A stretch of DNA of 28,554 nt, from positions 1-28,554 of IMG/VR virus record IMGVR_UViG_3300045007_000024; one strand, written 5' to 3'. Below, one piece after another: positions 1 through 28,554 of this stretch. Positions within the stretch are counted from its first letter, which is position 1; every line of letters begins with the position of its first letter. The position numbers and the translations under genes are program-made. Under the pieces are notes generated by a model. The model worked only from the letters and a program-made list of their open reading frames with translations. It had not been told where the DNA came from and did not search any database. The stretch comes from a virus.

Positions 1-142
1 CGGTCTCTTCGGCATTCTCGGGCGAGGCCGTCAGGAAGGCGATCGCCTCGTCCTTGCCCACGTACTTGCCGCCGGCTGCCTCGACGCGGCTCTTCAGCGC
101 GGACCAATGCAGTCCGGCCAGGTCTTCCTTGGTTTCCATCAT
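1..142 (-). CDS. Small late protein of unknown function (C-terminus cut by window edge)
   Basis: Only the first 47 codons are inside the window. The start is a double ATG (142 and 139) preceded by a clear GGAG ribosome site about 5 bases upstream, which supports translation. The visible part is acidic and probably helical, with an LxxLHWSxLK-like stretch near residues 8-17. I do not recognise a family. It is the last gene seen in the leftward late transcript, so it is probably a head, head-tail joining or tail-related protein, but nothing in the fragment proves that. Confidence 0.6.
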   Translation of the reverse strand, partial: MMETKEDLAGLHWSALKSRVEAAGGKYVGKDEAIAFLTASPENAEET

Positions 143-154
143 CTGCTCCTTTGT

Positions 155-355
155 TTAAAGCGGCTGGCGATGAACCAGCCCGGTTTCGGCAACCTGCTTG
201 CCGGAAGTCTTGGCCTCGTCGGCGTAGCTCTCGTGCGTGCGCGCCGGAGGACGGTTGTCTTCGATGCCGTAGTCGCGCTCGTGGGTCATACCTGGGGTGC
301 GCGTCCGCTCATCGTCGAGCAGCAGCACATCCAGGCATCCGGTGTTCTTGCCCAT
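155..355 (-). CDS. Small hypothetical phage protein (66 aa)
   Basis: The reading frame is open further upstream to a TTG at 376, but the ATG at 355 has a good AGGAG site 7 bases before it, so I chose that start. The product is hydrophilic with many charged residues (DDERTRTPG near residue 15, THERDYG after it) and no membrane segment, cysteine cluster or repeat. It follows an intrinsic terminator immediately downstream of the gene at 417-593, so its expression probably needs read-through by late transcription. Family not recognised. Confidence 0.55.
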   Translation of the reverse strand: MGKNTGCLDVLLLDDERTRTPGMTHERDYGIEDNRPPARTHESYADEAKTSGKQVAETGLVHRQPL

Positions 356-366
356 GTCCGTCTCCT

Positions 367-398
367 GAAAAAACAAACGGGGGCGCGCGGCCCCCGTT
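367..398 (-). terminator. Intrinsic terminator inside the late operon
   Basis: On the minus strand an 8-bp perfect stem (AACGGGGG with CCCCCGTT, 376-383 and 391-398) with a 7-base loop is followed by a T-rich run at 375-367. It lies between the genes at 417-593 and 155-355 in the direction of late transcription, so it would block downstream late genes unless read through. Confidence 0.8.
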
Positions 399-416
399 CG
401 TCGTTGCGGCAGGCGG

Positions 417-593
417 TCAGCCCTTGAAGGTGAAGTTGCCCTTGTCGGTCTTGACCGTGCTCGAAGTCGAAGCCGGGCGCTGCGACTCCTCGCCGGTTTC
501 GCCGCGCAGCGGCTTCTTGACGTCGAACTTCTTCTGCTCGGTCAGACCGAGCTCTTCGGCATTCGCCATGCTCTTGCTTTCCATTTCAGCCAT
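417..593 (-). CDS. Small hydrophilic phage protein (58 aa)
   Basis: An ATG at 593 is preceded by AAGGAG at normal spacing. The product is rich in Lys, Glu, Ser and Thr, begins with Met-Ala-Glu, and has no hydrophobic segment. It looks disordered apart from a short C-terminal stretch (TDKGNFTFKG) that could form a beta strand. It lies just downstream of the probable decoration protein and directly upstream of an intrinsic terminator. Family not recognised; a small head-associated or assembly protein is only a guess from position. Confidence 0.6.
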   Translation of the reverse strand: MAEMESKSMANAEELGLTEQKKFDVKKPLRGETGEESQRPASTSSTVKTDKGNFTFKG

Positions 594-603
594 GGTGTTC
601 TCC

Positions 604-975
604 TTAGAACCAGTCGATGATAACGATCACAGACGCCACACCGGCAGCGCCGGCGCCAGTAGCGGCAACCAGCGTGAGCAGCAGGTCGGTATCGGTGATG
701 CTGTCCTCGGTGAAACTGGTCGCGGCAACCGATGCGCCGGCGGCGGTCGTGCCGAGGTTGAGCGTTGCGTACTTGTCCAGCGTGCCACTCTTGCCGAGCT
801 TGACGATCGGCTTCGTGGTGCCGCCGGCGCAAGTCGTTGTCACGGCCGCCTGGATATCACGCAGCCGGCCACGAGAACAACCAAGCGGCGCCTTGATGGC
901 ATGCGTGGCATCCGCCGACGCGAAGCTGTTGCCGGTGATGGTGATAGTTTGGGTCAGGGGGTTGCTGTAGCTCAT
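604..975 (-). CDS. Probable capsid decoration (cement) protein, 123 aa
   Basis: The frame is open further upstream, but the ATG at 975 has an AGGAGATC site 5-6 bases before it and sits in the short gap after the major capsid gene. The sequence is Thr/Ala/Gly-rich and alternates short hydrophobic runs in a beta pattern (TITITGNSF near residue 11, LLLTLVAATG and VASVIVIIDWF near the C-terminus), with almost no helix-forming stretches. A small all-beta protein next to the major capsid gene is the usual position for a jelly-roll cement protein, as in BPP-1-like phages. The function is inferred from position and fold pattern, not from a specific motif. Confidence 0.55.
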   Translation of the reverse strand: MSYSNPLTQTITITGNSFASADATHAIKAPLGCSRGRLRDIQAAVTTTCAGGTTKPIVKLGKSGTLDKYATLNLGTTAAGASVAATSFTEDSITDTDLLLTLVAATGAGAAGVASVIVIIDWF

Positions 976-994
976 GTCTGATCTCCTTGAGCGA

Positions 995-1939
995 TTAGGC
1001 GGCAGACGCCCACTTGACGATGCGGGACTGCGCGGCGACGGTATGCACCAGGGCGAAGCCCTCCAGCGCGTACCACGCCACACCCTTGTCTCGGCCGTAG
1101 TCGCCAGGGATCTTGCCGCGAATCTCCGGCGGGCAGACGATAGCTTCCATCACGGTGTCCTCACCGAAAAAGAAGGCTTCGTCGGACTTGGCGTTCGTCC
1201 AGGCTTGCGACGCGATGGTGGTCTGTTCGAAGAAGCGGATGCCCTCGTAGGAGCGCCCAACCTCGCCGTTCAGGACCATGCGGAAACCCTCGGGGACGTA
1301 GGAATGCACGCTTTCCAAATCGTCCTTGACCTGGCGGAAGGTCGTCGGACGGCCGATGGCGCGATAGTTGCCATCGCCATAGACGGGGATGTTGCGTTCC
1401 TTCATCTGGTCGGCGATCAGTTTGACGTGGGTCTTGTTCATCGCCAAGTTGTTGGTCGCCGTCGCCGTGCCGGTGAGTTCCAGCGTGATCGCAGTCGCGC
1501 TGTTTCCGCTGGCCGGCGTGACGGTCAGTTTCGTGGCGGCGAACTGCGCGCGGGCCTCGGCCTCGAACGCCTTGTTGGCGTCGTTCTTCAGCGCCTTGTG
1601 GATGATGTTCTTCACCGGATGCAGCGACAGATCATCAAGCTTCCCGGAATACGGGACGCTGTTGCCGAACTCGTAGATCGTTCCGGAGCCTTGCGTGATC
1701 GTGAAACTGGTTTCCGGCATCTTCTGTGTTTCGTCGAGCCGGCCACCCTGGGTCGAGACATCGGAGTAGATGTTCCAGTGGAAGGTATCGCCCTTGCCGT
1801 AGCCCTTGTCCGTGAAGTCATCGGCGTCGCAATGCTGCTGGAAGCGCGACATCGGCTGAAGTGCCGAGCGAATGACGCTGGAAAGCTGGTCGGAATACAT
1901 GTAGCCGCCAGCGGTATTGGTTTCCCATACTTGAGGCAT
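995..1939 (-). CDS. Major capsid protein (N4 gp56-like family pattern), 314 aa
   Basis: This forms the icosahedral head shell. The protein has an N-terminal segment of about 35 residues, a central alpha/beta body and a C-terminal part containing the runs FFEQT (about residue 233), FFGEDTVMEAIVCPPEIR (about residues 252-270) and DKGVAWYALEGFALVH, ending with a basic-aromatic IVKWASA. I recognise that C-terminal arrangement as typical of the N4_gp56-type capsid family. Length fits. The gene starts at an ATG preceded by AAGGAG and is directly downstream of the scaffold-like gene and upstream of a small beta protein, the normal scaffold-capsid-decoration order. The capsid call is strong; the exact family is recall. 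Confidence 0.85.
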   Translation of the reverse strand: MPQVWETNTAGGYMYSDQLSSVIRSALQPMSRFQQHCDADDFTDKGYGKGDTFHWNIYSDVSTQGGRLDETQKMPETSFTITQGSGTIYEFGNSVPYSGKLDDLSLHPVKNIIHKALKNDANKAFEAEARAQFAATKLTVTPASGNSATAITLELTGTATATNNLAMNKTHVKLIADQMKERNIPVYGDGNYRAIGRPTTFRQVKDDLESVHSYVPEGFRMVLNGEVGRSYEGIRFFEQTTIASQAWTNAKSDEAFFFGEDTVMEAIVCPPEIRGKIPGDYGRDKGVAWYALEGFALVHTVAAQSRIVKWASAA

Positions 1940-1948
1940 GATTTCTCC

Positions 1949-2995
1949 TTATTCGAGCCCGCGCTGCTTGCGCAGGTCCGAAACGTATTGACTGCGGGAT
2001 TGAGGCGGTGGCGCCGGACGATTCGCCGCGCGCGCCGATCCACCTCGGATAGTGGTTTGCGAACGCTTTGCATCCAGCTTTTCAGTCGTGCTGGAAGTAG
2101 GCGCTGCAGTTCTCCCGCCAATCCAGTTGCGAACACGGGTCGCGGCTTCGTCGATGATCTTCGCGGGCGACCAATCGGGGTGCTCGCGCTGGACCTCTTT
2201 CGTTTTGCGATCCGTCATCACAAGGAGTTCGGGGTCTTCGGCAATGTCCGGGTAGTCGGATGCAAAGCTGTCGCGCTTCTCAAGGCGCTCGCGCTCGAAC
2301 ACCTGAAAGCGCTTCTGATGCTCATTGCGCTCGATTTCCTGTCTTGCCTTCTCGGCAGCCTTGCTCGCGATCTCGTCGGCGTCAGGGGTAGCGGATGAAT
2401 TCCGCGCCGCCTGCATCTTCACGAGAAGGTCGTCGGCGGCATCCATATCGCCGTCGGCCAGAGCCTCGTGATACCTGCGAGCCAAGTCCTTCATCGCGCC
2501 CGCATCTTCGGGTGGCGATGCCGCGGGCCGCTGCTGAGCCCGCTGTCGTTGAATTTCTTCTTCCTGCTGATGCAATTGTTGGGCGCGAGCATTGATCTGC
2601 GCCTCGAGTTCGTTGGCTTGACGCATCTTCGCGCTCGCCTGATTGAGAAGTTCGGATGCCGCAGCGTTCTTCTGATAGGCGTCGACGCCGCCTGCCGCTT
2701 CTACCTTGGCGCGAGGAACGCGGCGTTCCTTGCCGTTCACCTTGACGGTGATCTCTTCGTCCTGTGGCCGTTCTTCCTCAGGCGGCTTAACCTCTTCCTC
2801 GTCGGCATGAGCAGAACCGTCGATCTCTTGCCGGCGAAGCTCGGCATGCCTGGCATAGATTGCGGCGCGCGGATCGTTCGGGTCGATCTGCGTCTCGTCT
2901 TCGGGCTTCGCGCCGCCAATGTCGAGCGGTTCCTGCTTTGCCTCGACCTGAACGCCGGCTTCGTCGTTATCGATGGTGGTCTGCTCTTGCGTCAT
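1949..2995 (-). CDS. Probable scaffolding protein, 348 aa
   Basis: The product is very acidic at the N-terminus (EEEV and PPEEERPQDEE within residues 65-80), followed by a long charged, Ala/Gln/Glu-rich region (about residues 120-260) with heptad character, and a basic, Pro-rich and Ser-rich tail. There are no cysteines or hydrophobic core runs. This composition (acidic disordered head, coiled-coil body, basic tail that can bind coat) is typical of phage scaffolding proteins. The gene ends 9 bases before the major capsid start. It is the first gene after an intrinsic terminator. A fused protease is not visible. Function is inferred from composition and position. Confidence 0.7.
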   Translation of the reverse strand: MTQEQTTIDNDEAGVQVEAKQEPLDIGGAKPEDETQIDPNDPRAAIYARHAELRRQEIDGSAHADEEEVKPPEEERPQDEEITVKVNGKERRVPRAKVEAAGGVDAYQKNAAASELLNQASAKMRQANELEAQINARAQQLHQQEEEIQRQRAQQRPAASPPEDAGAMKDLARRYHEALADGDMDAADDLLVKMQAARNSSATPDADEIASKAAEKARQEIERNEHQKRFQVFERERLEKRDSFASDYPDIAEDPELLVMTDRKTKEVQREHPDWSPAKIIDEAATRVRNWIGGRTAAPTSSTTEKLDAKRSQTTIRGGSARAANRPAPPPQSRSQYVSDLRKQRGLE

Positions 2996-3027
2996 TGCCT
3001 GCTCCTTGCCGTCCCTGCGGATGGGCG

Positions 3028-3053
3028 AAAAAAAGCCCGCCGAGAAGCGGGCT
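3028..3053 (-). terminator. Intrinsic terminator upstream of the scaffold gene
   Basis: On the minus strand AGCCCGC (3053-3047) pairs with GCGGGCT (3040-3034) around a 6-base loop and is followed by a run of Ts (3033-3028). It sits between the gene at 3079-3378 and the scaffold gene, pointing in the late direction. With the one at 367-398 it suggests that late RNA polymerase is made termination-resistant. Confidence 0.85.
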
Positions 3054-3078
3054 GGTTGGTGGTTCCGTTTCCTTGGAG

Positions 3079-3378
3079 CTAGCCTGAATGGCGCCCCATG
3101 TCCTCGGTTTCCTTCAGTTGTTCATAGGCGGCGCGCCCGCCTTCGATTGATTCCCGCATCCAGGTCAGGAACATCGCGGCGACATGGATGCGGTTGCGAA
3201 TCTCGCGGCCAAGTTCGATGTCTTCAGGCTTGGCGTCGATGAGTTCGTTCGTCGCGACGTCGATTTCGTCCTGGGCCTTCTTCTGCAGGAACCGGCCGAG
3301 CGGAGTCCGCATGAAGGCTTCGGCATCTACGCCCATCTTGGCGATGGACAGCAGTTCATCTTCTTCGTGGCGGCTCAT
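3079..3378 (-). CDS. Hypothetical helical phage protein (99 aa)
   Basis: A charged, largely helical protein (EEDELLSIAKMG at the N-terminus, then FLQKKAQDEIDVATNELID near residue 30). It has no cysteines and no membrane segment. Its ATG overlaps the stop of the upstream zincin-like gene (ATGA), so the two are translationally coupled. The position between portal and scaffold genes suggests a head-assembly or packaging accessory role, but I do not recognise a characterised family. Confidence 0.65.
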   Translation of the reverse strand: MSRHEEDELLSIAKMGVDAEAFMRTPLGRFLQKKAQDEIDVATNELIDAKPEDIELGREIRNRIHVAAMFLTWMRESIEGGRAAYEQLKETEDMGRHSG

Positions 3379-3698
3379 TTCGCTTCAAGCATAAGTTGCG
3401 ACAGCATGTAGCAGAACGGCTCTCCATTTGCTGCTCGCGGGTCGATGTCTGCAAGCTCGAACACATGCAGAATGACATGCGAAAGCTCATGCGCTAGATA
3501 GCTGCGGTTCTTCGCCCATACAACATAAATCGGACAACGCGTTTTCTCATCGTACTTCCCGGACATGCGCCCGTTCTTGCCTTCAGTGAGAGCAGAATCA
3601 TTCTCGCCAAAAAGCTTCTTGTATTCTCGCTGATACTCAGAATGAGTGACGCAGACTTTTACCGTTCCAAAGTACGGGCGCAGAGAAAGCGTCTTCAT
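3375..3698 (-). CDS. HExxH zinc-peptidase-like protein in the head module (107 aa)
   Basis: Around residues 68-74 the protein reads AHELSHVILH, an HExxH zinc-binding motif with a following hydrophobic helix. A downstream E/Y region (NGEPFCYMLSQLM, about residues 91-103) could supply the third ligand, as in small gluzincin and ImmA-like proteins. The N-terminal part is a beta-rich domain. The gene overlaps both neighbours by 4 bases (ATGA) and sits between portal and scaffold. Small metallopeptidase-like proteins are found in many phages with unproven functions; a role in head maturation is inference from position. It could instead act on host proteins. Confidence 0.6.
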   Translation of the reverse strand: MKTLSLRPYFGTVKVCVTHSEYQREYKKLFGENDSALTEGKNGRMSGKYDEKTRCPIYVVWAKNRSYLAHELSHVILHVFELADIDPRAANGEPFCYMLSQLMLEAK

Positions 3699-5875
3699 CT
3701 CTGAAATGCCTCACCAGCCGGCGCCCTGCCCTGCGGCTCCATTGCCGGCAGCGCTACCTGCTGGACCTGGCGCGCGCCGATCGACAGTTCGCGCTGCGTG
3801 CGCAGCTTCATGGCGTCGCGCATGATCGCCGCCTTGATGGTCTGGAATGCAGTCCTCTCTTCTGCGGTGAGCTTCGCGCCTTCGAGTTGTGCCTCAACCT
3901 GCGCGATCGACTGCTGCAGCATGCGGTCGAGCTCATTGTCCTGCATCTCGGCGTCAAGCTCCATCTTCGTCCTGATGGTCTCGCCTTTCTGGCGAATCGT
4001 CTCGACGGCCTTGCGGCCCTCGACCTCGAGTTGTCGATTTCCGAGTTCTTGCTGGAGCTTCTGGATCATCTGCTGCATCTGCGCGATGCGCGGGTCTTCG
4101 CCCTGCTGACCGAGTTGCGGGAAGAAGCGTTCGGCACCCTTGTAGCCGAGCGCGCCGAATACTTCTGTCGCCATCTCCTTGGTGTCCAGGCCCTGCAACA
4201 GGCCCGGGGCGAAGCCGGCGACTGTCTTCATGCCGAGCGCCAGGCGCTCGATGCGTTTCTGCGGATTCGTGGCGCCGAAACCGACGTTCACGTTCACCGT
4301 CACCATTCCCTGCAACATGGCATCGGTCACGCGATCGATGCCGAATTTCTGGAGCAGCTGCGCACGCTGACCGGCGACGGCCAGGACAATCTCGTCCGTC
4401 TCGTAGGCTTGCTCCATGCGGACGAGTTGCTTCAGCACCGGCTCGACCCATGTCTCGGCGAATACCCGCAGCTGGTATTCGGTCATCACGTTGGAGTCGT
4501 TCGATAGCATTTCCATGCCGCCGACCGTCTCGTTCAACTGGCGGTTCGACTGCACAGATCCAGGCGAGAAAGTACCGGCCAGCTCGTCGTAGTCCAGGCT
4601 CACGCGGTCCTGTTCGGCGTAGGCCGATCCCGTCACATCGCCCGGTGCGTCCCAGCGTATGTCGGCGTTGATGTCGTCCACCAGCGTCACGGAACCCGGC
4701 ACGTTCCGCGTCAGGCTGCGGTAGTCGATGTTTGCCGTGCGCTTGGCGAAATAGCGCTTATTCATGGCCAGCGCGACGTTGTCGCGGCGCTGGTTGCCGA
4801 CGTCGTTCGCCTCTTCCTGCAGTGTTGCCGTGAGCTCGTTGAGGCCGGGAGGAATCGGCTTGTGAGCCTCAAGCACGGCGAAGCCCATCACATAGGGACG
4901 CTCCTTCGGCCGCAGATGACGGTACTCATGGCGCAGCAGCACAGGATCGGAAAGCCGCAGGTCTGTTCCCAGCGTGTAGAAAATCCAGTCCTCGCCGTCC
5001 TGACGAATGATGTTGCGATGCACGAAAACAGTGTCGAAATCCGCAGTGGCGTGCGTGACGTCCATGCTGTCCTGACGCTTCTTGCCGTCGCGCGCCGCAC
5101 GAATCGTGTCGTACTGATTCGCGCCGGCTTGCTGAATCTCGCCGTCGCTGTACTCGATCCACTTGCCGTCGGCCATCTTCTCCTTGATATCGCCGATAAA
5201 CATCGGAATCAACTCGATGACGTAGGGCGTCGTTCCCATCGGATCGGCCCAGTCGGCCGCCGGCGAGATGCGCAGGTTCTCGATCGCCACCAGATCGATG
5301 CGCGGCTTGTCGCTGACGATGCGGCCGACCTCGCGAACCGCCGGCTGCCCTGCCTCGGTCAGAATCGAGTTTCCGTTTTCGTCGATCAGCGGATATTCGT
5401 CGGTGCGCTCTTCGAATTCCCATGTCTGGTGCGACACGACGACGCCGACGTTGAGCGCGTTCTGGTAGGCGCCGATCACGGTCAGGAACCACGGAATCGA
5501 GTCGTCGAGGCGATAGTTCAGCAACTCGGACAGCACGGCGGCCGACACCACCTGGCTCTTGTCGTTGCTGTTCTCGGCAGTGACGGATACCATGTCCGAC
5601 GTGCTGAAGAACGCCACGGCCGCCGCAGCTTCGTTGCGACGTATCGTCGCGCGTGTCTTCGGACGAAACCCCTTGGCGCGGAACTTGTAGCTGTCCGAGT
5701 AATACTTGCTGCCTGGAGCATGGCGGTTCGAGAAATGCGCCAACGCCTTCTCGATGGATGGACGCAGGCTGGCATCGAACCAGTCTGACGACTGCACGTA
5801 TGCGTCGCGCGCCATCGTCAGCCAGGCGTCGTCCTGTGGCTCCGCGACCTGGTTGGCGACTTGCGGTTCGTTCAT
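3695..5875 (-). CDS. Portal protein (P22-type length, 726 aa)
   Basis: This forms the dodecameric DNA gateway at one capsid vertex. It starts at the ATG at 5875, one base after the stop of the upstream gene; the frame is open further upstream but that stretch is coded by the neighbour in another frame. The N-terminal two thirds are alpha/beta with an early WLTMARDAY helix and GTTPYVIELIPMF about residue 220. The C-terminal part (about residues 590-690) is a long Gln/Glu/Lys-rich coiled coil, as expected for the barrel of podovirus portals. Length is close to the 725 residues of P22 gp1, and the gene follows the terminase genes. The last base of its start region lacks a strong ribosome site, so coupling to the upstream stop is likely. 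Confidence 0.85.
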   Translation of the reverse strand: MNEPQVANQVAEPQDDAWLTMARDAYVQSSDWFDASLRPSIEKALAHFSNRHAPGSKYYSDSYKFRAKGFRPKTRATIRRNEAAAAVAFFSTSDMVSVTAENSNDKSQVVSAAVLSELLNYRLDDSIPWFLTVIGAYQNALNVGVVVSHQTWEFEERTDEYPLIDENGNSILTEAGQPAVREVGRIVSDKPRIDLVAIENLRISPAADWADPMGTTPYVIELIPMFIGDIKEKMADGKWIEYSDGEIQQAGANQYDTIRAARDGKKRQDSMDVTHATADFDTVFVHRNIIRQDGEDWIFYTLGTDLRLSDPVLLRHEYRHLRPKERPYVMGFAVLEAHKPIPPGLNELTATLQEEANDVGNQRRDNVALAMNKRYFAKRTANIDYRSLTRNVPGSVTLVDDINADIRWDAPGDVTGSAYAEQDRVSLDYDELAGTFSPGSVQSNRQLNETVGGMEMLSNDSNVMTEYQLRVFAETWVEPVLKQLVRMEQAYETDEIVLAVAGQRAQLLQKFGIDRVTDAMLQGMVTVNVNVGFGATNPQKRIERLALGMKTVAGFAPGLLQGLDTKEMATEVFGALGYKGAERFFPQLGQQGEDPRIAQMQQMIQKLQQELGNRQLEVEGRKAVETIRQKGETIRTKMELDAEMQDNELDRMLQQSIAQVEAQLEGAKLTAEERTAFQTIKAAIMRDAMKLRTQRELSIGARQVQQVALPAMEPQGRAPAGEAFQR

Positions 5876-5876
5876 G

Positions 5877-6239
5877 TCATCCACGATCAGGCACCAGTTC
5901 GCTGCGGAAGTTGCGCGGTGCGGCGCGCAGGCTATCCATGGCCACGCTGACACGCTGACTGCGCGATATCCGGTAGCGCTCCAGCAATTCTCCGCCGGCA
6001 CGCACCACCTTGCGGCCTTCCGGGTCGATCTTGGCGATGTGCATCAGGAACCCCCAGCGGCCGGACAGTGCCATGTTCGTTACCTCGACTGTTCCTCCCT
6101 TCTCATTCACCGTCACGCGCCACATGCCAGCGAATGCCGGATAGGCTGACTCCAAGCGTGCAATCAGGTTGTTGGCCAGCGTCTGCGCCGCACCGGAAAG
6201 ATTGATGCCGGCGATGTCGGTAATGATCTGAGGAAGCAT
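5877..6239 (-). CDS. Hypothetical phage protein between terminase and portal (120 aa)
   Basis: Its ATG overlaps the TAA of the upstream 53-aa gene (TAATG). The N-terminal third is hydrophobic and helical (ITDIAGINLSGAAQTLANN), the middle has a beta-like GMWRVTVNEKGGTVEV segment around residues 38-53, and the C-terminal third is basic (ELLERYRISRSQRVSVAMDS). The position between large terminase and portal is often taken by small packaging accessory proteins, but I do not recognise a named family. Confidence 0.65.
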   Translation of the reverse strand: MLPQIITDIAGINLSGAAQTLANNLIARLESAYPAFAGMWRVTVNEKGGTVEVTNMALSGRWGFLMHIAKIDPEGRKVVRAGGELLERYRISRSQRVSVAMDSLRAAPRNFRSELVPDRG

Positions 6240-6400
6240 TAGTTCTCCTGCTGATACACGCCGCCAAACTCTTCAGGCGACTTGAACTGGCGTCCATTGC
6301 TGAACTCGTAGGCAACCGGCTTTTCACTCAGTTTCTCGCCTTCGACTTCTTTGCAGAGCGCCGACCAATCGAAGTCTTTGGTGCTCACGCCATCAGCCAT
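6239..6400 (-). CDS. Small hypothetical phage protein (53 aa)
   Basis: A strong GGAGGTGG site lies 5 bases before the ATG at 6400, directly after the large-terminase stop. The product is acidic and hydrophilic, with a DFDWSALCKEVEGEKL helix at residues 9-24 and an aromatic YEFSNGRQFKSPEEFGGVY segment after residue 30. It ends in a TAATG overlap with the next gene. No known family. The strong ribosome site and tight packing make it a convincing small gene in the packaging block. Confidence 0.7.
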   Translation of the reverse strand: MADGVSTKDFDWSALCKEVEGEKLSEKPVAYEFSNGRQFKSPEEFGGVYQQEN

Positions 6401-7912
6401 TTAAGCCACCTCCGGATAAAGTTCTGCCTCGCTGACCACCTGGTGCGTCGTGAATCCAGTTGCCCCTGTTCGCAACGCATCGGATCCGTGCGAGGCCCAG
6501 TTGTGCAGCGGGCCCTTCTTCCATGTACCGGCGTTGTCGTCCCATTCCTTCTGGTAGTTATCCAGCGACCGGATGCCGTCCGCGCAGTTCTGCTCGTCGA
6601 TCCAACACGTCATCAGGAATGCGCGCACCGACTCGATGCCGTCCAATACTTCCTCGAGGTTTTTCGGCCGAGGAACCTTCTCGATCGGTTTGATGCCCAG
6701 GTTCTCTGCCGCCTCCTTGCGAGACAAGCCGTTGTTGCCGAGCTCGCGCACGCTGATGTCGTGCGGCATGTAGTGCGTTCCGTACAGGTAGCCCCTGTCC
6801 CGCAACACCCTGGCGTAGTGCTGAATTCCCTCTCCGCTGTTCTGGTAGTAGTCGATCAGGCGATTCTCCAGCCCGACGCGCTGGTGGAACCAGATCGTCA
6901 TGCTGTCGTTCATGCCGAGATCCCAGAACGTGTTCACCGGAAGCGCGGGCTCCCACGGAACCTCGCGGAGCCTTCCTTTGCTGCGCAGGTAGGTCATCTG
7001 CGTACCGTAGAAGGCCCCTTCGATGGCGACTTCGAAGGCTTCATCCGGCGTGCTCGGGAACTCCTGCTTCATCTCCTCGCCCTGCTCCTCCGCTTTCTTG
7101 ACATACCAGGCCATCTGCTCTGTGTCGAGCGTGATACCGTGCTTCGCCTTCAGCTTGGCGAAGTAGTCGATGTGCTTCGCCTCAAACACCACGCCGGCCG
7201 GATCGATCCGGTAGCGCTGGTCCTGCCACCAAGCGAAGAAATGGAACTTGTAGTCCATCTTCGTCGGCGCCTTTCCTGCTTCAAGCAGCTTGCGAGAGCG
7301 CTGGCAGAGCTCGTAGAACTCACCGGCGCGCCCCTCCGCCGTGCTCTCGACAAACACGAAATGCCCGGCATGCACGGCATTCAGCGCGCCAGTCCTGATC
7401 TCCTGCGCCTTCTCCGGGTACTTGCGGCAAATCTTCCCGTACTCGGAGACATGCAGGTACTGCAGCGTTCCGGATCGCATCGACGTTCCGACGCGGATGC
7501 TGCTGTTGTTGCTCAATAAGAGCTCGCCGGCGTCGTTCTTGATCGCCCGCCGCTCGGCCTTCAGCCATTCCGGCAGGTTGTCGTAGGCAAACTTGATCTT
7601 GTCGCGGAAGAACACCAGCGCGTCTTCCTTGTTGTGCGCGATCACGCCCGCCCGGACGTTGCTGTTGAACAAACATCTGTCCAGGATGAAAATCTGGATG
7701 AATGTCGTCATGCCCAACTGGCGGGCCTTCAGAATCACGTTCAAGAACCACATGTCGCGCAGCAAACGACGCTGCGCCCAGTTCAATCGAAACCTGACGC
7801 GCCTGCCGCCGGTATCTGTGATGTAGTACAGGTTGTCCAGGCGCCAGATCGGATCGCCTAGTTTTGCCTTTACCTCATCAACCTGCCGCCGGGAGGCCGG
7901 TGTCTGTTCCAT
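6401..7912 (-). CDS. Terminase large subunit (503 aa)
   Basis: This is the ATP-driven packaging motor and nuclease. Residues 62-70 read KARQLGMTT, the terminase-type Walker A. LHVSEYGK (about 153-160) is Walker B with catalytic Glu157. VFVESTAEG (186-194) is the coupling motif. The C-terminal RNase H-like nuclease begins with FWDLGMNDS at about 329-337, with Asp331 as a likely metal ligand, and ends with HGSDALR, a typical third acidic site. It overlaps the end of the small-subunit gene by 35 bases. The order small terminase, large terminase, 53-aa protein, 120-aa protein, portal is a standard packaging block. All core motifs look intact. Confidence 0.95.
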   Translation of the reverse strand: MEQTPASRRQVDEVKAKLGDPIWRLDNLYYITDTGGRRVRFRLNWAQRRLLRDMWFLNVILKARQLGMTTFIQIFILDRCLFNSNVRAGVIAHNKEDALVFFRDKIKFAYDNLPEWLKAERRAIKNDAGELLLSNNSSIRVGTSMRSGTLQYLHVSEYGKICRKYPEKAQEIRTGALNAVHAGHFVFVESTAEGRAGEFYELCQRSRKLLEAGKAPTKMDYKFHFFAWWQDQRYRIDPAGVVFEAKHIDYFAKLKAKHGITLDTEQMAWYVKKAEEQGEEMKQEFPSTPDEAFEVAIEGAFYGTQMTYLRSKGRLREVPWEPALPVNTFWDLGMNDSMTIWFHQRVGLENRLIDYYQNSGEGIQHYARVLRDRGYLYGTHYMPHDISVRELGNNGLSRKEAAENLGIKPIEKVPRPKNLEEVLDGIESVRAFLMTCWIDEQNCADGIRSLDNYQKEWDDNAGTWKKGPLHNWASHGSDALRTGATGFTTHQVVSEAELYPEVA

Positions 7913-8438
7913 CGATCTCGGCGAGGATCGATGCCAGCGCAGACCCTTTCTGCCGGTTGTCTTTCTCGAACAATCCGAGGTGCTTCATGGCTTGCTCGCG
8001 CGCCTGGTGGCGACTCGCCCATTTGACCTTGCGCACAGAAACCGGCGAATCCGCGCCGCCGATCTGTTCGAACTCGACGGAAGCCAGCGCCATCCGCGTA
8101 TCCTCATCAAGTTCGGTGATGTCCTTCAGCGAACCATCGTCGCGATACAGTTTCGCCGGGTCGAAACTCAATTCTTGGACGATGCTGCGGATGACGAGGT
8201 CAGCGTCGAGCTCGTACTTCTTGGTCAGCGTCTGCTGATGCTGCTGGATCATCTCGCGCACCCGCGGCCGTTCCAGCAGCTTCACGGCCTGGCGCCTGGC
8301 GGAGTGCTCGCCGTAGCCGGCGTAAATCGCAGCCTCCTTGCCGTTCCCTCCGTTGGCGATGAACGCCAGCGCGAACAACTCCTCGCGGTGCTCGATGGTG
8401 ATGCGCGACGTGCTCGCGCCCTTGCGCTTGCCGGTCAT
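7878..8438 (-). CDS. Terminase small subunit, Terminase_2-like (186 aa)
   Basis: This recognises phage DNA for packaging and stimulates the large subunit. The basic N-terminus (MTGKRKG) is followed by a segment matching the Terminase_2 pattern: FALAFIANGGNGKEAAIYAG, then a GYGEHSARRQAVKLLERPRV helix-turn-helix-like region at about residues 40-65. The rest is a charged helical oligomerisation region. The ATG at 8438 overlaps the upstream stop (ATGA); a longer frame upstream overlaps the neighbour and is rejected. It is directly followed by the large subunit, which makes the call firm. Confidence 0.9.
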   Translation of the reverse strand: MTGKRKGASTSRITIEHREELFALAFIANGGNGKEAAIYAGYGEHSARRQAVKLLERPRVREMIQQHQQTLTKKYELDADLVIRSIVQELSFDPAKLYRDDGSLKDITELDEDTRMALASVEFEQIGGADSPVSVRKVKWASRHQAREQAMKHLGLFEKDNRQKGSALASILAEIDGTDTGLPAAG

Positions 8439-8824
8439 TTCGGCGCCATCAACCACAGGGCAGCAACAACACCGGCTGATCCAGACAGCAGCGCTGTCAC
8501 CACCATGCGCGCCGCTTGCTCGACAGCCGCCTTCTTTCCGGCCTTTGCGATCTCCTGCGCGTCTTCCTCGGCCTTCTTCTCGTCGGCGATCTTCTTGGCG
8601 ACCCACTCGTGATGATCGTGATGGGCGGCTTCGTGGCCATTCAACACGGCACGGCGCAGGCTTTCCTCGTCATCTCGCAGGTTCTGGATTGACTTCTGGA
8701 TGCCCTCGATGCCGTCAAGGTTCGCCTCAAGCACGCCGAGCAGCAGCAGCAGGACGGTACGCATCGTCTCGTCATTGGTCTTGTTGATCTGCGCGTAAAT
8801 CTCGCTTTTCAGGTCGAAGGCCAT
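8435..8824 (-). CDS. Tail-anchored membrane protein of the lysis region (129 aa)
   Basis: The N-terminal half is helical with a hydrophobic MRTVLLLLLGVLEANLDGIEG stretch (about residues 21-41). The middle is a highly charged Glu/Lys/Ala region with a His-rich patch (HEAAHHDHHEW near residue 64). The last 25 residues (RMVVTALLSGSAGVVAALW) form a convincing transmembrane segment close to the C-terminus. It overlaps the upstream gene in a TGATG junction. Position between the lytic transglycosylase and terminase genes and the membrane segment suggest a holin or membrane-disruption role, but this is not a named family I can identify. Confidence 0.6.
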   Translation of the reverse strand: MAFDLKSEIYAQINKTNDETMRTVLLLLLGVLEANLDGIEGIQKSIQNLRDDEESLRRAVLNGHEAAHHDHHEWVAKKIADEKKAEEDAQEIAKAGKKAAVEQAARMVVTALLSGSAGVVAALWLMAPK

Positions 8825-9450
8825 CAGAACATCACCCCAACACGAACGCGCGCCTCAATGTCGGTAGGCCCATAGGCCGCCCGGCGCACCTGGTTGATCT
8901 CGGCGCCCAGCCTGACGAGCCACACGTCACGCTCGATCCAAGCCCCGAGCGTTTCATTGGTCGGCGACCAACTCAGTCCGGCCGCCCACTTCTTCTGCTC
9001 TTCCGGCGCTGCGGCCGTCTCGACCGGGATGTCGATCGCCTTCAGGATCTCGCCGTCCGGGCTCGACGCGACGACGCGCTTGCCACCATCCTGCTCGCGG
9101 ACCAGCGACAGGTCGAGCGTCACCGGCGGGCAGTCGGCCAAGCTCAATCCGCTGATCTTGTCATGAGAAGCGGCGCCAAACCCTGATGGAGCCTTGCTTT
9201 TCAGCGTAACGGAAACGACGCGCTCGACCTTAGCGCCCTTCGGCGTCATGTGCTTCGGCTTGGCCTTGGCGTCCGGCGCGCGCTTGATCACCTTGGATCC
9301 ATCCTGCTGCTCAACGGCCGGCGCCGGCGTCTCGACGACGACGGCAGGCGAGAAAGCCTTATACCCGAGCCACAGGCCGAAGGCGATCAGTAGCAGCGCG
9401 GCAATCGCGGTCAGCCACGGGCGAGGACGGACGAGGTTGATATCGCCCAT
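8824..9450 (-). CDS. Membrane-anchored periplasmic protein of the lysis region (208 aa)
   Basis: Residues 11-33 (PWLTAIAALLLIAFGLWLG and onwards) form one transmembrane anchor with a short basic N-terminus, so the body is probably periplasmic. A Pro/Ala/Lys-rich linker (about 37-75) follows, then beta-rich sequence. The C-terminal 55 residues alternate polar and hydrophobic positions and end in Phe (VRVGVMF), resembling outer-membrane beta strands. A protein that is anchored in the inner membrane and carries an outer-membrane-like end could bridge the envelope, which is what spanins do, but the topology differs from the known spanin classes. Function is inference from topology and its place next to the transglycosylase. 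Confidence 0.6.
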   Translation of the reverse strand: MGDINLVRPRPWLTAIAALLLIAFGLWLGYKAFSPAVVVETPAPAVEQQDGSKVIKRAPDAKAKPKHMTPKGAKVERVVSVTLKSKAPSGFGAASHDKISGLSLADCPPVTLDLSLVREQDGGKRVVASSPDGEILKAIDIPVETAAAPEEQKKWAAGLSWSPTNETLGAWIERDVWLVRLGAEINQVRRAAYGPTDIEARVRVGVMF

Positions 9451-9662
9451 CAGTGTCCCTCCTGGCTATCCGGACCATCACCCCATCCAGCAACGGCCTC
9501 GAACTCCGTGCACCCGCTGCCGGGATTGGTCGGCTCGAACTCGCGCACCCAGCCGGCGTCATTCGGCCTGCCACCGGCGAACACCACGAGGTCGTACTTG
9601 CGGCACCGCATGGCGCGGTCGCAGCCGTGGCCGTTGCAATAGTTGATGATCTTGGCAGTCAC
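9450..9662 (-). CDS. Small Cys-containing phage protein (70 aa), GTG start
   Basis: It starts with GTG at 9662 behind a GAGG site and overlaps the next gene in a TGATG junction. The N-terminal CNGHGCDRAMRC (about residues 9-20) holds three cysteines that could bind a metal; the C-terminal half is acidic with GSGCTEFEAVAGWGDG. There is no signal peptide or membrane segment. I recognise similar small phage proteins of unknown function but no characterised family. It sits between the transglycosylase and the envelope protein in the lysis block. Confidence 0.6.
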   Translation of the reverse strand: MTAKIINYCNGHGCDRAMRCRKYDLVVFAGGRPNDAGWVREFEPTNPGSGCTEFEAVAGWGDGPDSQEGH

Positions 9663-9671
9663 GCCCGGCCT

Positions 9672-10613
9672 CTACGCACCCAGCACCGCAACATACTTGT
9701 GACGCCGCACGACCATCACGTTGCGGACGTGCGTGCGGTTGATCTCGAAGGCACTGGCGCCGTAGCCGCGCCACTTAACGCGGCTCTTGGTGCTGTAGTG
9801 CTCGACGTTGGCAAACCAGATGCGCGGGTTGCAATTGGTGGCCTGGGTACACAAGCGGCGCTCGGCCATGACGCCGCCCTCGCCACCGTTATAGGCGGCA
9901 TCGCACATCGCCAGGGCGTTGTAGTCGTCTCCGACCAACTGCCTGACGCGCCGGTGGCAGTCGCGCACCTTGACCGTTACGGCGCGCAGCTGCATGCGCG
10001 GGTTGTAGCGGTCCGCCCATGCCCACCCGGCCAAACTCGCATCCGCACTCGCCACCTCGGCAAGCGCGTCGAAGCGCAAGCTGCCGTCGGCGCGATAGGC
10101 GCGCGTGAATTGCCCATAGCCGGCGCCCTCCTCTCGATCGGTCTTGAGCGTCGCCATCGGGTTCCAGCGCGATTCCTGTTCGACAAGTGCAGCGAGCATC
10201 GACGGAATCGGCATGCCAGGCCAGCGCGCCTTGATCTCCTGCTGCAGCACCGGCAAGTCGCGACTCGCCAATCCAGGAAGTTTCGCGTCTCCAGATCCGG
10301 CGCCGATGCCCGGGGAGGCGAGCGCGCGCGGAACCAGTGCGAGGAACAGCATGCCGGCAAGGATGCACAGTCCGACGAACACCAGTCCGGCGCCAACCGG
10401 GTTCTCCATCGCCTTCCGCGCGGCATCTCGGCTGCGCGCCTCGGCGAAGAACCGGCGCAGCACGTAAGCCAGCGGCGCCGCGACGAATACGCCGACCAGG
10501 GTCTGGGTCTGCACAAGCAGCTGCAGCCCGCCATCAGGATCGCTGTGCCAGAACCAGGCCAACACGACGAGAACAACAGCGGCCAGCCAGCCGTGACGCT
10601 TGACGATATCCAT
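9672..10613 (-). CDS. Membrane-anchored lytic transglycosylase endolysin (313 aa) with holin-like N-terminus
   Basis: This cuts peptidoglycan at the end of infection. The start at 10613 has a GGAGG site 6 bases upstream; the frame is open further but lacks support. Residues 8-21, about 38-52 and 74-96 are three hydrophobic segments, the last ending in ALA and resembling a signal or release sequence. The soluble domain follows from about residue 100. EQESRWNP (145-152, catalytic Glu147), EGAGYGQFT (162-170) and DAAYNGG (238-244) match the SLT-type lysozyme-like fold. The three-segment N-terminus attached to an SLT domain is odd: the protein may carry its own holin- or SAR-like export function. 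It is the first gene after the late promoter and its two terminators. Confidence 0.85.
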   Translation of the reverse strand: MDIVKRHGWLAAVVLVVLAWFWHSDPDGGLQLLVQTQTLVGVFVAAPLAYVLRRFFAEARSRDAARKAMENPVGAGLVFVGLCILAGMLFLALVPRALASPGIGAGSGDAKLPGLASRDLPVLQQEIKARWPGMPIPSMLAALVEQESRWNPMATLKTDREEGAGYGQFTRAYRADGSLRFDALAEVASADASLAGWAWADRYNPRMQLRAVTVKVRDCHRRVRQLVGDDYNALAMCDAAYNGGEGGVMAERRLCTQATNCNPRIWFANVEHYSTKSRVKWRGYGASAFEINRTHVRNVMVVRRHKYVAVLGA

Positions 10614-10732
10614 GCTTGCCTCCAGGGTTGATGCCATCGCCCGCCGCCAGCGCCGGGGAAAGGAACAAAGCCTGGCCGGCACGTCACCACGTCGATGGCT
10701 GCGGCTGTTACGCGCCACCGGCCGCCGGGCAG

Positions 10733-10761
10733 AAATAAAAAACCCGGCGCGCAGGCCGGGT
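10733..10761 (-). terminator. Intrinsic terminator 2 of the late leader
   Basis: On the minus strand ACCCGGC (10761-10755) pairs with GCCGGGT (10748-10742) around a 6-base loop, and is followed by TTTTTTATTT (10742-10733). It lies after the late promoter and before the transglycosylase gene, in the late direction. Confidence 0.85.
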
Positions 10762-10803
10762 GGAAGGCTTCCCCAAACGGAAGCGTAGGAGGACTCGGAA
10801 ACG

Positions 10804-10834
10804 AAAAAGCCCGCGCGGAAGAACCGGGCGGGCT
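10804..10834 (-). terminator. Intrinsic terminator 1 of the late leader
   Basis: On the minus strand AGCCCGC (10834-10828) pairs with GCGGGCT (10814-10808); the stem continues with a G-G mismatch and CCG/CGG and closes on a 5-base loop. A TTTTT run (10808-10804) follows. Its 5' edge is only about 30 bases after the predicted late start site, so transcripts would end almost at once unless the polymerase is modified. Confidence 0.85.
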
Positions 10835-10870
10835 TACGAAAACTCAGGACGCAACTTGGGCGCCAAGGAA

Positions 10871-10899
10871 ATTAGGCCACAACGAAATGCGCATGTCAA
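10871..10899 (-). promoter_or_regulatory. Probable late promoter (pR'-like)
   Basis: On the minus strand a perfect -35 TTGACA (10899-10894) is separated by exactly 17 bases from CCTAAT (10876-10871), a four-of-six -10 match. Predicted start is near 10864. Two terminators follow immediately, then the first late gene at 10613. The arrangement (promoter, short leader with terminators, lysis gene, packaging genes) is that of lambda-type late promoters under a Q antiterminator. Confidence 0.65.
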
Positions 10900-10903
10900 T
10901 AGT

Positions 10904-10929
10904 GGCTGATAATTCTGGCTGATAATTCT
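10904..10929. repeat. Perfect tandem 13-bp repeat next to the late promoter
   Basis: GGCTGATAATTCT occurs twice without spacing (10904-10916 and 10917-10929). It ends 4 bases upstream of the -35 hexamer of the minus-strand late promoter, where an activator or antiterminator could bind as two protomers in direct orientation. Nothing else in the neighbourhood shares this unit. Confidence 0.75.
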
Positions 10930-10981
10930 CGGCGAGTTTCATGCGTTATTTGCCTGAGGGCCTATGAATCTCTGTTGGGCA

Positions 10982-11269
10982 TCATCGTCCTCCACTCCCG
11001 ATGGCACCGACGCCGAGGAAAAACCCGAAGTCGTACCACCCGCCGTTGTTGTAAATCGCGTAGATCGCCACGTCATCCATGAATAGCGACAGGAACCATG
11101 CGAAAGGCAGAATCATTCCGTGCCAGAGTCCGTACCAGAACCCTACAGGTTCCTTTTCTGCCGCCTGCGCGAACTGCACATGGTCTGCACACCCGCTTAG
11201 TGTGAATACCAGCATTATGCTCAACCCTACGGTCAACGCGGACCTTGCGCCATAAGCCGTCTTCTTCAT
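10982..11269 (-). CDS. Small lipoprotein with conserved membrane segment (95 aa)
   Basis: The start at 11269 follows AAAGGTG at normal distance. Residues 1-30 form a lipoprotein signal (basic start, hydrophobic run, lipobox LSGC near residues 24-27). After a short linker comes FWYGLWHGMILPFAWFLSLF (about residues 45-64), a hydrophobic segment, then DDVAIYAIYNNGGWYDFGFFLG. I recall this WYGLWHG...NNGGWYDFG pattern from a widespread small membrane-protein family of unknown function found in bacteria and phages. It sits between the Q candidate and the late promoter. Superinfection exclusion or envelope modification is possible but not shown. Confidence 0.7.
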   Translation of the reverse strand: MKKTAYGARSALTVGLSIMLVFTLSGCADHVQFAQAAEKEPVGFWYGLWHGMILPFAWFLSLFMDDVAIYAIYNNGGWYDFGFFLGVGAIGSGGR

Positions 11270-11311
11270 GTCAATCACCTTTCTTCCAGCGCAAGTCCGG
11301 TTACGCCAGCG

Positions 11312-11689
11312 TCAAACCAAATCCCTCGCCATCGCCGCGCGCCAGAAAGCTGCGGCGGCCTCGACCAGAGCGTCCTCGATGCTCATCCTCCGAAACGACC
11401 ATACGGCGGCCTCATACACATGCTGCAGCGCAATCTTGTGCTGCACAGAAAGCCCGTCGATGATGGCGTCGCATACTTCTGCTGCCCACTCGTCGACGGG
11501 CTCGCACAGGTGCTCGAAGGCGTCTTCGCCGCTGACGCCGCCGCTGGCCAGACCGGCAGAATGGCCGCCGTAGCCCTGGACGCCCTTGTACCGCCGGCGC
11601 CAGTCGCCCCAGTTCGCCAGGTGCCAGTCGGCGCGCTCAGGAACTGTGCTCCGCAAGCGCTGGATTTCGTCGTATGGCAGGTCATTCAT
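11312..11689 (-). CDS. Candidate late antiterminator, Q-like (125 aa)
   Basis: The ATG at 11689 overlaps the upstream stop by 8 bases; an in-frame ATG at 11710 is an alternative. The protein is all-helical in pattern: an N-terminal WHLANWGDWRRRY segment, a Gly-rich loop, then CDAIIDGLSVQHKIALQHVY and FRRMSIEDALVEAAAAFW. A short helical protein with an HTH-like second half, encoded last in the early operon just before the late promoter, is where lambdoid phages carry Q (families Phage_antitermQ and relatives). The promoter-proximal terminators downstream strengthen the case. Assignment rests on position and general pattern, since I see no motif unique to Q. Confidence 0.5.
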   Translation of the reverse strand: MNDLPYDEIQRLRSTVPERADWHLANWGDWRRRYKGVQGYGGHSAGLASGGVSGEDAFEHLCEPVDEWAAEVCDAIIDGLSVQHKIALQHVYEAAVWSFRRMSIEDALVEAAAAFWRAAMARDLV

Positions 11690-11906
11690 TCGCATTTCTG
11701 GCCTTTCCATTCAACTTGTTGCCGATCTGCCTGACGAACTCGCGTTCGATCATGCCGAGCCTAGGATCGCTGACGGCCACCACCAGGATGCCGTCCTCCT
11801 GCCAGCCACGGCGCTTTACCTCCTCGGCATCCATCTGCGTCGGCTGGACGCCACCGAGCGCGCAGCGTGGCGGCGCTGGCTTGTTCCCGGTCTTGGTGAC
11901 GCTCAC
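11682..11906 (-). CDS. Small hypothetical phage protein (74 aa), GTG start
   Basis: The GTG at 11906 overlaps the RusA stop (GTGA) with an AGGTGG site upstream. The N-terminal 25 residues are Pro- and Thr-rich, and the rest (EEVKRRGWQEDGILVVAV then MIEREFVRQIGNKL) is alpha/beta. The central RRGWQEDGILVVAV segment looks like a buried strand after a helix. It lies between RusA and the Q candidate. I recall similar nin-region proteins but no named function. Confidence 0.65.
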   Translation of the reverse strand: MSVTKTGNKPAPPRCALGGVQPTQMDAEEVKRRGWQEDGILVVAVSDPRLGMIEREFVRQIGNKLNGKARNANE

Positions 11907-12358
11907 AGCAGCGCCACCTGAGGAGACCCCGGCGCAAGCAGCTGCCGTACAGTCACAACGACTCGGGCCTCGCCATCGGGCTCCATGCGTCGCCCGCTGT
12001 CCTCGCGCACCCACTTGTCGTCCTCGAAGGCAATTCCCTTCAGGGCGTCGTAGAGCACCTTGCGGGCGTTGTCGAGGTCGATGCACTGGACCGTGTCATC
12101 CCAGTTCGCAGGATCGCGCGCAGCGCGCCTGGCCCAGTCGAGCGGGCGCTGCGGGTAGAGCAGCACATCGACGGCCACGCGCCCCTGTAGCGGATGTCGC
12201 ATTCCGGCCTGCTTCGCCATCCAGGCGACCTCCTGCTTGTAGGCTTTGGCCTCGCTGCTCAGCGTGACGATTGCCCGGCTATGGCCGCGCGGAACGTAGC
12301 TGCGCCAGTAGCGGTTTGCCGACAGAGGGTACGGCAGAGTCAGGACGATCTCGGTCAC
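11903..12358 (-). CDS. rusA: RusA-type Holliday junction resolvase (151 aa)
   Basis: This cuts four-way DNA junctions made during phage recombination and replication. The start GTG at 12358 overlaps the upstream stop (GTGA). The N-terminus (LTLPYPLSANRYWRS) matches the RusA opening PP..N..WR. The catalytic region reads CIDLDNARKVLYDALKG (about residues 92-108), with Asp94, Asp96 and Asp104, followed by acidic FEDDKWV. These aspartates and the basic residues after them are the RusA signature. It is longer than E. coli RusA by about 30 residues, due to an insert around residues 70-88. It sits beside NinB- and YbcO-type genes in a nin-like operon. Confidence 0.92.
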   Translation of the reverse strand: MTEIVLTLPYPLSANRYWRSYVPRGHSRAIVTLSSEAKAYKQEVAWMAKQAGMRHPLQGRVAVDVLLYPQRPLDWARRAARDPANWDDTVQCIDLDNARKVLYDALKGIAFEDDKWVREDSGRRMEPDGEARVVVTVRQLLAPGSPQVALL

Positions 12359-12585
12359 GCCGCGGACTCCATCGCCTCGATCGACTTCGCCAGCTGCATC
12401 GCCTCCATCCGCGACGCGCACCGACCCTTGACCTCGTTGGCACCGCTGCGCGTCAGCATGAACCACTCGACTCCCATCACCACGACACGCGCGATCGTCC
12501 AGGGCTCGCACATCCACACGCCAGGCTTTTCGAGACGCCAAGCCCGTCCTGAAGCCTGTAGTTGCCCATGGTTGGCTTCGGTCAT
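12355..12585 (-). CDS. Small hypothetical phage protein (76 aa)
   Basis: The ATG at 12585 overlaps the stop of the P-like gene (ATGA) and its own stop overlaps the RusA GTG start, so the three are coupled. The product has a beta-like core rich in Trp and Val (WRLEKPGVWMCEPWTIARVVV, residues 16-36) followed by FMLTRSGANEVKGRCASRMEAMQLA. The pattern of short strands then an alpha helix suggests a compact domain of the type seen in small phage proteins. No family recognised. Confidence 0.65.
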   Translation of the reverse strand: MTEANHGQLQASGRAWRLEKPGVWMCEPWTIARVVVMGVEWFMLTRSGANEVKGRCASRMEAMQLAKSIEAMESAA

Positions 12586-12938
12586 GACCGGCCACCAATC
12601 CTGCGCTTCGCCTCGGCAAGCCTTGCCTTGGCAACGGAAATGTCGATCGTCGGCGCTGGCAATGCCGGTCCGGCTGGATTTCGGCGCAACGCGTCGCGGC
12701 ACATCGCGGAGAATTCTGGGCACGTCGGCGGGAAAGGCCGGTCGTCGAGCGCGTCGAGCGCCGCCCTGATCGCTTGCGGGTAGTCAGCGAATCCGCCGAG
12801 CTTGCGCGCCCAAAACGCCTTGACCGTGTCGGGGTCGATGCCCGCCCACATCTCGGCGAAGCGCCTGCCATACTGGCAGGCCATCTCGGCGAAGATGCGG
12901 TCAATCAACTCTTTCGGCAATTGCGGATGTGGGTTCAT
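12582..12938 (-). CDS. Lambda P-like replication protein, probable helicase loader (118 aa)
   Basis: It would bring the host replicative helicase to the O-like protein at the phage origin. The ATG at 12938 has an AGGAGC site 7 bases upstream and lies 38 bases inside the O-like gene. The sequence contains KELIDRIFAEMACQYGRRF, then MWAGIDPDTVKAFWARKLGGF, and DRPFPPTCPEFSAMC (about residues 66-80). That FPPTCPEF...C run is the feature I associate with the Phage_lambda_P family. It is shorter than lambda P (233 aa) and lacks its C-terminal domain, so it may be a minimal loader. The order O then P in the same operon supports the assignment. Confidence 0.7.
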   Translation of the reverse strand: MNPHPQLPKELIDRIFAEMACQYGRRFAEMWAGIDPDTVKAFWARKLGGFADYPQAIRAALDALDDRPFPPTCPEFSAMCRDALRRNPAGPALPAPTIDISVAKARLAEAKRRIGGRS

Positions 12939-13899
12939 GCGGATTGCTCCTGGGTGTCGTTACCAGCCCGCCGGTCAGCCCGGCGAGCGTTTCGGCTTGC
13001 TGATCCATGCGGGATCGGTACGGCGATGCGCGGGTATCCGGAATCGCGGCGCCGCCGGCGGAAATGTCCGCGGCGTCCCTGGCCCAGCGTTCGAGGATCC
13101 CGACGACGTAGCCGACGGGTATGCGCTCTCCCGGCTTTGCGCGGCGGGCCTCGGCGGCTGCCGCCTCGACGGTCTCCGGCGTTACGCCCTGCTCGGCAAG
13201 GCGCATCAGCCTCGGATCTGCCGGCTGAGCCTCGATTCCAGCCGCTCGCAGCGCCTTGGACAGGACTGCGGCTTGAGACGGGCCGGCGCGCGCAGCGATG
13301 CTTGGCCCGCCTACCTCTGCTTCCGGTGTAGACGCTGGCTGTTCGGAGAAAGAAGTAGGTAACGGAGACGGAGACGGTAACGGAGACGGTGCACTGCTAT
13401 TTCCTGCTGCGTGCATGCTGCATTGCGTGCTGGTAGCAGTGCTGATAGCACTATTATTTGTGCTGTCAGCAATAGTCTTAGTGTCTTCCTGCCCTGCTTT
13501 ACTTATCCTTGCAGCGTACTCTGGCATCATCTGCGCGGCTCTTTCGCGGCCGTGCTGCTTGCACAGCGCCATCCACCTGGCTTTCTCGCTGCGCGCCTCT
13601 GCGCCGGCTGCCCAGGGGTTATGCTCGCTCCAGTCATGGATTCTGTACTCGCCGTCCGTACCATCCAGGAACCCGACTTCGACCAGCGCCTTCACGAATT
13701 CGTCGTTCTTGCCGGTCCAGTCGGCGGCCAACTCGATGTCCTCGGCGGTCATGCCGGAAAGGTTTCCGTCCGGCCTGGTCTGCGCTGCCCACAAGAACAG
13801 GCAGACCAGGCGCCAAGCTCCGGCCTCTCCAACCCTGCGGATCAGCTTCTTCGTCTTTGGGTGAGACGGAAGGCCGATGCTGATTCTTGCGTCAATCAC
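12901..13899 (-). CDS. O-like replication initiator (332 aa), origin inside the gene
   Basis: The GTG at 13899 has an AGGT site and overlaps the upstream stop; it gives the N-terminus IDARISIGLPSHPKTKKLIR that I know from this phage replication family (DnaD/O-like proteins). Residues 1-140 are the conserved winged-helix-like domain, with WRLVCLFLWAA, GMTAEDIELAADWTG and HDWSEHNPWAAGAEARSEKA. A Ser/Pro/Thr-rich linker (about residues 160-220) follows, then a helical C-terminal part that would contact the P-like protein. The DNA for the linker carries repeated iteron-like elements (13358-13471). The larger upstream-open frame overlaps the 63-aa gene and is rejected. Confidence 0.8.
   Translation of the reverse strand: MIDARISIGLPSHPKTKKLIRRVGEAGAWRLVCLFLWAAQTRPDGNLSGMTAEDIELAADWTGKNDEFVKALVEVGFLDGTDGEYRIHDWSEHNPWAAGAEARSEKARWMALCKQHGRERAAQMMPEYAARISKAGQEDTKTIADSTNNSAISTATSTQCSMHAAGNSSAPSPLPSPSPLPTSFSEQPASTPEAEVGGPSIAARAGPSQAAVLSKALRAAGIEAQPADPRLMRLAEQGVTPETVEAAAAEARRAKPGERIPVGYVVGILERWARDAADISAGGAAIPDTRASPYRSRMDQQAETLAGLTGGLVTTPRSNPHEPTSAIAERVD
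13358..13471. other. Candidate replication origin with iterons inside the O-like gene
   Basis: Three copies of the 12-bp unit GTGCTGNNAGCA, each an imperfect inverted repeat, lie at 13427-13438, 13439-13450 and 13460-13471; the first two are tandem and the third follows after an AT-only-rich CTATTATTT. Two weaker TGCTG units occur at 13405 and 13416 with the same 11-12 bp period. Upstream, GGTAACGGAGACGG is repeated at 13358-13371 and 13376-13389. Iterons in the linker-coding part of the initiator gene are exactly how the lambda origin is built. A linker with repeated codons could also give such repeats, which keeps confidence moderate. Confidence 0.6.
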
Positions 13900-14083
13900 T
13901 TTGAACCTCACTCGCGCGGATGATCTCCCTGCACTTCCTCTCGCCGTCGAGCAGCGCCGAGAAGTCGAGGATGCTCTGGAAGCCATCCGTCCGGCCAGGC
14001 GCCGTGTGGCGCAGGCAGTCGGCCTTGTCCGGGCAGACATGGCGTGCCGGGCAGCGGGAGATGTCGTAGGGGAGCGTGGTCAT
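13892..14083 (-). CDS. Small Cys-rich phage protein (63 aa)
   Basis: The ATG at 14083 overlaps the stop of the PAPS-reductase-like gene (ATGA), and the stop overlaps the O-like start. The N-terminal part contains CPARHVCPDKADCLRH (residues 11-26), three cysteines and two histidines in a spacing that could bind zinc or an iron-sulfur centre. The C-terminal part (LLDGERKCREIIRASE) is helical. I recall short proteins like this in betaproteobacterial phages next to replication genes, without known function. Confidence 0.65.
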   Translation of the reverse strand: MTTLPYDISRCPARHVCPDKADCLRHTAPGRTDGFQSILDFSALLDGERKCREIIRASEVQSD

Positions 14084-14835
14084 GCTGCGTACTCCAGCTC
14101 AGCCGCGTAGCACATCAAGCCGCAGTCCGGTAGCACCTCGTTGTGCCTCCCGGCGCCAGGGTCGAGGTCGCGCAGACTGAAACGCTCATTGGTGTCGCGG
14201 TTTCGGAACAGGTAGGCGCCGGGGCCGATGGCCTCCTGCACCGCCGCCAGTTCCTCGAACTGTTCAGGGAAGTCACAGCGCACCTTGTTCCAGTACCCCT
14301 CGCCGCCCTTCACGCATCCGATGCAGTTCGCGTTATTGAAGCCGAGCCTATACATGGCCGGCAGTTCAATCCCAGCGCGTTCCACCATCGCCAGGCAGTC
14401 GGCCTTCATCAAGCCCTTATCGATCAGCGGCGCCAGCGTGCTCGGGAAGCGTTCGAGAATGTCGTCGTACCGCCCCTGTTCTTCGGCTGTGAAGCCGAGA
14501 ACCATTACGTCGCCTGGCCGCTTCCACGCATCCAGCAGCTTCCGTTTCAGGTGCCGCGAGCACGGCGCGCCTTCTCTGCTCCGCATGAACTGTTCGCGCC
14601 TGAACACCTCGACCGTCGAGGCCCCGTACTTCTCATCGCGTAGCACCGTGATAGCCTGGCCGAACCACTTCTCGCAGTCCGCGAGGAAGCGCCGGTTGTC
14701 GGGATGTTCCTGGGCCACGAACGCATTGACTATCTGCACGTCGTGGGCCTGCCCGTACTGGGCGAGCGCCAGCTTTGTCGCCACCGCAGAGGCAGCGCCG
14801 CATGAAAACTGGCAGACGATGCGCCCACAACTCAC
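14080..14835 (-). CDS. PAPS reductase/PP-loop ATP pyrophosphatase family protein (251 aa)
   Basis: It would bind ATP or a PAPS-like nucleotide; the substrate is not known. The GTG at 14835 overlaps the upstream nuclease stop (GTGA); the open frame beyond it is shadow. CQFSCGAASAVATKLAL (8-24) is a modified PP-loop in the place of SGGxDS. EHPDNRRFLADCEKWFG (43-59) and VLRDEKYG (64-71) match the phage branch of the PAPS reductase family. Cys92 (APCSRHLK) and Cys171/Cys174 (NANCIGCVKGGEGYWNK) could hold an iron-sulfur cluster as in DndC or APS reductase. No dnd genes are nearby, so a DNA phosphorothioation role is not supported. The catalytic chemistry remains unknown. Confidence 0.75.
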   Translation of the reverse strand: MSCGRIVCQFSCGAASAVATKLALAQYGQAHDVQIVNAFVAQEHPDNRRFLADCEKWFGQAITVLRDEKYGASTVEVFRREQFMRSREGAPCSRHLKRKLLDAWKRPGDVMVLGFTAEEQGRYDDILERFPSTLAPLIDKGLMKADCLAMVERAGIELPAMYRLGFNNANCIGCVKGGEGYWNKVRCDFPEQFEELAAVQEAIGPGAYLFRNRDTNERFSLRDLDPGAGRHNEVLPDCGLMCYAAELEYAA

Positions 14836-15146
14836 GACACCACCCCAATCCATCCATTCTCGAAATACAGCGCCATCGTCCGCTGCCAAGCTTCCTCGAA
14901 ATACGCCTGCCGCTCGGCGCGCGTCAGGCTGCGGCCCTGGTCGAGCTCGGCGTGGCACGAATGGCAGGCTGCGGCGTGCATGTAGTCGGCGGCCTTGTTG
15001 CCCATGCCCTTCCCATGCCGCTGCTGGTTGCTGTGCGCAGGCTCGCAGCCGTGCGCAGAATGGCCTTCGCAGACGCCGGGGATCTGAACCTGGCATGAGG
15101 TGATGCGGTGCGCGAGATCGAGGAGGCGGCGATTTCGGTAGGTCAT
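14832..15146 (-). CDS. YbcO-type (DUF1364) HNH-like nuclease (104 aa)
   Basis: This is a small endonuclease of the kind found in nin regions of lambdoid prophages (E. coli YbcO). It starts with RNRRLLDLAH, then CQVQIPGVC (about residues 18-26). HSAHGCEPAHSNQQRHGKGMGNK (about 29-51) holds the His/Asn/Lys-rich active loop. ACHSCHAELDQG (59-70) carries a second Cys/His cluster and the family's LDQG. The four cysteines and histidines fit a zinc-stabilised beta-beta-alpha nuclease. It is coupled by ATGA and GTGA overlaps to its neighbours, in the usual company of NinB and RusA. Confidence 0.85.
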   Translation of the reverse strand: MTYRNRRLLDLAHRITSCQVQIPGVCEGHSAHGCEPAHSNQQRHGKGMGNKAADYMHAAACHSCHAELDQGRSLTRAERQAYFEEAWQRTMALYFENGWIGVVS

Positions 15147-15451
15147 GTGATAGTTGCCTGTGGATCAATGGGCACCATTCCGCGCCACGCCGGGTAATCA
15201 AACCTCTGCCGCCAGTGCGGTTGTGCGTTCGGCGAGGATCGCCAGTATTTGCCGTCCCACCATTGCATCGTGCTGTCTCCGATAATCATGCTGTCCGTGA
15301 AATGGCGCTCATACCACCCAGACATAGGCGGGGCTTCATTGCCCGAAAACCAAACCGTCAGTCCGGGTTTGTTCGGCCTGCGCTCGTTTGCCACGGCAAC
15401 CCATTCCAGCGGGTTTATCGGGCTTCGCTTGTCAATTCCGCCGTTGCTCAC
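15143..15451 (-). CDS. Aromatic-rich hypothetical phage protein (102 aa), GTG start
   Basis: The GTG at 15451 overlaps the NinB stop (GTGA), and the stop overlaps the nuclease ATG. The protein is unusually rich in Trp, Pro and Asn: PLEWVAVANERRP, TVWFSGNEAPPMSGWYERHF, MQWWDGKYWRSS and PAWRGM. The WDGKYWR run is common in small phage proteins built of short beta strands. No membrane segment or cysteines. It lies between NinB and YbcO; function unknown. Confidence 0.65.
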   Translation of the reverse strand: MSNGGIDKRSPINPLEWVAVANERRPNKPGLTVWFSGNEAPPMSGWYERHFTDSMIIGDSTMQWWDGKYWRSSPNAQPHWRQRFDYPAWRGMVPIDPQATIT

Positions 15452-15858
15452 GCCACCGCCCTCCACGGCACATCCGACCACCGCACGCTCTGCTCCGTAC
15501 CCCAGGCCAAGACGTACTCGATCAGGCTCGCCATCTCCGACTTCGACATACGGCTCGTCCGGCGGTAGAGCACGTCGAAGCCCTGGCCGTCGACAGCCGG
15601 AACCAGCTTGACATGCTCGCGCTCGGCGCGCGCCCAGGCCGCAGTCAGCAGGCGCTTCCAGTCCTCGATGTCCATGCGCTCGCCGTGCCAGGTCAGCTGC
15701 CGGCTGATGTCGTGCAGACAGGCGTGCAGCTTGGCGTTCGCCTCCAGGCTGCGCGTCGGCTCCTTGACCACGACGACATAGCCATCCGGCGCCGTCAAAA
15801 CGGCCTCCTGGGCAAGCCGGCGCGCGGTCGCGTGGACGAGGCGGAAGGTGCCCGTCAT
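15448..15858 (-). CDS. ninB: NinB-like recombination protein (136 aa)
   Basis: NinB (Orf of lambda) binds single-stranded DNA and helps phage recombination in place of RecFOR. The signature SLEANAKLHACLHDISRQL (about residues 37-55), followed by MDIEDWKRLLTAAWARAERE (about 62-81) and the C-terminal MSKSEMASLIEYVLAWGTE, matches the NinB family, and length is close to the usual 140 residues. The ATG at 15858 overlaps the upstream stop. Its company (YbcO-like nuclease, RusA, Bet and exonuclease elsewhere) fits a Red-type recombination system. Confidence 0.92.
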   Translation of the reverse strand: MTGTFRLVHATARRLAQEAVLTAPDGYVVVVKEPTRSLEANAKLHACLHDISRQLTWHGERMDIEDWKRLLTAAWARAEREHVKLVPAVDGQGFDVLYRRTSRMSKSEMASLIEYVLAWGTEQSVRWSDVPWRAVA

Positions 15859-16046
15859 GCCGCACGCTCCATCCGGCGCGCGTGCCGCGCTGCCATCTGC
15901 TTCGCCTCGTCGGCGAACATCACCGGGCCGCCGACCGGCTCGTCGCGGAAGAACAGCGAGAATTCGTATTGCCCGTCCACCTTCTCAGCAGCGACGCGAT
16001 AGTCACCGGAGCGCCAGACGTAGGTCGAGTCGCGGGACCACTTCAT
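15855..16046 (-). CDS. Small hypothetical phage protein (63 aa)
   Basis: Coupled to both neighbours by ATGA overlaps. The first 40 residues form short strands (YVWRSGDYRVAAEKVDGQYEF) resembling a small beta sheet; the C-terminal FADEAKQMAARHARRMERAA is a basic helix. This strand-strand-strand-helix pattern resembles small phage proteins that modify or mimic nucleic-acid binding, but no family is recognised. The tight overlaps make it a likely real gene. Confidence 0.6.
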   Translation of the reverse strand: MKWSRDSTYVWRSGDYRVAAEKVDGQYEFSLFFRDEPVGGPVMFADEAKQMAARHARRMERAA

Positions 16047-16456
16047 GCCGCCCGCCTATTTTCTGCCGCGATCTCGGCCGGATCAACGATGCGCTTCGAC
16101 ACGCGGTACGCTTGCTCAAGCGCACCTTCCACCATGGCGCGCGCGATGCTGCGCTCGGGCAGCTGCGCCATCAGGCTATCCACGGCCCCGACCCACAGCA
16201 GCGCCAGGTAATAGTCGCGCTCGGACTTCGTTGGCGGTTCTTTCGTCGGCCCGACCACTTTGCCACCAGCCGGCTCCGTCACGGCCGCATGACGATTCCC
16301 GATCGGAATTCCTCCCGCGAAGTTGTAGAGCTCGTAGTAGGTGTGGAAATGCCCGCTCGGGCAGCGACGGCCATGCCGCCCTTTCTCTGCCGCGGCACCA
16401 GCCATGAACTCGACGCTGCAGGTCGGGCACATCCAGGTCTTGGTGAGCTTTCTCAT
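16043..16456 (-). CDS. Zinc-ribbon-like hypothetical protein (137 aa)
   Basis: Residues 9-12 and 32 onwards (CPTC, then RRCPSGH) look like a zinc-binding CPxC and C..H pair near the N-terminus. A Pro/Lys-rich linker follows (VVGPTKEPPTKSERD), then two helices (LALLWVGAVDSLMAQL and ARAMVEGALEQAYRVSKRIV). A zinc-ribbon followed by a helical bundle suggests nucleic-acid or protein binding. It overlaps the upstream gene by ATGA. No named family. Confidence 0.65.
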   Translation of the reverse strand: MRKLTKTWMCPTCSVEFMAGAAAEKGRHGRRCPSGHFHTYYELYNFAGGIPIGNRHAAVTEPAGGKVVGPTKEPPTKSERDYYLALLWVGAVDSLMAQLPERSIARAMVEGALEQAYRVSKRIVDPAEIAAENRRAA

Positions 16457-16938
16457 GCCGCCGCCTTGTGTTCGCGGAATTCGAACAAGCAGGCATGCTC
16501 CGGATGCAGCAGCGCGAACAGGCGCGCTGAAGCCCTGCCGTCGTGCATTAGGGTTGTTTTGGCGCAGTCAGCTTCGAGTCTTTGGCAGGCAGCCGCATAT
16601 GGGTCGGCAGCAGGTCGATTGTCGGGCTGTCTTGCATCAATACCTGCGGTGGTGCGGGTAACGAGGGCGCTGGTTTCACAAGCACGGTTTTGTCGCAGCA
16701 GCCCGTCAAGGCGACTACGATAAGTGCCAACAACAGAATCAAGATGCTCCGAGTAAAGTCTCGCCACATCTCGCGTCGCATTTTCTGCGGCGGCGACTCG
16801 TGCTGCGTTTTGCTCGTCGGCCTGCTTTGACGCTGACTCCACGGAGGATTTGAAATTGGCGAGTACATTTGTGGCCTCCTGATAGAGGTTGTAGAACAAG
16901 AGATTGCTAACACTGAGCCCGCACTGCGCATCAGTCAT
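16453..16938 (-). CDS. Coiled-coil protein, possible i-spanin-like frame (161 aa)
   Basis: The ATG at 16938 overlaps the upstream stop by 8 bases. The N-terminal CGLSVSNLLFYNLYQEA is only weakly hydrophobic. It is followed by a long Ala/Glu/Arg coiled-coil (about residues 29-80) and a DPYAAACQRLEADCAKTT segment I associate with Rz-like proteins. The final 31 residues (from MHDGRASARLF) could also be a separate small gene starting at 16548 in a TAATG overlap. A lipoprotein frame lies inside this gene in another frame (16548-16868), the classic Rz/Rz1 layout, but the absence of a clear N-terminal membrane anchor is a problem. One of the two frames could be chance. Confidence 0.5.
   Translation of the reverse strand: MTDAQCGLSVSNLLFYNLYQEATNVLANFKSSVESASKQADEQNAARVAAAENATRDVARLYSEHLDSVVGTYRSRLDGLLRQNRACETSALVTRTTAGIDARQPDNRPAADPYAAACQRLEADCAKTTLMHDGRASARLFALLHPEHACLFEFREHKAAA
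16548..16868 (-). CDS. Rz1-like lipoprotein (o-spanin candidate) nested in another frame (106 or 73 aa)
   Basis: The frame has an AGGAGG site 6 bases before an ATG at 16868; an internal ATG at 16769 gives a shorter 73-aa form with a more normal signal peptide. From that Met the protein reads a basic start, a hydrophobic run (ILILLLALIVVAL) and lipobox LTGC, then a Pro-rich outer-membrane lipoprotein body (VKPAPSLPAPPQVLMQ) very similar in style to lambda Rz1. O-spanins fuse inner and outer membranes in lysis. It lies in the early operon, 6 kb from the transglycosylase, which is unusual. The lipoprotein assignment is strong; the spanin role is inference. Confidence 0.65.
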   Translation of the reverse strand: MYSPISNPPWSQRQSRPTSKTQHESPPQKMRREMWRDFTRSILILLLALIVVALTGCCDKTVLVKPAPSLPAPPQVLMQDSPTIDLLPTHMRLPAKDSKLTAPKQP

Positions 16939-17197
16939 GACCAGCCTCTCGCTTACACCCGTCAAGGGACACGCCTTCCCGACAGACGCATACGCTTGCG
17001 TCATCATGTCCTGCCCCGCGTGCAACAAAGCAATCAGCGCACAATTCGATCCGCTCGTCCTGAAGGCAGACATAGTCAGAGCCGTCCGGAACGGGAACTA
17101 GGCAATCCCGAGACGGCATTCCAACGAATGCCGGGTATCCGGCTCGGCAGAACTGGGAATGTCCGATCATCAAACAACTTCGGATATGCCGAATCAT
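16931..17197 (-). CDS. Small Cys-rich phage protein (88 aa)
   Basis: The ATG at 17197 overlaps the stop of the YdaS-like gene (TGATG). The product has eight to nine cysteines spread through CRAGYPAFVG, RDCLVPVPDG, YVCLQDERIELCADCF and VCVCREGVSLDGC, suggesting zinc binding in a small beta-rich domain. No signal peptide. It is the second gene of the early operon. I do not recognise a family; a role as a regulatory or anti-host protein is only a possibility from its early position. Confidence 0.55.
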   Translation of the reverse strand: MIRHIRSCLMIGHSQFCRAGYPAFVGMPSRDCLVPVPDGSDYVCLQDERIELCADCFVARGAGHDDASVCVCREGVSLDGCKREAGHD

Positions 17198-17499
17198 CAC
17201 GCGGCCTTCTTGAGCTTCTTCCCCGTCTTGCCAGCGCCGAGTTTTTGAGCTGTCAAGGAATCCTTGATAGTTGCGACATCGCTGGCGCGCAGGTAGGCCC
17301 AATCGACATCGGGGCGCAGGTCTTCGCAACGCACCTGGCTGTTGCTTTCGCGTTCCAATGCAATACACAGATCAGCCCCGAGACGCTGGCCGATGGAAAT
17401 TGCCTTGCGGAGATAACCAATCGAAGTGCCGCACCTGACGCAATAGGCTTCCTGCTCTTGCGTGGCGAGGCTATTGAGGTAGGTGCGCAGCGTGTTCAT
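17197..17499 (-). CDS. YdaS-type Cro-like regulator (100 aa), leaderless start
   Basis: This is the DNA-binding protein of the divergent switch. The HTH region reads RTYLNSLATQEQEAYCVRC followed by GTSIGYLRKAISIG (about residues 24-38), then VRCEDLRPDVDWAYLR (about 56-71), the YdaS/Cro signature ending. The C-terminal 30 residues are Lys-rich. The ATG at 17499 coincides with the predicted +1 of the minus-strand promoter and has no ribosome site in front, so the mRNA is probably leaderless, like lambda cI from PRM. It heads the early operon that runs to about 10982. It should bind the three operators at 17508-17580. Confidence 0.8.
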   Translation of the reverse strand: MNTLRTYLNSLATQEQEAYCVRCGTSIGYLRKAISIGQRLGADLCIALERESNSQVRCEDLRPDVDWAYLRASDVATIKDSLTAQKLGAGKTGKKLKKAA

Positions 17500-17505
17500 G
17501 CAGGA

Positions 17506-17534
17506 ACTTTACTGACTGGTAAATGCCTTGTCAA
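17506..17534 (-). promoter_or_regulatory. Leftward early promoter of the switch
   Basis: On the minus strand TTGACA (17534-17529), 17 bases, then TAAAGT (17511-17506). Predicted start is 17499, the A of the regulator ATG. The -10 overlaps operator O1. Confidence 0.75.
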
Positions 17535-17580
17535 TACCTTTTACCGATTAGTATTGACAAAGCAGTTACTGGCCGGTAAT
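17508..17580. promoter_or_regulatory. Three operators of the divergent switch
   Basis: Three related 16-bp imperfect palindromes occupy the region: O1 TTTACTGACTGGTAAA (17508-17523), O2 TTTACCGATTAGTATT (17540-17555) and O3 GTTACTGGCCGGTAAT (17565-17580). The shared core is TTAC-6 bases-GTA(A/T). O1 overlaps the leftward -10, O2 lies between the two -35 elements and touches the rightward one, and O3 fills the rightward spacer and -10. This parallels lambda OR1-OR3, and the differing match quality would give graded affinity. Confidence 0.75.
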
Positions 17581-17582
17581 CT
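17554..17582 (+). promoter_or_regulatory. Rightward promoter of the switch
   Basis: TTGACA (17554-17559), 17 bases, then TAATCT (17577-17582), a weaker -10. Operators O2 and O3 overlap it. Transcription would start near 17589 and serve the recombination operon from 17615. Confidence 0.65.
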
Positions 17583-17614
17583 TCACCCATCGCCTCTCTA
17601 CACGGAACGCAGCG

Positions 17615-17857
17615 ATGGAAAAGCAGATCACCCACAAGCACGACGGAAGTCTGATCCAGATCAGTGACGGCGAGGCATGGACCACAAGCCTGGTCATCGC
17701 CGAGGAATTCGGCAGGCCGCACAAGAACGTCCTGCGTGCCATTGACGACCTGATCGCTGACGGAACGATTGACCGGCTCAATTTTGAGCCCGCTGATTTC
17801 ATTGACAAAAACGGCGCAGATAGACAGAGTGGCCCGCCCAACCCGATTGGAGGATGA
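17615..17857 (+). CDS. Truncated Rha-family regulatory protein (80 aa)
   Basis: The N-terminal domain matches phage Rha (pRha): AWTTSLVIAEEFGRPHKNVLRA (about residues 20-41) and IDRLNFEPADFIDKNGADR. In the family the domain continues with a Tyr-rich YxLTxDG segment and a GFTG helix. Here the frame instead ends after RQSGPPNPIGG, so the protein stops at about residue 80 of the usual 110 or more. It is the first gene on the rightward transcript, where a repressor would normally be expected. It may be a degraded or minimal form. The start has only a weak GGA upstream. Confidence 0.7.
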   Translation: MEKQITHKHDGSLIQISDGEAWTTSLVIAEEFGRPHKNVLRAIDDLIADGTIDRLNFEPADFIDKNGADRQSGPPNPIGG

Positions 17858-17860
17858 GCC

Positions 17861-18259
17861 ATGTTCGACTTTGCCACAGCCGCACGCATCGCCTACCCGC
17901 TGCACGACCCCGTCGTCGCCGATCTCGCCAGCCGCCAGGCCGAAGAAGGCCGTCGCGACGCCGAACAGGCCGAGCTCGACCGCATCATCGACGAGTACCT
18001 GACCACGCCGGCCGGCATCAACTCGCTGATGGACGACGCCAAGGTCATCGACGCCATGCACGCCTATCTGCTGATCGGCCTCACCAGTCGGCTATCGCCG
18101 TCGATCGAGGCGGCGCGCGTCGACCTGTTCGCCGCGGCGCGGCTGGCCGCAATGCACATGGCCGTCAATGATCTTCGCCGGGCACGGCGCGATGCCGAAG
18201 AAGCCGCGGCGATTGCCGACTGGGAAGCCCGGCAAGAGCGCTGCTCGGAGTACGCGTGA
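17861..18259 (+). CDS. Hypothetical helical phage protein (132 aa)
   Basis: Has a GGAGGATG ribosome site and starts three bases after the Rha stop. The sequence is Ala/Glu/Arg/Asp-rich with long helices (VADLASRQAEEGRRDAEQAELDRI, shown here in part; then LFAAARLAAMHMAVNDLRRARRDAEE). The stretch MHAYLLIGLTSRLSPSIEAAR around residue 66 is more hydrophobic. No family recognised. The overlap of its stop with the next ATG (TGATG) puts it in one coupled operon. Confidence 0.65.
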   Translation: MFDFATAARIAYPLHDPVVADLASRQAEEGRRDAEQAELDRIIDEYLTTPAGINSLMDDAKVIDAMHAYLLIGLTSRLSPSIEAARVDLFAAARLAAMHMAVNDLRRARRDAEEAAAIADWEARQERCSEYA

Positions 18260-18339
18260 TGACCGCCGCCGAATCCGCAATCTATGGCCTGCTGTTCGCC
18301 GTGCTGTTCTTCGCGGTCCAGGGGGTCGTCAATGGTTAA
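18259..18339 (+). CDS. Very small membrane peptide (26 aa)
   Basis: It starts in the TGATG overlap of the previous gene and has a single hydrophobic run (YGLLFAVLFFAVQGVV), a complete transmembrane helix, and almost nothing else. Single-segment membrane peptides this small occur in phage early operons and may modulate host membrane proteins. Translation depends on coupling. It overlaps the next small gene by 8 bases. Confidence 0.5.
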   Translation: MTAAESAIYGLLFAVLFFAVQGVVNG

Positions 18340-18454
18340 GACGCTGCTGATCCTGCTTGTCGCCATGCCGGTGCTGGCGTTGGCTGCCGGGTATCTGGTC
18401 GAGCTCAACCGCCATGAGCGCCCGGCGGTGAAGTGTGAAAGGGTGAGGACATGA
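18332..18454 (+). CDS. Small signal-bearing or membrane peptide (40 aa)
   Basis: It overlaps the preceding peptide and the next ATG (ATGA). Residues 4-20 (TLLILLVAMPVLALAAG) look like a signal sequence with an AxA-type cleavage site, or a short anchor, followed by a charged tail (VELNRHERPAVKCERVRT). The Cys may be exposed in the periplasm or on the cytoplasmic side. No family recognised. Confidence 0.5.
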   Translation: MVKTLLILLVAMPVLALAAGYLVELNRHERPAVKCERVRT

Positions 18455-18636
18455 CAATCGCCACCGCCATCTTCTTCCCGGCGCGCGCCACGCTCAAAGA
18501 GGCCGTTGCCGAGGCCGTACAGAATCGCCCGCCGCGCTGCGAGCTCGCCACCGATGGCAAGCGCGTTGCCTGGCTGCCGCGGATCGTCCCGGGATGGTTC
18601 CCGATCAACGCGGCGGTATTCAAGGAGGCGGCATGA
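18451..18636 (+). CDS. Small hypothetical phage protein (61 aa)
   Basis: Coupled to both neighbours by ATGA overlaps. The N-terminal half is helical (FFPARATLKEAVAEAVQ), the C-terminal half Pro/Trp-rich (WLPRIVPGWFPINAAVF). The size, overlaps and composition support a real gene, but I see no domain of known role. Confidence 0.55.
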   Translation: MTIATAIFFPARATLKEAVAEAVQNRPPRCELATDGKRVAWLPRIVPGWFPINAAVFKEAA

Positions 18637-19004
18637 TCCACGTCCCCGGCTATGTCAAATCCGGCATGGCGCCTTGGCAAGTCATGGTCGGCGCGCTTGG
18701 CGTGCCGTGCCTGTCGCGCGCCGAGAAAAGCGCGCTCGATCTCAGCGCCGGCCTGCGCAAGGCCCAGGCGAAGAACGCGGCACGCCATGCGAGCAATCGC
18801 GCGGCCATCCTCAATCAGATTCGCCGGGCCGGAAAGATCGGCATCACCAACCGGCAGTTTGTCGAGCGCACCGGATTCACGCGCGAGACCGTGCGCAAGC
18901 ACATGGAGGCGCTGGTCGCAAATCGTAGCGACATCGGCCGCATCAAGCGCAACGGCATCTGGCATTGGGTACTCGATCCGGCACGCGCCGGGCGGAACAA
19001 CTGA
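18633..19004 (+). CDS. Winged-helix DNA-binding protein (123 aa)
   Basis: The C-terminal half is a clear helix-turn-helix with a wing: ILNQIRRAGKIGITNRQF followed by VERTGFTRETVRKHMEALV and RIKRNGIWHWVLDP (about residues 52-115). Such MarR/MerR-like folded domains bind DNA. The N-terminal 45 residues include an unrelated PGYVKSGMAPWQVMVGALG stretch. It precedes the Bet gene by 20 bases. It may be a local regulator of the recombination operon; no target is visible. Confidence 0.65.
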   Translation: MIHVPGYVKSGMAPWQVMVGALGVPCLSRAEKSALDLSAGLRKAQAKNAARHASNRAAILNQIRRAGKIGITNRQFVERTGFTRETVRKHMEALVANRSDIGRIKRNGIWHWVLDPARAGRNN

Positions 19005-19024
19005 ACAACCACGGAGGTAAGGAC

Positions 19025-20017
19025 ATGAACGCACCACTACCAGCAAAAGCGCAATCCGGGCTTCCGGCGTTGCAGATGAACGAATCCGAGTTGATGCAGG
19101 TTCTGCAGAACTCGCTCTACCCTGGCGCGCAGGAAGCCAGCATCAAGATGGTCATCAACTACTGCAAGGCCGCCGGTCTCGACCCGATGCAGAAGCCCGT
19201 CCATCTGGTTCCGATGTACGTCAAGAGCAAGGACGGCGGCGGCGGAATGCGCGATGTCGTCATGCCTGGCATCGGTCTCTACCGCACACAGGCCGCGCGC
19301 TCAGGCTCCTACGCCGGCATGACGGAGCCTGAGTTCGGCGAAGACGTGACGGAAAACCTAGGCGGCGTGAGCATCACCTATCCGAAGTGGTGCAAGACCA
19401 CGATCAAGCGCCAGATGCCAAATGGCGCCATCGTCGAATTCACGGCAAAGGAATTCTGGAAAGAGAACTACGCGACCGCCGGCAAAGACTCTGCCGCCCC
19501 GAACGCCATGTGGAAGAAACGCCCCTACGCGCAAATCGCCAAGTGCGCAGAGGCCCAGGCGTTGCGCAAGGCATTCCCGGAGATTGGCGCCGCGCCGACT
19601 GCCGAGGAAATGGAAGGAAAACCGGCGGCTTACGAAGGCGACACCTACGACAACGCCGGGAACATCGTTCAATCGCGCAGCGAGCCGAAGCAGCCGCAAT
19701 CCTACCCGGACGCCGACTTCGATCGGAACATGCCGGCATGGCGCCAGGCCATCGCGGACGGCAAGAAAACCGCCGACCAGATCATCGCCATGGTATCCAG
19801 CAAGGGCGTGCTGAGCGAAGCGCAGAAGCAAGCCATTCGCGAGCCGGCAACGCCGCCCGATCTGTTCGAGCAGGTCAAGGGGCAGATCGAGAAGTCGACA
19901 AGCACGGACACGCTGGACGTTGCGGCCGACCTGATCGGCGAGGTTTCCGATCCTGGGCAGCGCGAGCAGCTGACAGCGCTGTACCAGAAACGCGCCGACG
20001 AGTTGATGAACGGCTGA
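19025..20017 (+). CDS. bet: Bet (Red-beta/RecT-like) single-strand annealing protein (330 aa)
   Basis: It anneals complementary single strands exposed by the exonuclease. The start at 19025 follows GGAGGTAAGG. The body reads LMQVLQNSLYPGAQEASIKM, then INYCKAAGLDPMQKPVHLVP (about 43-62), MPGIGLYRTQAARSGSYAG (about 79-97) and the MWKKRPYAQIAKCAEAQALRKAFPE segment (written here in two known family blocks of about residues 160-185). These are the characteristic Bet family motifs. The C-terminal 130 residues are longer than in lambda Bet (261 aa), and could contact the host SSB or the exonuclease. The exonuclease is next. Confidence 0.93.
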   Translation: MNAPLPAKAQSGLPALQMNESELMQVLQNSLYPGAQEASIKMVINYCKAAGLDPMQKPVHLVPMYVKSKDGGGGMRDVVMPGIGLYRTQAARSGSYAGMTEPEFGEDVTENLGGVSITYPKWCKTTIKRQMPNGAIVEFTAKEFWKENYATAGKDSAAPNAMWKKRPYAQIAKCAEAQALRKAFPEIGAAPTAEEMEGKPAAYEGDTYDNAGNIVQSRSEPKQPQSYPDADFDRNMPAWRQAIADGKKTADQIIAMVSSKGVLSEAQKQAIREPATPPDLFEQVKGQIEKSTSTDTLDVAADLIGEVSDPGQREQLTALYQKRADELMNG

Positions 20018-20025
20018 CGATCAAC

Positions 20026-20090
20026 GGGGCGACTTTGCCGAGTCGAGCCAGAGGCAGAGCCGGCGCAAGGTCTCTTGCACATGTCGCCCC
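20026..20090 (+). promoter_or_regulatory. Structured leader between Bet and exonuclease (three-way junction)
   Basis: A perfect 8-bp outer stem (GGGGCGAC 20026-20033 with GTCGCCCC 20083-20090) encloses two hairpins: GCCG/CGGC (20037-20040, 20061-20064) with an inner GCC-AGA-GGC, and GCAAG/CTTGC (20065-20069, 20074-20078) with a 4-base loop. The exonuclease start at 20110 follows 19 bases later. This is a compact RNA fold in the intergenic space where otherwise genes overlap. A role in setting exonuclease level is inference. Confidence 0.5.
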
Positions 20091-20109
20091 ACCAAACGCA
20101 GAGGAAACC

Positions 20110-21828
20110 ATGAACCGCACAATCCACGACGTACAACAGGGAAGCCCTGAGTGGCACGCCCTACGCGCCAACCACTACACGGCCAGCGAAGCCCCGGCGA
20201 TGATGGGCACCAGCCCATACATGACGCGCTCAGAACTGCTGCGTCTCAAGGCCGGCGGCGTTGAGCGCGAAATCGACGCCGCCGCGCAGCGCCGCTTCGA
20301 CGACGGCCACGAAGCCGAGGCGGTCGCCCGTCCGCAGGCCGAGGCTTACCTGCAGGAAGACCTCTACCCCGTCACCATCACCGTTGATCTCGACGGCCTG
20401 CCCTTGCTGGCCAGCATGGACGGCCTGACCATGGACGAGGCAACCGGATTCGAGTGCAAGCTGTGGTCGCAGCGCATCGAGGCCATGATCGAGGCGGCAG
20501 AAATCGCCGACTCTCACTGGCCGCAGCTCGAACAACAGATGCTCGTCAGCGGCGCAGAGCGCATCCTGTTCGTCGGCTGCGACAAGGAACAGATTCGCGG
20601 ACTACTGTGGTACGAATCGCGTCCGGAGCGCCGCGCAGCGATCATCGCCGGATGGAAGCAGTTCGAAGAAGACAGGAAGAGCTACCAGCACGTCGAAGCT
20701 GCTCAGAAAGCCGTCGCCGCGCCTGTCGAAGGCTTCGGCGCACTGGTGCTGCAAGTCGAGGGCAAGGTGCTGGCATGCAACATCGAAAAGTTCAAGGCCG
20801 ATGCACGCGCATTCATTGATCGCCTGCCGAAAGCCGCCGATCTGACGACAGACCAGAATTTTGCCGATGCTGAGGCTGCCGTAAAAGCTTGCAAGGAAGC
20901 CGAGACACGCATCTGTGCCGCCAAGGATGCCGCGATGGCGCAAATGGGTAGCATTGATGACGTTTTCCGCGCCGTTGATCTTGTGCTTGCCGACATTGCA
21001 GCCGCACGCCTGACGTTGGATAAAGTCGTCAAGGGCCGCAAAGAGTCGATCCGCATGGAGATCATGCAGGATGCTCAGGCGAAGCTGGCCGAACACGTCA
21101 AGAACCTGAACGAGCGCATCGGCTGGTTCGACGGATGCCCGATCATCTCGCCGGCAGCGGCCGACTTCGCCACCGCCATCAAGGGCAAGAAGACCGTTGC
21201 CAGCCTGCGCGATGCCTGCGATACCGAACTTGCCCGCGCCAAGATCGCCACCAGCGAAATCGCAGACCGCATAGAGGCGAACAAGAAGGCAATTGGCGCC
21301 CACGCCGCGCTGTTCCCTGACTTCCCGCATGTCTGCACCAAGACGCTGGATGACTTCGCCAATCTTGTTGCTGTGCGCATTGCACAGGATAAAGAGCGCC
21401 AGGAGCAGGCTCGCCTCGAATCCGAGCGCGAGCGCATCCGCGCCGAGGAGCAAGCGCGCGCAGAGCGCGAACAGAATGCGGCGCAGCAGGCGGCGCAAGC
21501 CGTGCAGGCACCGTCCGGTGGCCAGCCTCAAGAACCTGCTGTCGCCGCGCCGACTCTCGGACAGGTGCTGCATGCAGCCTCTTCTGACCAGATCGCCAAC
21601 GCCATGGCGGACACCGGCGCCCGCATGAAGCTCGGCGAAATCAACGCCGCGATTGCGCCGCTCTCGATCTCCGCAGAAGGTCTGCGTCAACTCGGCTTCG
21701 AGCCGGCTGGAAACGAAAAGCGCGCCATGCTCTACCGCACCCAGGACTTCCCGATGATGTGCGCCGCCATGGTGCGCCACCTACAGCGGGCGGCGGTGGT
21801 CAATCAAGGCATGAAGAAGGCGGCGTGA
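20110..21828 (+). CDS. YqaJ/lambda-type exonuclease with long C-terminal extension (572 aa)
   Basis: This 5'-3' double-strand exonuclease feeds Bet. The N-terminal 190 residues hold the fold: GSPEWHALRANHYTASEAP (11-29), RRFDDGHEAEA (61-71, with Glu68), the catalytic Asp104 in LLASMDGL, and Glu115/Lys117 in FECK, then LEQQMLVSGAERILFVG. The remaining 370 residues form a helical, Ala/Glu/Lys-rich body containing a long charged coiled coil (about 440-470) followed by a Gln/Pro-rich linker and a C-terminal domain. Typical phage exonucleases are 220-350 residues, so this extension is unusual, possibly a single-gene fusion with an accessory domain (DUF1351-like). The upstream frame to 19387 is shadow of Bet. 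Confidence 0.9.
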   Translation: MNRTIHDVQQGSPEWHALRANHYTASEAPAMMGTSPYMTRSELLRLKAGGVEREIDAAAQRRFDDGHEAEAVARPQAEAYLQEDLYPVTITVDLDGLPLLASMDGLTMDEATGFECKLWSQRIEAMIEAAEIADSHWPQLEQQMLVSGAERILFVGCDKEQIRGLLWYESRPERRAAIIAGWKQFEEDRKSYQHVEAAQKAVAAPVEGFGALVLQVEGKVLACNIEKFKADARAFIDRLPKAADLTTDQNFADAEAAVKACKEAETRICAAKDAAMAQMGSIDDVFRAVDLVLADIAAARLTLDKVVKGRKESIRMEIMQDAQAKLAEHVKNLNERIGWFDGCPIISPAAADFATAIKGKKTVASLRDACDTELARAKIATSEIADRIEANKKAIGAHAALFPDFPHVCTKTLDDFANLVAVRIAQDKERQEQARLESERERIRAEEQARAEREQNAAQQAAQAVQAPSGGQPQEPAVAAPTLGQVLHAASSDQIANAMADTGARMKLGEINAAIAPLSISAEGLRQLGFEPAGNEKRAMLYRTQDFPMMCAAMVRHLQRAAVVNQGMKKAA

Positions 21829-22502
21829 TGAAACACGATCCGACTGAGGAAAGGTTCTTGGCTGATGTCGCCGAACATCAGATGCATGTCCTAATGGAGA
21901 ATGGGGTGTACCGGCACATTCGGTTCAAGAGGCCGGGTACGGGCTGCTACCACTTCGATCTCATCACCTACCCTGGGCACCTCGTCTACTCCGGCGACAT
22001 GGGCTGCTACGTCTTCTCGCGCGTCGATGACATGTTCGAATTCTTCCGCACCGACCCGCGCGACTGGAACTACAACAGAAACGGCGGTCTATCCATTAAC
22101 CCTGGATATTGGTCGGAGAAGCTGCAGGCGGTCGACGGCACGCGCAGCGCGGCCAGCGCGACTGAATTCGACGAGGACAAGTTCAAGCGCGCCGTCGTCG
22201 AACACCTCGTAATGTGGATAAGGGAGAACCGCGACCGCACGAAGAAGGCCGAGCGGCGCGACCTCTGGGATTCCGTCATGTCCGATGTCATCGATGCTGA
22301 CGGAGATAACGGCGGATTGCGCAAGCAGATCGCCGCGCATGACTTCAGCCAGCACGTCAACAACCGAGTCGGCTACTTCTGCTTCGAGGACTTCTGGGAA
22401 CACAACCTGACGCGCTTCACCTTCCGCTTCATCTGGTGCTGCTACGCGCTGGCATGGGGAATCAGGCATTACGACGCATCGAAGCTTAAGGAGGCCGCAT
22501 GA
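21828..22502 (+). CDS. Hypothetical phage protein (224 aa)
   Basis: The start overlaps the exonuclease stop (TGATG). It is aromatic and charged, with CYHFDLITYPGHLVYSGDMG and VFSRVDDMFEFFRTDPRDW near residues 44-85, then a helical part (FKRAVVEHLVMWIRENRD) and an FRFIWCCYALAWGIRHYD region near the end. I recall this type in betaproteobacterial phages next to the exonuclease, always without assigned function. It could help recombination or inhibit host nucleases, but no motif shows this. Confidence 0.7.
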   Translation: MKHDPTEERFLADVAEHQMHVLMENGVYRHIRFKRPGTGCYHFDLITYPGHLVYSGDMGCYVFSRVDDMFEFFRTDPRDWNYNRNGGLSINPGYWSEKLQAVDGTRSAASATEFDEDKFKRAVVEHLVMWIRENRDRTKKAERRDLWDSVMSDVIDADGDNGGLRKQIAAHDFSQHVNNRVGYFCFEDFWEHNLTRFTFRFIWCCYALAWGIRHYDASKLKEAA

Positions 22503-22687
22503 AAGCCATCTACGCCTTCGCGCGCCGTCTATTCGGTGTCTCAGCGTTCATCCTGCTGTTTATGGCTTCCATGGCCGCATTCGATGTTCCCGCCGATCTA
22601 CCGGGGTGGCGGAAGTTGCTCGGCTTCGCACTGCTCTGCAGCGGTGCGCTGGTATTCGAGAAGTTCGCTACTGACGGAAAGGAATGA
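22499..22687 (+). CDS. Two-segment small membrane protein (62 aa)
   Basis: The start overlaps the previous stop (ATGA). Two hydrophobic segments (LFGVSAFILLFMASMAAF, residues 11-28, and WRKLLGFALLCSGALVF, 37-53) are joined by a short Asp/Pro loop, a hairpin membrane topology. The basic N-terminus suggests that both ends are cytoplasmic. It lies in front of the RdgC gene. Function unknown. Confidence 0.6.
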   Translation: MKAIYAFARRLFGVSAFILLFMASMAAFDVPADLPGWRKLLGFALLCSGALVFEKFATDGKE

Positions 22688-22688
22688 C

Positions 22689-23594
22689 ATGATCAGAAAC
22701 GCCATCATTTACCAAGTCACACCCGGCTTTCGCTTCGACGCCGGCCTGATCGGGCGCGACCCGATCAAGCCCTGCGGACCGTTCGAGATCGCATCGCGCG
22801 GCTTCGCCAAGGTGCGCGACGCCGACGCAACGCTGATTCACGTCGTCGCCGGCATGCAGGTCATTTGCCTTGAGGTCGAGCAGAAGATCATGCCGGCCGC
22901 CGCCGTCCGCGAAGTCGCCGGCAAGCGCATCGCCGAAATCGAGGAAACCGATGGCCGCAAGGTCGGCCGAAAAGAGGCCCGCGACATCAAGGAGCGCACC
23001 GTCGAGGAAATGCTGCCCAAGGCATTCACGATGCGCCGGCGCACCTATGCCGTACTCGCCGGCCGCTACTTCATCATCGATGCCGGCAGCCAGGCCAAGG
23101 CCGACGAGTTCGTCGAGATGCTGATCAAGGCACACGACAACGTCGCAATACGTCCGCTGCAGACGTCCCTGTCTCCCGTTGTCGCGATGACAGACTGGAT
23201 CGCGCGCGGAGACGCGCCGGCAGGATTCAGCATCGACGCTGACCTTGAACTGCGCTCCTCAGCCGAGGCCGTTGCGCGCATCAAGTACGTGCATCACGCG
23301 CTGGCCGGCCCGGAGATCGCCGAGCACATCGCCGCCGGCAAGATCGCCACCAAGCTCGGCATGACCCGGAGCGACCGCGTCTCTTTCGTGCTGACCGACA
23401 AGCTGCACATCAAGCGCCTCGCCTTCCTAGACGTGCTCAAGGAGCAGGCCGAGGAGCAAGCGGAAACCGCTGCAGATCAATTCGACGCCGACGTGACGAT
23501 CATGGTCGGAGAGACCGTGAAGCTGATCGACGATATGGTCGAGAGTCTTGGCGGGATCGTGAAGCCGGACGACGACCTTTTGAAAGCAGCATGA
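22689..23594 (+). CDS. rdgC: RdgC family protein (301 aa)
   Basis: RdgC forms a ring on double-stranded DNA and restrains RecA-promoted recombination. The frame begins AIIYQV (about 5-10) then has GFAKVRDADATLIHVVAGMQVICLEVE, here from about residues 38-64, and VREVAGKRIAEIEE...GRKVGRKEARDIKERTVEEMLPKAF (about 72-115), which is the family's central motif, then RRTYAVLAG. Length matches cellular RdgC (about 303). A phage-borne RdgC beside Bet and exonuclease may shift the host away from RecA-dependent pathways. The ATG at 22689 follows the previous stop by one base. Confidence 0.88.
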   Translation: MIRNAIIYQVTPGFRFDAGLIGRDPIKPCGPFEIASRGFAKVRDADATLIHVVAGMQVICLEVEQKIMPAAAVREVAGKRIAEIEETDGRKVGRKEARDIKERTVEEMLPKAFTMRRRTYAVLAGRYFIIDAGSQAKADEFVEMLIKAHDNVAIRPLQTSLSPVVAMTDWIARGDAPAGFSIDADLELRSSAEAVARIKYVHHALAGPEIAEHIAAGKIATKLGMTRSDRVSFVLTDKLHIKRLAFLDVLKEQAEEQAETAADQFDADVTIMVGETVKLIDDMVESLGGIVKPDDDLLKAA

Positions 23595-23653
23595 CCAACC
23601 AAAGCACCATCAACGGCGACATCACCAAGACGTACAGGAGAAAGGCAGCATGA
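23591..23653 (+). CDS. Very small linker ORF (20 aa)
   Basis: It starts within the RdgC stop (ATGA) and ends in an ATGA overlap with the methyltransferase remnant. Its sequence is polar and basic (DITKTYRRKAA). It could be a translated coupling ORF that carries the AGGAG-like site for the next start. Confidence is low because nothing beyond overlap supports it. Confidence 0.3.
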   Translation: MTNQSTINGDITKTYRRKAA

Positions 23654-23820
23654 TCGAGACCAGGGAAATCCGCCACTTCCACCTGTTCGGCGCCATTGGC
23701 GGCGGCGCGAAGGGGTTCAATCGCGGCAAGGCGCGCGTTGGCAACCTGGTAGGGCAGTTCCGCTGCTACCGCAGAGGCTCTCGCTGCCCACAAAACGCTG
23801 TCGCAGACGTTCAAAAATGA
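23650..23820 (+). pseudogene. 5' remnant of a cytosine methyltransferase gene
   Basis: The first 39 codons (IETREIRHFHLFGAIGGGAKGF and GKARVGNLVGQFRC) match the start of a phage cytosine-C5 methyltransferase family whose motif I reads HFHLFCGLGGGA and which continues FRCIGGID. Here motif I is altered to FGAIGGGA and after FRC the sequence becomes YRRGSRCPQN and stops at 23820, so target recognition and catalytic motifs are missing. It is therefore a broken remnant. The family parallel is from memory. The cause is a junction near 23763 with sequence of other origin. Confidence 0.7.
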
Positions 23821-24307
23821 AGTGCTGCCATTGCGCGAACATCCAATCGCCGGTAAGATCATCGAAGGAAGATATGACCGTCCGGAGGATATCGTTCGGG
23901 ACGTTATTGCGCATCGCAACAAATCGATCATGGATGATCTTTACGGGCGTCTTGATCAAGGTGGTAAGAATGCGCTTGATGCTTTTCGTCTTGCACAGCG
24001 AGGCAGTCGCGAATTTGTACGCGGCGAGCCGCAGGCTGCCTGGACCCGCCCGCTAACCATCGGCACGCTTGGCCTTACCGCCCCGGCATGGGCGCCACAC
24101 GTCATGTCTGCTGCTCCGTGGATTCTTGGCGGTCTCGCAACAGAGCAAGGGGTGGTGCACGCCCTTAACACCCCGATCGGCCGCGCGGTGGTTTCTGGCT
24201 CTCCGCTGGCTGCTCAACGTGATCTAGCGAATCGAGCGGTGTATTCGGCTCTGCGAACCGGTTTACCACAGGGGGGCTTGGAGGCGTATCGCCAATCAGC
24301 TCGATAA
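23766..24307 (+). pseudogene. 3' fragment of an unrelated gene fused after the methyltransferase remnant
   Basis: From about 23766 an open frame without a good start (only GTG at 23822, no ribosome site) reads AEALAAHKTLSQTFKNEV, LREHPIAGKIIEGRYDR, DLYGRLDQGGKNALDAF, a hydrophobic LTIGTLGLTAPAWAPHV segment and ends at 24307. Its codon use and protein-like composition suggest a genuine C-terminus, perhaps of a large virion or membrane-associated protein, but I cannot name it. An upstream in-frame TAG lies at about 23749. The downstream end overlaps a minus-strand ORF (24165-24368); one of the two is probably not translated. Confidence 0.5.
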
Positions 24308-24368
24308 CGAGTTCAGCGAAGCGTTGGAAGTCCTCTGCGTCGGGTTGTCGTGGCAACGGCCAATTCAC
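24165..24368 (-). CDS. Small hypothetical protein (67 aa), GTG start
   Basis: A strong AAGGAG site lies 5 bases before the GTG at 24368, 13 bases after the stop of the DUF1566-like gene. The sequence is Pro-rich and acidic (RQPDAEDFQRFAELVIELIGD, then PPSPPVVNRFAEPN). It overlaps the 3' end of the plus-strand fragment. The ribosome site argues for translation; the overlap with a convergent frame argues for caution. Confidence 0.5.
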   Translation of the reverse strand: MNWPLPRQPDAEDFQRFAELVIELIGDTPPSPPVVNRFAEPNTPLDSLDHVEQPAESQKPPRGRSGC

Positions 24369-24381
24369 GGGTGCTCCTTGA

Positions 24382-24855
24382 TTAAATAGCGACCCGGCGG
24401 ACGAGCACAACGCAATTACTACCATCTTTGTGGTCGTAGCTCTGATGACCATTATTAAAAGTCTGACACCAGGCACCGTCGCCATTGCCGGCGTACTGAT
24501 CGCGTGTCCAGTATGGCCAGGCGCGGAATTCGCCCACCTCGCGCGTGGCGAACATTAGTGCGCTTTCAACGCGATCTGGCAATTCCGCTCCCTGCTCCTT
24601 GGCGTAGTCCATTGCATCGTTCCAGGTCATTGTTTGGCCGAGCTGGATAGGTAGGCGGTAGATGTGGTGGCCAGTGCCGTCGGCGTACATGATGGCGCCG
24701 ATGTAACGCTCGCCCGTGATAGGTGAAGCGGGAGCGGGGGGCGTATGTGCAGCCGATTGCGTGATGGTGATATTCTTTTCAAGCCAAGCGTGTAAAAGCT
24801 CTTCAGTCGTGACTGTTAGTTGCGTGGTGCCGAGTTTAATTGTGATTGCGTTCAT
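24382..24855 (-). CDS. DUF1566/C-type-lectin-like accessory protein (157 aa)
   Basis: The first 45 residues are unrelated (a helix ending in AAHTPPAPASP). The rest carries a lectin-like arrangement: GERYIGAIMYADGTGHHIYR, then TWNDAMDYAKEQGAELPDRVESALMF and RAWPYWTRDQYAGNGDGAWCQTFNNGHQ, finishing with VVLVRR. This pattern, with WT...AW...F..G near the end, is that of DUF1566-type phage proteins, which include tail fibre-associated and diversity-element target proteins. No reverse transcriptase or template repeat is visible, so a diversity-generating role is not supported. It is in a discrete AT-rich accessory operon. Surface binding is inferred from fold only. Confidence 0.65.
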   Translation of the reverse strand: MNAITIKLGTTQLTVTTEELLHAWLEKNITITQSAAHTPPAPASPITGERYIGAIMYADGTGHHIYRLPIQLGQTMTWNDAMDYAKEQGAELPDRVESALMFATREVGEFRAWPYWTRDQYAGNGDGAWCQTFNNGHQSYDHKDGSNCVVLVRRVAI

Positions 24856-25280
24856 TTGTTGAGCTCCTTCAGTTTGTTTTCGATGCGTTTGTAGAATTGG
24901 AAAGGAAAAACGCCGTAACCTTGTATACCACCAATGGATTCTTCATCAGCAAGCTCCGCAATCTCGACATCACTCAATCCGCGCCAAGATTTTGTTGGAT
25001 GGGTGTAGAGCGGAAACGTGAAGTCCCATTGCGGCTGATATTTGAACGATACCGGTGCTGTCCCTATAGGTTCGCAAGTAGCTAGCAGCCAGCAGTACGG
25101 TTCACCTTCGCTAACCGACTCAGCTTTCGACTCTGTAACCTGCTTCGCTTCCTCGTACTCCTTGATGGCTTGCCTGAGTGCGGTGATGGTTTGTGTAAGT
25201 CCGTTTGGTATCTCTCTGCTGTAGTGTGCGTCACATTGATTACAAAGTTCTATAAGCGCCTGCTTCATCACGTCGATCAT
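24852..25280 (-). CDS. Accessory phage protein (142 aa)
   Basis: Coupled to its neighbours by ATGA overlaps at both ends. It begins with a helical segment (ALIELCNQCDAHYSRE), continues with a charged coiled region (AIKEYEEAKQVTESKAESV) and then a conserved-looking part PYCWLLATCEPIGTAPVSF, WDFTFPLYTHP and a Ser/Asp/Gly region with GLSDVEIAELADEESI. The YTHP, LSDVEI motif is frequent in accessory phage proteins of unknown function that sit near Ead-like genes. No catalytic residues can be assigned. Confidence 0.65.
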   Translation of the reverse strand: MIDVMKQALIELCNQCDAHYSREIPNGLTQTITALRQAIKEYEEAKQVTESKAESVSEGEPYCWLLATCEPIGTAPVSFKYQPQWDFTFPLYTHPTKSWRGLSDVEIAELADEESIGGIQGYGVFPFQFYKRIENKLKELNK

Positions 25281-25645
25281 TTTCCGTCCTTCCAGAATTG
25301 TTCAAAAGCAGTGATAGCTTTATTCAATGCAGCAATAGGATCGCCAAGCCCCATCTTTGCGTTTTCAATCATTTCATGCTGCATCCGGCACAACTCGATG
25401 AGTTGTTTGATTGTCTGAGGGTTGACTGCGGCGATGAAAGCCATATCGTTTGAACTAGTTGACTCCATGCCTAAGATCACTTTCTCGTGTACCGGTTCTT
25501 TATTTGTGGATACAAAATCAATTCGGTGTGCTGGTACCATACCATGAATGGTTTTTATCTTGCCTGCAACCTGAAATGGTTGGCAGTGATACCACGGCCC
25601 TGGTGTTGCTGTATTCGCCAGTGCTTCGAGCTCGTCGAGCGTCAT
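25277..25645 (-). CDS. Ead/Ea22-like accessory protein (122 aa)
   Basis: The family-typical opening LDELEALANTATPGPWYHC and the later FIAAVNPQTIKQLIELCRM (about residues 70-88) match Ead/Ea22-like proteins of lambdoid phages. The ATG at 25645 has a GGAG site 8 bases upstream. These proteins come from the b region, are dispensable, and are poorly understood. It heads the downstream half of the accessory operon, directly after the structured element at 25677-25775. Confidence 0.75.
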   Translation of the reverse strand: MTLDELEALANTATPGPWYHCQPFQVAGKIKTIHGMVPAHRIDFVSTNKEPVHEKVILGMESTSSNDMAFIAAVNPQTIKQLIELCRMQHEMIENAKMGLGDPIAALNKAITAFEQFWKDGK

Positions 25646-25676
25646 GTTAAGTTTCTCCGCATATGTGTGCTTTGGT

Positions 25677-25775
25677 AAAAAAGGTGCTATCCACCTAGCT
25701 CGAAGTTTTCCCGACTCCGCAGCTTCCTTTCATTTGTCATCCTGCAAAACCGTTGCAGTGCGGCGGTGGATAGCA
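25677..25775 (-). ncRNA. Candidate structured RNA with terminator-like end
   Basis: In an intergenic stretch of 205 bases, the minus strand carries an 11-bp perfect inverted repeat (TGCTATCCACC at 25775-25765 with GGTGGATAGCA at 25695-25685). Inside lie CTGCAA/TTGCAG (25758-25753 and 25747-25742) around a 5-base loop and a CCGCA/TGCGG pair. The outer stem is followed after two bases by six Ts (25682-25677). The 3' strand can also fold alone into GGTG/CACC before the Ts. This could be an RNA with its own terminator or an attenuator ahead of the Ead-like gene. No promoter or similar known family is recognised. Confidence 0.45.
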
Positions 25776-25850
25776 TGATCGGGGGTGAGTTATGTGATAA
25801 TCGTTTCCGCGACATCGGGTAGCGTCGGATTCTGCATTGTGCAGTAAATC

Positions 25851-26402
25851 CTATCCCCACTGCTCGGCCATCGCCAGTGCAATGCCTTCATAGGTTCGGC
25901 TCCGGTCTTTCCAACGATTCGGGCCGGGGGACATGAGATGCACTCGCGGCGTCCGACCCTCTACCGGGTTCGTTGGTTGTAGCTTCGGAAGTCCTTTTAG
26001 CCATAAGCATGTGGCCTTAGTTTCGCCGTGCCCAAACATCCACGGCTGCACAATTTGCGATGGCTTGCATATGCGCGTCGAAATGATGCTTACTGGGTTT
26101 TCAAGACAAATCTTTGGCACAGGTGCGTCCAGCAGCATCCGCACAAAATCAAGTGCTTCCTGTTGCTCGCCACTGGCTACCTTCCGGGCAAAGTACCGTG
26201 CTCCGCTCACTGCAAGGTGAGTACATGGTGGATGGCAAATCATCAAATCCCAATCTTGCGACAGGATGTCGCGCACATCGCATTGGTAGTGTTGGCCTGG
26301 GCGTTCCGTTTCAAGCAAATCACAACTCCACGCATCGTGCCCCTTTGCCGCGAAGGCATCGCGCACACGACCGCTGTATTCACACGCTACTAAAATTCTC
26401 AT
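25851..26402 (-). CDS. DNA cytosine methyltransferase-like protein of the compact phage type (183 aa)
   Basis: It starts at the ATG at 26402 behind GGAAAGGGGG (the upstream frame is shadow). MRILVACEYSGRVRDAF (1-17) is the S-adenosylmethionine-binding opening, CDLL follows, MICHPPCTHLAVSGARYFA (54-72) holds the catalytic PPC-like loop, and ENPVSIIS (101-108) replaces the ENV motif. The C-terminus (QPWMFGHGETKATCLWLKG and GRTPRVHLMSPGPNRWKDRSR) is conserved in this phage family. There is no classic target-recognition domain, so it may be a minimal methyltransferase or a different modifying enzyme. Its chemistry is inferred. Confidence 0.75.
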   Translation of the reverse strand: MRILVACEYSGRVRDAFAAKGHDAWSCDLLETERPGQHYQCDVRDILSQDWDLMICHPPCTHLAVSGARYFARKVASGEQQEALDFVRMLLDAPVPKICLENPVSIISTRICKPSQIVQPWMFGHGETKATCLWLKGLPKLQPTNPVEGRTPRVHLMSPGPNRWKDRSRTYEGIALAMAEQWG

Positions 26403-26443
26403 TACTTTTCCCCCTTTCCAGTTGATGTATAACCATTTGACAT

Positions 26444-26602
26444 TCAAACGCGCTTCCCGCATCTATCGCACCTCCAGAAATAGCGCGTTCCCGGATATTT
26501 TTTCGGCAGTTTTCCGTTCGGTTTCCGCGCCCTCATGTTTTCCCATCGGCAAGGATCGTGACCAAGCCACCAGCATTTCAGTTTTGCCAGCAAAATCCAC
26601 AT
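26444..26602 (-). CDS. Small zinc-finger-like protein (52 aa)
   Basis: The start MWILLAKLKCWWLGHDPC is followed by basic residues and ends with FWRCDRCGKRV. The Cys and His positions (CWWLGH...C near the start, CDRCG at the end) would fit a small zinc-binding domain. The upstream ATG frame is possible, but the ATG at 26602 gives the more typical phage protein of this kind. The ribosome site is weak. No function known. Confidence 0.6.
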   Translation of the reverse strand: MWILLAKLKCWWLGHDPCRWENMRARKPNGKLPKKYPGTRYFWRCDRCGKRV

Positions 26603-26612
26603 AACTCGGTAC

Positions 26613-26816
26613 TCAATCTGGACGCTTCGCAGCAAAGTCGCTCGTACCATCTGGCTCTGCATTAGAGACGCAATTCATCTGCCTCTCCATCAATTTGTTT
26701 TGCGAGTACGCGGACTCGGCCCTCTTGGTGAAAAACACATCGAGCAGTTCGGCAATCTTCGCCTCTAAGTCCGCTGGCGGAATAGTTGTTCTTGTTGTCA
26801 TCGAGTCCCCCGTCAT
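26613..26816 (-). CDS. Small accessory protein (67 aa; 62 if the second Met is used)
   Basis: Two starts are possible: ATG at 26816, overlapping the methyltransferase stop (ATGA), and ATG at 26801 with a better GGGGG site. The main part reads PPADLEAKIAELLDVFFTKRAESAYSQ (short family-like helix, given here in part) and then becomes polar and basic. Its linkage to the methyltransferase might suggest a partner role, but no domain is recognised. Confidence 0.6.
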   Translation of the reverse strand: MTGDSMTTRTTIPPADLEAKIAELLDVFFTKRAESAYSQNKLMERQMNCVSNAEPDGTSDFAAKRPD

Positions 26817-28003
26817 TTCGTCCCGGTCAGCGCCGCGCCCATTTCCTGCATCTTGGAATGCACGGAGGTGCCGCGCATTCGGCGCACCTTGACCTCGGAG
26901 TTGCCTTGGACCACGGAGATGAGCATCTGGCCGATGGATCGGCCCAAGGGGATCGGGACGGCATTCCCGATTTGCCGATAGCAATCCAGAACCTTGCCCT
27001 CGAATATCCAGTCGTCAGGAAACTGCTGTATGCGGGCGTATTCCCTAACGGAAAGCGGGCGGTCTTCGCGCGGATGGCACAACACCGTGGCCTTCTGGAT
27101 GGGGCTGGTAACCAAAGTAGGGGCGGGCTCTCTGTATGACAATCTCCGGTAAAAACCGACCTTCCCGCCTCCGGACTTGTAAGCCCCGCCCATCGCGGCC
27201 TTGACAACATTGGGGGGCAGGGAACGCCAGTTTCCGCCCTCCGGCACCATCGCAAGATACTTCAACAGGTTCGGCGAGAACTTGGTGCAGGGCATCTCCG
27301 TGTCCTGCAAGTCCATGATGGCGTCGCCAAGAGTGCGCCACCTCATGTCCGGGTTCTGGTGAAGGTGGAAGTGTGTGGGAGCCGGCAGGAATATCGGCTC
27401 CCCGTCCCTGCTGCCGATGATGACGAGCCGCTCGCGGAACTCCGGCGTGCCGTAATGGACGGCGTCTAGCAGGCCATGGACGGTGTGGTATCCGATGCGC
27501 TTGAACTTGGCGAGAATGACTTCCAGAAGAGGCTTGGACGACTTGTCGTCCGGATCGGATGGCATCGAGGCCATACCCTTGACATTCTCCATGACGAAGA
27601 ACCGGGGGCGGATGGTGTCAACGGTCTGAATGAATTGCGTGTAGAGCGATCCCCGCTCGTCATTAACTCCCTTTCTCTTGCCGGCGGTCGAGAATGCCTG
27701 GCATGGCGGGCCTCCCACGACGGCGAAAACATCCTCCTTGCGAACCTTGCCGGGTTTGAGGAGGAAATCGCACGATGGATCGTCGGTTAGGAGTTTCCGG
27801 ATGTCGCCCTCGACACCCACATGTCCGTTGCGCCGGATCGTCTCGACGCACCACTTGTCGAAGTCCTGCGAGACGACGACGGAGAGTCCGGCTTCCATCA
27901 AGCCGATGTCGAGACCCATCGCCCCGGAGAACAATGACACGACTGGATATGGCGGCGTGTTGGAAAGACTCACAACTTTTACGCCCTTGCTGGATTTTTT
28001 CAT
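26813..28003 (-). CDS. Cytosine-C5 DNA methyltransferase (396 aa)
   Basis: It transfers a methyl group to C5 of cytosine in phage DNA. Motif I is VVSLFSGAMGLDIG (21-34), motif IV GGPPCQAFSTAGKRKG (97-112, catalytic Cys101), motif VI MENVKG (138-143), motif VIII RERLVIIG near 190-200, a variable target-recognition region, motif IX near REPAPTLV and motif X QIGNAVPIPLG about residues 338-348. All core motifs are intact. No restriction enzyme is encoded next to it, so it is an orphan methyltransferase, likely protecting phage DNA from host restriction. A strong AAGGAG site precedes the ATG at 28003. It heads the AT-rich accessory operon. Confidence 0.95.
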   Translation of the reverse strand: MKKSSKGVKVVSLSNTPPYPVVSLFSGAMGLDIGLMEAGLSVVVSQDFDKWCVETIRRNGHVGVEGDIRKLLTDDPSCDFLLKPGKVRKEDVFAVVGGPPCQAFSTAGKRKGVNDERGSLYTQFIQTVDTIRPRFFVMENVKGMASMPSDPDDKSSKPLLEVILAKFKRIGYHTVHGLLDAVHYGTPEFRERLVIIGSRDGEPIFLPAPTHFHLHQNPDMRWRTLGDAIMDLQDTEMPCTKFSPNLLKYLAMVPEGGNWRSLPPNVVKAAMGGAYKSGGGKVGFYRRLSYREPAPTLVTSPIQKATVLCHPREDRPLSVREYARIQQFPDDWIFEGKVLDCYRQIGNAVPIPLGRSIGQMLISVVQGNSEVKVRRMRGTSVHSKMQEMGAALTGTK

Positions 28004-28119
28004 TGGTTTCTCCTTACCTTTCTTGTTCTTGTTATCAGTTTGATCTCAATAAGTCCAGTTCTTGCGATAGTCATCCGATAGGCGACCTATTTATGCTCAT
28101 TCTACTGTTCAGAATCGCT

Positions 28120-28149
28120 ATGTTATGGGTGGTAGATCAAAGCCATCAA
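28120..28149 (-). promoter_or_regulatory. Promoter candidate of the accessory operon
   Basis: On the minus strand TTGATG (28149-28144), 18 bases, TAACAT (28125-28120), each a four-of-six match. It would give a leader of about 110 bases before the methyltransferase ATG at 28003. Confidence 0.45.
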
Positions 28150-28179
28150 CACTTAAAGGGAACAGAGCCTTTAACAAAA

Positions 28180-28216
28180 ACCCATTAGAGGGTATTGCAA
28201 AGACCCATAAACGGGT
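28180..28216. promoter_or_regulatory. Two operator-like palindromes
   Basis: ACCCATTAGAGGGT (28180-28193) and ACCCATAAACGGGT (28203-28216) share ACCC, six bases, GGGT and are 23 bp apart, about two helix turns. The second lies in the promoter spacer of the downstream HTH gene and the first just upstream of its -35. A further inverted repeat TTAAAGG/CCTTTAA lies at 28153-28174. They are likely binding sites for the HTH protein itself. Confidence 0.65.
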
Positions 28217-28223
28217 ATAGAGT
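28195..28223 (+). promoter_or_regulatory. Promoter of the HTH regulator
   Basis: TTGCAA (28195-28200), 17 bases, TAGAGT (28218-28223). Predicted start is about 28230, directly at the GTG/ATG (28231/28234), so the message would be nearly leaderless. The spacer contains one operator-like palindrome. Confidence 0.55.
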
Positions 28224-28233
28224 TCGGGCCGTG

Positions 28234-28461
28234 ATGAATACCAGTCCGAATCTCTACGAAGCTGTGATGGAACATCTGCGCGCCAAGCGCGTTCCGCAGC
28301 GCACGGTGGCGCGCGAATCTGGCGTGCCATTTTCCACTTTGACAAAGATCGCACAGGGACAAATAAGGGCGCCATCCGTGCATCACGTCCAGGCGCTTTA
28401 CGACTATTTCCAGAAAGTCGGCGCCGGCGGGACGGCGCAACCGATGAAAGAGGCGGCTTGA
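28234..28461 (+). CDS. Small HTH regulator (75 aa)
   Basis: Residues 20-43 (QRTVARESGVPFSTLTKIAQ, followed by GQI) form a typical helix-turn-helix of the lambda-repressor/Cro type, within a protein that is almost entirely that domain plus a short Lys/Glu tail. No ribosome site lies before ATG 28234; an in-frame GTG at 28231 is an alternative, and the predicted transcript start is a few bases away. It likely autoregulates through the two palindromes upstream and controls the next gene. Confidence 0.75.
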   Translation: MNTSPNLYEAVMEHLRAKRVPQRTVARESGVPFSTLTKIAQGQIRAPSVHHVQALYDYFQKVGAGGTAQPMKEAA

Positions 28462-28462
28462 G

Positions 28463-28554
28463 ATGACACAAGCCACTGCGAATGTGATCGTTGATGCGCT
28501 TCGCGCTAGGTTCGGCGGCGAGACGATATATCTGCCACGGCGTAAATCGCGTCC
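28463..28554 (+). CDS. Mor-type activator-like protein (N-terminus; cut by window edge)
   Basis: It begins one base after the HTH gene stop. Only 30 residues are visible: VIVDALRARFGGETIYLPRR resembles the RFGGxxIYIP element near the start of Mor-family transcription activators (Mu Mor/C). The HTH region of that family would lie past the window edge, so the call is tentative. Confidence 0.4.
   Translation, partial: MTQATANVIVDALRARFGGETIYLPRRKSR

Follow-up and report, generated by a model that had tools for sequence, protein, structure and literature searches.

Organization of the locus

The window that we analyzed is the entire 28,554-nt record IMGVR_UViG_3300045007_000024 of an uncultivated virus. 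On its minus strand, a replication initiation gene (12901-14040) is followed by a gene that weakly matches a helicase loader, by RusA (11903-12361), and by the gene for a candidate late regulator. On the 3' side of the candidate, the same strand carries a small lipoprotein-like gene, a promoter and leader, an endolysin gene, and the genes for the small and large terminase subunits; judged by position, the genes beyond terminase encode portal and scaffold. The features of the locus are as follows.

11312-11689, minus strand: candidate late antiterminator (Q-like), 125 aa, with a sigma-region-4-like predicted fold (nine divergent relatives, AlphaFold2 model, PDB fold matches)
10982-11278, minus strand: small gene for a lipoprotein- or membrane-protein-like product, after the Q-like gene and ahead of the late promoter (phrog_30702, function unknown, E 2e-25)
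10917-10929, minus strand: tandem repeat copy 1, AGAATTATCAGCC (sequence, chance tests, related 13-bp-period repeat in L005-L007)
10904-10916, minus strand: tandem repeat copy 2, AGAATTATCAGCC, 4 bp from the -35 hexamer (same basis as copy 1)
10894-10899, minus strand: -35 hexamer TTGACA, set apart from the repeat by ACTA (sequence)
10871-10876, minus strand: weak -10 hexamer CCTAAT, with a 17-bp spacer to the -35 hexamer (sequence)
10847-10864, minus strand: initially transcribed element GGCGCCCAAGTTGCGTCC, with the conserved motif TTGCGYCC; its RNA could form a 5-bp hairpin at the 5' terminus of the transcript
10837-10838, minus strand: C|G at a fixed distance after GYCC-N8, an inferred candidate pause position (comparison of leaders)
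10802-10835, minus strand: intrinsic terminator 1 (stem 10835-10807 plus T5; the segment 10846-10800 folds at -20.0 kcal/mol)
10733-10761, minus strand: intrinsic terminator 2 (stem 10761-10742 plus a T-rich tail; -13.7 kcal/mol)
9672-10613, minus strand: first late gene, endolysin/SLT-like, with N-terminal hydrophobic stretches (phrog_669 endolysin, E 1e-17; Pfam SLT, E 2.8e-4)

The initial annotation had reported a TTGACA-17-CCTAAT promoter, a perfect tandem of a 13-bp unit that stops 4 bp short of the -35 hexamer, and two intrinsic terminators in the leader ahead of the first late gene. We read the promoter from the minus-strand sequence at 10899-10871, found the repeat at 10929-10904, and obtained the two terminator folds listed above. 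Gene 10982-11278 was absent from that account; it intervenes between the candidate and the promoter, so the candidate gene is not directly beside the promoter. Its product has an LSGC motif, and two relatives of the locus (L008 and L014) carry an extra small ORF at the same place.

A strict promoter scan of the window between 9.0 and 13.5 kb found nothing and misses the late promoter because CCTAAT lacks an A at position 2. The window contains 15 copies of TTGACA, and the best -10 match at a distance of 16 to 18 bp is 4/6, reached in three of them and bettered in none; with three equally good pairs, the promoter alone is modest evidence. The endolysin-like ORF scored 20.9 bits against Pfam SLT, slightly under the 21.3-bit cutoff, and a Shine-Dalgarno-like GGAGG precedes its ATG at 10613. 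When the DNA of the region was compared with phage records, the sole match was a short endolysin stretch of Bordetella phage PHB04.

The candidate antiterminator protein

The candidate had no Pfam match at an E value of ≤1 and no match in NCBIfam, including the RinA, ArpU, and DUF1492 activator models, and its match to the PHROG_79 "Q-like" family was weak (E 0.06 to 0.15). It fell below the 26-bit cutoff of PF06530 (Phage_antitermQ), for which the QuuD control scored 179 bits, and did not match PF03589 (lambda Q), which the lambda Q and phi80 Q controls did. The check proposed in the initial annotation, an HMM search against PF06530 and PF06323, therefore came out negative in Pfam at that E value, and with a PHROG Q-like E value of 0.15, membership in PF06530 is unsupported. 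The candidate family is uncatalogued by antiterminator family models. A profile comparison by hhalign with the QuuD/21Q group gave a probability of 7%, which is not significant, in an alignment that was colinear over 96 columns with the LxxWGxW motifs aligned; the same group profile recovers the 21Q structures 6jnx and 6p18.

An AlphaFold2 model built from ten sequences (pLDDT of 77) has helices at residues 5 to 13, 18 to 32, 54 to 78, 82 to 93, and 104 to 121 and a low-confidence loop at residues 36 to 52. Its best PDB fold matches are to sigma region 4 (6dv9, Z of 7.0 over 77 residues; 3hug, Z of 6.9 over 71 residues). A Z score of about 7 is middling, and region-4 folds are also found in activators and sigma factors. 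The Foldseek list did not include 21Q, which is no argument against the fold, and BFVD matches of the candidate include phage proteins annotated as transcriptional activator or regulator and sigma-70 region 4 proteins. The 21Q protein is described as sigma-R4-like, and its ring within the RNA exit channel is built from a short helix plus the two loops of that helix (PMC6606751). By analogy, the loop at residues 36 to 52 of the candidate may play the role of that part of the 21Q ring, and the candidate probably acts like a Q.

Recurrence of the locus in divergent relatives

All homologues of the candidate that we found are on viral contigs: two contigs are near-identical to the window, and nine are divergent, with 42 to 56% identity. 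Searches by tblastn with the candidate and with the L022 protein (a member of a second Q-like family, described below) found no match in 50,697 phage records, and no confirmed member of the candidate family was found in the genome_contigs that were scanned. The nine divergent relatives (L004, L005, L006, L007, L008, L014, L019, L020, and L021) make ten lineages with the window, and all ten have, in the interval from the Q-like gene to the late genes, a promoter-like pair, a leader, and one or more terminators, the hexamers of L019 being doubtful. At the matching place, L004, L005 to L008, and L020 have TTGACA, TTGACG, or TTTACA/T, and L008 also has two tandem terminators.

The gene order recurs as well. 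NinG precedes the Q-like gene in L006 and L021, YbcO does so in L014, and RusA does so in the window; downstream, L005, L008, and L020 have terminase genes, and L014 has a peptidase M15 endolysin. The Escherichia coli prophage DLP12 has the order ybcO-rusA-ylcG-quuD, where QuuD (Q) is a PF06530 antitermination protein. The strongest single support came from L004, where no such promoter adjoins the Q-like gene. Its next 3 kb contain a single TTGCGYCC, 1.8 kb away, between TTGACA-17-TTATCA (TTGACATTCGGAAACCGATAGCCTTATCA) and a terminator; we had derived the motif from the other loci before we looked here. The 1.8 kb of L004 that part the Q-like gene from the late promoter (5360 to 7170) hold an extra gene and a transposase-looking gene.

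A conserved element in the leader

TTGCGYCC occurs once in the window. The pattern GYCC-N8-C is present in the leaders of eight of the nine members of the first set, which has a chance probability of 5e-7 under independence, although the loci are not independent and the choice of motif was post hoc. Exact copies of the 16-mer CGCCCAAGTTGCGTCC are present in the window, in the leader of L021, whose protein is 42% identical, and in the leaders of L022 and L035. The protein of L022 and L035 belongs to a different Q-like family with a weak PF06530 match. The leader motif GYCC-N8-C is common to two Q-like families; a model of the L035-type protein was too poor for use (pLDDT of 59.5). Relatives of L022 have TGGACGGCGCTCGTCCA in place of CGCCCAAGTTGCGTCC, which retains a hairpin. 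We rejected the 16-mer as a diagnostic by itself, since it also occurs in several coding-looking contexts. In L036 to L051 (for example, L037 at about 2430 to 2460), which carry the second Q-like family with its weak PF06530 match, the leader CCAAGTGGACGGCGCTCGTCCATAGGAAACGAAGCC is near-invariant, in contrast to variable spacers and downstream genes.

The RNA could form a 5'-terminal hairpin over GYC in the window (P of 0.02), in L005, L007, L020, and L021, and in the L035 group, and leaders that can form it show an A-U/G-C exchange at the Y position. We rejected the RNA hairpin as a universal feature, since L004, L006, L014, and L019 lack it and it is weak in L008. The fold of the whole leader of the window is not unusual (P of 0.29), Rfam gave no match at the gathering score, and by eye we saw no consistent -10-like pause element in the leaders. 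Hairpin-type pauses of the his type exist, and the fixed spacing from the 3' arm of the hairpin to C|G resembles that of a hairpin-type pause.

The tandem repeat upstream of the -35 hexamer

Among perfect tandems in the window, the AGAATTATCAGCC repeat is the longest, with 14 bp at a period of 13 compared with at most 11 bp in 15 dinucleotide shuffles, and it scores best in TRF among the short-period arrays of the window. With up to three mismatches allowed, the tandem had no match in 100 shuffles. The half-site pattern RAATTRYC-N5-RAATTRYC is common to the window and L005 to L007 at about equal position. A search for the half-sites of the window at a 13-bp period gave GAATTGTC-N5-AAATTGCC in L006 and L007 (shuffle frequencies of 0.009 and 0.0025) and GAATTGCT-N5-AAAATATC in L005 (shuffle frequency of 0.027). 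These three lineages are mutually related, and the recurrence therefore counts as little more than one independent event. When periods 6 to 18 were scanned blind to the window, the best repeat in L006 and L007 had the 13-bp period of the window repeat and, like it, started at -30 from the -35 hexamer; this repeat was not individually significant. We looked for a 13-bp repeat at the other six of the nine relatives (L004, L008, L014, L019, L020, and L021) and did not find one.

Between L006 and L007, whose genes are 82% identical, the stretch running from the stop codon through the -35 hexamer has 45 of 46 nucleotides identical, and the spacer is near chance. The constrained DNA in this subclade is therefore that upstream of, and including, the -35 hexamer. 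A degenerate pattern of the repeat plus the -35 hexamer matched 17 stretches in viral contigs, with a candidate homologue upstream only in the window group, L006, and L007; we rejected the remaining stretches as further switches, since most resemble coding sequence, i.e., chance matches. Comparison of the loci found no conserved spacer motif in the promoters of the relatives, and the repeat of the window lies outside the spacer.

On this sequence evidence, the repeat is most probably a docking site, either of the candidate or of a partner activator. With six relatives lacking the repeat, binding by the candidate itself is plausible, and we place it just short of an even chance. The initial annotation read the repeat as a different protein-DNA arrangement from that of the lambda Q site. 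That reading holds for the position outside the spacer and has a counterpart in the L005-L007 subset; it does not extend to the six other relatives, and the direct orientation is no difference, since the phage 21 Q site is also direct (PMC6606751). Direct repeats were thus already known from phage 21, and the location upstream of the -35 hexamer is new.

Comparison with known late-gene switches

The closest parallels are phage 21 Q and the PF06530 proteins (QuuD of DLP12, HK639, and SF3). These are small proteins of about 125 to 165 aa encoded after RusA/Nin genes, they share the N-terminal LxxWGxW motif with the candidate, a sigma-R4-like fold is reported for 21Q, and there is direct-repeat DNA at the late promoter and a terminator before the late genes. 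They differ in that the candidate has no HMM match to them and the hhalign probability is the 7% given above. The phage 21 repeats are 6 bp long, 8 bp apart, and in the spacer (PMC6606751; the same in SF3), whereas those of the window are 13 bp long and upstream of the -35 hexamer. Lambda Q at pR' (PF03589) and phi80 Q share the order of Nin region, Q, promoter, terminator, and lysis genes; unlike the candidate, they are larger proteins of another Pfam family with a Q site inside the spacer, and their leaders (lambda by inspection) lack the GYCC-N8-C element.

AlpA of Pseudomonas aeruginosa and GafZ/GafY of the Caulobacter gene transfer agent, compared from the literature, are helix-turn-helix antiterminators with promoter-proximal loading and terminators in or near the leader (PMC7969949, PMC9371919, PMC11150451). 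The window repeat differs in position from the elements that AlpA and GafZ bind, which are between the -35 and -10 hexamers; GafY binds upstream of the promoter (PMC11150451), where the window repeat also lies. With the lambda, phi80, 21, AlpA, and GafZ sites all in the spacer, docking upstream of the -35 hexamer would be a variant.

Interpretation of the locus

We consider it highly probable that 10733-10929 is a Q-type late-gene switch operating with protein 11312-11689. The regulator gene lies after nin/rus genes and before lysis/packaging genes, and by sequence the window and nine relatives have the promoter 3' of the regulator and one or more terminators in the leader. What supports this is the anatomy itself, its repeated presence alongside a homologous protein, the gene order, and the fold resemblance. 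The lambda-style antiterminated late promoter proposed in the initial annotation has good support from nine other lineages with a homologue, from the order of the genes, and from the sigma-region-4-like fold prediction.

A coincidence of an early-operon terminator pair with a chance promoter-like sequence would fit a promoter that by itself is not strikingly above chance, yet the same arrangement stands in nine other lineages and in the second Q-like family, and we regard this explanation as very improbable. RinA, ArpU, and DUF1492 late regulators have a region-4-like fold class and control terminase/late genes; they are activators, and the candidate has no HMM match to them. The protein could be a late transcription activator in the manner of RinA/ArpU, acting on the repeat at about -66 to -41, with terminators that just close upstream transcription. 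A repeat abutting the -35 hexamer is in the classical activator position, the -10 hexamer is weak, and the BFVD matches named above point the same way. GafY, an upstream-binding activator that works with an antiterminator (PMC11150451), also counts on this side. However, every relative has, within the leader, a terminator that follows the promoter, with a conserved leader element between the two, and an activator has no need of a terminator at that place. We find this account unlikely, and activator and antiterminator functions could occur together in one system.

A stronger rival, which we rate somewhat less probable than its opposite, concerns the repeat alone and can be true alongside a Q-type switch. 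The AT-rich cores GAATTATC, near -49 and -62 by sequence, would be an UP element bound by RNA polymerase alpha subunits or a host-factor site, and the antiterminator would use the spacer. The characterized Q-like sites that we compared are all in the spacer (PMC6606751, PMC7969949, PMC11150451; phi80 annotation), and six relatives lack the repeat; against this, L006 and L007 conserve the upstream segment and not the spacer, and the half-site sequence RAATTRYC, which goes beyond mere AT content, recurs in L005 to L007.

The start of transcription, the pause, the binding of the protein to DNA, and read-through are parts of the Q-type switch that we infer. In it, the minus-strand promoter at about 10899-10871 would probably be active early, giving a leader RNA of roughly 60 to 130 nt that is stopped by the two intrinsic terminators. 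The sigma-region-4-like protein would accumulate from the early/middle operon and be recruited to the late promoter, the tandem repeat recruiting either it or an activator. It would then join RNA polymerase close to the conserved leader element, early in elongation, and the modified polymerase would pass both terminators and go on to transcribe the genes for endolysin and terminase and other late genes. A more specific version is tentative and, taken whole, doubtful: an uncatalogued family docks on a 13-bp-period repeat upstream of the -35 hexamer, and a GYCC-N8-C|G pause, often with a 5' hairpin and common to a second Q-like family in its leader element, replaces the sigma-dependent -10-like pause.

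The system is mostly familiar, and its unusual parts are the uncatalogued protein family, the position of the repeat, and the leader element. It adds an antiterminator lineage overlooked by annotation pipelines. If the repeat is the docking site, the antiterminator could load from upstream of the promoter, unlike in the published 21Q and AlpA structures, and the conserved leader element offers a testable alternative to the sigma-dependent pause. TTGCGYCC followed by a terminator is a sequence handle for late switches in uncultivated phages, and it worked in L004.

Two other repeats lie elsewhere in the window. The replication initiation gene contains three exact copies of GTGCTGNNAGCA at 13427-13471, beside an AT-rich stretch, and with ≤1 mismatch this sequence has 12 matches in the window compared with 2.4 expected in shuffles; the copies look like origin iterons within an O-like gene, as in lambda. 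A 23-bp imperfect tandem repeat, CAAAAACCCATAAAAGGGTATTG, lies at 28175-28218, close to the contig end.
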